DNA of 64,000 nucleotides from Serratia sp. FDAARGOS_506 (GTDB taxonomy: Bacteria > Pseudomonadota > Gammaproteobacteria > Enterobacterales > Enterobacteriaceae): NCBI RefSeq assembly GCF_003812745.1, contig NZ_CP033831.1:1612001-1676000 (forward strand), in the 5' to 3' direction. Made by a program: the position numbers and the translations under genes. Positions within the stretch are counted from its first letter, which is position 1, and every line of letters starts with the position of its first letter. Under the pieces are notes generated by a model. The model was not told the DNA's origin and made no database searches. It was given only the letters and a program-made list of their open reading frames with translations. Below are positions 1 through 64,000 of this stretch, one piece after another.

Positions 1-45
1 TGCAGGGGCAAAAAAGTGATTGACGCCTATAACCGCCAGCAGTAA
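1..45 (+). CDS. 3' end of an upstream gene, possibly eptB
   Basis: Only the last 14 codons and the TAA stop at 43-45 are in the window, reading [15 protein letters not shown] do not recognise this tail on its own. In E. coli the order on one strand is eptB, proK, dppA; here a tRNA-Pro follows 14 bases after the stop and dppA lies further on. A lipid A phosphoethanolamine transferase (EptB) is therefore the best guess, and a Cys near the C-terminus is compatible with that family. This is inference from gene order only. Confidence 0.35.
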
Positions 46-59
46 GATGCGCCCCGCAT

Positions 60-136
60 CGGCGAGTAGCGCAGCTTGGTAGCGCAACTGGTTTGGGACC
101 AGTGGGTCGGAGGTTCGAATCCTCTCTCGCCGACCA
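60..136 (+). tRNA. tRNA-Pro (anticodon TGG), first copy
   Basis: This is a complete 77-base cloverleaf ending in an encoded CCA. The anticodon loop TTTGGGA sits between the stem arms ACTGG and CCAGT and gives anticodon TGG. The sequence is identical to the tRNA-Pro at 51695-51771. It starts only 14 bases after the preceding stop codon, so a promoter would have to lie inside that gene or the tRNA is co-transcribed with it. In E. coli the corresponding place next to dppA holds proK with anticodon CGG, so this copy is proM-like in sequence but proK-like in position. Confidence 0.97.
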
Positions 137-142
137 CATTCG

Positions 143-172
143 AAAAACCTGCTTTTAAAGCAGGTTTTTTTT
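143..172 (+). terminator. Rho-independent terminator after tRNA-Pro, first unit
   Basis: The inverted repeat AAAAACCTGC ... GCAGGTTTTT lies 6 bases after the tRNA CCA and runs into eight T residues. The same hairpin occurs at 306-335 in the second repeat unit. Confidence 0.85.
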
Positions 173-305
173 CGCCCGTCGTTTATGAGGATGAGTACCT
201 CCGCAGGAGGTTCGAGCCTCGCGGAGCGAGACAACGTTGCTTTAGCAACGGCCCGTAGGGCGCGCATCAGAGATGCGCGTAATCCTCTCTCGCCGACCAC
301 ATTCG

Positions 306-335
306 AAAAACCTGCTTTTAAAGCAGGTTTTTTTT
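306..335 (+). terminator. Rho-independent terminator, second repeat unit
   Basis: This is an exact copy of the hairpin and T-run at 143-172, shifted by 163 bases. It would end any transcript that reads through the first terminator, so the repeated unit would be bounded as a discrete RNA. Confidence 0.8.
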
Positions 336-364
336 CGCCCGTCGTTTATGAGAATGAGTGCCTC

Positions 365-2415
<2,051 letters not shown>

Positions 2416-2431
2416 TCGGTTGCAGTGCGTT

Positions 2432-2463
2432 GCCGGGGGATATCCTTTCGCCCCCGGCTTTTT
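2432..2463 (+). terminator. chiA terminator
   Basis: GCCGGGGG and CCCCCGGC form an 8-bp GC-rich stem around a short loop and are followed by TTTTT. It lies 17 bases after the chiA stop. Confidence 0.9.
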
Positions 2464-3016
2464 CACCGCCGAAAGTTTTTTTACGCCGCACAGATTGTGG
2501 CCCTAGCCGGAGCAAAACGCGGCCATCGGACTCACCCTTTTGGGTAATCCTTCAGCATTTCCTCCTGTCTTTAACGGCGATCACAAAAATAACCGTTCAG
2601 ATATTCATCATTCAGCAACAAAGTTTTGGCGTTTTTTAACGGAGTTAAAAACCAGTAAGTTTGTGAGGGTCAGACCAATGCGCTAAAAATGACCGCTTAG
2701 CATAAATTTTCATGCTGGAACTGTTAACAAAAGGTTTTTTTTATGTTTGTTTGCTGTTTCTCACAGTCTGCGTAAATCCCCACTGGTTATATTGACGACA
2801 CCCCAAACAGTTGGCAACTTGATAGCCTCAGGGGTAAGAGCGAGAGTTGTTTGAGTGAATTCCACGCGCTCAGACGTCCCCGCCGCGATGCGTTCCATCC
2901 GGCATTCTCTCCTTTTACGCCTTCTGCCTTCGGGCGCCGATCGCACAGGCCACGCAATAAAAAATACAGGTCTGGCGGCAATTACACACATCACATCACA
3001 CAATGGAGCACTAACG
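2464..3016 (+). promoter_or_regulatory. Long intergenic region and leader of dppA
   Basis: About 550 bases without a convincing gene; small open frames here have no recognisable product. A TATATT hexamer at 2788-2793 could be a -10 element but has no good -35. A transcript starting near 2800 would have a leader of about 215 bases. The last 35 bases before the start codon are CA-rich (see 2984-3002). The ribosome binding site GGAG is at 3005-3008. Confidence 0.45.
2984..3002 (+). promoter_or_regulatory. Candidate GcvB sRNA target site in the dppA leader
   Basis: A run of alternating C and A (ACACACATCACATCACACA) ends just before the Shine-Dalgarno sequence of dppA. GcvB represses dppA in E. 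coli and Salmonella through a G/U-rich seed that pairs with such CA-rich leaders. The motif is seen directly; the regulation is inferred from the family. Confidence 0.65.
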
Positions 3017-4624
3017 ATGACACGTTCCTTGGGTAAATCGGGGGTTCTGAAATTCGGCATTGGGCTGATCGCGCTGACCGTGGCGGCCAGCGTTCAGGCC
3101 AAGACGTTGGTTTACTGTTCTGAAGGTTCCCCGGAAGGGTTCAACCCGCAGCTGTTCACCTCCGGCACCACCTACGACGCCAGCTCGGTACCGATCTACA
3201 ACCGTCTGGTCGAATTCAAAATCGGCACCACCGAACTGCAGCCGGGCCTGGCTGAGAAGTGGGACGTCAGCGAAGACGGCAAAACCTACACCTTCCACCT
3301 GCGCAAAGGCGTGAAGTGGCAGAGCAGCAAAGACTTCAAACCGACGCGTGATTTCAACGCCGACGACGTAGTGTTCTCCTTTGAACGCCAGTTGGATGCG
3401 AACAACGCCTATCACAAAGTGTCCGGCGGCAGTTACGAATACTTTGAAGGCATGGACATGCCTAAGCTGATCGCCAAGATCGAAAAAGTAGACGACAACA
3501 CCGTGCGTTTCGTGCTGAACCGTCCGGAAGCGCCGTTCCTGGCTGACCTGGGCATGGACTTTGCGTCCATCCTGTCCGCCGAATACGCCGACGTGATGAT
3601 GAAAGCCGGCACGCCGGAAAAAGTCGACCTGAACCCGATCGGCACCGGGCCGTTCCAGCTGCTGCAATACCAAAAAGACTCCAAGATCCTGTACAAGGCC
3701 TTTGACGGTTTCTGGGGCACCAAGCCGAAGATCGATCGTCTGGTGTTCTCCATCACGCCTGACGCCTCCGTGCGTTACGCCAAACTGCAGAAAAACGAAT
3801 GCCAGGTGATGCCATACCCGAATCCGGCCGACATCGCCCGCATGAAACAAGATAAGTCCATCAACCTGATGGAGCAGCCGGGCCTGAACGTGGGGTATCT
3901 GTCGTTCAACGTCGAGAAAAAACCGCTGGATAACCTGAAGGTGCGCCAGGCGTTGACCATGGCGGTCAACAAGCAGGCGATCATCGACGCGGTTTATCAG
4001 GGCGCGGGCCAGGCGGCCAAGAACCTGATCCCGCCGACCATGTGGGGCTATAACGACGCGGTGCAGGATTACGCTTACGATCCGGCCAAGGCGAAAGAGC
4101 TGCTGAAAGAAGCGGGCATGGCCGACGGTTTCAGCATCGACCTGTGGGCGATGCCGGTACAGCGTCCTTACAACCCGAACGCACGCCGCATGGCGGAAAT
4201 GATCCAGGCCGACTGGGCCAAGATCGGCGTGAAAGCTAAAATCGTGACCTATGAGTGGGGTGAATACCTCAAGCGCGCCAAAGCGGGCGAACACCAGACG
4301 GTGATGATGGGCTGGACCGGCGACAACGGGGATCCGGACAACTTCTTCGCCACTCTGTTCAGCTGCGCGGCGGCGAAAGACGGCTCCAACTACTCCCGCT
4401 GGTGCTACAAGCCGTTTGAAGATCTGATTCAACCGGCGCGCGCCGAATCCAACCACGACAAGCGCATCGAACTGTACAAGCAGGCGCAGGTGGTGATGCA
4501 CGATCAGGCTCCGGCGCTGATTGTCGCACACTCCACCGTGTACGAGCCTGTGCGTAAGGAAGTGAAAGGCTACGTCGTGGATCCGCTTGGTAAGCATCAC
4601 TTCGAGAATGTCTCTGTAGACTGA
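3017..4624 (+). CDS. dppA: Periplasmic dipeptide-binding protein DppA
   Basis: This is the substrate-binding protein of the dipeptide ABC transporter; it captures dipeptides in the periplasm and in E. coli also serves as a peptide chemosensor and heme-binding protein. The ATG at 3017 gives 535 residues, the E. coli length. It leaves a standard signal peptide (positive N-terminus, hydrophobic core, ASVQA cleavage near residue 28) and a GGAG ribosome binding site 8 bases upstream. An earlier in-frame ATG at 2855 would add an implausible 54-residue extension and destroy the signal peptide. The mature protein begins KTLVYCSEGSPEGFNPQ, typical of bacterial solute-binding family 5. It is first in the dppABCDF operon and separated from dppB by a hairpin. 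Confidence 0.97.
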   Translation: MTRSLGKSGVLKFGIGLIALTVAASVQAKTLVYCSEGSPEGFNPQLFTSGTTYDASSVPIYNRLVEFKIGTTELQPGLAEKWDVSEDGKTYTFHLRKGVKWQSSKDFKPTRDFNADDVVFSFERQLDANNAYHKVSGGSYEYFEGMDMPKLIAKIEKVDDNTVRFVLNRPEAPFLADLGMDFASILSAEYADVMMKAGTPEKVDLNPIGTGPFQLLQYQKDSKILYKAFDGFWGTKPKIDRLVFSITPDASVRYAKLQKNECQVMPYPNPADIARMKQDKSINLMEQPGLNVGYLSFNVEKKPLDNLKVRQALTMAVNKQAIIDAVYQGAGQAAKNLIPPTMWGYNDAVQDYAYDPAKAKELLKEAGMADGFSIDLWAMPVQRPYNPNARRMAEMIQADWAKIGVKAKIVTYEWGEYLKRAKAGEHQTVMMGWTGDNGDPDNFFATLFSCAAAKDGSNYSRWCYKPFEDLIQPARAESNHDKRIELYKQAQVVMHDQAPALIVAHSTVYEPVRKEVKGYVVDPLGKHHFENVSVD

Positions 4625-4660
4625 TTTCGACCGCTTTACCGGAGACGCACGAATGGACTT

Positions 4661-4689
4661 GCAGGGGCGCAACAGGTTTGCGCCCCTGC
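4661..4689 (+). other. Intercistronic hairpin between dppA and dppB
   Basis: GCAGGGGCGC (4661-4670) and GCGCCCCTGC (4680-4689) make a perfect 10-bp stem with no T-run. Such hairpins after binding-protein genes are known to protect the upstream mRNA or partly stop transcription, raising binding protein over membrane components. The function here is inferred. Confidence 0.7.
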
Positions 4690-4794
4690 TGACCAGTCTC
4701 CGGCGTATGGCCGTCGAATCGTTCAAAGGCATGTGAGCGTTAATAAGCCTGGCGGACGATGAGCTGCCGGGCATTGATACAGAGAGTTCGGGAT

Positions 4795-5814
4795 ATGTTG
4801 CAGTTCATACTCCGACGTTTGGGGTTAGTTATCCCAACGTTTATCGGCATTACGTTGCTGACTTTTGCATTCGTCCATATGATCCCCGGCGACCCGGTGA
4901 CCATCATGGCCGGGGAACGCGGTATCTCCGCCGAGCGCCACGCGCAGCTGATGGCGGAAATGGGGCTGGACAAGCCGCTCTATCAACAATATTTCTCCTA
5001 CGTGTCCAACGTGCTGCACGGCGATCTGGGCACCTCGCTTAAAAGCCGCATCTCCGTCTGGAGCGAGTTCGTTCCGCGCTTTCAGGCCACGCTGGAGCTG
5101 GGCTTCTGCGCGATGCTTTTCGCGGTGCTGGTAGGCATCCCGGTCGGGGTGCTGGCGGCGGTCAAACGCGGCTCGGTGTTCGATCACACCGCGGTGGGCA
5201 TCTCGCTGACCGGCTATTCGATGCCAATTTTCTGGTGGGGCATGATGCTCATCATGCTGGTGTCGGTGCAGCTTAACCTGACGCCGGTGTCGGGGCGCAT
5301 CAGCGACACGGTATTCCTCGACGACAGCCATCCGCTCACCGGTTTCATGCTGATAGACACCCTGATCTGGGGCGAGCCGGGCGATTTTGCCGACGCGGTG
5401 ATGCACATGATTTTGCCGGCCATCGTGCTGGGCACTATCCCGCTGGCGGTGATCGTGCGCATGACGCGCTCCTCGATGCTGGAAGTGTTGGGCGAAGACT
5501 ATATCCGCACCGCGCGCGCCAAGGGCGTTAGCCGCATGCGGGTGATCGTCGTTCACGCGCTGCGCAATGCGTTGCTGCCGGTGGTGACGGTGATCGGGCT
5601 GCAGGTCGGCACCATGCTGGCCGGCGCCATTCTGACGGAAACCATCTTCTCCTGGCCGGGACTGGGCCGCTGGCTGATCGACGCGCTGCAGCGCCGCGAT
5701 TATCCGGTGGTGCAGGGCGGGGTGTTACTGGTCGCCTGTATGATCATTCTGGTTAACCTGCTGGTAGACGTGCTCTACGGCGTGGTCAACCCGCGTATTC
5801 GCCACAAGAAATAA
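4795..5814 (+). CDS. dppB: Dipeptide transporter permease DppB
   Basis: This is one of two inner-membrane permease subunits of the dipeptide importer. The ATG at 4795 gives 339 residues, identical in length to E. coli DppB, and the N-terminus MLQFILRRLGLVIPTFIG matches it. The in-frame start at 4759 would add 12 residues and is less likely. Several hydrophobic segments are evident, and the EAA loop that contacts the ATPases is seen as EDYIRTARAKG. The protein ends VNPRIRHKK. It is followed 11 bases later by dppC. Confidence 0.96.
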   Translation: MLQFILRRLGLVIPTFIGITLLTFAFVHMIPGDPVTIMAGERGISAERHAQLMAEMGLDKPLYQQYFSYVSNVLHGDLGTSLKSRISVWSEFVPRFQATLELGFCAMLFAVLVGIPVGVLAAVKRGSVFDHTAVGISLTGYSMPIFWWGMMLIMLVSVQLNLTPVSGRISDTVFLDDSHPLTGFMLIDTLIWGEPGDFADAVMHMILPAIVLGTIPLAVIVRMTRSSMLEVLGEDYIRTARAKGVSRMRVIVVHALRNALLPVVTVIGLQVGTMLAGAILTETIFSWPGLGRWLIDALQRRDYPVVQGGVLLVACMIILVNLLVDVLYGVVNPRIRHKK

Positions 5815-5825
5815 GGGGCGCTCTC

Positions 5826-6728
5826 ATGTCTCAAATCACTGAGTCTGCAGTTAAAGGTGCGCCGAAGCCGATGACCCCGCTTCAGGAGTTCTGGCACTAT
5901 TTCAAGCGCAATAAAGGGGCCGTGGTCGGCCTGGTGTATATCGTTCTGATGTTGGTGATCGCGCTCGGCGCCGGGGTGCTGGCGCCGCATGCGCCGGCGG
6001 ACCAGTTCCGCGATGCGCTGCTCAAGCCGCCGGTGTGGCAAGAGGGCGGCAGCTGGCAATACATCCTCGGCACCGACGACGTGGGCCGCGACGTGCTGTC
6101 GCGCCTGATGTACGGTGCACGCCTGTCGCTGTTGGTCGGCTGTCTGGTGGTAGTGCTGTCGCTGATCATGGGTGTAGTGCTCGGCCTGCTGGCCGGTTAC
6201 TTCGGTGGCGCGGTGGACGCGGTGATTATGCGCGTCGTCGACATCATGTTGGCCCTGCCGAGCTTGCTGCTGGCGCTGGTGCTGGTGGCGGTGTTCGGGC
6301 CGTCGATCGTCAACGCCTCGTTGGCGCTGACCTTTGTCGCGCTACCGCACTATGTGCGTCTGACGCGTGCGGCGGTGCTGGCGGAAGTGAACCGCGATTA
6401 CGTCACCGCTTCGCGGGTAGCGGGCGCCGGCGCGCTGCGCCAGATGTTCGTCAATATTCTGCCTAACTGCCTGGCGCCTTTGATCGTTCAGGCTTCTCTC
6501 GGTTTCTCGAACGCCATTCTGGACATGGCCGCTCTCGGCTTTCTGGGCATGGGCGCGCAACCGCCGACGCCAGAGTGGGGCACCATGCTCTCCGACGTGC
6601 TGCAGTTCGCGCAAAGTGCCTGGTGGGTCGTGACCTTCCCCGGCCTGGCGATCCTGCTGACGGTGCTGGCATTTAACCTGATGGGGGACGGTTTGCGTGA
6701 CGCTCTCGACCCCAAACTCAAGCAGTAA
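5826..6728 (+). CDS. dppC: Dipeptide transporter permease DppC
   Basis: This is the second permease subunit, pairing with DppB to form the channel. Its 300 residues equal E. coli DppC. A cytosolic N-terminal tail precedes the first membrane helix (about residues 35-55), and the substrate-facing loop contains the family motif GTDDVGRDVLSRLMYGAR. The EAA-type loop is NRDYVTASRVAGAG. It lies between dppB (11-base gap) and dppD (15-base gap), all in one transcription unit. Confidence 0.96.
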   Translation: MSQITESAVKGAPKPMTPLQEFWHYFKRNKGAVVGLVYIVLMLVIALGAGVLAPHAPADQFRDALLKPPVWQEGGSWQYILGTDDVGRDVLSRLMYGARLSLLVGCLVVVLSLIMGVVLGLLAGYFGGAVDAVIMRVVDIMLALPSLLLALVLVAVFGPSIVNASLALTFVALPHYVRLTRAAVLAEVNRDYVTASRVAGAGALRQMFVNILPNCLAPLIVQASLGFSNAILDMAALGFLGMGAQPPTPEWGTMLSDVLQFAQSAWWVVTFPGLAILLTVLAFNLMGDGLRDALDPKLKQ

Positions 6729-6743
6729 CAGAGGACGAGAGAG

Positions 6744-7720
<977 letters not shown>

Positions 7721-7724
<4 letters not shown>

Positions 7725-8710
7725 GCCAGAATCAACCTTTACTGCAGGCGATCGACCTGAAGAAGCATTACCCGGTGAAAAAGGGCCTGTTTGCGCCGGA
7801 GCGGCTGGTCAAGGCGCTGGACGGCGTCTCCTTCACCCTGGAGCGTGGCAAGACCTTGGCGGTGGTTGGCGAGTCGGGCTGCGGCAAATCGACGCTCGGC
7901 CGTCTGCTGACGATGATCGAAGTACCGACAGGCGGCGAGCTGTACTATCAGGGGCAGGATCTGCTGAAGCCGGATGTCTCGGCCGAGAAACTGCGCCGCC
8001 AGAAGATCCAAATCGTGTTCCAGAATCCTTACGGATCGCTCAACCCGCGCAAGAAGGTCGGGCAGATCCTCGAGGAGCCGCTGTTGATCAATACCCCGCT
8101 CAGCGCCGCCGAACGGCGGGAAAAAGCGCTGGAGATGATGGCGAAGGTCGGCCTGAAGACCGAGCATTACGACCGCTACCCGCACATGTTCTCCGGCGGC
8201 CAGCGTCAGCGTATCGCCATCGCCCGCGGGTTGATGCTGAACCCGGACGTGGTGATCGCCGATGAGCCGGTGTCGGCGTTGGACGTGTCGGTACGCGCTC
8301 AGGTGCTGAACCTGATGATGGATCTGCAGCAGGAGCTGGGGCTGTCCTACGTGTTCATCTCGCACGATCTGTCGGTGGTGGAACACATCGCCGACGAGGT
8401 GATGGTGATGTACCTTGGCCGCTGCGTGGAAAAGGGCAGCAAAGAGGCGATCTTCAACAATCCGCGCCATCCGTACACTCAGGCGCTGTTGTCGGCGACG
8501 CCGCGATTGAACCCGGATATGCGCCGCGAGCGCATCAAGCTGACCGGCGAACTGCCCAGCCCGATGAATCCGCCGCCGGGTTGCGCATTCAATGCTCGCT
8601 GCCGCCGCGCCTTCGGTACCTGCGTGCAGCTGCAACCGCAGCTGAAACAGTACGGAGAGCAGATGGTGGCCTGTTTTGCGGTCGATCAGGACGAACATCC
8701 GGGGACGTAA
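7721..8710 (+). CDS. dppF: Dipeptide transporter ATPase DppF
   Basis: This is the second ATPase of the dipeptide importer. Its 329 residues carry Walker A GESGCGKS, signature [15 protein letters not shown], Walker [12 protein letters not shown] and switch histidine FISHDLSVV. The C-terminal family extension contains the [15 protein letters not shown] cysteine cluster. It overlaps dppD by ATGA and ends the operon 27 bases before an intrinsic terminator. In E. coli the Dpp ATPases also serve related transporters, which cannot be judged from sequence. Confidence 0.96.
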
Positions 8711-8736
8711 AGCGTAGGATTTCTCCGCGTAAACCA

Positions 8737-8763
8737 AACGCCGGCATAGCGCCGGCGTTTTTT
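8737..8763 (+). terminator. dpp operon terminator
   Basis: AACGCCGGC, a short loop and GCCGGCGTT form a stable stem followed by TTTT. It closes dppABCDF. Confidence 0.9.
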
Positions 8764-8956
8764 ATTCTTCAATCAATAGGTTAGTCAGCAACGATCGCGA
8801 CAGCCCATCTTTTAAATTATGTTCTTAACGTCATTCCGAAAGGGGGTTATTTTTTTAAGAATCTTCGTATGAGAATAATAATAGAATTTAACGGTTTGTT
8901 GTTAATAACATTCTGTCGGTCGAGCGGCTTCGCTATTTTTATTATGAAAAACCAAT

Positions 8957-8981
8957 AAAAAAGCACGCCGCGGCGTGCTTT
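8957..8981 (-). terminator. bcsEFG operon terminator
   Basis: The palindrome AGCACGCCGCGGCGTGCT is flanked on its left by six A residues, read as T6 on the minus strand. It lies just downstream of the bcsG stop. The roughly 190 bases between this and the dpp terminator are AT-rich and show no gene. Confidence 0.88.
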
Positions 8982-8999
8982 GGGTGGATGAGGCCGCGC

Positions 9000-10655
9000 T
9001 TATTGCGGATAAGGCACCCAGTCACCGCCGTTCAGGCGAATGTAGGGCTTGCCCTGATACTGCATCACGATGGCGTTGTCGTTTTCGGAGATGACCGGGG
9101 TCTGCGGCAGCCCCTGGGTCAGCGCCTGCCAGTCGACGCTGGGCTCGCTGAAGACCTTGCCGTCCACCAGGCGCGACACCAGTTCAGACAGCGCCAGGTA
9201 GCTGCTCGGCGTTTTGATTTGCAGCGGGCTGCCCTGATGCGGCGCCTTCATGCCCACCAGTTTGATGCCGACCGGCGTATGGGTGATGTTCGGGCTGGGA
9301 ATATCGCGCAGGCCGGACATCTGCATTTTGTCGCCCACCAACGCCGCGCCGTGCTCCGGCACGATCACCACCACCACTTTGCGGCCGGATTTCTCCAACT
9401 GGTCGAGGAAGGTGTTCAGCTGATCGAACAGCTTCTGCGCACGCGGCTGATAGTCGGCGCTCTTGTTGGAGCCGACGAAGCGGTTGCCGTCGTGCAGCGG
9501 AATGATGTTGAAGAAGGTGGCGGTGCGGCCGTCACCGCCTTTTTGCTGCTGCTCCAGCCAGCGGGTCAGCAATTCGAGATCGTTATAAATCGGCTCGCCG
9601 TCGAACGACGTCAGCTCATTGCCGATGCCGGCCTGTGACATCAGCGGTGCCTGCATGTCGCCCTGTTCACGCAGCTCTTTCAGGAAGTTGCCGAACACCC
9701 CGGAGTGATCGAGCATCAGCTGTTCCTTGAAGCCGAGCTTCGCCAGGTTGTCGAACAGGTAACACTGCTGGTTCACCGGTTGATACAGATCGTGATGCGA
9801 AAGCTGGCCGCAGCTGGCGCGCAGCAGGCGGATGGCCGCCGGGCCACTGTAGGCGGTGGCCGAGTTGAAGCTGTCGAACATGATGTCCATTTTCGACCAC
9901 AGCGGGTGATTCTGCAGGTTGACCGCTTCCATATCGGCCCAGGCCAGCGAACAGATGTTGATCACCAGCAGATCGAACGGCTGGGCGTCGGCGGGCAAAG
10001 TGGCCGGGAATGCGGTGGCGCGGCCCTTTTCCCGCTCGTAGAACTGGTTCAGGTAGGCCGTCAGGTTGGCGCTGGTCGGCGGCAGGCTGTCTGCCGGCGC
10101 CGCGTCCCCGGCCGCCGGCGCCGACGTGGCCGGCGTATTGGCGCCGCCGGCCGAGGCCGTGGAGGTGGCGGGCAGCAGTGAGACCGCCGGCCCGGCGACG
10201 TTGACGATATTGAGCCACACCAGCGCCGCCACGGTGAACACCGTCACGCGCACCCACTGCGCGACGAACAGGTAGGCGATAAGCAACACGAAGGCCGCGC
10301 CGACCATCTGCCAGTTGATAAAGCGGTTGATCAGCTCCAGCAGATATTGGGCGCTGAAGCCGGCCAGCTGCGAGCCCTGGCTGAGAATGCTGTTGATGCC
10401 CGGCAGCCAGGTGTCGTGGTAGAACAGCGCGATGCCGATCGGGATAGCGAGGTAATGGCGCCAGCGGTGCAGGCGCTGCGACGGGATCGGCATCAGCAGA
10501 AATGCCATGAACACCAGGTTCGGCAGCGCGTGGAAATTCAGGTAGCCGAACCACAGCAGGGCGAATTTGGCCAGGAAGTAGAGGTTCCAGCCGCCCAGCC
10601 CGCGCCAGTAGCGCCACAGAGCGTTATCGGATTGCGTCTTCGAGTTTGGATTCAT
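9000..10655 (-). CDS. bcsG: Cellulose phosphoethanolamine transferase BcsG
   Basis: This is an inner-membrane enzyme that transfers phosphoethanolamine from phosphatidylethanolamine to nascent cellulose. Its 551 residues (E. coli about 559) start with membrane helices over roughly the first 160 residues. A Ser/Ala/Pro-rich linker (about 170-195) leads to a periplasmic zinc-dependent alkaline-phosphatase-fold domain. The segment TAYSGPAAIRLLRASCGQ holds the probable nucleophile Ser and a conserved Cys, and VVVIVPEHGAAL and NITHTPVGIKL supply metal-site residues. It is last in bcsEFG, overlapping bcsF by four bases, and marks the locus as type II. Confidence 0.95.
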   Translation of the reverse strand: MNPNSKTQSDNALWRYWRGLGGWNLYFLAKFALLWFGYLNFHALPNLVFMAFLLMPIPSQRLHRWRHYLAIPIGIALFYHDTWLPGINSILSQGSQLAGFSAQYLLELINRFINWQMVGAAFVLLIAYLFVAQWVRVTVFTVAALVWLNIVNVAGPAVSLLPATSTASAGGANTPATSAPAAGDAAPADSLPPTSANLTAYLNQFYEREKGRATAFPATLPADAQPFDLLVINICSLAWADMEAVNLQNHPLWSKMDIMFDSFNSATAYSGPAAIRLLRASCGQLSHHDLYQPVNQQCYLFDNLAKLGFKEQLMLDHSGVFGNFLKELREQGDMQAPLMSQAGIGNELTSFDGEPIYNDLELLTRWLEQQQKGGDGRTATFFNIIPLHDGNRFVGSNKSADYQPRAQKLFDQLNTFLDQLEKSGRKVVVVIVPEHGAALVGDKMQMSGLRDIPSPNITHTPVGIKLVGMKAPHQGSPLQIKTPSSYLALSELVSRLVDGKVFSEPSVDWQALTQGLPQTPVISENDNAIVMQYQGKPYIRLNGGDWVPYPQ

Positions 10656-10855
10656 GGCTGCTTCTTACGTTTAATCTGAGATGAGGAGCCTGTGCGCACC
10701 CACAAACCGGCGGATTTCAAATAGCGCGGCGATAACAACAGGTTTTGCCAGTATTGACGCAAATGCGGAAAACGCCGGTGAAAGGCGTAGCCCAGCGGAA
10801 TGAAGATCAGCGCGCACAGCAGGATCAGTTGCAGGATGTCGTTAAGGTTCAGCAT
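10652..10855 (-). CDS. bcsF: Small membrane protein BcsF
   Basis: This 67-residue protein has a single N-terminal membrane helix (about residues 8-25, LQLILLCALIFIPLGYAF) and a basic C-terminal tail. BcsF recruits BcsE to the membrane and so supports BcsG-dependent modification. I set the start at the ATG complementary to 10853-10855 because it gives a length close to the E. coli protein and a normal helix position. The upstream in-frame extension only overlaps bcsE coding sequence. It overlaps the bcsE 3' end by 14 bases and the bcsG start by 4. Confidence 0.9.
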   Translation of the reverse strand: MLNLNDILQLILLCALIFIPLGYAFHRRFPHLRQYWQNLLLSPRYLKSAGLWVRTGSSSQIKRKKQP

Positions 10856-12410
10856 GCGGTTCCTCCTGCGGGCCGAGCGGCAGCGTGAAGGCGACCGGCT
10901 GCCGCCGTTCTGTGGGTACCTCGGCAGCCGCCGCGCTGGGGCGCGGTGCGGCGCCGGCGGTGCCGGTAGCCGAAATCTGCCAGCGCCCCTGGGCCATGCG
11001 TTTGATTTCCGAAATGATATCGACGTCCTGGTGCCACACCACCCGATTGCTGAAGGCTTCATCCACCGGCAGGCGGAAGATGAACTTCAGCGCCGTATCC
11101 AAATCGTTGATGCGGCAGGTGGAGAGGAACAGCACCAGCCGCCCCTGCACCACGGTCATCACGTCGCCGAAGCGCCGCAGGTGGCAAAGGGTCATCGCCT
11201 GTTCGGCGCGCAGGCCGGTGGCCGGTCGCAGCGCCACCATCACGCCTTTGCCGTCCTCGGGCAGCAGCGTGTTGCCCATCAGCGACAGCACCGCCTGGCT
11301 GAACGGTTCCGGCCGCATATAGCCTTTGAGCTGCAGCGGGCGCAAGCCGGCCAGCAACGCACCGATGTCGGCGGGCACATGGCGCGAGAAACGCTGCCCC
11401 TGTATGCCCTCGAGCATGGTCAGAAAACGCGACAGCGGCGCGACGTGCGGCACGATCAGGTTGGCGCCGCAAGCCAGCAGCAGCCGTTCATCGCTGTAGC
11501 GCAGACTGGCGCTCATCTCGCGCACCGCGATTTTCAGGCCGCTGCCGCGGCTGCGGCGCAGGGTGTGGATCTGGTGCGCCAGGTGATCGATTTGGTCGCT
11601 TTGGTACAGCGCGAAAATCAACGTCGCCGAGAGTCTCAGCATGCCGTGTTGCGCCAGTTCGTCGTTGCTCTCCAGCAGCTGCCAGTTGGCGGACAGCGGT
11701 GGCGCGCCTTCCAGGATGCTGCGCTCGGCCAGATACAGGCCTTCGTCGCTGCGCAAAGCGGTGGGAGAGGGTTGGCTATTTTCATCTTCGCCCTGCCAGC
11801 CGCCTTCCGCGGCGTACAGCGTCAGCAGCTGATTGGCGTTGATGCCGTTTTCGGTGCTCCACCAGTTCACCAGGTATTGCGCGCTGTCCTGCTGCCATTG
11901 CAGGCTGGACAGGCCGTTCAGGATGCGATGCTGCGCGCTGAGCTGCCCTTTGAGCTTATTGATGCCGCCGCCGTGGCTGAGGATCAATAGCGTACACCCC
12001 TGTCGCCGCAGCCAGGCGGCGAGGGTTCGGGTCCACTCGCGCAGCTCTTCGGTGGTGAAGGTTTGCCACAGGCTGGCGTGGGCCAGCAGGATAAGTAAGC
12101 GATTTTGCGGCCGCAGGGCGCGCATCAGATCGTCGCTCAGCTGCGTCAGCGCGGCTTTTTTCTCTGGTAATTGATAGAGCGGCAGCTTCTGCAAAGCAGG
12201 CGAAGCCAGCTCGGCCAGCAAGCGATCGGGCTTGTCGCCGCTGCAGATCAGGGCGACTTTGTTGGTGGCCGGCTGGGCGGCGATGGCCTGGCGACACAGC
12301 AGCGCGGCGTCGCTTTGCCTGTCGATATTGATCCAATAAAGCCCGGGGGCCTGCATCACCGACAGCTCTTCCCAAATCTGCCGAATGCCTAGAGAAAAAG
12401 AGTGCGCCAT
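10842..12410 (-). CDS. bcsE: Cellulose regulator BcsE, c-di-GMP-binding GIL domain
   Basis: This cytosolic protein binds c-di-GMP and associates with the cellulose synthase complex, boosting cellulose output. Its 522 residues match the E. coli length (523). The C-terminal GIL (GGDEF I-site-like) domain carries the ligand motif RxGD as RFGD at residues 413-416, followed by the conserved LFLSTCRINDLDTAL. The N-terminal half is the degenerate receiver/NTPase-like part. It is first in bcsEFG and divergent from bcsRQABZC across 189 bases, so the two operons can share control. Confidence 0.95.
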   Translation of the reverse strand: MAHSFSLGIRQIWEELSVMQAPGLYWINIDRQSDAALLCRQAIAAQPATNKVALICSGDKPDRLLAELASPALQKLPLYQLPEKKAALTQLSDDLMRALRPQNRLLILLAHASLWQTFTTEELREWTRTLAAWLRRQGCTLLILSHGGGINKLKGQLSAQHRILNGLSSLQWQQDSAQYLVNWWSTENGINANQLLTLYAAEGGWQGEDENSQPSPTALRSDEGLYLAERSILEGAPPLSANWQLLESNDELAQHGMLRLSATLIFALYQSDQIDHLAHQIHTLRRSRGSGLKIAVREMSASLRYSDERLLLACGANLIVPHVAPLSRFLTMLEGIQGQRFSRHVPADIGALLAGLRPLQLKGYMRPEPFSQAVLSLMGNTLLPEDGKGVMVALRPATGLRAEQAMTLCHLRRFGDVMTVVQGRLVLFLSTCRINDLDTALKFIFRLPVDEAFSNRVVWHQDVDIISEIKRMAQGRWQISATGTAGAAPRPSAAAAEVPTERRQPVAFTLPLGPQEEPHAEP

Positions 12411-12599
12411 AGGATGTGTTCTACTTTCGTTGAAAGCCGACTAAAGGCGTTTATATTTAAAGATAGCCATTTTTACTCTGGCAATAACAAATCTCCGACG
12501 CTCAGCAACAATATTTGTTGAGAATCATCTTATTGCCTCTCTCTTTTTATATCGTTGCTATAGTTAATTAACATAGCCTATTTTCGCCGAGGCGGAAGA
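12411..12599. promoter_or_regulatory. Divergent control region of the two bcs operons
   Basis: This is 189 bases of AT-rich DNA between the bcsE and bcsR starts. It contains an inverted repeat CAACAA-TAT-TTGTTG (12505-12519) that could be an operator, and a possible -10 TATAGT at 12559-12564 without a well-spaced -35. A ribosome binding site GAGG at 12589-12592 serves bcsR. No regulator can be named. Confidence 0.5.
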
Positions 12600-12791
12600 A
12601 TGAATGACGCACCCACCCATTTTCGTGCAGCGGTGCCTGGGGAGAGCCAGGATGACCTGCAGGCGCTCAGCCAGGCTTTTTCATTGCCGAAATTAAGCTA
12701 TGTCGATATTTCGCGGCAGGAGCGGTTAACGCAAATGATGACGCGCTGGCCACTGTTGGCCGAATTGGCGCAGACCACGGGGAGCCACTGA
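12600..12791 (+). CDS. bcsR: BcsR, small regulator of cellulose synthase assembly
   Basis: This is a 63-residue protein that in E. coli binds BcsQ and is needed for BcsA/BcsB stability and complex assembly. The signature core QAFSLPKLSYVDISRQERL and the C-terminal RWPLLAELAQ are typical of BcsR. The ATG at 12600 has GAGG 7 bases upstream. It is first in the rightward operon and only 3 bases from bcsQ. Confidence 0.9.
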   Translation: MNDAPTHFRAAVPGESQDDLQALSQAFSLPKLSYVDISRQERLTQMMTRWPLLAELAQTTGSH

Positions 12792-12794
12792 TCT

Positions 12795-13535
12795 ATGCCG
12801 GTGATCGCGCTGCAAGGGTTGCGGGGTGGAATGGGGACGACGTCGGTCACGGCGGCGCTCGCCTGGGCGTTGCAGCAGCTGGGTGAGTCGGTGTTGGCGA
12901 TCGATTTCACGCCGGATAATCTGCTGCGCCTGCATTTCAACACGCCGTTCGAGCTGGCGCGCGGCTGGGCCCGCGCGGAACAGGACGGCGGACGCTGGCA
13001 GGAAGGCGCACTGCGTTATTGCGAAAACCTCGACTTTCTGCCCTTTGGCCGTCTGAATGCGGCGGAACGGCTGGAAGTACAGCGTCAGTGTCAGCAACAG
13101 CCGGAACGCTGGCGCGACAATGTGCGCCAACTGATCGCCGGCGATCCGCAGCGCTGGATCCTGCTGGATGTCCCGGTCGGGGACGGCGTTTTGGCGCAGC
13201 AGGCGCTGCAGCTTGCCGACAGCGTGTTCGTGCTGTTGAACCCCGATGCCAACTGCCAGGTACGGCTCCATCAGCAGACGCTGCCGAACGACTGCCGTTT
13301 CCTGGTCAATCACTACTCCTCCGCCAGCCAGCTGCAGCAGGATCTGCATCAGCTGTGGCTGCAAACCCTGAGCGGTCTGCTGCCGGTGGTGATCCATCGC
13401 GACGAAGCGTTGGCGGAAGCGCTGGCGGTCAAACAGCCGTTGGGCGAGTACCGCCCCGAGAGTCTGGCGGCGGATGAAGTGCTGACGCTGGCCAACTGGT
13501 GCCTGATCAACCTCAAACGGGGCGTTGCGCCATGA
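12795..13535 (+). CDS. bcsQ: BcsQ, ParA/MinD-family ATPase for cellulose synthesis
   Basis: This SIMIBI-class ATPase forms a complex with BcsR and BcsE beneath the synthase and is needed for cellulose production. Its 246 residues begin with a deviant Walker A, GLRGGMGTTSVT, in which the usual KGGxGKT lysines are replaced, as in E. coli BcsQ. A Walker A' type DFTPDN follows at about residue 40. The frame is intact, unlike E. coli K-12 laboratory strains that carry a nonsense codon in bcsQ. Its TGA overlaps the bcsA ATG. Confidence 0.94.
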   Translation: MPVIALQGLRGGMGTTSVTAALAWALQQLGESVLAIDFTPDNLLRLHFNTPFELARGWARAEQDGGRWQEGALRYCENLDFLPFGRLNAAERLEVQRQCQQQPERWRDNVRQLIAGDPQRWILLDVPVGDGVLAQQALQLADSVFVLLNPDANCQVRLHQQTLPNDCRFLVNHYSSASQLQQDLHQLWLQTLSGLLPVVIHRDEALAEALAVKQPLGEYRPESLAADEVLTLANWCLINLKRGVAP

Positions 13536-16135
13536 GCCGGGTGCTGAGCCTGCTGCTGGTGCCGCCGGTGCGTCAGGCTGTGCAGGCGCGCTATCGCGGC
13601 TATCGCCGCAACGGTGCGTCGGTGTTGACCGCCTTTTTCACCACGTTGTTGGTGGCGTTGGGCTGGCTGCTGCTGCGCTTCGAATCGCCGGCCTGGCAGC
13701 GCGTACGCGCCGGCCGCGCTTATTGGTTCCCGCATCTGTCCGCTGAACGCCCGCGCCCGGCGGATGCGCTGCGTTATCTGCTGCAGGGGCTGTGGCTGCT
13801 GCTGTTTCGCAGCGGCCGCGCGCCGGTGCAGCGCGATTATTTCGCCGGTTGGCGCCGCCTGCAGCAGCGCTATGCCGACTGGCTGCAGGACCTGCCGCAA
13901 CGGCTGAAGAACGCCGGCGTTGAGCAGCGCTCGGTGGAGCGCCTCGGCCGCATGAGCCGCGGCATGCGGCGCGCGCTGTTTATTCTGGTCAGCGTGCTGG
14001 CGGCGATCCTCGCCATGCTGTGCATCTCGCAACCGTTCGATCTGCCGGCGCAGTTCGTGTTTGTCCTGCTGCTGTGGGGGATCGCGATGGTGGTGCGTCG
14101 GGTGCCGGGGCGCTTGCCGGGGTTGATGCTGATCGTGCTGTCGCTGACCGTATCCTGTCGCTACCTGTGGTGGCGCTATACCGCCACGCTGAACTGGGAC
14201 GATCCGCTTAGCCTGGTGTGTGGCCTGTTGCTGCTGGTGGCAGAAACCTACGCCTGGGTGGTGCTGGTGCTGGGCTATTTCCAGACCGTCTGGCCGCTTA
14301 ACCGCCAGCCGGTGCCGCTGCCCGCCGACAGCGCCACCTGGCCGACCATCGATCTGATGGTGCCGACCTACAACGAAGATCTCGGGGTGGTGAAGCCCAC
14401 CATCTACGCGGCGCTGGGCATCGACTGGCCGAAAGAGAAGGTGAACATCTATATCCTCGATGACGGCAACCGCCCCGAATTCCGCGCGTTCGCCGCCGAA
14501 GTGGGGGTGAAATACATCGCCAGGCCGACCCACGAACACGCCAAGGCCGGCAACATCAACAATGCGCTGAAGCAGGCTACCGGCGAGTTCGTGGCGATTT
14601 TCGACTGCGACCACGTGCCGACGCGCTCCTTCCTGCAGCTGACCATGGGCTGGTTCTTCAAAGACAAAAAGCTGGCGATGCTGCAGACCCCGCACCACTT
14701 CTTCTCGCCGGATCCGTTCGAGCGCAACCTCGGCCGCTTCCGCCAGACGCCCAACGAGGGCACCTTGTTCTACGGGCTGGTGCAAGACGGCAACGACATG
14801 TGGGACGCCACCTTCTTCTGCGGCTCTTGCGCCATCCTGCGCCGCAGCGCGCTGGACGAGATAGGCGGCATCGCGGTGGAAACCGTCACCGAAGACGCCC
14901 ATACCTCGCTGCGTTTGCACCGGCGCGGGCACACCTCGGCCTATATCCGCATTCCGCAGGCCGCCGGGTTGGCGACCGAAAGCCTGTCGGCGCACATTGG
15001 CCAGCGTATTCGCTGGGCGCGCGGCATGGTGCAGATCTTCCGGCTGGATAACCCGCTGCTCGGCAAGGGGCTGAAGCTGGCGCAGCGTCTGTGCTACGCC
15101 AACGCCATGCTGCACTTCCTGTCGGGCATTCCGCGACTGATCTTCCTCACCGCGCCGCTGGCGTTTTTGCTGCTGCATGCCTACATCATCTTCGCACCGG
15201 CGCTGGCGATCGCGCTTTATGTGTTGCCGCACATGATCCACGCCAGCCTGACCAACTCGCGTATCCAGGGGAAATACCGCCATTCGTTCTGGAGCGAAAT
15301 CTATGAAACGGTGCTGGCCTGGTATATCGCGCGGCCGACGACGGTGGCGTTGTTCAATCCGCACAAGGGCAAATTCAACGTCACCGCCAAGGGCGGGCTG
15401 GTGGAGGAGGAACACGTCGACTGGGTGATCACCCGGCCTTACATGTTCCTGGTGGTCCTGAACCTGGCGGGGTTGGCGTTTGGCGTCTGGCGGTTGGCCT
15501 ATGGCCCGACGGACGAGGTGATGACGGTGATCATCAGCCTGGTGTGGGTGCTGTACAACATGACGATTCTCGGCGGCGCGGTGGCGGTGGCGGTGGAGGC
15601 CAAGCAGGTGCGTCAGGCGCACCGCGTGGAAATCGCCATGCCGGCGGCGATCGCGCGCGCCGACGGTCATCTGTATCCCTGCACGCTGCGCGATTACTCC
15701 GACGGCGGCGTGGGCATTGAGATGCGGGTGGAAAACGCGTTGAAGGACGGCGACAAACTCTCGCTGCTGCTCAAGCGCGGCCAGCAAGAGTACAGCTTCC
15801 CCTGCGTGGTGACGCGCGCCTTTGGCAACAAGGTGGGGGTGCGCCTGGTCGACCTCTCCACCCGTGAACACATCGATTTCATTCAGTGCACCTTCGCCCG
15901 CGCCGATACCTGGGCGCTGTGGCAGGACGGGTTCCCTGAAGACCGGCCGATAGAAAGCTTGCGCGACGTGCTGGCGCTGGGTTTCCGAGGGTATGTGCGC
16001 ATGGCGGATTACGCGCCGCCGCTGGTGCGCGGTCTGCTGGTCGGGGTCACTTCGCTGACCGCCTGGGTAGTGTCGTTTATTCCGCGCGGCGTCGGCAGGG
16101 ATCCGACCTTGGGTCAACAAGAAACAGTGGGTTAG
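13532..16135 (+). CDS. bcsA: Cellulose synthase catalytic subunit BcsA
   Basis: This inner-membrane GT2 enzyme polymerises UDP-glucose into beta-1,4-glucan and pushes it through its own channel. The ATG at 13532, overlapping the bcsQ stop, gives 867 residues, close to E. coli (872). The catalytic motifs are all present by codon count: DDG 310-312, DCD 358-360, TED 453-455 and QRIRW (QxxRW) 491-495. The C-terminal PilZ domain has the c-di-GMP motif RxxxR at 694-698 (RQAHR) followed by DYSDGG (D/NxSxxG). Membrane helices flank the glycosyltransferase domain. The enzyme should therefore be active and c-di-GMP-responsive. Confidence 0.97.
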   Translation: MSRVLSLLLVPPVRQAVQARYRGYRRNGASVLTAFFTTLLVALGWLLLRFESPAWQRVRAGRAYWFPHLSAERPRPADALRYLLQGLWLLLFRSGRAPVQRDYFAGWRRLQQRYADWLQDLPQRLKNAGVEQRSVERLGRMSRGMRRALFILVSVLAAILAMLCISQPFDLPAQFVFVLLLWGIAMVVRRVPGRLPGLMLIVLSLTVSCRYLWWRYTATLNWDDPLSLVCGLLLLVAETYAWVVLVLGYFQTVWPLNRQPVPLPADSATWPTIDLMVPTYNEDLGVVKPTIYAALGIDWPKEKVNIYILDDGNRPEFRAFAAEVGVKYIARPTHEHAKAGNINNALKQATGEFVAIFDCDHVPTRSFLQLTMGWFFKDKKLAMLQTPHHFFSPDPFERNLGRFRQTPNEGTLFYGLVQDGNDMWDATFFCGSCAILRRSALDEIGGIAVETVTEDAHTSLRLHRRGHTSAYIRIPQAAGLATESLSAHIGQRIRWARGMVQIFRLDNPLLGKGLKLAQRLCYANAMLHFLSGIPRLIFLTAPLAFLLLHAYIIFAPALAIALYVLPHMIHASLTNSRIQGKYRHSFWSEIYETVLAWYIARPTTVALFNPHKGKFNVTAKGGLVEEEHVDWVITRPYMFLVVLNLAGLAFGVWRLAYGPTDEVMTVIISLVWVLYNMTILGGAVAVAVEAKQVRQAHRVEIAMPAAIARADGHLYPCTLRDYSDGGVGIEMRVENALKDGDKLSLLLKRGQQEYSFPCVVTRAFGNKVGVRLVDLSTREHIDFIQCTFARADTWALWQDGFPEDRPIESLRDVLALGFRGYVRMADYAPPLVRGLLVGVTSLTAWVVSFIPRGVGRDPTLGQQETVG

Positions 16136-16197
16136 CTGCGAGTTCAACCGCCCGCTCACTCGCCCGGTGAACAGGCTCCAACATTGATGATGATACG

Positions 16198-18504
16198 ATG
16201 ACGAGAAAAATAACCTGGTTAACTGCTCTGGCCTTAGGCATCAGCACCCTGTCGCAGGCCGAAACCGCCACCGCGCCGACCGTGGCGGCCCAGCCGCCGA
16301 TCGCCGCCGCGGCCGATACGGCGACCGCACCACCGCCGGCCGCCGTACCGCAGGATCCGAATGCGCCGGTGCGCGACGTGTCGCTGCCGTTTGCGCAGAT
16401 AGCGCCGCCGCCGGGCACCTTTATTCTGCGCGGCACCCGGCCGGACGGGCAGATCGAATTCGGCGTACGCAGCGATGAGGTGGTCTCGCAGGCGATGCTT
16501 GATATGGAATTTACGCCGTCGCCGGCGCTGATCCCGGTGGAGTCGCACGTCAAGATTTACCTGAACGACGAGCTGATGGGGGTGACCACCATCGCCAAGG
16601 AGCAGCTGGGCAAGCCCAATCGTATCCAAATGGCGATCGATCCGCGTTATATCACCGATTTTAACCGTGTCAGACTGGTGTTCGTCGGCCATTATCAGAA
16701 CATCTGCGAAAACCCGGCCAGCACTTCGCTGTGGCTCGACGTCAGCAAATCCAGCGCGCTGAAGCTGCGTTTCCAGACGCTGCCGGTGAAAAACGAGCTG
16801 TCGCATTTCCCTGAGCCATTCTTCGACAGACGCGATAATCGGCCGCTGACGTTGCCGATGGTGTTCGCCGGCGAGCCGGATCTGGCCCAGCAGCGCGCGG
16901 CGGGCATTTTGGCTTCCTGGTTCGGCAGCAAGGCGCAGTGGCGCGGGCAATCCTTCCCGACGCTGTACAACGCGCTGCCGACGCAGCACGCGGTGGTGTT
17001 CGCCACCAACCAGCAGCGTCCGGATTTCCTGCGCGATTATCCGGCGGTCAACGGCCCGACGGTGGAGATGATCAGCCACCCCGACAATCCGTACGTCAAA
17101 CTGCTGCTGATTCAGGGGCGTGACGATAATGATTTGATCACTGCGGTGAAGGGTATCGCGCAAGGCAACATCCTGTTCCGCGGGCAGAACGTGACGGTGG
17201 ACAAGGTGGAGCAGCTGGCGCCGCGGCAGCCTTACGACGCGCCGAACTGGGTGCGCACCGATCGGCCGATGACCTTCGGCGAACTGCAGCAATACGCCGA
17301 ACAGCTGCAAACCAGCGGCATCGAGCCTGGCCCGATCTCGCTGACCATGAATCTGCCGCCGGACCTGTTCCTGATCCGCAGCACCGGCATCGACATGCAT
17401 CTGAAATACCGTTATACCGCGCCGCGCATTCAGGACGGCTCGCGGCTGAGCGTCAGCCTGAACAATCAGTTCGTGCAGGCGTACTCGCTGGTGCCGGAAC
17501 ACGAGCAGGGCGCGCAGCTGCTGCGCCTGCCGTTGACGCAGGGGCTGCTCGACTCCGACAAGAACGTCAATATCCCGGCGCTGCGACTGGGTGCCACCAA
17601 CCAGCTGCGCTTTGACTTTGACTACACCACGCTGCTGGCCAGCGGCGCGGAAGGGCGCTGCGAAACCTACTCCTTCACACAGAACCATGCGGTGATCGAC
17701 GGTGCTTCCACCATCGATTTCTCCGGCTACCGACACTTTATGGCAATGCCGGATCTGCGCGCCTTCGCTAACGCCGGATTCCCGTTCAGCCGCCTGGCAG
17801 ATCTGTCGCAAACGCTGGTGTTGGTGAACCAGAAACCGCAGCCGGCGCAGGTCAGCGCGCTGCTGAACGCGCTGGGCGTGATCGGCGCGCAAACCGGTTA
17901 TCCGGCACTGGCCTTCACGCTGAGCGACGACTGGTCGCAGGCCAAGGATCGCGACGACGATATCCTGATGGTCGGCACCATTCCGCCGGAGTTGCGCGAC
18001 GACAAGAAAATCAGCCTGCTGGTGGACGCGACACAAAGCTGGGTGAAACAGCCGACGCGGCAGCCGCCGCTGCCCAGCGCGGAAGTGCGGGCGGAGGATA
18101 CCCGGCCGGACAGCAAGACCACCGTCAGTTCAGAAGGCGCGATGTCGGCGATCATCGGCGTGCAGTCGCCGTTCAACGACCAGCGCAGCATCGTAGCGCT
18201 GTTGGCCGACAGCCCGCGCGGCTATGAGCTGCTGAACGACGCCTTGCTGGACAGCGGCAAGCGCGCCGCTGTGTTCGGCTCGGTGGCGGTGATCCGCGAA
18301 TCGGGGGTCAACAGCCTGCGCGTCGGCGATATTTACTATGTCGGCCATCTGCCGTGGTGGGAGCGGTTGTGGTATGCCCTCTCCACCCATCCGGTACTGC
18401 TGGCAGTGATCGCGGTGGTGTTGGTGGTGATCCTGGGGCTGATGCTGTGGCGCGGCCTGAAGGCCTTCAGCCGGCGTCGTTTGGCGCCTGAAGATCGGGA
18501 TTGA
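16198..18504 (+). CDS. bcsB: Cellulose synthase periplasmic subunit BcsB
   Basis: BcsB is anchored in the inner membrane by one C-terminal helix and guides the nascent glucan through the periplasm. The protein has 768 residues (E. coli 779). A signal peptide ([16 protein letters not shown]) is followed by an Ala/Pro-rich stretch. Carbohydrate-binding and flavodoxin-like modules alternate through the middle, and the membrane helix [20 protein letters not shown] lies near the C-terminus. It is separated from bcsA by 62 bases, so it is not coupled by overlap. No strong Shine-Dalgarno is visible before the ATG. Confidence 0.95.
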
Positions 18505-18509
18505 CGGCG

Positions 18510-19622
18510 ATGGGCGCGATGCTGCAACGCCTGTCGCTCGGCATGCTGCTGCTGTGCGCGTTCAGCGCGGCGGCGGCCTGCGACTGGCCGGGTTGGCAAC
18601 AGTACAAACAGTTCTACATTAGCCCGCAGGGACGAGTGATCGATCCGAGCAGCCCGAACAAGATCACCACCTCCGAGGGGCAAAGTTACGGCCTGTTCTT
18701 CGCCCTGGTGGCCAACGACCGGCCGACCTTCGATCTGCTGTTGACCTGGACGGAGAACAACCTGGCGGCGGGCGATCTCAGCGCCCGTTTGCCCGCCTGG
18801 CTGTGGGGCGAGAGCGACGACAAGCAGTGGAAGGTGCTGGACGCCAACTCGGCGTCGGATGCCGATCTGTGGATCGCTTACAACCTGCTCGAAGCCGGCC
18901 GTCTGTGGAAAAGCCGGCGTTATCAAACCCTGGGGACGCTGCTGCTGCAACGCATCGGCCGCGAGGAAGTGGCCGACATTCCCGGCCTGGGTTTGATGCT
19001 GTTGCCGGGCAAAGTCGGATTCGTGGCAGAAGATCGTTGGCGGTTGAACCCCAGCTACCTGCCGCCGCAGCTGTTGGCGCGTTTTGCGGCGCTGAACGGC
19101 CCGTGGCGCGCGATGCGCCAGGTCAATCAGCGGCTGTGGCTGGACACCGCGCCGCACGGTTTCTCGCCGGACTGGGTGGTGTGGCGGGTCGGCGCCGGCT
19201 GGCAGCCGGATACCGTCAAGCCGAACGTCGGCAGCTACGACGCCATTCGGGTTTATCTGTGGGCCGGCATGCTGGCGGACGACGATGAACACAAGGCGGC
19301 GCTGCTCGAACGCTTCCAGCCGATGGCGCAGCTCACCGCCAAACAGGGCGTTCCGCCGGAAAAAACCGATACCGTCAGCGGCAAAACTACCGGCGATGGC
19401 CCGGTCGGTTTTTCCGCCTCGATGCTGCCGATGTTGGCGACGCAGCCCGAGGCGCTGGCAGCGCAGCGGCAACGCATCAGCGAACATCCGCCGGGTGACG
19501 ACGCCTATTTCAGTGCCTCGCTGACGCTGTTCGGTCAGGGGTGGGATCAACAACGCTATCGCTTTAATCGTCAGGGTGAATTGCAACCCTCGTGGGACGG
19601 CCAATGCACAACTTCAAAATAA
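18510..19622 (+). CDS. bcsZ: Periplasmic endo-1,4-beta-glucanase BcsZ (GH8)
   Basis: This periplasmic GH8 endoglucanase trims cellulose during export. The ATG at 18510 gives 370 residues with GGGA at 18497-18500; a TTG at 18501 is in frame but less likely. A signal peptide ends near FSAAAA, before CDWPGW. The general acid lies in TTSEGQSYG (Glu56 from this start) and the second carboxylate in [10 protein letters not shown] (Asp244), matching E. coli Glu55 and Asp243. It follows bcsB by 5 bases and overlaps bcsC by 19. Confidence 0.95.
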
Positions 19623-22600
19623 ACTGGCTGAATTTGATTCCGCTGAGTTTGGCGATGCTGCCGCAGGCGCGTGCCGCGGAGGCCGTGGCGCCGGAACAGT
19701 GGCTGTTGGAGCAGGTGCGCATTGGCGAGGCCGGCAACAAGGACGATCTGGTGCGCCAGTCGTTGTACCGGCTTGAGCTGATGGATCCGAACAACCCGGA
19801 CGTGATCGCCGCGCGCATGCGTTTGGCGCTGCGGCAGGGCAACATGGCGCTGGCGCAGCAGCAGTTGGACAAGCTGAAAACCCTCGCGCCGCAGTCCAGC
19901 GCCTATCGCCAGGCGGAAATGAACATGCTGTTGACCCAGCCGGAAACCCGGCAAAAGTTGCAGCAGGCCCGCCTGATGGCGACCGCCGGCCGGTTGCCGG
20001 AGGCCAAGGCGCAGTACGATGCGCTGTTCCACGGCGAGCCGCCGACGCTCGAGCTAGCGGTGGAATATTGGCGGCTGGTGGCGCGTTTGCCGGGGCAGGA
20101 GGCGAAGGCGTTGAAGCAGCTGCAGGCGCTGGACCAGCAATATTCCGGCAACGTGGCGCTGCGCATGTCGCTGGCGCGCATGCTGTTCAGCCAGAACCAG
20201 GATGCGCAGGCCTATGAGCTGCTGCAGAAGATCGCCGCCGATCCGGCCGGGCGCGGCGATGCCGCCGATCTGTGGCTGGACAAGGTCAAAGCGATGCCGG
20301 TCAGCGCGCAGAGCGTGGCGGCACTCAACCGTTTCCTCGGTGTGTTCGACACCGGCGATCAGGCGACCAGCGCCCGTGAAGAGCTGGCCAGACAGCAGAA
20401 ACTCTTGGCCGATCCGGCGTATCAGGCGCGGGTGCGTGGCCTGGCGCGGGTGGATAAAGGTGGCAGCCGGGCGGCCATTCCGGAGTTGCAAAAGGCGCTG
20501 GCGGCGACGCCGAACGACGCCGAGGTGCTGGGCGCGCTTGGTCAGGCCTATTCGCGCGCCGGCAACCGCCCGCAGGCGCTGAAACTGTTCCGCCAGGCGC
20601 TGGCCGCCGACAAGAACGGCTACGACAGCGGCAAGTGGCAAAGCCTGATCAAGAGCACCAGCTACTGGCTGGCGATCGACGAAGGCGACAAGGCGCTGAA
20701 AGCCGGCAATCTTGCGCTGGCCAGGCAGAAATACCAGCAGGCGCGCCAGCTCGACGACAGCGACGGCGACGCGTTTATCGGGCTGGGCGATGTGGCGGTG
20801 GCGAGCAAGGATGACGCTGCGGCGGAAGGGTTTTACCAGCAGGCGCTGCGGCGCGATCCCGGCAACGGCAGCGCGCTGCGCGGCCTGGTGAATCTCTATC
20901 AACGGCAGTCGCCGGAAAAATCGCTGGCTTTCCTCAATGGCCTGCCGCGCAGCCAACAGGCCAAGCTGCGTAGTACCCTCGACGGGCTGCGGCTCGATAT
21001 GTTGAAACAACAGGCGGAGGCGCTGGCGGCGCAGCAGCAGTGGCAGCAGGCGGCGGAAATCTATCGCCGCGCCCAGCCGATGGATCCCGACGACGTTTGG
21101 CTAACCTATCGCTATGCGCAGGCGCTGCGCCAGGCCGGGCAGCCGCAGCAGGCGGACGCTTTGTTCCGGCAGCTGGCGCAGCGTCAGCGTACCAATCCGC
21201 AGTTGGCCTATGCCTATGCGCTCTACCTTTCCGGCAGCGATCGCGACGACCAGGCGCTGGCGCAGCTTAATGCGCTGCCCGCTGCGCAATGGAACGACAA
21301 CATGCGCGAACTGGCGCAGCGGCTGAAAATGCAGACTGTGATCGATCATGCCGAACGGCTGCGGGCGGCCGGCGACGAACCGGCAGCGGAAGCCTATCTG
21401 CGCCGACAGCCGGCGGACACCCGCATCGATTTGCTGTTGGCCGACTGGGCGCTGGCGCGCGGGGAGTATGCGGCGGCGCTGGACGATTATCAGCGGGTGA
21501 AACGGCGCGAACCGAACAATCCGGATGCGCAGCTGGGCGAGATCGAAGCCTATGTCGCGCAAGGGGATCTGGAAGCGGCGCGCCAGCGGCTGAAAACCGA
21601 ACCGCAGCCGCAAGACGCTTCGCTCAACAGCCAACGGCGGGTCGCCAACGCCTGGGGTGCGGTCGGCGATCCGCAGCAGGCCGAAGCGCTCTTCGATCGG
21701 CTGAAAACGGCGGCGGCCTCGGAGCCCGTAGGGCAGACCAAAGCGCTGATCTACCGCGACGCCGCCCGTCTGGAACGGGTGCAGCGGCAGCCGGAGCGAG
21801 CGCAGCAGGATTACCGCCAGGCGATGGTGGCCAGCGGCATCACGCCGACGCTGCCGCAGGACAATGACACCTACACCTCTCTGACGCGCAATAACCCGGG
21901 CGACGACTGGCTGAAACGCGGCATCCGTTCCGACGCCGCGGATCTGTACCGGCAACAAGACGTGAACGTCACGCTTGACCACGATTACTGGCGCTCGAGC
22001 GGCACCGGCGGCATTTCCGACTTCAATGCGCACGACACCATGCTGCAGGTAGACATGCCGCTGTATGACGGCCGCGCTTTCTTGCGTACCGACACCGTGC
22101 AGCTGGATGCCGGCCGTTTTTCGACCGACGGCAGCGGCAACTATTACGAGACCTTCGGCACCTGCCACACGCAAGGGTGCCGCGGCGATGAACATCAGAA
22201 AACCACTGGCACCAGCGTGGCGGCCGGCTGGAAAAACGATCGCTGGGCCGCCGATATCGGCACGACGCCGATGGGCTTCGAGGTGGTCGACTGGACAGGC
22301 GGCCTGGCCTACAGCGGTGACTGGAACCATATCGGCTGGACGCTGGCGGCTTCGCGACGGCCGATCTCCAGCTCGCTGCTGGCGTTCGGCGGCGCCAAAG
22401 ATCCGAATACCGGCACCACCTGGGGCGGCGTGCGCGCCACCGGCGTCAGCCTGAGCGCCAGCTACGATCGCGGCGAGGCGAACGGCGTATGGGCCGATCT
22501 CAGCGCGCACCAGATTACCGGCAAGAACGTGGCGGACAACCAACGACAGCGGTTGATGGCCGGCTACTACTACAAGCTGATCAACGAAGACAATCGCCGC

Positions 22601-23077
22601 CTGAGCGTCGGGCTCAATACCATGCTGTGGCACTATCAGAAGGATTTGAGCGGCTATTCGCTGGGACAGGGCGGCTATTACAGCCCGCAGCAATATATGT
22701 CACTATCGCTGCCGGTCAACTATCGCCAGCGCACCGAGAACTGGTCGTGGGAGCTGGGCGGTTCAGTTTCGCTGTCCCATTCGAAAACCGACAGCCAGCG
22801 CCGCTATCCGCTGCAGGGGTTGATCCCGGATTCACTGCCCGATAAGTTCGCCGTCGAGGACGGCAGCTCCTCGAGCGGCGTCGGTTATACCCTGCGGGCG
22901 ATCGTCGAGCGCCGTCTCAGCTCGCACTGGACGCTCGGTGCCGGCATCGACATTCAGCAGGCGAAGGACTATACGCCGAGCCACGCGTTGATTTATCTGC
23001 GTTATTCTCTGGCCGGCTGGCAGGGGGATCTCGATTTGCCGCCGCAGCCGTTGACGCCTTACGCCGACTTCAAGTAA
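19604..23077 (+). CDS. bcsC: Cellulose export outer-membrane porin BcsC
   Basis: This exports cellulose across the outer membrane. The ATG at 19604 gives 1157 residues, exactly the E. coli length, with GGGA 6 bases upstream; a GTG at 19592 would add only four. A signal peptide (ending near PQARAA) precedes a long array of TPR repeats (about residues 40-750) that forms a periplasmic superhelix. The C-terminal 16-strand beta-barrel begins near [19 protein letters not shown] and ends in YADFK. It is the last bcs gene and is followed by two hairpins before pdeK. Confidence 0.95.
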
Positions 23078-23102
23078 CCGGGAGGGGGAAGATTCGGAGT
23101 GT

Positions 23103-23135
23103 CGGACACCAGGGAGTTTTGTTACCCTGTGTCCG
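23103..23135 (+). other. Hairpin after bcsC
   Basis: CGGACACCAGGG and CCCTGTGTCCG pair with one bulged base around a T-rich loop. There is no terminal T-run, so it may be an mRNA 3' stabiliser rather than a terminator. Confidence 0.5.
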
Positions 23136-23246
23136 GGTCGCGTTTGTTCGCTTTAGGAAAAGACTGAAACCCGCGATTTTCTTGGTTTTGCCTGCGGCAT
23201 AGCCAGATAAAAACAGCCGATGATCGAGTATACTCAGCCCGGTTCG

Positions 23247-23276
23247 AGGGGGCGGGTGAGAGTCAGCCCCCTTTTT
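23247..23276 (+). terminator. Terminator between bcsC and pdeK
   Basis: AGGGGGC and GCCCCCT flank a short loop and are followed by a T-run. It ends bcsRQABZC 29 bases before the pdeK start, so pdeK expression depends on readthrough or on a promoter within this stretch. Confidence 0.75.
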
Positions 23277-23305
23277 GTTTCAGCCCGATTTAACGGAGAG
23301 CAGGT

Positions 23306-25312
23306 TTGCGGGTCAGGCGTTCGTTAACGATTAAGCAGATGGCGACAGTGTCCGGCGTGGCGCTGGTCACGATCTGTATCTTTATCGTGATCCAGTTATT
23401 CCACTTTGTGCAGCAGCGCAGGGATGACTACGCCCAACAACTGGAGAATATCGCTCACTCCGTGCGTCAGCCGCTGGCGGAAGCGGTGCTGCGTATGGAC
23501 GTGCCGGAAGCCAAAAAGGTACTGAACACGCTGTTGCCGGTCGGCATTCTGAGCCGGGCGGATATCGTATTGCCGAACGAGTTTCAGGCGCTGCACGCCA
23601 ATTTCCCGCCGGAACGACCGGTACCGACGCTGATCGCCCGGCTATTTGAACTGCCGATCCAAATTTCCGTACCGCTCTATTCGCTGGAGCGGGTGCCGGC
23701 CAACCAGCAGCCGCTGGCCTATCTGGTGCTGCAGGCCGATTCGTTCCGCATGTACCAATTTATCCTCAGCATTTTGTCGACCATGTTGTCGACCTACCTG
23801 CTGCTGGCGCTGATCCTGTCGGTGGCTATCACCTGGTGCATGAACCGGCTGATGGTGCATCCGCTGCGCGCGATGGCCAAGGAGCTGGAAAACATCTCGC
23901 AGGACGAAGCGCCCTACCATCAGCTGATGCTGCCGGCGCTGCACCAGGATGACGAGCTCGGCCTGCTGGTGCGCAACTATAACCGCAATCAACAGACGCT
24001 GGCCAAGGCGCATGCCGACATGAGCCGCCTCAGCACCCGCCATCCGGTGACCGAACTGCCGAATCCGGCGTTGCTGAACGCGTTGCTGGAACAGCATATC
24101 GCTTCCAGCCTGCGCCCCGAGCGTTTTAACCTGCTGGTGATCGGCATCGAGACGCTGCATGAGGCCTCGGGCGTGATGAGCCCGGCGATGCGCGAAGCGT
24201 TGCTGTTGGCGCTGGCGAAGAAGCTGCGCGGCTGCATTGACGAAAACGGCGTGCTGGCGCAGCTGAGCAATACCGAATTCGCCATCCTGGCCAAAGGCAC
24301 CGAGCGGCCGTTCCACGCCATGCAGCTGGCGCGGCGCATCATGGCGGAGATTAACGCGCCGTTGACGCTGGAAGGGCTGGCGCTGCGGCCCAACGCCAGC
24401 ATCGGCATCGCGCACTACCTCAATCAGGGGGAAAGTGCGGAACAACTGCTGCGCAGCGCCACCTCGGCGATGATGTCTGCGCACCGCGAAGGCAAAAATC
24501 AGATCCTGTTCTTCGAACCCAGCCTGACGGAACGCACGCAGAAGCGGCTGACGCAGGAGAGCGAGATTTTGCACGCCATCGAGCAGCGGTATTTCACGCT
24601 GTTCCTGCAGCCGCAGATCGACATGCAGTCCAACGAGGTGATCGGCGCCGAAGCGCTGCTACGGTGGCAGCAGTATGACGGCAGCTATACGCTGCCGGCC
24701 GACGTTATCCCGCTCGCGGAAGAGCTGGGTGTGATCGTGCCCCTCGGCAACTGGGTGCTGGAAGAGTCTTGCCGTATCCTGGCGGACTGGCAGCAACGCG
24801 GCATTGAGCTGCCGCTGGCGGTCAACGTTTCCGGTCTTCAGATGCAGGACGAGGCGTTCGTTCCGCATCTGAAAAATCTGTTGGCGCAGTATCGGATCGA
24901 CCCGCGCAAGTTGCTGCTGGAGATTACCGAGACGGTACGCATCGACGATCTCGACCGCGCGCTGGCGTTGCTGCGTGAGCTGCACGATCTGGGACTGTCG
25001 ATCGCGCTGGACGATTTCGGCATGGGCTACTCCAGCCTTGAATACCTGAACCGTTTGAAATCCCTGCCGATCGATTTGATTAAAATCGACCGCAGCTTCA
25101 TTCAGGGGTTGCCGGCCGACGATGCGATGGTGCGCATCGTCAGTTCGATCTCCGAAGTGCTGGCGTTGCCGGTGATGGCCGAAGGCGTGGAAAACGCCGA
25201 GCAGCGCGACTGGCTGCTGCAGCACGGCATTCGCAGCGGGCAAGGGTTCCTGTTCGCCCGGCCGCTGCCGCGCGAAGCGTTCGAAGCCGAGTTTTGCCGC
25301 GCGGCGCCGTAA
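23306..25312 (+). CDS. pdeK: c-di-GMP phosphodiesterase PdeK (YhjK/HmsP type)
   Basis: This membrane-bound enzyme is expected to hydrolyse c-di-GMP and thereby oppose BcsA and BcsE. The TTG start at 23306 gives 668 residues; the preceding GGAG and the match of the N-terminus to Yersinia HmsP favour it over the ATG 11 codons later. Two membrane helices (about 15-35 and 155-178) flank a periplasmic sensor region, followed by a HAMP-like segment. The GGDEF domain is degenerate: the motif reads SNTEF at 321-325. The EAL domain is intact (EAL at 449-451, DDFGMGYSSLEYL, KIDRSFI). The position next to bcsC is the same in E. coli. Confidence 0.93.
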   Translation: MRVRRSLTIKQMATVSGVALVTICIFIVIQLFHFVQQRRDDYAQQLENIAHSVRQPLAEAVLRMDVPEAKKVLNTLLPVGILSRADIVLPNEFQALHANFPPERPVPTLIARLFELPIQISVPLYSLERVPANQQPLAYLVLQADSFRMYQFILSILSTMLSTYLLLALILSVAITWCMNRLMVHPLRAMAKELENISQDEAPYHQLMLPALHQDDELGLLVRNYNRNQQTLAKAHADMSRLSTRHPVTELPNPALLNALLEQHIASSLRPERFNLLVIGIETLHEASGVMSPAMREALLLALAKKLRGCIDENGVLAQLSNTEFAILAKGTERPFHAMQLARRIMAEINAPLTLEGLALRPNASIGIAHYLNQGESAEQLLRSATSAMMSAHREGKNQILFFEPSLTERTQKRLTQESEILHAIEQRYFTLFLQPQIDMQSNEVIGAEALLRWQQYDGSYTLPADVIPLAEELGVIVPLGNWVLEESCRILADWQQRGIELPLAVNVSGLQMQDEAFVPHLKNLLAQYRIDPRKLLLEITETVRIDDLDRALALLRELHDLGLSIALDDFGMGYSSLEYLNRLKSLPIDLIKIDRSFIQGLPADDAMVRIVSSISEVLALPVMAEGVENAEQRDWLLQHGIRSGQGFLFARPLPREAFEAEFCRAAP

Positions 25313-25585
25313 GCGCCGTCTTACCTTTCCGGTACTTTTCCCCGTCCGAAAATCGCTACTCTCCATCTACCTCTTTTGCGTTAGTGCAAACAAAGGCTTA
25401 CGCAATTTTCAGTTTTGCATCCAGACTGACGCGTTTCAGCTCTTAAATTCACATCAACTCCGCGGGGTGGGTGCAACAAATTATTTCCATGTTGTTAAGT
25501 GGGTGTTATTTTCCGCGCAAGCAATGAACAGGCTGGATTTTTAGACTGCTGCCTGGTGCGTGTCTTCCCCCCATAGGATGTTCAT
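25313..25585 (+). promoter_or_regulatory. dctA upstream region
   Basis: These 273 bases hold no gene. An inverted repeat TTTGC-GTTAGT-GCAAA is at 25375-25390. E. coli dctA is controlled by CRP and the DcuSR system, but I cannot identify a clear CRP or DcuR box. AGGA upstream of 25586 serves as ribosome binding site. Confidence 0.4.
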
Positions 25586-26872
25586 ATGAAAACAACGATC
25601 TTTAAGAGCCTCTATTTTCAGGTGCTGACGGCGATCACGCTGGGCATCCTGCTTGGCCATTTCTATCCTGACCTCGGCGCCGAGATGAAACCTCTGGGCG
25701 ATGGCTTCGTCAAACTGATCAAGATGATTATCGCCCCGGTGATCTTCTGCACCGTGGTGACCGGCATCGCCGGCATGGAAAGCATGAAGGCGGTGGGCCG
25801 CACCGGCGCCATCGCACTGCTGTATTTTGAAATCGTCAGCACCATCGCGCTGATTATCGGTCTGGTGATCGTCAACCTGGTGCAACCGGGCGCCGGCATG
25901 AACGTCGATCCCGGCACGCTGGACGCCAAAGCGGTAGCGGTCTATGCCGAGCAGGCGCAGCAGCAGGGTATCATCCCGTTCCTGCTGGATATCATCCCCG
26001 GCAGCGTGATCGGCGCGTTCGCCAGCGGCAACATTCTTCAGGTGCTGCTGTTCGCGGTGTTGTTCGGTTTCGCGCTGCATCGTCTGGGCGAGAAGGGGCA
26101 GCTGATCTTTAACGTGATCGACAGCTTCTCGCGGGTGATCTTCGGCATCATCAACATGATCATGCGCCTGGCCCCGCTGGGAGCCTTTGGCGCCATGGCG
26201 TTTACCATCGGTAAATACGGCGTCGGCACCCTGGTGCAACTTGGTCAGCTGATCGTGTGCTTCTATATCACCTGTATCCTGTTCGTAGTGGTGGTGTTGG
26301 GCAGCATCGCCCGCGCCAATGGCTTCAGCATCTTCAAATTCGTCAACTACATCAAAGAAGAGCTGCTGATCGTGCTGGGGACCTCATCGTCAGAGTCCGC
26401 GCTGCCGCGCATGCTGGATAAAATGGAGAAGCTGGGCTGCAAGAAATCGGTGGTGGGACTTGTGATCCCGACCGGGTACTCCTTTAACCTGGACGGCACG
26501 TCTATCTACCTGACCATGGCCGCGGTGTTCATCGCGCAGGCGACCAATACCCACATGGACATCATGCATCAGGTTACCCTGCTGGTGGTGCTATTGCTCT
26601 CCTCCAAAGGGGCGGCGGGCGTGACCGGCAGCGGCTTTATCGTGCTGGCCGCCACCATCTCCGCCGTCGGCCATCTGCCGTTGGCCGGTCTGGCGCTGAT
26701 CCTCGGCATCGACCGCTTCATGTCGGAAGCCCGCGCGCTGACCAACCTGGTGGGCAACGGGGTGGCGACCGTGGTGGTGGCGAAGTGGTGCGACCAACTG
26801 GATGAGAAACAGCTGAAAGACACGCTGAACAACAAAAACGCCGGCGCGGACAAAACGCTGCCTTCCGCTTGA
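25586..26872 (+). CDS. dctA: C4-dicarboxylate transport protein DctA
   Basis: This inner-membrane symporter takes up succinate, fumarate, malate and aspartate under aerobic conditions. Its 428 residues match E. coli DctA. The DAACS-family features are present: the serine-rich hairpin [13 protein letters not shown], the NLDGTSIY cation/substrate segment and the helical re-entrant loop [19 protein letters not shown]. It is a single-gene unit ending in a strong hairpin and conserved in order between pdeK and yhjJ, as in E. coli. Confidence 0.97.
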
Positions 26873-26884
26873 TATTGGCGGCAC

Positions 26885-26912
26885 CTTACCGGCCGCAGCC
26901 GCGGCCGGTAAG
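26885..26912 (+). terminator. Hairpin after dctA
   Basis: CTTACCGGCCGC and GCGGCCGGTAAG form a perfect 12-bp stem with a 4-base loop, 12 bases after the dctA stop. No T-run follows, so termination efficiency is uncertain. Confidence 0.6.
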
Positions 26913-26970
26913 GGAAACCCCCTGCCTCGTAACGATTTCTTGCATTAAAAACCCCGCTATCTATTATTTT

Positions 26971-27085
26971 TCACTCTAATGAGTGACATCCGCAAAGGCG
27001 CGCGGTCTAACACGATGGTACACTTTCTGCTTTCCGCCCCACTGTGAAACTCAGGGCGTATTTTTATGATTCCATTGAATGGAAT
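26971..27085. promoter_or_regulatory. Two palindromes upstream of yhjJ
   Basis: TCACTC-TAAT-GAGTGA lies at 26971-26986 and a perfect 17-base palindrome ATTCCATT-G-AATGGAAT at 27069-27085. The latter is 48 bases before the yhjJ start codon. Both look like operator sites for dimeric regulators. I do not recognise the regulators. Confidence 0.5.
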
Positions 27086-27132
27086 ACACGCATTTGCATA
27101 AGAAATTGGATAGTCATTAAGTAGGGGTTCAC

Positions 27133-28635
27133 ATGCAGGGCACCAGAATTCATCTTATAGTTGGTGGGCTGCTATTGGCTGCAGCCAGTAGCAGCGTGCA
27201 GGCTGAAGCACTACAACCCGATCCTGCCTGGCAGCAGGGGTCGCTGGCCAACGGGTTTTCATGGCAGATTCTCGATACGCCGCAGCGGCCAAGCGACCGC
27301 GTGGAGCTGCGGTTGATCGTCAATACCGGCTCCCTGGTGGAGTCTTCGCAGCAGACCGGCTTCGCCCACCTGCTGCCGCGGCTGGCGTTGGCGCGCAGCG
27401 AAAGCTTCACCGCGCCGCAGCTGCGCGCCCTGTGGCAACAGAGCGTGGATAACGAGCGGCCGTTGCCGCCGGCTATCATCTCGTATGATTTCACCATGTA
27501 TAACCTGAGCCTGCCGAACAACCGACCCGACCTGTTGAAGGAAGCGCTGGCCTGGCTGGCGGACACCACCGGCAAACTGGCGATCGACGAGCATACGGTG
27601 CACGCGGTGATGAATTCCAGCATCAATCCGGTCGGCACTTTCCCGCCCAATACCAAAGACGCTTGGTGGCGGTACCGCCTGAAAGGCTCGACGCTGCTGG
27701 CGCACGATCCGGCGCAGCCGGCGAAACGGCCGGTCAATCTCGAGCAGCTGAAGAAATTCTATCAACAGTGGTATACCCCGGACGCCATGACGCTGTTCGT
27801 GGTCGGTAAGGTGGACAGCCGCAGCCTGGGTGAACAGATCAACAAGGCGTTCTCGCCGCTGCAGGGAAAACGTGAAACCCCGGCCCCGATGCCGACGCTC
27901 ACTCCGCTGCCGCAGCAGCCGGTAAGCCTGATCAGCGAGCAGGTGAAGCAGGATACGCTGTCTATCATGTGGGATTCGCCGTGGCACCCGATTCGCGATT
28001 CGCAGAGTCTGCTCCGCTACTGGCGTGGCGATCTTGCCCGCGAGGCGCTGTTCTGGCATCTCCAGCAGACGCTGGAAAAAAGCGACCAGAAGAACCTGCA
28101 TCTGGGCTTTGACTGCCGTGTGCAGTATCAGCGTGGGCAGTGTGCCATCCATCTGGATACGCCGAACAACAACCTGAACGGTAGCCTGGGCTTTATCGCC
28201 CGCGAGCTGGCCAACGTGCGTGACAACGGCCTGTCCAAAGAGGAATTCGATGCGCTGCTGGCGCAGAAAAACGATCAGCTGAGCAAGCTGTTCGCGACCT
28301 ACGCCCGCACCGACACCGACGTGCTGATGAGCCAGCGCCTGCGGTCGCAGCAGAGCGGGGTGGTGGATATCGCGCCGGAGCTATATCAGAAGCTGCGCCA
28401 GGAGTTCCTGTCCAGCCTGACGCTGGAGACGCTGAATCAGGCGCTGAAGCTGCAGCTTTCTCAGGAGGCAACGCTGGTGCTGATGCAGCCGAAGGGCGAG
28501 CCGGAAATGAGCATGAAGCAGCTGCAGGAAACCTATGACGGCATCATGATGCCGGCGCCGGCGGTGGTGACGGAAGAAGCCAAGCCGGCCGACACCGCGG
28601 TGGCTGCGCCGGCGACGGACGCCGGCGCGCAATAA
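27133..28635 (+). CDS. yhjJ: M16-family peptidase-like protein YhjJ, probably inactive
   Basis: This 500-residue periplasmic protein (signal peptide ending near SSSVQA) has the two-lobed M16 (insulinase/MPP) fold. The M16 zinc motif HxxEH would fall in TGFAHLLPRLALARS and is replaced by HLLPR, so metal binding and proteolysis are unlikely. The E. coli homologue lacks it at the same place. Highly conserved parts include LPNNRPDLLKEAL, KDAWWRYRLKGSTLL and FYQQWYTPDAMTLFVVG. The function is unknown. It is probably a monocistronic gene; the next gene (ppiC) converges on it. Confidence 0.9.
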   Translation: MQGTRIHLIVGGLLLAAASSSVQAEALQPDPAWQQGSLANGFSWQILDTPQRPSDRVELRLIVNTGSLVESSQQTGFAHLLPRLALARSESFTAPQLRALWQQSVDNERPLPPAIISYDFTMYNLSLPNNRPDLLKEALAWLADTTGKLAIDEHTVHAVMNSSINPVGTFPPNTKDAWWRYRLKGSTLLAHDPAQPAKRPVNLEQLKKFYQQWYTPDAMTLFVVGKVDSRSLGEQINKAFSPLQGKRETPAPMPTLTPLPQQPVSLISEQVKQDTLSIMWDSPWHPIRDSQSLLRYWRGDLAREALFWHLQQTLEKSDQKNLHLGFDCRVQYQRGQCAIHLDTPNNNLNGSLGFIARELANVRDNGLSKEEFDALLAQKNDQLSKLFATYARTDTDVLMSQRLRSQQSGVVDIAPELYQKLRQEFLSSLTLETLNQALKLQLSQEATLVLMQPKGEPEMSMKQLQETYDGIMMPAPAVVTEEAKPADTAVAAPATDAGAQ

Positions 28636-28643
28636 TTCGCAGC

Positions 28644-28661
28644 AGGGGGCTCAGGCCCCCT
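28644..28661. terminator. Hairpin between convergent yhjJ and ppiC
   Basis: AGGGGG ... CCCCCT pairs around CTCAGG in the 25 bases between the two stops and touches the ppiC stop codon. It could serve both strands, although no T-run is present. Confidence 0.5.
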
Positions 28662-28942
28662 CAGTTGCGGTACAGCACTTTGATGATGTGGTAACCGAAC
28701 TGGGTTTTGACCGGGCCGTAAGGTTTGAGCAGCGGGATGCTGAACACCGCTTTATCGAACGCCGGCACCATCGCGCCCTTGTTGAATTCGCCCAGCGAGC
28801 CGCCGTTGCGTTTTGACGGGCAGCTCGAGTATTTGCGCGCCAGCGTGTCGAAGCTGACGCCGCGCTTCAGCTTGGCCAGCAGCTCGTTGGCCAGCTTTTC
28901 ATTGTCTACCAGAATGTGCAGGGCGCACGCCGTTTTTGCCAT
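28661..28942 (-). CDS. ppiC: Peptidyl-prolyl cis-trans isomerase PpiC (parvulin)
   Basis: This is a single-domain cytosolic parvulin that accelerates prolyl isomerisation. The ATG complementary to 28940-28942 gives 93 residues, the E. coli length. An upstream in-frame extension of 18 residues is not credible. The rotamase core is visible in [36 protein letters not shown] and the C-terminal [14 protein letters not shown]. It is divergent from rep across about 109 bases. Confidence 0.96.
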
Positions 28943-29051
28943 GGTAATGCCTTTGTCGATGCGAAAATTGCGCTGATTATACCCGCTAAATCTCATCGGC
29001 GCTTTCTGCTACAATTCCCTTCCACGTTTTACAGTCGAGCAAGCCAGCACC

Positions 29052-31076
29052 ATGCGATTAAACCCCAGCCAACAACAAGCCGTCGAATTCGTTACCGGGC
29101 CCTGCCTGGTGTTGGCCGGTGCCGGTTCCGGCAAGACGCGCGTTATCACCAACAAGATAGCCCACCTGATCCATCATTGCGGCTATCAGGCGCGGCACAT
29201 CGCCGCCGTGACCTTTACCAACAAGGCCGCACGCGAGATGAAAGAGCGCGTGTCGCAAACCCTGGGGCGTAAAGAGGCGCGTGGGCTGATGATTTCCACC
29301 TTCCATACCCTGGGGCTGGAGATCATCAAACGGGAATATGTGGCGTTGGGGATGAAATCCAACTTCTCGCTGTTCGATGACCAGGATCAGTTGGCGCTGT
29401 TGAAAGAGCTGACCGAAAAGTGGCTGGAAAGCGACAAAACGCTGGTGGCGCAGCTGATCTCGACCATCTCCAACTGGAAAAACGACCTGATCGATCCTCA
29501 GCGGGCGGCGGAGCTGGCGCGCTCGGAGCGCGACAAGCTGTTCGCCCACTGCTACGGCCTGTATCACGCCCATATGCGGGCGTGCAACGTGCTGGACTTC
29601 GACGACCTGATCCTGTTGCCGACGCTGTTGCTGCAACGCAATGAAGAGGTGCGCGAGCGCTGGCAGCAGCGCATCCGCTATCTGCTGGTAGATGAATACC
29701 AGGATACCAACACCAGCCAGTACGAGCTGGTGAAACTGTTGGTGGGCAACCGCGCGCGCTTTACCGTGGTGGGCGACGATGACCAGTCGATCTACTCCTG
29801 GCGCGGCGCGCGGCCGCAGAACCTGGTGCTGCTGAAGGAAGATTTCCCGGCGCTGCAGGTGATTAAGCTGGAGCAAAACTACCGTTCCAGCGAACGCATC
29901 CTGAAGGCGGCCAACATTCTGATCGCCAATAACCCGCACGTGTTTGAAAAACGGCTGTTTTCCGAGTTGGGGTATGGCGAAGAACTGAAGGTGGTGACCG
30001 CCAACAACGAGGATCATGAAGCCGAGCGGGTGGTGGGGGAGCTGATCGCCCACCACTTCGTGAAAAAGACCAACTACGGCGATTATGCGATCCTGTACCG
30101 TGGCAACCACCAGTCGCGGGTGTTTGAAAAGATGCTGATGCAGAACCGTATCCCGTACAAGATTTCCGGCGGTACGTCGTTCTTCTCTCGCCCAGAGATC
30201 AAGGATCTGCTGGCCTACCTGCGCGTGCTGACCAACCCGGACGACGACAGCGCCTTCCTGCGCATCGTCAATACCCCCAAGCGCGAGATCGGCCCGGCGA
30301 CGCTGCAGAAACTCGGCGAATGGGCCAACCAGCGCAACAAGAGTTTATTCCACGCCAGTTTCGATCTGGGGCTGAGCCAGCACTTGACCGGGCGCGGGCT
30401 GGAGTCATTGCAGCGCTTTACCCACTGGCTCGGCGGCATCGCCCAGCAGGCGGAGCGTGAGCCGGTGGCGGCGGTGCGCGATCTGATCCGTGGCGTGGAT
30501 TATGAGAGCTGGCTGTTTGAAACCTCGACCAGCCCGAAGGCTGCCGAAATGCGGATGAAGAACGTCAACACGCTGTTCGGCTGGATGACAGAGATGCTGG
30601 AAGGCAACGATTTGGACGAGCCGATGACGCTGACCCAGGTGGTGACGCGCTTCACCCTGCGCGACATGATGGAGCGCGGTGAAAGCGAAGAAGAGTTGGA
30701 TCAGGTACAGCTGATGACGCTGCATGCCTCCAAGGGGCTGGAGTTCCCCTACGTGTTCCTGGTGGGCATGGAAGAGGGCCTGCTGCCGCACCAGAGCAGC
30801 ATCGATGAAGATAATGTCGATGAAGAGCGGCGTCTGGCCTATGTGGGGATCACCCGCGCGCAAAAAGAGCTGATTTTCACCCTGTGCCGCGAGCGCCGTC
30901 AGTACGGTGAGCTGGTGCGGCCGGAGCCGAGCCGCTTCCTGCTGGAACTGCCGCAGGATGATTTGGCGTGGGAAACCGAGCGCAAAGTGGTGAGCCCGCA
31001 GGAGCGGATGCAGAAGGGGCAGAGCCATCTGGCCAATATCCGCGCCCAGCTGGCCAAGGCCAAAGGTGGGAATTAA
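29052..31076 (+). CDS. rep: ATP-dependent DNA helicase Rep
   Basis: This superfamily 1 3'-5' helicase assists replication forks through protein barriers. Its 674 residues contain the SF1A motifs in order: Q motif LNPSQQQAV, Walker A AGAGSGKT, Ia [63 protein letters not shown] and [17 protein letters not shown]. It is distinct from uvrD at the right end of the window. It is convergent with gppA, with hairpin 31098-31133 between them. Confidence 0.97.
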
Positions 31077-31097
31077 AAAAACAGGGCTAGATTACTG

Positions 31098-31133
31098 ACA
31101 AAGGAGGAAAAAGCGTGGTTTTTCCTCCTTTGT
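31098..31133. terminator. Long perfect hairpin between rep and gppA
   Basis: ACAAAGGAGGAAAAA and TTTTTCCTCCTTTGT form a 15-bp perfect stem with a 6-base loop, 21 bases after the rep stop and 119 bases beyond the gppA stop. The U-rich arm is in the stem rather than after it. A second smaller hairpin, GAAAATCAA-TGAA-TTGATTTTC, is at 31145-31166. Confidence 0.6.
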
Positions 31134-31252
31134 GGTTATCAGCCGAAAATCAATGAATTGATTTTCCTTATTTTTATATGCTGCCTTCTGTAAACTTGGC
31201 AATGGCATCAGGTTTGCCATTAACCTCAGGCGCTCATCGCGCCCTGGTCATT

Positions 31253-32749
31253 TCAACGCTGTTCTTCCAACCGCAGCGTCCAGTGGACATAGCTCTGCCA
31301 GTGGCTTTCCTGCTCCAGCGCCTCGGCGCGCAGCGGATGCTGTTCCAGCCAACCCGGCGGCAAGATCACCGTCAGTTCATCGTCCTGATTGGCGCGTAAC
31401 CGCACCGCCGGCAGCGTATCGTCGCGGCGGCGGCTGGCGAAGATGATCGCCAGGCGCAAAATGCGGCACAGACGCTGCGCAGTGCGCGGCGGCAGGGCGT
31501 TTTGCTGGTTCAACAGCGACAGGTCGAGGGTGTTGCTCTGGTTTTGCAACAGGGTGGCCAGCAGTTTTTTCTGCGCCGGGGTAAAGCCGGGTAAGTCCAG
31601 GTGGCGGATCAGGTAGGCGGCGTGTTGCGGCGCCTGCTTGAAATCGACGCTGAGGCCGAGTTCGTGGATCAGACTGGCGCTGTGCAACAGCTCGCGACAT
31701 CGCGCATCCAACTGCCACTCGTTGGCGACCTGCTGCGAGAAGTTGGCGGCGAGTTGGCTGACGCGTTCGGCCTGCTCGGTGTCGATCAGGTAACGGCGCT
31801 GCAGGTTGCGGATGGTGCGGATGCGAATATCCTGCTCCACCGGCAGATGCAGCATGCCGTAAACCAGGCCTTCACGCAGCGCCCCGCCGGCCAGCATCAT
31901 GCTCTCGATGCCCAGCTCCTGGAAGATGGCCAACAGAATGGACAGTCCACTCGGGAAGACCAGCGCGCGCTCCAGCGTCAACCCTTCGATCTCCAGCTCT
32001 TCCAGCTTGCCGCACTGAATGGCGCGCTGTTTCAACTGGCGCAGTTTGGGCAGGGTGACGCGTTCATCCATGCCTTGTGCCACCATGATCTCCTGCAGCG
32101 CCTGCACGGTGCCGGAAGCGCCGACGCAGATCTGCCAACCTTGCTGGCGCAGTTGCGGTGCGATCGGCCGCACCATTTCGCGCGCGGCCTGTTCAGCGCG
32201 CTCGAAATTTTCTTGCCCGAGGTTGCGATCGCTGAAGTAGCGCTCCAGCCAGGTGACGCAGCCCATCGACAGGCTATACAGCTGCGATGCCTGCGCGCCG
32301 GTGCCGGTGACCAGTTCGGTGCTGCCGCCGCCGATGTCGACGACCAGCCGCCGATCCGGCCCGCCGGTGGTATGCGCGACGCCGTGATAAATCAGCCGCG
32401 CCTCTTCTTCGCCGCTGATCACCTGCACCGGGCAGCCGAGGATTTGCTCGGCGACCTGCAGGAACTCATCGGCGTTGGACGCCAGGCGCAACGTGGCGGT
32501 GGCGACGACGCGGATCTGCTCGCGCGGAATGTCCTGCAGGCGTTCAGAGAACAGCCGCAGGCACTGCCAGCCGCGTTGCATGGCCTCATGCGACAGGTGA
32601 TTGTTCTGATCCAGCCCGGCCGCCAGACGCACCTTGCGCTTGATCCGCGCCAAAGTCTGAATGCTGCCGGCCACCTCGCGCACCACCAACATGTGGAAGC
32701 TGTTGGAGCCGAGATCGATGGCAGCATAAAGCGTGCTGGAACTGAGCAT
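31253..32749 (-). CDS. gppA: Guanosine pentaphosphate phosphohydrolase GppA
   Basis: This converts pppGpp to ppGpp in the stringent response and also has exopolyphosphatase activity. The protein is 498 residues long. The ASKHA-fold phosphate motifs appear as [14 protein letters not shown] near the N-terminus, [12 protein letters not shown], and [12 protein letters not shown], the Ppx/GppA signature. The C-terminal half is the HD-like all-helical domain ([13 protein letters not shown]). It lies 5 bases downstream of rhlB in a two-gene unit, as in E. coli. Confidence 0.96.
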
Positions 32750-32754
32750 GGCGA

Positions 32755-34041
<1,287 letters not shown>

Positions 34042-34172
34042 AGTGTGGTAGAATATCAGCTAACTATTGCTTTACGAAAGCACATCCGTTGAAATAAACG
34101 CGGTGCAATAAAATCACCTTGAGTTGGTTAATGCTACACCAACAAGGTAGACATAATCCTGTGGAGTAGAAC

Positions 34173-34499
34173 ATGAGCGATAAAATTATTCACCTGACTG
34201 ACAGCAGCTTCGAAGCCGATGTGCTGAAAGCGGAAGGGCCGATCCTGGTCGATTTCTGGGCTGAATGGTGTGGGCCGTGCAAGATGATTGCTCCGATTCT
34301 GGATGAGGTTGCCGAAGAGTTCGAAGGCAAACTGACCATCACCAAGCTGAATATCGATCAGAACCCGGCTACCGCGCCCAAGTACGGTATCCGTGGCATC
34401 CCTACGCTGTTGCTGTTCAAGAACGGTGAAGTGGCCGCGACCAAGGTTGGCGCGTTGTCCAAAGGTCAGCTCAAAGATTTCCTGAACGCGAATCTGTAA
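34173..34499 (+). CDS. trxA: Thioredoxin 1
   Basis: This is a general cytosolic disulfide reductant, recycled by thioredoxin reductase. Its 108 residues carry the active site WCGPC in [14 protein letters not shown] and the cis-proline loop [13 protein letters not shown] at 34163-34166 lies 6 bases before the ATG. It is transcribed between divergent rhlB and downstream rho, with a hairpin at 34520-34561. Confidence 0.98.
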
Positions 34500-34519
34500 T
34501 CGGGCGGGAAGCCCAGTAT

Positions 34520-34561
34520 CAGGCGCCTGGTGGTGATGTTCAATTCACCGCTAGACGCCTG
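34520..34561 (+). terminator. Hairpin after trxA
   Basis: A 17-bp stem with two G-T pairs and one mismatch encloses the loop TGTTCAAT, 20 bases after the trxA stop. There is no T-run, so it may be an attenuator or 3' end stabiliser. Confidence 0.55.
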
Positions 34562-34899
34562 CCAAGAAGCGTGTTAAGTTTAACCACACTGCATATAGAA
34601 CTTGCCCGAAGTTTTAAATCTAAAGAGTTTGAATCTAAAGCTATACTCTGTGTCGAACCACTGGCGTTGAAAGTAAACTGAACTCAACCCGTGTTTTGGC
34701 AATCAAACGGTTTTGCAAAAATCATTTTTAAGGTACCTTCGATCTTCAACCGTCAATGCGTGCGCCCGATGTAAGCCATTTCTTACCGCGACGGCTCTGC
34801 GCCCGGTGATCGAACGTCCAGTAAACAGGCACGCATCTCGCTGCCATACCATTCACGATACAAGTTCGAGACATACCCCGAGTTTAAGAACCCACCACT
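34562..34899 (+). promoter_or_regulatory. Long rho leader region
   Basis: About 340 bases precede rho. The last 75 bases, including CCATACCATTCAC and AAGTTCGAGA, closely resemble the E. coli rho leader. Rho is autoregulated by attenuation in its leader, and strong conservation of non-coding sequence here fits that. Confidence 0.6.
34756..34809 (+). CDS. Candidate rho leader peptide (rhoL-like)
   Basis: A 17-codon frame starting MRAPDVSHF lies in the position of the E. coli rhoL leader peptide, upstream of the conserved leader segment. It shares the MR start and basic composition but not the length (E. coli has about 33 residues). No good Shine-Dalgarno is seen, so this is a tentative call. 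Confidence 0.25.
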   Translation: MRAPDVSHFLPRRLCAR

Positions 34900-36159
34900 A
34901 TGAATCTTACCGAATTAAAGAATACGCCGGTTTCTGAGCTGATTACTCTCGGCGAAAATATGGGGCTGGAAAACCTTGCCCGCATGCGCAAGCAGGACAT
35001 TATCTTCTCCATTCTGAAGCAACATGCGAAAAGCGGAGAAGATATCTTCGGCGACGGCGTGCTCGAGATATTGCAGGATGGATTCGGTTTCCTCCGCTCT
35101 GGAGACAGTTCCTACCTCGCCGGTCCCGACGACATCTACGTATCCCCTAGCCAAATCCGCCGCTTCAACCTCCGCACAGGTGACACCATTTCCGGTAAGA
35201 TTCGTCCGCCAAAAGAAGGCGAGCGCTATTTTGCCCTGCTGAAAGTCAATGAAGTCAACTACGACAAGCCGGAAAACGCCCGCAGCAAGATCCTGTTCGA
35301 GAACTTGACGCCGCTGCACGCCAATTCCCGCCTGCGGATGGAACGCGGCAACGGTTCGACCGAAGACCTGACGGCGCGCGTACTGGATCTGGCGGCGCCG
35401 ATTGGCCGCGGCCAGCGTGGCCTGATCGTGGCACCGCCGAAAGCCGGTAAAACCATGCTGCTGCAGAACATCGCACAGAGCATCGCCTACAACCACCCAG
35501 ACTGCGTGCTGATGGTGCTGCTGATCGACGAACGTCCGGAAGAAGTGACCGAGATGCAGCGTCTGGTGAAAGGCGAAGTGATCGCATCGACCTTCGACGA
35601 ACCGGCTTCGCGTCACGTGCAAGTGGCCGAAATGGTGATCGAGAAGGCCAAGCGCCTGGTTGAGCACAAGAAAGACGTGATCATTCTGCTCGACTCCATC
35701 ACCCGTCTGGCGCGCGCATACAACACCGTGGTACCGGCCTCTGGCAAGGTGCTGACCGGTGGTGTGGACGCCAACGCCCTGCATCGTCCGAAGCGCTTCT
35801 TCGGTGCGGCGCGTAACGTGGAAGAGGGCGGCAGCCTGACCATCATCGCGACCGCGCTGGTTGACACCGGTTCGAAGATGGATGAAGTGATCTACGAAGA
35901 ATTTAAAGGTACCGGCAACATGGAATTGCACCTGGCGCGTAAAATCGCCGAGAAACGCGTATTCCCTGCGATCGATTACAACCGCTCCGGTACCCGTAAA
36001 GAAGAGCTGCTCACCACCTCCGAAGAGCTGCAGAAAATGTGGATCCTGCGCAAAATCATTCACCCGATGGGTGAGATTGACGCGATGGAGTTCCTCATTA
36101 ATAAGTTGGCGATGACTAAAACCAACGATGAATTCTTCGATATGATGAAACGCTCATAA
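34900..36159 (+). CDS. rho: Transcription termination factor Rho
   Basis: This hexameric RNA-dependent ATPase releases RNA from transcription complexes. Its 419 residues equal E. coli Rho. The N-terminal helical and cold-shock-like RNA-binding domain includes DGFGFLRS and [12 protein letters not shown]. Walker A is [12 protein letters not shown], Walker B is around [15 protein letters not shown], and the Q-loop and R-loop region lies in [17 protein letters not shown]. It ends with an intrinsic terminator before wecA. Confidence 0.99.
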
Positions 36160-36178
36160 TTCGTTAAAAAATTCGCTG

Positions 36179-36205
36179 AACGCCACGCCTAGTCGTGGCG
36201 TTTTT
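36179..36205 (+). terminator. rho terminator
   Basis: AACGCCACG and CGTGGCGTT form a 9-bp stem with a 6-base loop, followed by TTT. It is 19 bases after the rho stop. Confidence 0.9.
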
Positions 36206-36455
36206 CGCTTTTGGCGGATACGATAAGTAGCAGTAATGGAAAAGTAAGTTGTTTCCTCGACTTATTGAGAATTCATCTTGTTTGTCGGTTGGCTCTGCGC
36301 CGATCGGCTTTGCTGCTGTCATTTTGTCAGCCGAAGCGAAGAAAATAGGCATGAATCACCGTTGTCATAGGAAATGACCGAAAGGTGGCGGGGGCCGATG
36401 GCACAAGCTATTGCCCGTGGTAAGCTGCCTTATCTTCTACAGAGATCTGTTAACT
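36206..36455 (+). promoter_or_regulatory. Upstream region of the ECA operon
   Basis: About 250 bases without a gene, presumably carrying the main promoter of the wecA-rffM operon. I found no convincing -35/-10 pair or known operator. Confidence 0.35.
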
Positions 36456-37553
36456 GTGAACTTACTCACTATGAGTACTGAAATTCTATTTGTTTTCCTG
36501 TTTTCTTTGGCTTTTCTCTTTGTTGCCCGCAAGGCGGCAAAACGTATTGGTCTGGTAGATAAACCCAATTATCGCAAACGCCATCAGGGGTTGATTCCGC
36601 TGGTCGGCGGTATTTCCGTTTATGCCGGGTTGTGCTTCGCGTTTTGGATTTCGGAACAGCCTATCGCGCACGCCAAGCTTTATCTTACCTGCGCCGGCAT
36701 TCTGGTGTTTGTGGGCGCGCTCGACGACCGTTTCGACATCAGCGTTAAAATCCGCGCCCTGGTGCAGGCGTTGGTCGGCATCGCCATGATGGTGTTCGCC
36801 GGTCTGTATCTGCGCAGCTTCGGCCATGTGTTGGGCGATTGGGAGATGTTGCTGGGGCCGTTCGGCTATCTGGTGACGCTGTTCGCGGTATGGGCGGCGA
36901 TCAATGCCTTCAACATGGTCGACGGCATCGATGGCCTGCTGGGTGGGCTGTCGTGCGTCTCCTTCGGCGCGCTGGGCCTATTGCTGTACCTGAGCGGCCA
37001 TCATGAACTGGCGTTCTGGTGCTTTGCGATGATCGCCACTATCGTTCCCTATATTTTGCTCAACCTCGGCATCCTCGGCCGCCGTTATAAGGTGTTCATG
37101 GGGGACGCCGGCAGTACCCTGATTGGCTTTACCGCCATTTGGCTGCTGCTGCAAAGCTCGCAGGGAAAGGCACACTCGATTAACCCGGTGACCGCGCTGT
37201 GGATCATCGCTATTCCGCTGATGGACATGATAGCAATCATGTATCGTCGTTTACGCAAGGGGATGAGCCCCTTCTCTCCCGATCGTCAACATATTCACCA
37301 CCTGATCATGCGCGCCGGCTTTACGCCGCGGCAGGCTTTCGTGCTGATCACCCTGGCGGCCGCGCTGCTGGCGGCGGTTGGCGTGATCGGCGAACGCCTG
37401 ACTTTTATCCCAGAGTGGGTTATGTTGGCATTATTCTTGCTTGCGTTCTTCCTGTACGGTTACTGCATCAAGCGCGCCTGGCGGGTTGCGCGGTACATTA
37501 AGCGTATCAAGCGTCGCCTGCGGCGTTCGAGCGATAACAAGCAAGTATCTTAA
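36456..37553 (+). CDS. wecA: UDP-GlcNAc:undecaprenyl-phosphate GlcNAc-1-P transferase WecA
   Basis: WecA starts ECA, and many O-antigens, by moving GlcNAc-1-phosphate from UDP-GlcNAc onto undecaprenyl phosphate in the inner membrane. I take the GTG at 36456 as start (365 residues, NLLTMST matching E. coli NLLTVST). An ATG at 36471 is the alternative, and the GTG at 36411 gives an unlikely extension. Conserved loops are GALDDRFD (Mg-binding Asp pair), NAFNMVDGIDGLLGG, GRRYKVFMGDAGS and the HIHH motif in SPDRQHIHHLIMRAG. About 11 membrane helices are evident. Confidence 0.96.
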   Translation: MNLLTMSTEILFVFLFSLAFLFVARKAAKRIGLVDKPNYRKRHQGLIPLVGGISVYAGLCFAFWISEQPIAHAKLYLTCAGILVFVGALDDRFDISVKIRALVQALVGIAMMVFAGLYLRSFGHVLGDWEMLLGPFGYLVTLFAVWAAINAFNMVDGIDGLLGGLSCVSFGALGLLLYLSGHHELAFWCFAMIATIVPYILLNLGILGRRYKVFMGDAGSTLIGFTAIWLLLQSSQGKAHSINPVTALWIIAIPLMDMIAIMYRRLRKGMSPFSPDRQHIHHLIMRAGFTPRQAFVLITLAAALLAAVGVIGERLTFIPEWVMLALFLLAFFLYGYCIKRAWRVARYIKRIKRRLRRSSDNKQVS

Positions 37554-37573
37554 CCAGAGGCTTTTTGGCTGTG

Positions 37574-38626
37574 ATGAATCCAGAAACAACGTCTGACAAG
37601 CATACCCCGGTGGTGGATAACGAACTCGATATCCGCGGCCTGTGCTGCACTCTGTGGCGCGGCAAACCGTGGATTATCGGCATTGCGGTGCTGTTCGCGG
37701 CGGTCGCGCTGATCGTCTCTTATCTGGTTAAACAAGAGTGGAGCGCGACTGCCATCACGGACAGACCTACGGTGAATGCGCTGGGCGGTTACTACTCGCA
37801 ACAGCAGTTCCTGCGCAATCTGGACGTGCGCACGTTGCCGGCGACGGCCGGCGAGCAGCCGAGCATCGCGGATGAAGCGTACAATGAGTTCATCATGCAA
37901 CTGGCGGCTTACGATACGCGTCGCGATTTCTGGTTGCAGAGCGATTACTACAAGCAGCGTCAGGAAGGGGATGCCCGCGCCGATGCGGCGTTGCTCGACG
38001 AGCTGATCAACAACATCCTGTTCACGCCGCGCGACGACAAGAAAGTGCCGAACGACGGCGTGAAGCTGACGGCGGAAACCGCTGCGGACGCCAACCGCCT
38101 GCTGCGTCAATACGTGGCTTTCGCCAGCCACCGCGCTGCCCTGCACCTGAACGAAGAGATCCAGGGAGCGTGGGCTGCCCGCACCACCTCGATGCAGGCG
38201 CAGGTCAAGCGTCAGGAAGCGGTGGCGGAGTCGGTTTACAAGCGTGAGCTGAACACCACGCAGCAGGCGCTGAAAATCGCCGAGAGCCAGGGGATCAGCC
38301 GCACGCAAACCGATACCCCGGCCGAGCAACTGCCGGATTCGGATCTGTTCCTGTTGGGCCGGCCAATGCTGCAGGCGCGCCTGGAAGGCCTGCAGGCTTC
38401 CGGCCCGACCTATGACCTGGATTACGATCAGAACCGCGCGATGCTGGCGACGCTGAACGTTGGCCCGACGTTGGATGAGAAGTTCCAGACCTATCGCTAT
38501 TTGCGTACGCCGGAAGAGCCGGTAAAACGCGACAGCCCACGCCGGGTCTTCTGGCTGATTCTGTGGGGCGCGATGGGCGCTTTGGTTGGCGCGGGTGTTG
38601 CCTTGGCGCGTCGGCCGCGTAGTTAA
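37574..38626 (+). CDS. wzzE: ECA chain-length regulator WzzE
   Basis: This polysaccharide co-polymerase sets ECA repeat number together with WzyE. The ATG at 37574 gives 350 residues; GTG at 37571 and TTG at 37565 are also in frame, with AGAGG at 37556-37560. Two membrane helices (near residues 35-55, WIIGIAVLFAAVALIVSYLV, and close to the C-terminus, VFWLILWGAMGALVGAGVAL) bracket a long periplasmic helical domain. Conserved segments are TDRPTVNALGGYYSQQQF and RTPEEPVKRDSPRR, next to the second helix. Confidence 0.93.
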   Translation: MNPETTSDKHTPVVDNELDIRGLCCTLWRGKPWIIGIAVLFAAVALIVSYLVKQEWSATAITDRPTVNALGGYYSQQQFLRNLDVRTLPATAGEQPSIADEAYNEFIMQLAAYDTRRDFWLQSDYYKQRQEGDARADAALLDELINNILFTPRDDKKVPNDGVKLTAETAADANRLLRQYVAFASHRAALHLNEEIQGAWAARTTSMQAQVKRQEAVAESVYKRELNTTQQALKIAESQGISRTQTDTPAEQLPDSDLFLLGRPMLQARLEGLQASGPTYDLDYDQNRAMLATLNVGPTLDEKFQTYRYLRTPEEPVKRDSPRRVFWLILWGAMGALVGAGVALARRPRS

Positions 38627-38650
38627 AAAATAATATAATAATCTGATGCA

Positions 38651-38687
38651 GGGCGCGTGAGCGCCCCATTCGCAGGCGGGGCCTGCG
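38651..38687 (+). other. Two small hairpins between wzzE and wecB
   Basis: GGGCGC-GTGA-GCGCCC (38651-38664) and CGCAGGC-GGG-GCCTGCG (38671-38687) fill the 86-base gap, the widest in the ECA operon. Neither has a T-run. They may mark an mRNA processing or differential-expression point. Confidence 0.5.
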
Positions 38688-38712
38688 ATTAACCGACCAA
38701 AAGAGATTCGCT

Positions 38713-39843
38713 GTGAAAGTGTTGACTGTTTTCGGCACCAGGCCGGAAGCCATTAAAATGGCGCCGCTGGTACATGCACTGGCCCAGGATGAGGCCTTTG
38801 ACGCAAGAGTCTGCGTAACGGCACAGCATCGTGAGATGTTGGATCAGGTATTGCGGTTGTTTGAGATCACGCCGGATTACGACCTGAACATCATGAAACC
38901 TGGCCAGGGGCTAACGGAAATCACCTGCCGCATCCTGGAAGGGCTGAAAGGGGTGCTGGAAGACTTCAAACCGGACGTGGTGCTGGTGCACGGCGATACC
39001 ACGACCACGCTGGCGACCAGCCTGGCGGCGTTCTATCAACGCATCCCTGTCGGGCATGTCGAGGCCGGATTGCGCACCGGCAATCTGTATTCTCCCTGGC
39101 CGGAAGAGGCCAACCGCAAACTGACCGGCCATCTGGCGATGTACCATTTCGCGCCGACCGAGAACTCGCGGCAAAATCTGTTGCGCGAACTGCTGCCGGA
39201 CAACCGTATTTTCGTGACCGGCAATACGGTGATCGATGCGCTGTTCTGGGTGCGCGATCGCGTGATGAGCGATACCGCACTGCGGGCTGGCCTGGCACAG
39301 CGTTACCCGTTCCTTGACGCCGACAAGAAACTGATTCTGGTCACCGGCCATCGCCGTGAAAGCTTTGGCGGCGGCTTTGAGCGAATTTGCAGCGCGTTGG
39401 CGGAAATCGCCCGCAACCACCCGGAAGTACAGGTGGTGTATCCGGTGCACCTCAATCCGAACGTCAGTGAGCCGGTGAATCGGATTCTGAAAGGTATCGA
39501 CAACGTCATGTTGATCGAACCGCAGGATTATCTGCCGTTTGTCTATTTGATGACCCAGGCTTACATGATCCTGACCGACTCCGGCGGCATCCAGGAAGAG
39601 GCGCCATCGTTAGGCAAACCGGTGCTGGTGATGCGCGACACCACCGAACGCCCGGAGGCGATAGATGCGGGTACGGTGCGTTTGGTCGGCACTGATGTGG
39701 CCAACATTGTTGAAGCGGTGACCCGGCTGTTGACGGACGAAAGCGAATATCACGCGATGAGTCGGGCGCACAACCCATACGGTGACGGACATGCCTGTCA
39801 GCGTATTCTCGAAGCTTTAAAGAACCATCAGGTGACACTATGA
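38713..39843 (+). CDS. wecB: UDP-GlcNAc 2-epimerase WecB
   Basis: This converts UDP-GlcNAc to UDP-ManNAc in the cytosol, the first step toward UDP-ManNAcA for ECA. The 376 residues begin at a GTG ([19 protein letters not shown] aligned with the E. coli start). Conserved parts are [42 protein letters not shown] and [22 protein letters not shown]. It overlaps wecC by four bases. Confidence 0.97.
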
Positions 39844-41102
39844 GTTTTGACACTATTTCAGTTATCGGCCTGGGTTATATCGGCTTGCCAACGGCGGCGG
39901 CGTTTGCTTCCCGCAAGAAAAAAGTGGTGGGCGTAGATGTTAACCAACATGCGGTAGATACCATTAACCGCGGCGCGATCCACATCGTTGAGCCGGATCT
40001 GGACAAAGTGGTCAAGGACGCCGTCGACGGCGGTTTCCTGCAGGCGGTGACCAAACCGCTGGCGGCCGATGCGTTCCTGATCGCAGTGCCTACGCCATTC
40101 AAGGGCGATCACGAGCCGGATCTGGCCTATGTCGAAGCGGCAGCGAAATCGCTGGCGCCGGTGCTGAAAAAAGGCGATCTGGTGATCCTCGAGTCCACCT
40201 CGCCGGTGGGCGCCACCGAACAGATGGCGGAATGGCTGGCGCAGGCGCGCAGCGATCTCAGCTTCCCGCAGCAAGCGGGCGAGGCGGCGGACGTGAATAT
40301 CGCCTATTGCCCGGAGCGCGTGCTGCCGGGGCAGGTCATGGTGGAGCTGATTCAAAATGACCGCGTGATCGGCGGCATGACGCCGAAGTGCTCGGAACGT
40401 GCCAGTGCGCTGTACAAGATTTTCCTCGAGGGTGAATGCGTTATCACCAATTCGCGCACTGCCGAGATGTGCAAGCTGACGGAAAACAGCTTCCGCGACG
40501 TGAATATCGCCTTCGCCAACGAACTGTCGTTGATTTGTGCCGAGCAGGGGATCAACGTTTGGGAACTGATTCGCCTGGCGAACCGCCATCCACGGGTGAA
40601 TATTCTGCAGCCGGGACCGGGCGTCGGCGGCCACTGCATCGCCGTCGATCCATGGTTTATCGTGGCGCAGAACCCGCAGCAGGCGCGTCTGATCCACACC
40701 GCACGTCTGGTGAATGACGGTAAACCGCTGTGGGTGGTCGACCGCGTGAAAGCGGCGGTGGCCGATTGCCTGGCCGCCACCGACAAGCGCGCGTCCGAGG
40801 TGAAAATCGCCTGCTTCGGCCTGGCCTTCAAACCCAATATCGACGACCTGCGTGAAAGCCCGGCGGTAGAAGTCGCACACCTGATCGCCGAATGGCACGT
40901 CGGCGAGACGCTGGCGGTGGAACCGAACGTTGAACAGCTGCCGAAGTCGCTGGTGGGCCATGTGACGTTGACGCCAATCGCTGAGGCGTTGCAGCAGGCC
41001 GATGTGATCGTGATGTTGGTCGATCACCAGCAGTTCAAGGCTATCCGACCGGAAGAAATCAAACAAACCTGGGTGGTCGATACCAAGGGAGTCTGGCGTT
41101 GA
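39840..41102 (+). CDS. wecC: UDP-ManNAc dehydrogenase WecC
   Basis: This NAD-dependent enzyme oxidises UDP-ManNAc to UDP-ManNAcA. Its 420 residues have an N-terminal Rossmann fold ([16 protein letters not shown]), a central helical domain with the active-site region [21 protein letters not shown] and [15 protein letters not shown], which supplies the catalytic Cys, and a C-terminal UDP-binding domain. Its TGA overlaps the TTG start of rffG. Confidence 0.97.
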
Positions 41103-42166
41103 AACGTATCTTAGTGACCGGTGGTGCCGGCTTTATCGGTTCTGCGGTCGTGCGACACATCATCGAAGCCACCGATGACAGCGTGGTGGTGGTGGATAAG
41201 CTGACCTATGCCGGCAACCTTGAATCGCTGGCGGGGGTCGCGGAGAACGAGCGTTATGCTTTCGAACAGGTCGACATTTGCGATCGCGCCGAGCTGGATC
41301 GGGTATTTGCCCAGTATCAGCCGGACGTGGTGATGCACCTGGCGGCGGAAAGTCATGTCGATCGCTCTATCGATGGCCCGGCAGCGTTTATCGAGACCAA
41401 TGTGGTCGGCACTTATACCCTGTTGGAAGCGGCGCGACGCTACTGGCAACCGCTGGAAGCGGAGAAGAAACTGGCTTTCCGCTTCCACCATATCTCCACC
41501 GATGAAGTGTACGGCGACTTGCACGGCACCGACGATCTGTTCACCGAAACCACCCCGTATGCGCCGAGCAGCCCGTATTCCGCCTCCAAGGCGTCGAGCG
41601 ATCATCTGGTGCGTGCCTGGTTGCGCACCTACGGCTTGCCGACCCTCGTGACCAACTGTTCGAACAACTACGGCCCTTATCACTTCCCGGAGAAGCTGAT
41701 TCCATTGGTGATCCTGAATGCGGTAGCCGGCAAACCGCTGCCGGTATACGGCAACGGCGCGCAGGTGCGCGACTGGCTGTATGTCGAAGATCACGCGCGC
41801 GCACTCTATCAGGTCGTGACCGAAGGCGTGGTGGGCGAAACGTACAATATCGGCGGCCATAACGAGCGCAAGAATATCGAAGTGGTGCAGACCATTTGCG
41901 ATCTGCTGGAAGAACTGGCACCGAACAAGCCGCAGGGTGTGGCTCACTACCGCGATCTCATCACTTACGTGAAGGATCGTCCGGGCCACGATATGCGTTA
42001 TGCCATCGACGCCGGCAAAATCGATCGTGAGTTGGGTTGGCATCCGCAGGAAACGTTCGAAAGCGGCCTTCGCAAAACGGTGGTTTGGTACCTGAACAAC
42101 GAAACCTGGTGGCGTCGCGTGCAAGACGGTTCTTATGCCGGTGAGCGTTTGGGGCTGTCAGATTAA
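41099..42166 (+). CDS. rffG: dTDP-glucose 4,6-dehydratase RffG
   Basis: This makes dTDP-4-keto-6-deoxyglucose, the precursor of dTDP-Fuc4NAc. The 355-residue frame starts with TTG overlapping the wecC stop (TTGA). It has the NAD-binding GGAGFIGSA, catalytic THR/ASP/GLU region [11 protein letters not shown] and the SDR Tyr-Lys pair in [10 protein letters not shown]. It is the ECA-dedicated paralogue of RmlB. A hairpin at 42173-42198 separates it from rffH. Confidence 0.96.
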
Positions 42167-42172
42167 TTTAAC

Positions 42173-42198
42173 GCCGTGCCGCTTTGCAGCGGTACGGC
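42173..42198 (+). other. Hairpin between rffG and rffH
   Basis: GCCGTGCCGCT and AGCGGTACGGC pair over 11 positions with one G-T pair and a TTGC loop. It ends just before the rffH ribosome binding site GGAG (42206-42209). It could modulate rffH translation or mRNA decay. Confidence 0.55.
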
Positions 42199-42214
42199 GG
42201 GCTTTGGAGTCTGT

Positions 42215-43096
42215 ATGAAAGGCATTATTCTCGCCGGCGGTTCCGGTACGCGTCTGCATCCGATTACTCGTGGCGTATCCAAACAACTGCTGCCGATTTA
42301 TGACAAGCCGATGATCTATTATCCGCTTTCGGTGCTGATGCTGGCGGGGATCAAAGATATTCTGATTATTTCCACGCCGGAAGATTTGCCTTCATTCAAA
42401 CGATTGTTAGGCAGCGGCGAAGCGTTTGGCATCAATCTCAGCTATGCCGAACAGCCCAGCCCTGAGGGATTAGCCCAAGCATTTCTGATTGGTGAAGAAT
42501 TTCTGGCCGGTGAGCCGAGCTGTCTGGTATTGGGCGACAATATTTACTTTGGCCAGGGGTTCAGCCCCAAGCTGAGAAGCGTTGCGGCGCGCACTACCGG
42601 CGCGACCGTGTTTGGCTATCAGGTGATGGATCCCGAGCGTTTTGGCGTGGTGGAGTTTGACGACAACTTCCGTGCGCTGTCGATTGAAGAAAAACCGGTT
42701 AAACCGAAGTCCAACTGGGCGGTGACCGGCCTGTACTTCTACGATAGCCAGGTAGTGGAGTTTGCCAAGCAGGTGAAACCTTCCGAGCGTGGCGAGCTGG
42801 AGATCACCAGCATTAACCAGATGTATCTGGAGCGCGGAGAGCTGACCGTCGAGCTGCTGGGGCGCGGTTTCGCCTGGCTGGACACCGGCACTCATGACAG
42901 TCTGCTGGAAGCCAGCAGCTTCGTGCAGACGGTTGAGAAACGCCAGGGCTTTAAAATCGCCTGCCTTGAGGAGATCGCCTGGCGCAATGGTTGGCTGGAT
43001 GATGAGGGCGTGAAACGCGCGGCTCAGACGCTGGCCAAAACCGGTTACGGCAAATACTTACTGGATTTACTGCATGCGCGTCCACGCCAGTATTGA
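42215..43096 (+). CDS. rffH: Glucose-1-phosphate thymidylyltransferase RffH
   Basis: This joins dTTP and glucose-1-phosphate to dTDP-glucose for the Fuc4NAc branch. The ATG at 42215 gives 293 residues, the E. coli length, and has GGAG 5 bases upstream; the earlier in-frame start at 42176 lies in the hairpin and is rejected. The nucleotide-binding signature is [13 protein letters not shown], with [20 protein letters not shown] and [14 protein letters not shown] further on. It overlaps rffC by 23 bases. Confidence 0.95.
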
Positions 43097-43805
43097 ACCG
43101 CTGAATTGGGAGAGCGACTTCTTCCAATTAGAGAGCGCCAAGTTACATTTCGATAGCTCGGCGGCGCCCGTGGTCGCGGCCGAATTGGATGCCTATGCGT
43201 TGGTGCAGGCCAAAATTCCTGCTTACCGCCTGGAGTGGGCTGATGCGCTGTCTACGCTGGGATTCCGGCTGGTCGAAGGGGAAGTGGATCTGGCGGTGAA
43301 CGTTGCGCCAGAACGCACGACGCCCGATGCTGTTTCGGCGGTTGCGGTGCGTCTGGCCGTTCCCGAGGACATTCCGTCGCTTCGGGCTGCGGCCGGCGAG
43401 GTGTTCGACGCCAGCCGGTTTCGCGCACCGTGGTACGATCGCGCCGATAGCGGGCGATTCTATGCGGCCTGGATTGAAAAAGCGGTGCTGGGCACCTTTG
43501 ATCATCAATGCTTGCTGGTACTGGATGACCTGGGGCAACCCGAAGGCTTTGTCAGCCTGCGTGACATAGGCAGCCAGGAAATGCGTATCGGCTTGCTGGC
43601 GGCATTCCCCGGCACGTCCGGTCGGGGCATTGGCACCCGGCTGATGGCGGCGGCGATCGCCGAATGTCGGCGTCAGGGTATGCAGTGCCTGCGGGTTGCG
43701 ACCCAGGTTGGCAATATCGCCGCATTACGACTCTATCAACGACAGGGTGCCGTGATTGAAAGCACCGCGTATTGGTTATACAGAGGTAGACATGATTCCA
43801 TTTAA
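43074..43805 (+). CDS. rffC: dTDP-Fuc4N acetyltransferase RffC (WecD)
   Basis: This GNAT-family enzyme acetylates dTDP-4-amino-4,6-dideoxygalactose with acetyl-CoA. The protein has 243 residues (E. coli 224). The N-terminal half resembles ECA-type RffC ([25 protein letters not shown]). The C-terminal GNAT core includes [19 protein letters not shown], the acetyl-CoA loop [12 protein letters not shown], and [19 protein letters not shown]. It overlaps rffH and rffA at its ends, indicating tight coupling. Confidence 0.94.
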
Positions 43806-44922
43806 CGCTCCACCGGTTGTTGGCACTGAACTGGAATATATGCAGGCTGCAATGAGCAGCGGCAAACTATGCGGCGACGGCGGTTTTACCCGTCGCTGCC
43901 AGCAGTGGATGGAACAGCGTTTCGGCAGCGCGAAGGTGTTGTTGACGCCTTCTTGCACCGCGTCGTTGGAAATGGCCGCCATCCTGCTGGATATTCAGCC
44001 GGGTGACGAAGTGATCATGCCGAGTTTTACCTTCGTCTCTACCGCCAATGCCTTTGTGTTGCGCGGCGCCAAAGTGGTGTTCGTCGACCTGCGTCCGGAT
44101 ACCATGAACATCGACGAAACCAAAATCGAAGCGGCGATCACCGATAAAACCCGCGCGATCGTGCCGGTGCATTACGCCGGCGTCGCCTGCGAGATGGATA
44201 CCATCATGGCGCTGGCGAAGAAATATAACCTGTTCGTGGTGGAAGACGCCGCTCAGGGCGTAATGTCGACCTACAAAGGCAAGGCTTTGGGCACTATCGG
44301 CCATATCGGCTGCTTCAGCTTCCATGAAACCAAAAACTATACCGCCGGCGGCGAAGGCGGCGCGACGCTGGTGAACGATCCGGCCCTGATCGATCGGGCG
44401 GAAGTCATCCGCGAGAAAGGCACCAACCGCAGCCAGTTCTTCCGTGGCCAGGTGGACAAATATACCTGGCGCGACATCGGCTCCAGCTATCTGATGTCTG
44501 ATTTGCAGGCCGCCTACCTGTGGGGGCAACTGGAAGTGGCGGAGCGCATTAACCAGCGCCGCCTGTCGCTGTGGCAAAAGTATTACGGCAGTTTCCTGCC
44601 GTTGGCGCAGGCCGGCCGCATCGAGCTGCCGAGCATACCGGCAGATTGCGAGCACAATGCGCACATGTTCTATATCAAGCTGCGCGATATCGACGATCGC
44701 ACCGCATTTATCGACTATTTGAAAGAAGCCGAGATCATGACGGTGTTCCATTATATCCCGCTGCATGACTGCCCGGCTGGCGAACGTTTTGGCCGCTTTG
44801 CCGGCGAAGACCGCTACACCTCGCAGGAAAGCGCGCGCTTGGTGCGCTTGCCGCTGTTCTACAATATGTCCGATGTTAATCAACGTACGGTTATCAATAG
44901 CATACTGAGCTTCTTCGCCTGA
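43792..44922 (+). CDS. rffA: dTDP-4-keto-6-deoxyglucose transaminase RffA (WecE)
   Basis: This PLP enzyme forms dTDP-Fuc4N from the RffG product. The ATG at 43792 gives 376 residues, as in E. coli, with AGAGG at 43782-43786. It is a DegT/DnrJ-type aminotransferase: the PLP-phosphate region is TPSCTASLEMAA, EDAAQG carries the pyridine-N Asp, and the Schiff-base lysine is in FSFHETKNYTAGGEGG. It overlaps rffC by 14 bases and is 1 base from wzxE. Confidence 0.96.
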   Translation: MIPFNAPPVVGTELEYMQAAMSSGKLCGDGGFTRRCQQWMEQRFGSAKVLLTPSCTASLEMAAILLDIQPGDEVIMPSFTFVSTANAFVLRGAKVVFVDLRPDTMNIDETKIEAAITDKTRAIVPVHYAGVACEMDTIMALAKKYNLFVVEDAAQGVMSTYKGKALGTIGHIGCFSFHETKNYTAGGEGGATLVNDPALIDRAEVIREKGTNRSQFFRGQVDKYTWRDIGSSYLMSDLQAAYLWGQLEVAERINQRRLSLWQKYYGSFLPLAQAGRIELPSIPADCEHNAHMFYIKLRDIDDRTAFIDYLKEAEIMTVFHYIPLHDCPAGERFGRFAGEDRYTSQESARLVRLPLFYNMSDVNQRTVINSILSFFA

Positions 44923-44923
44923 T

Positions 44924-46174
44924 ATGTCGTTGGCAAAAGCGTCAATATGGACCGCCGGCTCCACGCTGATCAAAATCGGCGTGGGGCTGTTGGTGGTGAA
45001 ACTGCTGGCGGTGGCGTTTGGCCCCAGCGGCGTGGGGCAGGCGGGTAACTTCCGTCAGTTGATCACCGTGTTGGGCGTGTTGTCCGGCGCGGGCATTTTT
45101 AACGGCATTACCAAGTATGTGGCGGAGTACCATCAGGATCCGCAGCGTCTGCGTCTGGCGGTTGGTACGGCGTCGAGCATTGTGCTGGGCTTTTCGACCT
45201 TGCTGGCGTTGGTGTTTTTGTTCGCCGCCGAGCCTATCAGCATTGGGCTGTTTGGGCATGCCGATTACGTCGGTGTAGTGCGCGCCGTCGCCTTTATTCA
45301 GATGGGTATCGCCTACGCCAACCTGTTTATGGCGGTGCTGAAAGGCTATCGCGATGCGATGGGCAATGCGCTGGCGGTGATTGGCGGCAGCCTGATTGGC
45401 GTGGTGGCTTATTACCTGTGCTTCAAGCTGGGTGGTTATGAAGGCGCGCTGGCGGGGCTGGCTCTGGTGCCGGCGTTGGTGGTGTTGCCTGCCGGGCTGA
45501 TGCTGTGGCGGCGCAAAACGCTGCCGCTGCGTTATTTGGCGCCGCGTTGGGACAAACGGGTGGCCGGCAACCTCGGTAAGTTCACCATCATGGCGTTGAT
45601 CACCTCGGTGACGCTGCCGGTGGCCTACGTGATGATGCGAAACCTGTTGGCCGCCCATTACGGTTGGGATGAAGTGGGGATTTGGCAGGGTGTCAGCAGC
45701 ATTTCCGACGCCTATCTGCAGTTTATCACCGCCTCGTTTACCGTCTATCTGCTGCCGACGCTGTCGCGGTTGACGGACAAGGGCGCCATCTCACGGGAGA
45801 TCGTGCGTTCACTGAAATTCGTGCTGCCGGCAGTAGCAGCGGCGAGCTTTACGGTCTGGCTGCTGCGCGATTTCGCTATTTGGCTGCTGTTCTCGGACAA
45901 ATTTGTCGCCATGCGCGATCTGTTTGCTTGGCAGCTGGTGGGCGACGTGCTGAAAGTCGGGGCTTATGTGTTCGGCTATCTGGTGATCGCCAAAGCGTCG
46001 TTGCGTTTTTATATCCTGACGGAAGTCAGCCAGTTTCTGCTGCTGACGCTGTTCTCGCACTGGCTGATCCCACTGCACGGCGCATTGGGAGCGGCTCAGG
46101 CCTATATGGCAACCTACATCGTGTATTTCACGCTCTGTAGCTGCGTGTTTCTTATCTATCGTAGACGAGTATGA
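44924..46174 (+). CDS. wzxE: ECA lipid III flippase WzxE
   Basis: This flips the undecaprenyl-linked ECA trisaccharide (lipid III) across the inner membrane. Its 416 residues form about 12 membrane helices of the MOP/PST type. The start [19 protein letters not shown] is amphipathic as in the family, and KYVAEYH and GYRDAMGN are conserved loops. It lies between the sugar-nucleotide genes and rffT, which it overlaps by four bases. Confidence 0.95.
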
Positions 46175-47256
46175 CCACACTGATTCACGTTCTGGGATCC
46201 GATATCCCGCATCATAACCAGACGGTGCTGCGCTTCTTCAACGACGTGCTGGCACCGCGTTTGCCGGCTGAGCAGACGCGGCATTTTATGGTGGCGGCCA
46301 AGGATGCGGCGGCACTGGGAGATTTCCCCGCCCTGAACATTGAGCCTTATGCGGACAAGAAAAGCCTGGCGGCGGCGGTGATTGCCCGCGCCCAGGCCGA
46401 TCGCGGCGCGCGCTTTTTCCTGCACGGCCAGTTCAATGCAGGACTGTGGCTGGCGCTGCTGAGCGGCAAGATCAAGGCGCGTCAGGTCAGTTGGCATATT
46501 TGGGGCGCCGATCTGTATGAAGACGCCACCAGCTGGAAATTCCGGCTGTTCTATCTGCTGCGCCGTATTGCGCAGGGACGAGTGGGAAATGTGTTCGCCA
46601 CCCGCGGTGACGTAATTCACTACCAGCAGCGCCATGCGCGGGTGCCGGCCTCGCTGCTGTACTTCCCGACCCGCATGGATCCGGCGCTGACCGACGTTCA
46701 CGTCGAGAAAAACCTGGCCGGGCCGATGACGATTCTGGTGGGCAACTCCGGCGATCGCAGCAATCGGCATATCGAAGCGCTGCAGGCGATTCATCAGCAG
46801 TTCGGCGCCGACGTGCGCGTGATCCTGCCGATGGGTTATCCGGCCAACAACGATGCCTACATTGAGCAGGTGCGCGCCGCCGGATTGCCGTTGTTCGGCG
46901 AGAAAAACCTGCAGCTGCTCACGCAGCAGGTGGCGTTTGAGGACTATCTCAATATTCTGCGCGCCTGCGATCTCGGCTATTTCATTTTCAATCGCCAGCA
47001 GGGGATTGGCACCCTGTGCCTGCTGATTCAGTTCGGCGTGCCTTTTGTGCTCAGCCGGCAAAACCCGTTCTGGCAGGACTTGGCGGAACAGCACCTGCCG
47101 GTGTTGTTCTATGGCGATTCGCTGGACGAGGCGGTGGTGCGCGAAGCGCAGCGCCAACTGGCGGCGGTGGATAAACAGGCGATCGCCTTCTTCAATCCGA
47201 ACTATGTCGACGGCTGGCAGCAAGCTCTGGCGTTGGCGGCGGGAGAAAGCTCATGA
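46171..47256 (+). CDS. rffT: TDP-Fuc4NAc:lipid II Fuc4NAc transferase RffT (WecF)
   Basis: This adds the third sugar, Fuc4NAc, to lipid II to make lipid III at the inner face of the inner membrane. Its 361 residues (E. coli 359) belong to GT56. Conserved blocks include [21 protein letters not shown] at the start and [28 protein letters not shown] and [17 protein letters not shown]. It overlaps both wzxE and wzyE by ATGA junctions. Confidence 0.95.
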
Positions 47257-48620
47257 CGTTGGCACAATTCGGCGGCCTGTTTGTCGTCTATCTGGTCAGC
47301 CTGACGTTTATCCTGACGCTGACCTACCAGGAGTTTCGGCGTGTGCGCTTTAACTTCAACGTCTTCTTCTCGCTGCTGTATTTGCTGACGTTCTATTTCG
47401 GTTTCCCGCTGACCTGCCTGCTGGTGTTTCAGTTTGACGTCGAAGTGGTGCCGGTGGAATTTCTGCTGTACGCCCTGCTATCGGCGACGGCGTTTTACGC
47501 CATCTATTACGTCACCTACAAGACCCGGCTGCGCAAGCAACGCACTCAGCCGCGTACGGCGCTGTTTACCATGAATCGGGTGGAAACCCACATTACCTGG
47601 GTGTTACTGGCTCTGGTTGCGATCGGCACCGTGGGGATTTTCTTCATGCAGAACGGCTTCCTGCTGTTCAAGCTTAATTCCTACAGCCAGATCTTCTCCA
47701 GCGACGTTTCCGGCGTGGCGCTCAAGCGGTTCTTCTACTTCTTCATTCCGGCGATGCTGGTGGTCTACTTCCTGCGGCAGGATCTGCGAGCCTGGTTCTT
47801 GTTCCTGGTGGCAACGGTGGCGTTCGGTATTCTGACCTACGTGATCGTCGGCGGCACTCGCGCCAACATTATCATCGCCTTCGCGCTGTTCCTGTTTATC
47901 GGCATCGTGCGCGGTTGGATCACGCTGTGGATGCTGGCGGCGGCGGGCATATTCGGCGTGGTCGGCATGTTCTGGTTGGCGTTGAAACGCTACAGTTTGG
48001 ACGTCAGCGGTGCGGAAGCGTTTTATACCTTCCTCTACCTGACCCGCGATACCTTCTCGCCGTGGGAAAACCTGGCGCTGCTGCTGCAAAATTACGACAA
48101 GATCGATTTCCAGGGCCTGGCGCCGATTGTGCGTGATTTCTACGTCTTTATTCCAACCTGGCTATGGCCGGGCCGGCCGGACGTGGTGCTGAACTCGGCC
48201 AACTACTTCACCTGGGAAGTGCTGAACAATCACTCCGGGCTGGCGATTTCCCCGACGCTGATCGGTTCACTGGTGGTGATGGGCGGCGCGCTGTTTATCC
48301 CTCTCGGCGCGATTCTGGTGGGCATGATCATCAAGTGGTTCGACTGGCTGTATGAGTTGGGCAAAACCGAACCGAACCGTTATAAGGCGGCTATCCTGCA
48401 AGGCTTCTGTTTCGGTGCGGTGTTCAACATGATCGTGTTGGCGCGCGAAGGGGTAGACTCATTCGTGTCGCGCGTGGTGTTCTTCTGCATTATTTTCGGC
48501 GCCTGTCTGGTGCTGGCGAAGTTGCTGTATTGGCTGTTCGATACCGCCGGGTTGATCAAGGCCAGAGTGACGCGCGCCCGCGCGTTGGCGTCTCCTTCTC
48601 GGGCGAACGGTCTTTTGTAA
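47253..48620 (+). CDS. wzyE: ECA polymerase WzyE
   Basis: This integral membrane polymerase joins ECA repeat units on the periplasmic side. Its 455 residues (E. coli about 450) are mostly hydrophobic, with about 11 helices. The periplasmic loop [21 protein letters not shown] and the segment [18 protein letters not shown] are characteristic. It overlaps rffT by four bases and is followed by rffM. Confidence 0.95.
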
Positions 48621-48634
48621 GGGTAATGAGAACG

Positions 48635-49375
48635 ATGGAAGCAAAGATTTCGGTGCCGCAGTATGAGCTGCGCGGTTTCAGCCTGTGGGGCTTTCGCGAT
48701 ATGGCGCACTGCATGGACTTTTTGTTCGACGGCGGCCGGGTAAAGCAGGGCACGCTGGTGGCAATGAACGCGGAAAAGATCCTGAAGGCGGAAGAGGACC
48801 AGGCGCTGCATGCGTTGCTGGATGAGGCGGAGTACAAGTACGCCGACGGCATCAGCATGGTGCGTTCGATTCGTCGCAAATACCCTGTGGCGGACGTTTC
48901 GCGCGTTGCGGGTGCCGATCTGTGGGAGGCCTTGATGCAACGCGCTGGCCGTGAAGGCACGCCGGTCTTCCTGGTCGGCGGCAAACCGGAGGTCTTGGCG
49001 GAAACCGAGCAAAAGCTGCGCAGCCAGTGGAATGTCAACCTGGTAGGCAGCCAGGACGGCTATTTCAAACCGGATCAGCGAGAGGCGTTGTTCGAGCGTA
49101 TTCGTGCCAGCGGCGCGGCTATCGTGACGGTGGCGATGGGATCGCCGAAGCAGGAGCTTCTGATGCGCGACTGCCGCAAGGTGCATCCGCAGGCGCTATA
49201 TATGGGCGTGGGCGGCACCTACGACGTCTTTACCGGCCATGTGAAGCGTGCGCCCAAGGTGTGGCAGAATCTCGGTCTGGAATGGCTCTACCGCCTGCTC
49301 AGCCAGCCCAGCCGCATTGGCCGACAGTTGAAGCTGTTGAAGTTTGTCGGCTACTACTACAGCGGCAAGATGTAA
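48635..49375 (+). CDS. rffM: UDP-ManNAcA transferase RffM (WecG)
   Basis: This adds ManNAcA to lipid I to form lipid II of ECA. The ATG at 48635 gives 246 residues, the E. coli length; an ATG at 48626 would add three. It is a WecG/TagA/CpsF (GT26) protein with [40 protein letters not shown] and [12 protein letters not shown]. The membrane-associating C-terminus is rich in Arg, Leu and Tyr. It is the last ECA gene and ends in hairpin 49384-49412. Confidence 0.95.
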
Positions 49376-49383
49376 CCCCTCAT

Positions 49384-49412
49384 CCGGGGCGGAAAGTGCT
49401 GTTCCGCTCCGG
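49384..49412 (+). terminator. Hairpin ending the ECA operon
   Basis: CCGGGGCGGAA and TTCCGCTCCGG pair over 11 positions with one G-T pair and a 7-base loop, 8 bases after the rffM stop. No T-run follows. Confidence 0.6.
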
Positions 49413-49740
49413 TCTGCTGTACCAATAATCTGCTTTTGCACGTTTCTCCCGCATATCTATAACCCCCGGCCCTAAGCGTCGTTGCATTTATTCCATAAAG
49501 TTTTAAATTGCGGTTTGCTTATAGCGGCGAAATGCGAAACGATACCGCCCGGAAATTATCCCTGGCCGCTGAAGCCTGATGCGACAGCGCTGAACGATGT
49601 CCTTCTCACGGTAACTTCGCTCCGAATACCCGTTGATGCCAACCCAATCGGCAGGGGATGATTTATTCTTTTAATAATGACAATAACGACCGGCAGCGGC
49701 CGGCAGGCAAACACAACCCGAGAAAAATTATTGAGGATTT
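49413..49740 (+). promoter_or_regulatory. yifK upstream region with candidate GcvB site
   Basis: About 330 bases with no gene. Just upstream of yifK the leader contains AAACACAACCC (49709-49719), the CA-rich type of sequence targeted by GcvB. E. coli yifK is a known GcvB target. GAGGA at 49733-49737 is the ribosome binding site. No clear promoter could be assigned. Confidence 0.5.
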
Positions 49741-51144
49741 ATGGCACACAAAGAGAAACCGCAAGGGCTACACCGGGGTCTTGAGGCCCGGCACATCGAG
49801 CTTATCGCTCTCGGGGGCACCATCGGTGTCGGCCTGTTTATGGGATCGGCCAGTACGCTGAAATGGGCGGGGCCATCGGTGCTGCTGGCTTACATCATCG
49901 CCGGGCTGTTCGTGTTCTTCATTATGCGTTCGATGGGGGAGATGCTGTTCCTCGAACCGGTCGCCGGGTCGTTCGCCGTTTACGCGCATAAATACATGAA
50001 TCCCTATTTCGGTTACCTGACCGCCTGGGGCTACTGGTTTATGTGGATCGCCGTCGGCATTTCGGAGATCACCGCCATCGGGGTGTACGTGCAGTTCTGG
50101 TTCCCGGAAATACCGCAGTGGGTGCCGGCGCTGATCGCCGTGGCGATGGTGGCGCTGGCCAACCTGGCGGCGGTGCGCCTGTATGGGGAGCTGGAATTCT
50201 GGTTCGCCATGATCAAGGTTACCACCATCATCGTGATGATTCTGGTGGGGCTGGGGGTGATCTTCTTCGGCTTCGGCAACGGTGGTGAACCTATTGGTTT
50301 CGCCAATCTGACGGCGCACGGCGGTTTCTTTGCCGGCGGCTGGAAAGGCTTCTTGTTTGCGCTGTGCATCGTGGTGGCCTCCTATCAGGGGGTTGAGCTG
50401 GTGGGCATCACCGCCGGGGAAGCCAAGAATCCGCAGGTGACGCTGAAACGCGCGATCAACAATATCCTGTGGCGCATTCTGATCTTCTATGTCGGCGCGA
50501 TCTTCGTCATCGTCACCATCTTCCCGTGGAACGGCATCGGCACCACCGGCAGCCCGTTCGTGCTGACCTTCGCCAAGATCGGCATCGTTGCCGCCGCCGG
50601 CATCATCAACTTCGTGGTATTGACCGCCGCGCTCTCCGGCTGCAACAGCGGCATGTACAGCGGCGGCCGCATGCTGTACGCCCTGGCCAAGAACCGCCAA
50701 CTGCCGGCGGCGTTGACCAAGCTTTCCGCCAGCGGCGTGCCGGTGAACTGCATTGCCGTCACCATCGGCTGCCTGTTGGTGGGTTCCGCGCTGAACTACA
50801 TTATCCCGAATCCGGAGCAGGTGTTCGTCTATGTCTACAGCGCCAGTGTGCTGCCGGGCATGGTGCCGTGGTTCGTGGTGCTGATAAGCCAACTCTATTT
50901 CCGCCGCGCCCATAAGGAAGCGATCAAAAACCACAGCTTTAAGTCGATCATGTTCCCGTATGTGAACTATCTGACCATCGCTTTTCTGATTTGCGTGCTG
51001 GTCGGCATGGGAATCAATCCGGATACGCGGATTTCCCTGCTGGTCGGCGCGATTTTCTTAGCGGGCGTCAGCCTGTGCTACTTCGCTTTCGGCATGCACA
51101 AGAAACATCATCCGGCTGAAAATCGGGCAGAAACGCGCCAATAA
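49741..51144 (+). CDS. yifK: Amino acid permease YifK (threonine/serine, ThrP)
   Basis: This inner-membrane amino acid:proton symporter of the APC superfamily is reported in E. coli to carry threonine and serine. Its 467 residues (E. coli 461) show the family start [26 protein letters not shown], which forms the unwound substrate helix, then the [15 protein letters not shown] and [17 protein letters not shown] segments. About 12 membrane helices are evident. It sits between the ECA operon and the tRNA cluster as in E. coli. Confidence 0.95.
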
Positions 51145-51229
51145 ACGGTGAAAAGGGGCTACGGAGTGCGCTTTTGCGCGCGGGGGTGAGCAAAGCGTAA
51201 TCAAACGCAACATTTCTGCGAAAAAGCAC

Positions 51230-51258
51230 TAGACAGGATTGGCGTAAATCCGTAGTAT
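51230..51258 (+). promoter_or_regulatory. Promoter of the argX tRNA operon
   Basis: TAGACA (51230-51235), a 17-base spacer and TAGTAT (51253-51258) form a good sigma-70 promoter. A GC-rich discriminator (CCCCTCCCGC) follows, the pattern of stringently controlled stable-RNA promoters. Confidence 0.7.
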
Positions 51259-51279
51259 CCCCTCCCGCAACGGCGCTAC

Positions 51280-51356
<77 letters not shown>

Positions 51357-51415
51357 TTAAGTTTGTGCGCAGGAGCTGCGGTGGTAATATTACCGCGTGA
51401 GTAAGAAGTAGTAAT

Positions 51416-51492
51416 GGTGGCTATAGCTCAGTTGGTAGAGCCCTGGATTGTGATTCCAGTTGTCGTGGGTTCGAGTCCCATTAGCCACCCCA
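51416..51492 (+). tRNA. hisR: tRNA-His (anticodon GTG)
   Basis: A 77-base tRNA that includes the extra 5' G typical of tRNA-His and an encoded CCA. Anticodon GTG is in GGATTGTGATTCC. Confidence 0.98.
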
Positions 51493-51533
51493 CTTCCTAA
51501 CGAAGTGAAGATTTAGCAGTATTTTGTGACAGT

Positions 51534-51620
51534 GCGAAGGTGGCGGAATTGGTAGACGCGCTAGCTTCAGGTGTTAGTGTTCTTACGGACGTGAGGGTTC
51601 AAGTCCCTCTCTTCGCACCA
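51534..51620 (+). tRNA. leuT: tRNA-Leu (anticodon CAG)
   Basis: An 87-base class II tRNA with a long variable arm (GTTCTTACGGAC) and encoded CCA. The anticodon is CAG. Confidence 0.98.
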
Positions 51621-51694
51621 CGCAAAATATCTGATAAATATAAGATTTATATGGACAACGGTCTGATAAATCGGGTAGTATGAGCAACACAAAT

Positions 51695-51771
51695 CGGCGA
51701 GTAGCGCAGCTTGGTAGCGCAACTGGTTTGGGACCAGTGGGTCGGAGGTTCGAATCCTCTCTCGCCGACCA
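51695..51771 (+). tRNA. proM: tRNA-Pro (anticodon TGG), second copy
   Basis: A 77-base tRNA identical to the copy at 60-136. It is fourth in the argX-hisR-leuT-proM order, where E. coli also has proM. The wobble uridine can read all four proline codons when modified. Confidence 0.98.
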
Positions 51772-51781
51772 CTTTCAAAGA

Positions 51782-51804
51782 AACCGACGCAAGTCGGTTT
51801 TTTT
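51782..51804 (+). terminator. tRNA operon terminator, first
   Basis: AACCGAC-GCAA-GTCGGTT with a T-run, 10 bases after the proM CCA. Confidence 0.88.
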
Positions 51805-51813
51805 ACGTCTGCA

Positions 51814-51856
51814 GTTTATGAGGATGAGCACCTCCGCAGGAGATTCGAGCCTCGCG
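51814..51856 (+). repeat. Second copy of the sequence found after the first tRNA-Pro
   Basis: These 43 bases match 181-223 with only two differences. They contain CCTCCGCAGGAG and the ATTCGAGCCTCGCG segment. In both loci the sequence lies directly after the tRNA terminator. The second repeat unit seen at 281 is absent here. Confidence 0.85.
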
Positions 51857-51875
51857 ACGTGAAATGAACATCGAC

Positions 51876-51904
51876 AAGCCCGTGCAGTACTGCACGGGCT
51901 TTTT
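51876..51904 (+). terminator. tRNA operon terminator, second
   Basis: The palindrome GCCCGTGCA-GTAC-TGCACGGGC followed by TTTTT. With the upstream terminator it bounds a short RNA segment holding the repeat at 51814-51856. Confidence 0.88.
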
Positions 51905-51943
51905 GCATTTCTGGGATTTAGCATCTTGCGTCTGCCGGTAGTG

Positions 51944-51993
51944 TGTTGGCTTTCAGCGACAACGTCATTCAGCGCTGTCGTCAGGTTGAGACA
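51944..51993 (+). promoter_or_regulatory. Two GlrR-type activator sites upstream of glmZ
   Basis: TGTC-N10-GACA lies at 51976-51993 and a near match TGTT-N10-GACA at 51944-51961, 32 bases apart (about three helical turns). TGTC-N10-GACA is the reported GlrR recognition pattern at glmY and glmZ promoters. They are about 220-270 bases upstream of the transcript start, suited to an enhancer-binding protein. Confidence 0.72.
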
Positions 51994-51995
51994 AA

Positions 51996-52008
51996 TAATT
52001 AATTGATT
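51996..52008 (-). promoter_or_regulatory. IHF-type site between the GlrR sites and the glmZ promoter
   Basis: On the minus strand the sequence AATCAATTAATTA fits the IHF consensus WATCAANNNNTTR. IHF bending would bring bound GlrR to the sigma-54 promoter. IHF dependence is reported for glmY/glmZ promoters in other enterobacteria; here it is inferred. Confidence 0.6.
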
Positions 52009-52186
52009 TTAAAAGACAAAATTAGCTTTGGCTTAAGTCGTCGTTTCGAAGCGACATCCTCATAACTGCCGCCGGCAAGGATCGCCAGGGAATGGTTTGT
52101 GACGGGAAAGGGGGGATAAAATAAAAATACAATATTTTCAATATATTGAACTCTATTTTCCTATTGTGACGGTCTCAATCAAAATA

Positions 52187-52203
52187 TTGGCACGCCAAGT
52201 GCA
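52187..52203 (+). promoter_or_regulatory. Sigma-54 promoter of glmZ
   Basis: TTGGCACGCCAAGTGCA has the -24 GG and -12 GC dinucleotides 10 bases apart, as sigma-54 RNA polymerase requires. The GC lies about 13 bases before the expected GlmZ 5' end. TATCTA at 52205-52210 could be part of a sigma-70 -10, but I see no matching -35. Confidence 0.82.
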
Positions 52204-52214
52204 TTATCTATAGC

Positions 52215-52421
52215 GTAGATGCTCATTCCACCTCTTATGTTCGCCTTAGGCCTCATAAACCCTGGGAATGACGCAGAGCCGATTTAGGGTGCCTATCGCC
52301 CACGAGAACGATGACTAACCCGTCATCACGCTCAGGGCAGAACGTTGAGTGAGGCACCGCCCCTGTTGTCCTAGACCTGATTGCTTCTTTATACACTTGC
52401 CACACGGCAAGTGTTTTTTTT
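52215..52421 (+). ncRNA. glmZ: GlmZ small RNA
   Basis: GlmZ with Hfq activates glmS translation, which makes glucosamine-6-phosphate for cell-envelope sugars. It is destroyed by RNase E guided by RapZ unless the decoy GlmY is present. The 5' part (GTAGATGCTCATTCCA, CTCTTATGTTCGCCTTA, GAATGACGCAGAGCCG) and the later AACGTTGAGTGA match E. coli GlmZ as I remember it. The length of about 207 bases is the same. It ends in an intrinsic terminator (52394-52421). The location immediately next to hemY is conserved, although E. coli has aslA and aslB on the other side. Confidence 0.9.
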
Positions 52422-52422
52422 T
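52394..52422 (+). terminator. glmZ terminator
   Basis: CACTTGCC-ACAC-GGCAAGTG followed by nine T residues. Confidence 0.92.
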
Positions 52423-52444
52423 GCACCTCAGAAAACCACCGGGC

Positions 52445-52477
52445 AAAAAAAAAGCGCGGCATTGGGGCCGCGCTTTT
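52445..52477 (-). terminator. hemCDXY operon terminator
   Basis: AAGCGCGGC and GCCGCGCTT pair around ATTGGG; the left side is a run of A, read as a T-run on the minus strand. It lies 18 bases beyond the hemY stop and faces the glmZ terminator. Confidence 0.9.
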
Positions 52478-52494
52478 CTCACTTGGGCAGGGCG

Positions 52495-53691
52495 CTATTC
52501 ACCGCCGTTCTGTTTCAGCGTCAACATCAACCCCTCACGCCGCATCTGCGCCGCTTCATCCGAACGATGCAGTTTTTCCAGCGTATCGGCCAACCAGGCG
52601 TAGTCGTAGGCATCCGGGCGCTGTTTCAGCGCTTCGCGGAAGGCGTCGGCCGCTTGCTGCCACTCGCCGTGCTTCATCAGCAACTGCCCCAGCGTGCTGT
52701 TCAACAGCGGCGTCGCGCCGTGTTGTTTCATCTGCTGACGCAGCGCTCTTTCCAACTGCTCGGGATTGCCGGACTTCAGCCGCGGCAGCAACAGCACCAG
52801 GCGCTCGTCGTATTGGCGCTTCAGGCTGTCGAGCACAATTTCCTGCGCCAGTTCGTGGTCGTTGCATTCGATCAGGTGTTCCACCATCGCGATTTGCAGC
52901 GGCACTTCGTGACGCGTCTTGCGGCTCTGATCTTTCCACCAGCGCTTCAAGCCTTCGCTACCTTCGTCCGCCATCGCCTGGTTCATCAGCCCGATATAAG
53001 CCTGTTGCTGTAATGCCTGCAGCTCCTCTTCACTGTGGAGTTCGATTTTACGCATCGACGGCAGCACTTCCAGCAGCGACGCATAAGCGCCGGTGCGCAG
53101 ATAGGCTTGTTCCGCCAGGCGCAGCACTTCCGGGTGACGCGGCGCCTGGTTCAGCAGGCGATCGACGCCGTGGCGCGCGGCGTGGTTTTCGCCCTGCGCC
53201 AGCTGGATACGAACCCGGGTGATGTCCACCGGCAGTTGATCGGTGTCGGCCGCTTCGGCAGCGCGCTCCAGATATTGATTGGTACGGAAGTCGTCGCCGC
53301 GTTGCTGTGCGGCTTCGGCGGCAAGCAGGTAGTTCACGACCGGCTGTTCGGCGTGGTCGGCGTTGCGCGTCATCAGCTTCTCAACCTGCTTGTAGTCGCC
53401 TTCCGCCAGCTTGATCAGCGCGGCTTTGGTTTGCTGGCGCGCACGGGTACGCTTGCGGCCGATAAACCAACCGCGCGTGCGGGCGCCGGTACGGAAGATA
53501 CGGCGCAGGATCCACTCGATCGCCAGCAGCACCACGAACAGCAGCACCAGCATAATCACCAGGCCGGTGACGCTGGTTTCAATATTGTAATTGTCGGTCT
53601 GGATCAGCACATAGCCCTGATGCCCGGCCAACATCGGCCCGAGCACCACGCTGGCGATCACCACCAGGAACAGAAATAGCACGCGTAACAT
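52495..53691 (-). CDS. hemY: HemY, membrane TPR protein of the hem operon
   Basis: This 398-residue inner-membrane protein has two N-terminal membrane helices (about residues 4-20 and 40-62) and a cytosolic TPR domain. Conserved stretches are GPMLAGHQGYVLIQTDNYNIETS and GWFIGRKRTRARQQT. Despite its name it is not the Bacillus-type protoporphyrinogen oxidase; its role in heme metabolism is unresolved. It is last in hemCDXY, 3 bases after hemX. Confidence 0.95.
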   Translation of the reverse strand: MLRVLFLFLVVIASVVLGPMLAGHQGYVLIQTDNYNIETSVTGLVIMLVLLFVVLLAIEWILRRIFRTGARTRGWFIGRKRTRARQQTKAALIKLAEGDYKQVEKLMTRNADHAEQPVVNYLLAAEAAQQRGDDFRTNQYLERAAEAADTDQLPVDITRVRIQLAQGENHAARHGVDRLLNQAPRHPEVLRLAEQAYLRTGAYASLLEVLPSMRKIELHSEEELQALQQQAYIGLMNQAMADEGSEGLKRWWKDQSRKTRHEVPLQIAMVEHLIECNDHELAQEIVLDSLKRQYDERLVLLLPRLKSGNPEQLERALRQQMKQHGATPLLNSTLGQLLMKHGEWQQAADAFREALKQRPDAYDYAWLADTLEKLHRSDEAAQMRREGLMLTLKQNGGE

Positions 53692-53694
53692 GGC

Positions 53695-54819
53695 TTAACC
53701 CTCCTGATGAGCGGCAGGGGACTGGGTCATCAGGTTGCGCACCCGGGTCTGCATCACTTTTTCCAGCAGCGGCTGGCTTTTCAGCTGATCCGGCACGTCC
53801 ATCGAGATCGACTGTTGGCTCAGGCTATCCAGCTCTTCCAGGAAGGCTTTGGTCGCCGGATCGGTGGTGTCGAAATAGGCGCGCACCCAGGTAGAGACGG
53901 TTTCCAGCGATTGCTTGTAGGTCTCGTTCTGGTGGCGCGGGATGGCCTGCGCGGCCACCAGCAGGCGCGAACGGATGTTTTCGCGCAGGTAGATGTCCTG
54001 GTTCGGTGCCAGCAGCGGCTCGGCGCTGGTGTCGCGGCGGCGGATGGTAATGAAGTCAGCCATGAAATTGCGCCAGCTCTTGGCCAGGTTCTGCCGCCAT
54101 TCGCCGATTGAGCCGGAGAGCTCGCTGCTGTTTTGATCCATCGGCGCTTCGTCGGTGTCGTTATCCGCCAGACGCAGGTTATCCACCTGATTGGACAGCT
54201 GATTGACCTTGAGGATGATGCCGTCGTAATCGACCTGGGTCAGCGTAGAAAGCGTGCTGATGTCTTCGGTAATGGCGCGGCGCACGTCGAGCAGGCTCGG
54301 ATCGTTCATGTCCGCCAGACTGGCGTCGGCGCTTTTCAGCAGCGCGGCGGCGCTGGTGACGTCCTGATCGCTCCACAGCTTGCGGCCGGCCATTTTCACC
54401 AGGAAATCGGCCTGCGCCAGCAGCCAGGTTTTGGCGTCGCTGCCGGAGATGGTCGCCACTTTTTCCTGCAGTTCGCTCAGTTGGCGCGCAAGGTTCGCCT
54501 GCTCGCGATCGGCGGCGTCCAGAGTTTTGCCCTGCTGCTGCAACAGGCCTTCCAGCGCATTTCTTTCCTGCTGCTGGCTCTGTTTCACGCCCTCAAGCTG
54601 CTGTTGCAGCGCCTGATTGGCGGCGATCAACTGTTGCGCCTGCTTGTGCGTGTGGTAATAGCCGCCCGCGCCGAGGGCGATGACCAGCACGATAGCGATC
54701 GCGCCGAGCACCGGGCCGGTATTCTTTCCTTTGCGGCTGGCAGCGGCTGGCTGCTGGGAGCTCTCAACCGCGGTGGTTGGCTCTTCAACCGGGGCGGATG
54801 GGGTATTTTGTTCCGTCAT
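53695..54819 (-). CDS. hemX: HemX, membrane protein of the hem operon
   Basis: This 374-residue protein has one membrane helix (about 38-58, [21 protein letters not shown]), then a Gln-rich coiled coil and a conserved periplasmic domain ([48 protein letters not shown]-type blocks). I chose the ATG at 54819 (MTEQNTPSA, like E. coli MTEQEKTSA); an ATG at 54834 would add five residues. E. coli HemX was once called a uroporphyrinogen methyltransferase, but no SAM motif is visible, so the role is uncertain. Confidence 0.93.
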
Positions 54820-54841
54820 AGTGGCACATCCCATAGTCAGA

Positions 54842-55582
54842 TTATTGTAGCGCGCGGATCAGCGCGTCATTATCGGCGTTGTCAGCTACCCGAATCGTAC
54901 GCCAGCCCAAGTCCCGGGCGAGGGTAGCCAGGCGTTCGCTCACTACTACCAGGCGGCAACGCAGCAGCCATGAAGAACGATAGTAATCAGGAACTAAAGT
55001 ATAGAGCTGTTGTAACATTTCACCGCTGGTCACCACCAGCGTATCCACACCGGCGCGCTGCCAGTGGGCACTTTGCTCGCTGCCGTCGTAGTGCACCGGG
55101 CTGCGTTGATAGCATTCATAATAGCTGACGTCGGCGCCGCGCTCGCTCAGCGTCGTGCCCAGCAGCTCGCGGCCGCCGTTGCCGCGTAAAATCAGCGCAC
55201 GTTTGCCCGCCAGTTTTTGCAGCGCCGGCAGCAGCAGCAGCGTTTCGCTGATCTCGCGTTCGCGCGGGTATTCCACCGGCAAACTGCTGATGCGGTGCAG
55301 CGCCAGCCCGGTGGTGCGGCCGATGGCGTAATAGGCCAGGTGAGCGGGCCAGGTCAGCCCGACACGGCCGATGACTGAATCGGCATAGTTCACCGAATGT
55401 TGCGACAGCACGAACACCAGATCGCCGGCGTTCAACTGATGCAATGCCTGCGGCAGCTTCGGCAGATCTCCGCCGGGGGCGAAGTCGATCAGCGGTGCAT
55501 GATAGGCAACCCGGCCGAGTGCGCGCAGCCGGCTCACTAACAGCTCTCCCGAAGGCGATGGGCGGGTTACCAGGATCGTCAT
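54842..55582 (-). CDS. hemD: Uroporphyrinogen-III synthase HemD
   Basis: This closes hydroxymethylbilane to uroporphyrinogen III with inversion of ring D. Its 246 residues equal E. coli HemD. The fold is poorly conserved, but [12 protein letters not shown] at the start, [23 protein letters not shown] and YECYQRSP are typical. It overlaps hemC by four bases. Confidence 0.95.
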
Positions 55583-56520
55583 GCCGGCGGATTTCCCTGA
55601 TAAACCTCGCGCAGGATCTCGCGCGCGCCGCGTGCCAGCAGCTCTTCAGCAAGCTCAACGCCCATCCGTTCGGCCTCGGCGGCTGGGCCGCGGCGTTCGC
55701 CGCGCACCATCTGGCTACCGTCCGGCGCGCCGACCAGGGCGCGCAGCCACAGGCTGTCGCCATCCAGTTCGGCATAGCTGCCGATCGGTACCTGGCAGCC
55801 GCCTTCCAGACGGGTGTTCATCGCCCGTTCGGCACGCACGCGGGTTTCGGTGGCCGCATGGTTCAGCGGCGCCAGCAGCGCGCGGGTGACGCTGTCATCA
55901 AGGCGGCATTCAATGCCGACCGCACCCTGGCCAACTGCCGGCAGGCACTCTTCGGCGCTCAGCGGGCTGCGGATGCGTTGCTCCAGCCCCAGGCGTTTCA
56001 GGCCGGCCACCGCCAGAATAATCGCGTCGTAGTCGCCGTTGTCCAGCTTGGCCAGGCGAGTGCCGACGTTGCCGCGCAGGTCGCGTACGATCAGATCAGG
56101 GCGGCGTTCACGCAACTGGCACTGGCGGCGCAGGCTGGAGGTGCCGACCACGCTGCCCTGCGGCAGTTGATCGAGCGAGGCGAAACGATTGGAAACAAAA
56201 GCGTCGCGCGGATCTTCGCGTTCGCAAATGGTGGTCAAACCCAGGCCGGCAGGGAAATCGACCGGCACGTCTTTCATCGAGTGCACGGCGATGTCGGCGC
56301 GGCCTTCCAGCAGCGCCAGCTCGAGTTCTTTAACAAACAGGCCTTTACCGCCGACTTTCGCCAGCGGCGTATCCAGAATAACGTCGCCGCGCGTGACCAT
56401 CGGCACCAACTCGACCTGCAGGCCGGGATGGCTGGCCATCAGACGTTGCTGCACATAATGTGCTTGCCAAAGTGCAAGCGGGCTTTGTCGGGTGGCAATT
56501 CGAATAATTTTGTCTAACAT
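55579..56520 (-). CDS. hemC: Hydroxymethylbilane synthase HemC
   Basis: This porphobilinogen deaminase polymerises four porphobilinogens. Its 313 residues (E. coli 313) start [16 protein letters not shown], with MKDVP and [10 protein letters not shown] in domain 1-2. The cofactor-binding Cys is in [16 protein letters not shown]. It leads the hemCDXY operon and is divergent from cyaA across 316 bases. Confidence 0.97.
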
Positions 56521-56836
56521 GCTTGTTACCGTTTTTATATTTCGCCATCCATCCTACCACTGAGAGCCAATACTGTCAGTGCAAGAAGCCGGAGGCGGAA
56601 AAAGGACAACGGAATCAAAGGGACGTGTGATGGGCTTTGGGGCAGTTAACACTGCGGGTAAATCGTTTAGGGAAGCGCTACAATAATTGTGAAGCGTTAC
56701 CTCCTTTACGGTCAATCAGCAAGGTGTTAAATTGATCACGTTTCCAGCAATAAGTCGCCAAATATTCTTCTTACACTAACGGCGCTTATGGAATACGGGT
56801 TTTTTTCTAAACACCGGGATAATCAGGCGAGACGTC
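56521..56836. promoter_or_regulatory. Divergent hemC-cyaA control region
   Basis: This 316-base region contains a CRP site (56725-56740) and otherwise no gene. A small open frame at 56788-57003 overlaps cyaA in another frame and is rejected. I could not place hemC promoter elements with confidence. Confidence 0.6.
56725..56740 (+). promoter_or_regulatory. CRP site upstream of cyaA
   Basis: TGTTA-AATTGA-TCACG matches the CRP consensus TGTGA-N6-TCACA in 8 of 10 half-site positions and is almost identical to the E. coli cyaA P2 site. There CRP-cAMP represses cyaA, giving feedback control. Confidence 0.85.
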
Positions 56837-59389
56837 TTGTACCTCTACATCGAGACATTGAAGCAGAGACTGGATGCGATCAATCAGCTACGCGTCGATC
56901 GCGCCCTGGCGGCTATGAAGCCCGCGTTTCAACGGGTATACAGTCTGCTGCCCACCTTACTGCACCACCACCACCCGCTAATGCCGGGTTACCTGAACGG
57001 TAACGTTCCCCATGGCATTTGCCTCTACACGCCTGATGAAACTCAACAAGATTACCTGAACGATTTAGAAGACAAGTGGGGCAGCCCGTTTGACAAGCCG
57101 GCCAGCGGCGAACTGCCGATCACCGGCGTCTATTCGATGGGCAGCACCTCGTCTATCGGCCAAAGCTGCAGCTCGGATCTCGACATCTGGGTCTGCCACC
57201 AGTCCTGGCTGGACAACGAAGAACGGACCCGCCTGCAGCAAAAATGCAGCCTGCTTGAGAAGTGGGCCGCCTCGATGGGGGTGGAAGTCAGCTTCTTCCT
57301 GATCGACGAAAACCGCTTCCGCCATAATGAAAGTGGCAGCCTGGGCGGCGAAGACTGCGGCTCGACGCAGCATATCCTGTTGCTCGACGAATTCTACCGC
57401 ACCGCGGTGCGCCTGGCCGGCAAACGCATCCTGTGGAACATGGTGCCGGGCGAAGAAGAAGCGCACTACGATGAATACGTGCTGTCGCTGTACGCGCAGG
57501 GCGCGCTGACGCCGAACGAGTGGTTGGATCTCGGCGGCCTGAGTTCGCTGTCGGCGGAAGAGTACTTCGGCGCCAGCCTGTGGCAGTTGTACAAGAGCAT
57601 CGATTCGCCTTACAAGGCGGTGCTGAAGACCTTGCTGCTCGAAGCCTATTCCTGGGAATACCCCAATACCCAACTGCTGGCGACGGACATCAAACACCGC
57701 CTGCATCAGGGCGAGATCGTCAGCTTCGGGCTCGACGCCTACTGCATGATGCTCGAGCGCGTCACTCGCTACCTGACCGACATCAACGACACCACCCGCC
57801 TCGATCTGGCCCGCCGCTGTTTCTACCTGAAAGTGTGTGAAAAGCTGTCGCTGGCCAAGGCCTGCGTCGGCTGGCGGCGTGAGATCCTCAGCCAACTGGT
57901 CAGCGAGTGGGGCTGGAGCGAAGAGCGTTTGGCGATGCTGGATAACCGCGCCAACTGGAAAATCGAGCGGGTGCGCGAAGCGCATAACGAACTGCTCGAC
58001 GCGATGATGCAGAGCTACCGCAACCTGATCCGTTTCGCCCGCCGCAACAACCTCAGCGTCAGTGCCAGCCCGCAGGATATCGGCGTGCTGACCCGCAAAC
58101 TGTACGCGGCGTTCGAAGCGCTGCCCGGCAAGGTGACACTGGTGAACCCGCAGATTTCGCCGGACCTGTCGGAAAACGATTTAACCTTTATTCACGTGCC
58201 GGTTGGCCGCGCCAACCGCACCGGCTGGTACCTGTATAATCAGGCGCCGGCCATGGATTCGATCGTCAGCCATCAGCCGCTGGAATATAACCGCTACCTG
58301 AACAAGCTGGTGGCCTGGGCCTATTTCAACGGCCTGCTGACCCCGCAGACCCGCCTGCACATCAAAAGCGGCAACCTGTGCGACACCGCCAAGCTGCAGG
58401 AGCTGGTAGCCGACGTTTCTCATCACTTCCCGCTGCGCCTGCCGGCGCCGACGCCGAAAGCGCTGTACAGCCCGTGCGAAATTCGCCACCTGGCAATCAT
58501 CGTCAATCTGGAAAACGATCCGACCGCCGCCTTCCGCAATCAGGTGGTGCACTTCGATTTCCGTAAGCTGGACGTGTTCAGCTTCGGCCAGCAGCAGCAG
58601 TGCCTGGTGGGCAGCATCGATCTGCTGTACCGCAACTCCTGGAACGAAGTGCGCACTCTGCATTTCAGCGGCGAGCAGTCGGTGTTGGAAGCGCTGAAGA
58701 CCATTCTCGGCAAAATGCACCAGGACGCCGCGCCGCCGGAGTCGGTGGAAGTGTTCTGCTACAGCCAGCACCTGCGCGGCCTGATCCGCACCCGCATCCA
58801 GCAACTGGTGTCGGAGTGCATCGAGCTACGCCTGTCCAGCACCCGTCTGGAACCCGGTCGCTTTAAGGCGGTACGCGTCGCCGGGCAGACTTGGGGTCTG
58901 TTCTTCGAGCGTCTGAGCGTGTCGGTGCAAAAGCTGGAGAACGCGGTGGAGTTTTACGGCGCGATCTCCAACAATAAGCTGCACGGCCTGTCTATCAAGG
59001 TGGAAACCGATCAGGTGCATCTGCCGCCGGTGGTGGATGGCTTCGCCAGCGAGGGGATCATCCAGTTCTTCTTCGAAGACACCTCGGACGACAAAGGCTT
59101 CAACATTTATATTCTGGACGAGTCGAATCGGGTGGAGGTGTATCACCACTGCGAGGGCAGTAAAGAGGAGCTGGTGCGCGACGTCAGCCGCTTCTACTCT
59201 TCATCGCACGATCGTTTCACCTACGGCTCCAGCTTCATCAACTTCAACCTGCCGCAGTTCTATCAGATCGTGCAGCTCGACGGGCGCACGCAGGTGATCC
59301 CGTTCCGCAGTAACGTGCTGTCCAGCCTGTGCGTGACGGTGGCCGACGGCGCCGCCCAGCCGCTCAAACAGCAGTTCCAGCTGCATTGA
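56837..59389 (+). CDS. cyaA: Adenylate cyclase CyaA (class I)
   Basis: This makes cAMP for CRP and is stimulated through the PTS glucose enzyme IIA. The protein of 850 residues (E. coli 848) starts with TTG, as E. coli cyaA does. The N-terminal catalytic domain includes the nucleotidyltransferase motif [19 protein letters not shown]. The C-terminal half is the regulatory domain. A rare start codon plus the CRP site suggest low, feedback-limited expression. Confidence 0.97.
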
Positions 59390-59396
59390 TGCCGCA

Positions 59397-59417
59397 AGGG
59401 CTCGGTTGCCGAGCCCT
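59397..59417. terminator. Hairpin between convergent cyaA and cyaY
   Basis: AGGGCTCGG-TTG-CCGAGCCCT is a perfect 9-bp stem in the 36-base gap between the two stop codons. It lacks a clear T-run on the plus strand. Confidence 0.55.
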
Positions 59418-59425
59418 GCATCGCT

Positions 59426-59746
59426 TCAGGAAAAACTCAGTTCCTCACCGGCCTGCGCGCTGGCCGCCTCGCTGAGCAGCTGATAAAACGGCTGCCCGCT
59501 GCGATCGCATACCCAGACGCCATCGCGGTAGTTGAAGTGGTAACCGCCGGCCTTGGTGGCGAGCCACACCTGGTGCAGCGGCTCCTGGCGATTGATGACG
59601 ATTTTAGTGCCGTTTTCGAAGCTCAATGTCATCACGCCGCCATTGGTTTCGTAATCGATGTCCGCATCGCCGTCAAAATCGTCCAGTGTCTCTTCAATAT
59701 TCAGCATCAGCTGGTCGGCCAACTGATGAAACTCGCTGTCGTTCAT
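59426..59746 (-). CDS. cyaY: Frataxin homologue CyaY
   Basis: This iron-binding regulator of Fe-S cluster assembly interacts with IscS and IscU. The ATG at 59746 gives 106 residues, the E. coli length; a TTG two codons earlier is in frame. The acidic N-terminal helix ([17 protein letters not shown]) and the [21 protein letters not shown] beta-sheet block are the frataxin hallmarks. It is divergent from lptM. Confidence 0.96.
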
Positions 59747-59818
59747 ATTCAATTCCTATTGCTTTTCATGATCCACCTGCGATTATAGAGACCTTGGACG
59801 CATGAATTACAGGCATTA

Positions 59819-60031
59819 ATGCAAATGAAAAAACAACTACGCTATGCGCTGATGGCAGTTCTGCTGACCGGCCTCGCCGGCTGTGGTCTGAAGGGCCCGC
59901 TTTACTTCCCACCTGCCGACTCCGCCGGCCAAAAACCGGCTAAACCGCCGGTGCAAACGGGCGATCAGGTGCAAAAGAACCAGCAGGAGCAGTCTGGCTC
60001 TCAGCAAAAACCGTCGATGGTTGCCCAGTAA
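59819..60031 (+). CDS. lptM: LPS-assembly lipoprotein LptM (YifL)
   Basis: This small outer-membrane lipoprotein binds LptD and promotes its correct disulfide formation. It has 70 residues from the ATG at 59819; an ATG two codons later (59825) is equally plausible. A hydrophobic signal ends in the lipobox LAGC, and the mature start CGLKGPLYFPPAD is the family signature. The rest is a disordered Gln/Pro/Lys-rich tail. It precedes dapF by 71 bases. Confidence 0.92.
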   Translation: MQMKKQLRYALMAVLLTGLAGCGLKGPLYFPPADSAGQKPAKPPVQTGDQVQKNQQEQSGSQQKPSMVAQ

Positions 60032-60102
60032 CACCCGGTTTGCGGTGGCGAGCGCCGCCGCAAAATCAAGACGGATAGCGCGTCCAGATAGCGGAGTATG
60101 AT

Positions 60103-60927
60103 ATGCAGTTCTCCAAAATGCACGGTCTGGGCAACGACTTTATGGTGGTCGATGCCGTTACACAGAATGTCTATTTTTCACCTGAGCTGATCCGCCGGCT
60201 GGCCGATCGGCACCTGGGCGTCGGCTTTGACCAGATGCTGGTGGTAGAACCGCCTTACGATCCCGAGCTGGATTTTCACTACCGAATTTTCAACGCCGAC
60301 GGCAGCGAAGTGGCGCAGTGCGGCAACGGCGCGCGCTGCTTCGCGCGCTTTGTGCGGCTGAAAGGGCTGACCAACAAACGCGATATCCGCGTCAGCACCC
60401 AAACCGGGCGCATGGTGCTCAGCGTTACCGACGACGATCTGGTATGTGTCAACATGGGCGAGCCGAACTTCGATCCGCAGGCGGTGCCGTTCCGCGCCGC
60501 CAAAGCCGAAAAGACCTACATCATGCGCGCGGCGGAACAGACCGTGCTGTGCGGCGTGGTGTCGATGGGCAACCCGCATTGTGTTTTGCAGGTGGATGAT
60601 GTAAAAACCGCCAAGGTTGAGCTGCTCGGGCCGGTGCTGGAAGGGCATGAGCGCTTCCCTGAACGGGCCAACATCGGCTTTATGCAGGTGGTCAGCCGCG
60701 ATCACATCAAGCTGCGCGTTTACGAGCGCGGCGCCGGCGAAACGCAGGCCTGCGGCAGCGGCGCCTGTGCGGCGGTGGCGGTGGGGATCCAACAGGAATT
60801 GCTGTCAGAAGAGGTGCATGTAGAACTGCCGGGCGGCAGCCTGCATATTCGCTGGAAAGGGCCGGGCAACCCGCTGTTTATGACCGGCCCGGCAACACAT
60901 GTCTATGACGGATTTATTCATCTATGA
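60103..60927 (+). CDS. dapF: Diaminopimelate epimerase DapF
   Basis: This interconverts LL- and meso-diaminopimelate for lysine and peptidoglycan. Its 274 residues match E. coli. The two catalytic cysteines are in QCGNGARCF (Cys73) and ACGSGACA (Cys217), counted from codons. The substrate motif [11 protein letters not shown] is at the N-terminus. It overlaps yigA by four bases in the dapF-yigA-xerC-yigB operon. Confidence 0.98.
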
Positions 60928-61637
60928 AAAGCGTAGAAGAACAGAGCGTCGCCGGCCTGGCGCTGGATGACGACACCGTGATGCAGTATCTGCTGCAGAA
61001 CCCGGATTTCTTTATTCGCAACGCACGCCAGGTTGAGCAGATGCGCGTGCCGCACCCGGTGCGCGGCACCGTTTCGCTGGTGGAATGGCATCTGGCCCGC
61101 CAGCGCAATCACATCGAACGGCTGGAAGAAGAGATCACGCTGTTGATGGAACAGGCCAGCGCCAACGAAGGGTTGTTCGCCCGGTTGCTGCACCTGCAGG
61201 CCGATTTGGCCACCGCCGACAGCCTGCAGGACATGCTCAACCGGCTGCAGCGCTGGGCGCGCGGCTTCGGTTTGGCCGGTGCCACGGTGCGCCTGTTCGC
61301 CGAACGCTGGAAGATCGGCGCGCCTTCCGACTTCACCCACCTGGCGCTGACGCGTTCGGCGTTCGAGCCGTTCCGCATTCAGCGGCTGGGCAGCGAACAA
61401 CACTACCTCGGCGGCCTGAACGGCCCCGAGCTGCTGCTGCTGTTGCCGCAGGCCAAACAGATTGGCCAGATTGGCTCGGTGGCGCTGTCGATGCTGGGCG
61501 ACGACGGCGAACTGGGCATGGTGATCTTCAGCAGTCGCGATACGCAACACTATCAGCAGGGCATGGGCACGGTGATGCTCAATCAACTGGCGCGCATGCT
61601 GCCGGAACTGCTGGAACGCTGGGTCGAACGCGCATGA
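60924..61637 (+). CDS. yigA: DUF484 protein YigA
   Basis: This 237-residue cytosolic protein of DUF484 has no established function. The N-terminal part ([20 protein letters not shown] and an [14 protein letters not shown] coiled coil) is followed by a GAF-like domain to the C-terminus. It is coupled by ATGA overlaps to dapF and xerC, and this order is conserved in enterobacteria. The linkage suggests a role with division or recombination genes, but that is only context. Confidence 0.93.
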
Positions 61638-62545
61638 CGCCGATTGCGCCCAGCCTGCAGCAGCCGGTGGACGCTTTTCTGCGTTATCTCAAGGTAGAAC
61701 GGCAACTCAGTCCGCTGACGCAGCTCAGCTATTCGCGCCAGCTGGCGGCGCTGATGCGCCTGGCGCAGGAGATCGGCGTCACCGACTGGGCGGCGCTGGA
61801 CGCCGCCCGGGTGCGTATGCTGGCGGCGCGCAGCAAACGCGCCGGCCTGCAGTCCGCCAGCCTGGCGCTGCGGCTCTCTTCGTTGCGCAGTTTCCTCGAC
61901 TGGCTGGTCAGCCAGGGCGTATTGCACGCCAACCCCGCGAAAGGCATCCGCACGCCGCGCAGCGGCCGCCATCTGCCGAAAAACATCGACGTCGATGAAA
62001 TCAACCAACTGCTGGAGATCGATCTCAACGATCCGCTGGCGGTGCGCGATCGCGCCATGCTGGAGGTGATGTACGGCGCCGGCCTGCGCCTCTCAGAGCT
62101 GGTGGGGCTGGATTGCCGCCATGTCGATATGGCAGCCGGCGAGGTGTGGGTGATGGGGAAAGGCAGCAAAGAGCGCAAATTGCCAATTGGGCGCACCGCC
62201 GTCACCTGGCTGGAACACTGGCTGGCGATGCGCGATCTGTTCGGGCCGGAAGATGACGCGATGTTCCTGTCCAATCAGGGGCGGCGCATCTCGACGCGCA
62301 ACGTGCAAAAGCGCTTCGCCGAATGGGGCGTGAAACAGGGCGTCAACAGCCATATCCACCCGCACAAGCTACGCCACTCCTTCGCTACCCACATGCTGGA
62401 GTCCAGCGGCGATCTGCGCGCGGTACAGGAGCTGCTCGGCCACGCTAACCTGACCACCACGCAAATTTATACCCACCTCGACTTTCAACATCTGGCGAAC
62501 GTGTACGATGCCGCGCATCCGCGCGCCAAACGGGGGAAATCCTGA
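61634..62545 (+). CDS. xerC: Tyrosine recombinase XerC
   Basis: With XerD this resolves chromosome dimers at dif. The ATG at 61634 overlaps the yigA stop and gives 303 residues (E. coli 298); a longer in-frame extension inside yigA is rejected. The six catalytic residues are present: Arg152 in GAGLRLSEL, Lys176 in MGKGSKER, His244 and Arg247 in HPHKLRHSF, His270 in LGHANLT and the nucleophile Tyr279 in QIYTHL (E. coli numbers plus 4). It shares one base with yigB. Confidence 0.97.
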
Positions 62546-63261
62546 TGCATTTTTATCGCCCGCTGCGCCCGCTGGCGGCGCTGACTTTCGATCTGGACGA
62601 CACGCTGTATGACAATCGCCCGGTGATTAGGCAGACCGAACAACAGTCGGTGGCCTTCCTGCAGAGCTATCATCCTGGTCTGAGCAGCTTCCAGTCGGCG
62701 GATTTCCACCGCCTGCGCCAGGAGCTGCGCGAGCAGGATCCGGAGATCTACCACGACGTCACCCAGTGGCGCTGGCGCGCCATTCATCTGGCGCTGAGCC
62801 GGCAGGGGCTGCGTGACGCCGACGCCGCGATCGGGGCCGATGCGGCGATGCAAAACTTCGCACTGTGGCGCAGCCGCATCGAGGTACCGGAAGCGACCCA
62901 CGCCACGCTGAAAGCGCTGGCCGCACGCTACCCGCTGGTGGCGATCACCAACGGCAACGCCGATCCGGCGCAGTGTGGCCTGGACGGTTATTTCCAGTTC
63001 GTGTTGCGCTCCGGGCCGGACGGGCGCGCCAAGCCGTACCAGGACATGTACCACCTGGCCGTCGAGCGGCTGGGCGTGGCGCCCGAGCAGATCCTGCACG
63101 TGGGCGACGATCTGACTACCGACGTCGCCGGCGCGCTGCGCGCGGGGCTGCAGGCCTGTTGGATCAACGATCGGCAACGCTGCCTGATGCAGGCGGCCGA
63201 CAGCCGCCTGCTGCCGCATATTGAGATTTCGCAGTTGGCATCGCTGACAGCATTGTTATAA
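62545..63261 (+). CDS. yigB: HAD-family phosphatase YigB
   Basis: This haloacid-dehalogenase hydrolase is reported to act on FMN and related phosphates in E. coli. Its 238 residues (E. coli 238) carry motif [10 protein letters not shown] (nucleophile Asp), motif II AITNGN, the motif III Lys in [10 protein letters not shown] and motif [18 protein letters not shown]. It is the last gene before the uvrD promoter, with the xerC stop sharing a base with its start. Confidence 0.94.
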
Positions 63262-63262
63262 T
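63235..63262 (+). promoter_or_regulatory. uvrD promoter
   Basis: TTGGCA (63235-63240), a 16-base spacer and a perfect TATAAT (63257-63262) lie across the end of yigB. This predicts a transcript start near 63269. Confidence 0.82.
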
Positions 63263-63275
63263 CCCTGCCAGAACT

Positions 63276-63291
63276 CTGTATAAATTTCCAG
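63276..63291 (+). promoter_or_regulatory. LexA box of uvrD
   Basis: CTGT-ATAAATTT-CCAG is one base from the SOS consensus CTGT-N8-ACAG and shares the CCAG half with the E. coli uvrD box. It lies just downstream of the predicted transcript start, so LexA would block early elongation. Confidence 0.88.
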
Positions 63292-63294
63292 TGA

Positions 63295-63317
63295 AAAACC
63301 CGTCGCCGGCGGGTTTT
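63295..63317 (+). terminator. Hairpin between the LexA box and uvrD
   Basis: AAAACCCG and CGGGTTTT pair around TCGCCGG. It lies in the uvrD leader, so it may attenuate uvrD as well as end yigB transcription; E. coli uvrD is also reported to have a leader attenuator. Confidence 0.7.
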
Positions 63318-63339
63318 CCCTCAACCATTAGTGGTGCCT

Positions 63340-64000
63340 ATGGACGTCTCCGATCTGCTCGACAGCCTGAATGAAAAACAACGTGAAGCCGTGGCGGCGC
63401 CACGCAGCAACCTGTTGGTTCTGGCCGGGGCGGGCAGCGGCAAGACCCGGGTGCTGGTGCATCGCATCGCCTGGCTGTTGTCGGTCGAGAACTGTTCGCC
63501 GTATTCGATCATGGCGGTGACCTTCACCAACAAGGCGGCGGCGGAAATGCGCCACCGTATCGAACATTTGATCGGCACCAGCCAGGGCGGCATGTGGATC
63601 GGCACCTTCCACGGCCTGGCGCATCGTCTGCTGCGCGCCCACCACCTGGAGGCCAACCTGCCGCAGGATTTCCAAATTCTCGACAGCGACGACCAGCTGC
63701 GGCTGCTCAAGCGCATCATCAAGGCGCTGAACGTCGACGAGAAGCAGTGGCCGCCGCGTCAGGCGATGTGGTACATCAACGGCAAGAAAGACGAGGGCCT
63801 GCGCCCACAGCACGTCGAGACTTACAACAACCCGGTAGAGGCCACCTGGCTGCGCATCTATCAGGCCTATCAGGAAGCCTGCGATCGCGCGGGGCTGGTG
63901 GATTTCGCCGAGCTGCTGCTGCGCGCGCACGAGCTGTGGCTGAACAAGCCGCATATCCTCAACCACTACCGCGAACGTTTCACCAACGTGCTGGTGGACG
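63340..64000 (+). CDS. uvrD: DNA helicase II UvrD (5' part)
   Basis: This SF1 helicase acts in nucleotide excision repair and mismatch repair. The first 220 codons are present; the gene runs off the window. The Q motif LNEKQREAVAAP, Walker A AGAGSGKT, motif Ia [11 protein letters not shown] and IGTFHGLAHRLLRAHH are intact. The SOS control region upstream confirms UvrD over Rep, which is the separate gene at 29052. Confidence 0.97.
   Translation, partial: MDVSDLLDSLNEKQREAVAAPRSNLLVLAGAGSGKTRVLVHRIAWLLSVENCSPYSIMAVTFTNKAAAEMRHRIEHLIGTSQGGMWIGTFHGLAHRLLRAHHLEANLPQDFQILDSDDQLRLLKRIIKALNVDEKQWPPRQAMWYINGKKDEGLRPQHVETYNNPVEATWLRIYQAYQEACDRAGLVDFAELLLRAHELWLNKPHILNHYRERFTNVLVD

Follow-up and report, generated by a model that had tools for sequence, protein, structure and literature searches.

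The tRNA-Pro(UGG) gene near the start of the window (the whole stretch of 64,000 nucleotides that was analysed) is followed by a hairpin-rich repeat, and this raises the question of what the repeat is and how it might work. The first-pass annotation had proposed that the last 19 bases of the tRNA, its terminator and the sequence behind it recur 163 bases downstream. Our comparison bears this out. A direct repeat of 85 bases with 98% identity joins 118-202 to 281-365 at a spacing of exactly 163, and it comprises the last 19 tRNA bases, the terminator hairpin and about 30 more bases. The two copies of the tRNA end (118-136 and 281-299) agree at 19 of 19 positions, which is the hallmark of tRNA-linked repeats (TLRs). 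As in TLRs, the unit lies directly 3' of its tRNA gene and on the same strand. The tandem repetition involves the unit as a whole (1 + ~0.2 units), more than a tRNA remnant, and the unit sits between two terminators (142-170 and 305-333), as do the repeats of the RrA/B/F type. A simple terminator scan listed neither of these terminators, and both rest on the repeats, the folds and manual reading; we think that the scan missed them because the A and U tracts are taken up in the paired stem. The c strand of the possible first hairpin repeats the 5' strand of the tRNA-Pro T stem and continues into TTCGA (211-215). The features are collected in Table 1.

Table 1. Features of the repeat that follows tRNA-Pro(UGG), in window positions
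Feature	Position	Strand	Basis
tRNA-Pro(UGG) gene	60..136	+	ARAGORN (tgg anticodon); Rfam tRNA 65.8 bits
Final 19 tRNA bases, copy 1 of the repeated block	118..136	+	Repeat comparison
Intrinsic terminator 1, 13-bp hairpin with U tract	142..170	+	Inverted repeat; fold -15.2 kcal/mol
Complete TLR / RtT unit, 163 bases	137..299	+	Repeat spacing 163; Rfam RF00391 at 171-299
Left arm a (GAGGAT), partner 282-287, closes the unit	187..192	+	MFE fold; 25-unit alignment
Possible hairpin b:c, CCTCC-GCA-GGAGG	198..210	+	Sequence; 25-unit alignment; absent from MFE fold
Possible core hairpin 2	218..230	+	Sequence; absent from the window's MFE fold
Core hairpin 3	235..250	+	MFE fold; 25-unit alignment
Core hairpin 4	251..261	+	MFE fold; 25-unit alignment
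Core hairpin 5, compensatory changes at two pairs	262..278	+	MFE fold; 25-unit alignment
Segment d, last 19 bases of tRNA-Pro, copy 2; 3' end of the unit	281..299	+	
Terminator 2, identical to terminator 1	305..333	+	Fold -15.2 kcal/mol
Trailing partial unit, arms a and b only	334..365	+	Direct repeat

The Rfam model of RtT RNA (RF00391) matches 171-299 over its full length (model positions 1-130) with 71.9 bits against a cut-off of 45 and E = 3.7e-12 in a scan of the 64-kb window. The near-identical 85-base repeat together with this match is not a chance event. Since the Rfam cut-off is passed and the TLR hallmark is present, the unit belongs with the same RNA family as the rtT of E. coli and is no parallel invention. 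Judged by its sequence and structure, the focal unit is a member of the TLR/RtT RNA family. The first-pass annotation had left the choice between a recurrent mechanism and a related RNA; it is the related RNA that proved right. It had also noted the same 19-base remnant as in tyrT. The length of 19 is indeed shared, but the sequence differs and each unit copies its own tRNA. The same Rfam scan of the window gave matches above cut-off to the GlmZ/SraJ sRNA (52215-52420) and to the trxA 5' UTR thermometer (34115-34202).

The passages of PMC8144298 on which we draw describe TLRs as first reported in 1978 and still without a known function, with 22 TLRs at ten loci in E. coli K-12 and a 3' end of 18-19 bp identical to the end of the upstream tRNA or rRNA. 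The role in amino-acid starvation that was attributed to rtT in 1991 was later withdrawn, and deletion and overexpression of the best-studied TLRs had only modest effects (PMC8144298). Three TLRs lie in rRNA operons between dual terminators; they arise by read-through, undergo processing and bind Hfq as well as CsrA, and terminator T1 of rrnB is 87% efficient (PMC8144298). In the same source the copied end is suggested as an RNase E processing signal, and CsrA binding is predicted for RrA/B/F and not for the 19 tRNA-linked TLRs.

Against this background the focal unit differs little from its relatives. It shares the 18-19 bp tRNA end, the downstream position on the same strand and the tandem copies with the E. 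coli TLRs, and there is no difference in kind. With the RttR of E. coli tyrT it shares a closing helix, core hairpins, the 19-base tRNA end and a trailing partial unit, and the tyrT array of "3.14" units is likewise a tandem of whole units. The tRNA is Tyr in the one case and Pro in the other, the closing helix has 10 bp in tyrT RttR and 6 in the focal unit, and the focal locus has a terminator between tRNA and unit. The layout at K-12 proK, tRNA-Pro(CGG), is the same as at the focal locus. RrA, RrB and RrF of rrnA, rrnB and rrnD also lie between two terminators, and for them expression by read-through has been published; however, they copy the end of 5S rRNA where the focal unit copies that of a tRNA, and in rrnB we saw no complementary left arm by eye. 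Within rrnB (L112:1018-1128), GAGTAGGA precedes the core of the 5S-linked repeat and resembles GAGTAGGGA before the last 5S bases, a plan that recurs in the tRNA-linked units, where TTCGA stands ahead of the core.

RtT units beside tRNA-Pro are already annotated in E. coli and Salmonella records, and the first-pass annotation therefore overestimated the novelty of the locus. The Salmonella unit is 74.3% identical to window 118-300, in a record with two annotated units, and a 175-bp rtT length polymorphism is listed for Salmonella (PMC2658671). In E. coli 5A, the unit beside tRNA-Pro (76.5% identity to the same stretch) is a single annotated unit at the eptB-dppA site. When window 118-300 was used as the query, 25 of 40 E. 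coli annotation rows, drawn evenly down the match ranking, read "RtT sRNA | tRNA-Pro". Matches to this stretch were found in 3842 of 5426 E. coli genomes, with at least 80% coverage in 2656. The repeat linked to tRNA-Pro at proK (L124:1345-1617) has no annotated feature in the K-12 RefSeq record NC_000913, and in E. coli 5A the unit at the equivalent place is called "rtT sRNA, processed from tyrT transcript". That RefSeq note is misleading at other tRNAs. In E. coli 2014C-3338 (L122:1-821) an IS3-family transposase gene ends directly at an RtT unit, and a tRNA-Pro is not annotated within the stretch shown.

A protamine-like tpr peptide has been associated with RtT, and we considered it as the encoded product and rejected it. 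The frame that opens at the conserved ATGAG varies from 5 to 100 codons (54 of 99 anchored units have the ATG). It has 5, 9 and 29 codons in the K-12 tyrT units; among 29 Pro units it stays open past the tRNA end in 18 and stops inside the unit in 11. The frame is not kept in the focal unit, and it is not counted here as a defining feature of RtT.

Units of this family are not confined to proline. The first-pass annotation had asked whether the unit always abuts tRNA-Pro; it does not, and units follow Ser, Lys, Tyr, Arg, Pro, Glu and Gln tRNAs. In the genome that contains the window, RtT matches number 23 at E <= 10; of these, 17 reach E <= 0.001 and 11 pass the cut-off. The upstream tRNAs are Tyr, Pro(GGG), Pro(UGG), Lys, Ser and Arg for the 17, and a Phe tRNA for three weaker matches. 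Among 148 genomes drawn from the order, 28 carry matches at E <= 0.001 (94 in total). When these were placed in their surrounding DNA, 89 had an upstream tRNA on the same strand and five had none in the sequence examined. Allowing at most 2 mismatches in 18, 70 of the 89 end in a copy of the end of the nearest upstream tRNA and 72 in a copy of some upstream tRNA's end (28 genomes in both cases); in the other 17 a good tRNA end is mutated or missing. All 72 copies fit their own tRNA strictly better than the tails of other amino-acid families in the set, which have 3-7 mismatches. The set of units leans towards Tyr-like ones because the 3' end of the search model is Tyr-like. One tRNA-Lys-linked unit (L063:1650-1770) has tRNA-Lys sequence from the anticodon arm up to the T loop, followed by the hairpin core and then by the tRNA end, as if the core had been inserted into the T loop of a tRNA. 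A unit that lacks the core between its T-loop side and its tRNA end occurs at the tRNA-Pro locus of a related species (L097), where GGAGGTTTGAG adjoins TCTCGCCGACCA.

Such breadth bears on the idea that the repeat is left over from the integration of an element at the 3' end of the tRNA, at an attachment site of the T-loop class. T-loop integration sites run from the T loop to the CCA. The repeated block has this very span, and on manual reading the core occupies the point at which the T loop would be cleaved. However, the same family of cores follows seven amino-acid types of tRNA, and it is also found behind 5S rRNA, both here and in the published set (PMC8144298). The first-pass annotation judged the spacing too small, and rightly so, as 163 bases hold no integrase or element. 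In E. coli genomes, every one of the 13,486 places that match is on the chromosome. Core likeness, compared over 34 cores, adds to this. Cores that follow the same amino acid in different genomes have a likeness of 0.676, while cores of different tRNAs are hardly more alike within one genome (0.597, 27 pairs) than between genomes (0.582, 424 pairs). An integration remnant is accordingly the explanation to which we give next to no credence. The pattern of core likeness suggests old, vertically kept units and speaks against recent jumping. A mobile element was rejected together with this pattern, and there were few matches in phages and plasmids: the phage collection gave three records, namely two Salmonella contigs of >500 kb from whole-genome sequences and a 7.4-kb phage record that carries no annotation, and the plasmid collection gave nine, from 24.8 kb to chromosome size and all called non-mobilizable.

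The RNA that such a unit would yield is predicted to be rich in hairpins. In the minimum free energy (MFE) fold of 171-299 (z = -2.98), the closing helix of the RtT family (6 bp, 187-192 with 282-287) and the last three hairpins form. In place of the hairpins 198-210 and 218-230, the MFE fold has 198-204 paired with 221-228 in a nested arrangement around 207-220; the fold with all hairpins as drawn reaches -47.5 against -54.7 for the MFE fold and is 7.2 kcal/mol less stable. The first-pass annotation had described four hairpins between the copies. All four can form and three are in the MFE fold, but 218-230 is not. The z values of five hand-chosen units that were folded ranged from -2.98 (window) to -4.72. 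The prediction for the unit is a loop of hairpins, held shut by pairing of the left arm with the copy of the tRNA end; this closing helix is already part of the RtT model in Rfam.

Conservation of this fold was examined in 25 of the 27 available Pro(tgg) units; 20 of these belong to the genus of the window and five to other genera. Over these units 93.7% of the pair cells hold, with 95.3% for the closing helix, 100% for b:c, 100% for hairpin 3, 99% for hairpin 4 and 92% for hairpin 5. In a separate count, c is GGAGG in 25 of the 25 Pro(tgg) units in which it was located. The first-pass annotation had named a lack of hairpin conservation in other Serratia among the findings that would reduce the repeat to a chance duplication; the hairpins are conserved to this extent, the hairpin 218-230 being found as drawn in only 10 of 25 units and with a variant 5' strand in 15. 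Few pairs vary in this Pro-only set, where the covariation score was 0.028 and one slid version scored higher (0.033). RNAalifold run on the Pro(tgg) units paired core hairpin 2 with the tRNA end in place of the closing helix.

A broader set consisted of 27 units of the long form after varied tRNAs, chosen by hand from 68 one-per-locus units; it leaves out Arg, short Lys, Glu, most Pro(tgg), near duplicates and the long units L026, L041, L047 and L061. For this hand-picked set RNAalifold found the closing helix unaided. The closing helix and b:c together had 90.1% of their cells paired and a covariation score of 0.468, against 0.213 when shuffled and at most 0.270 when slid, and all slid versions scored lower. 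In the closing helix, five of seven pairs changed on both sides. Three of five measures (cells paired, cells changed on both sides, covariation score) exceeded all 500 shuffles, in which kinship among the units was not removed. The other two did not stand out: seven pairs changed on both sides against 5.8 (reached in 62 of 500 shuffles), and there were 18 pair types against 16.9 (reached in 162 of 500). An alternative T-arm pairing of c with d covaries as well (79.1% of cells, 0.276), less strongly than the closing helix, so that a switch between two folds is possible.

Comparison over several tRNAs showed that the left arm is complementary to the copied tRNA end and changes with the tRNA. The arm is GGGGAAGGAT in Tyr units, TCGTGCAGGAT in one Lys unit and GGGAGGAT in Arg units. 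Even among Tyr units the two move together: tRNA CCAGC goes with arm GCTGG in L039 and L042, and CCTTC with GAAGG in the others. In an unanchored test, the arm's own tRNA family was strictly the best fit in 33 of 114 units; this test is noisy, as hairpins pair with many tails. The anchored tests left out five Ala rows of the 114 and then ten of the remaining 109 that lacked the anchor motif, both Phe units included. In the first of them the own family was best in 38 of 99 units, with a one-per-locus mean of 4.19 against 3.46. Since the Ser arms lacked one base in that test, a one-base shift was added for all tails alike, with G-T counted as half, and the own family was then best in 52 of 99. 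Over 68 loci the arm fits its own tRNA end with a mean of 4.41, against 3.77 when tRNA ends were dealt out at random, and none of 5000 shuffles reached the observed value. Over 19 distinct tRNA ends the figures were 4.95 and 3.94, again with 0 of 5000, in a shuffle in which relatedness stays. The T-stem copy c before TTCGA likewise fits its own tRNA better (4.11 of 5 against 3.43, 55 units). Descent alone would not produce an inverted match that tracks the tRNA.

The focal locus is the poorest place to see this rule. The arm of the focal Pro(UGG) unit covers the T stem and its loop only in part, and at the seven tRNA-specific positions the Pro(tgg) arms fitted their own tRNA no better than others (2.81 against 3.02, 27 units). 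It is the stretch c that resembles the tRNA in the focal Pro(UGG) units. We did not find the left-arm rule stated in the literature searched, of which the sources cited here were covered in part; Egan and Landy 1978, Bosl and Kersten 1991/1994 and Rudd 1999 lie outside the scope of that search, so its absence from them cannot be claimed.

The arm could also act as an antisense to the tRNA itself, with the copied end as a competing partner that frees the tRNA. The arm fits the T and acceptor 3' strands of the tRNA, and since d repeats those strands, the data fit pairing of the arm with either. We regard this as improbable, given that the tRNA upstream of the arm will already have folded, that in the window a terminator separates the two and that the Pro(tgg) arm is short.

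A less elaborate explanation is that the unit is a functionless tandem duplication, in which an ancient copied tRNA end and its hairpins are maintained by recombination and the RNA has no selected role. The window has an ORF of 563 aa (724-2415) that is, by its resemblance, a putative chitinase A. Of 30 loci in the genus (one per genome, the window's included), the flank on the ChiA side could be located at 17; the other 13, which were uncounted, lie at another site, at contig ends or are too diverged. Complete units numbered zero at four of the 17 loci, one at ten and two at three. The four loci that do without a complete unit, the truncated and decayed units that occur, the modest phenotypes of TLR deletions and the withdrawal of the 1991 phenotype (PMC8144298) all speak for such a duplication. 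However, the match of the arm is inverted and not direct, and it tracks the tRNA; duplication alone gives no such match. We consider this explanation unlikely, yet it is one to be taken seriously. A truncated unit is also present in the window. A second tRNA-Pro(UGG) gene (51695..51771, + strand) is the last of an Arg-His-Leu-Pro tRNA cluster, and it is followed at 51777..51857 (+) by a terminator and a truncated RtT unit, in which the second tRNA end was not seen. This region matches window 58-223 at 89%, and the end of the truncated unit was placed by eye. Other genomes of the genus have full units behind a second tRNA-Pro(UGG) site, which may be the same locus as 51695-51857.

It is also conceivable that the unit works only as DNA or as a terminator, in the manner of a BIME-like double terminator by which the tRNA would be shielded from the genes behind it. 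The unit has a strong terminator on either side, BIME-associated relatives of rtT have been proposed as attenuators (PMC2965389), and on manual reading the K-12 proK array continues into a BIME-like stretch. Nevertheless, a double terminator would have no need of a tRNA end or of an arm that fits it, and by eye the Tyr, Arg and some Lys units lie in tRNA operons without an intervening terminator. This makes a purely terminator-level role very unlikely.

The reading that we prefer, with a probability of roughly 0.55, is that a read-through transcript gives rise to a small RNA that is closed by the arm helix and trimmed at its tRNA-like CCA end. The first terminator (142-170) is predicted to be strong, and most transcripts should stop before the unit. 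RNA polymerase would occasionally pass it and produce an RNA of several hairpins; the left arm would fold onto the copied tRNA 3' end and close the RNA; and the machinery that processes tRNA 3' ends would act on the copied end and release an RNA that finishes in CCA. For the RttR of K-12, the annotated end falls exactly at the CCA. The hairpin core would be the payload, and recombination between tandem copies could let arrays grow and shrink.

The focal locus itself adds one ordinary member to the TLRs. What the comparison over several tRNAs suggests beyond it is a rule, namely that the left arm matches the copied tRNA end, and with this rule the question of function becomes testable by mutation at one locus. 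A bolder proposal is that throughout the order the left arms of TLRs are fitted to the T and acceptor 3' strands of their own tRNA and follow its changes, which would make TLRs tRNA-addressed RNAs. We put this forward as a doubtful, rather speculative idea, and the focal Pro(UGG) units are its weakest case. If it were true, the family would combine a shared hairpin core with an interchangeable address, and the cell could act on single tRNA genes, or sense their output.
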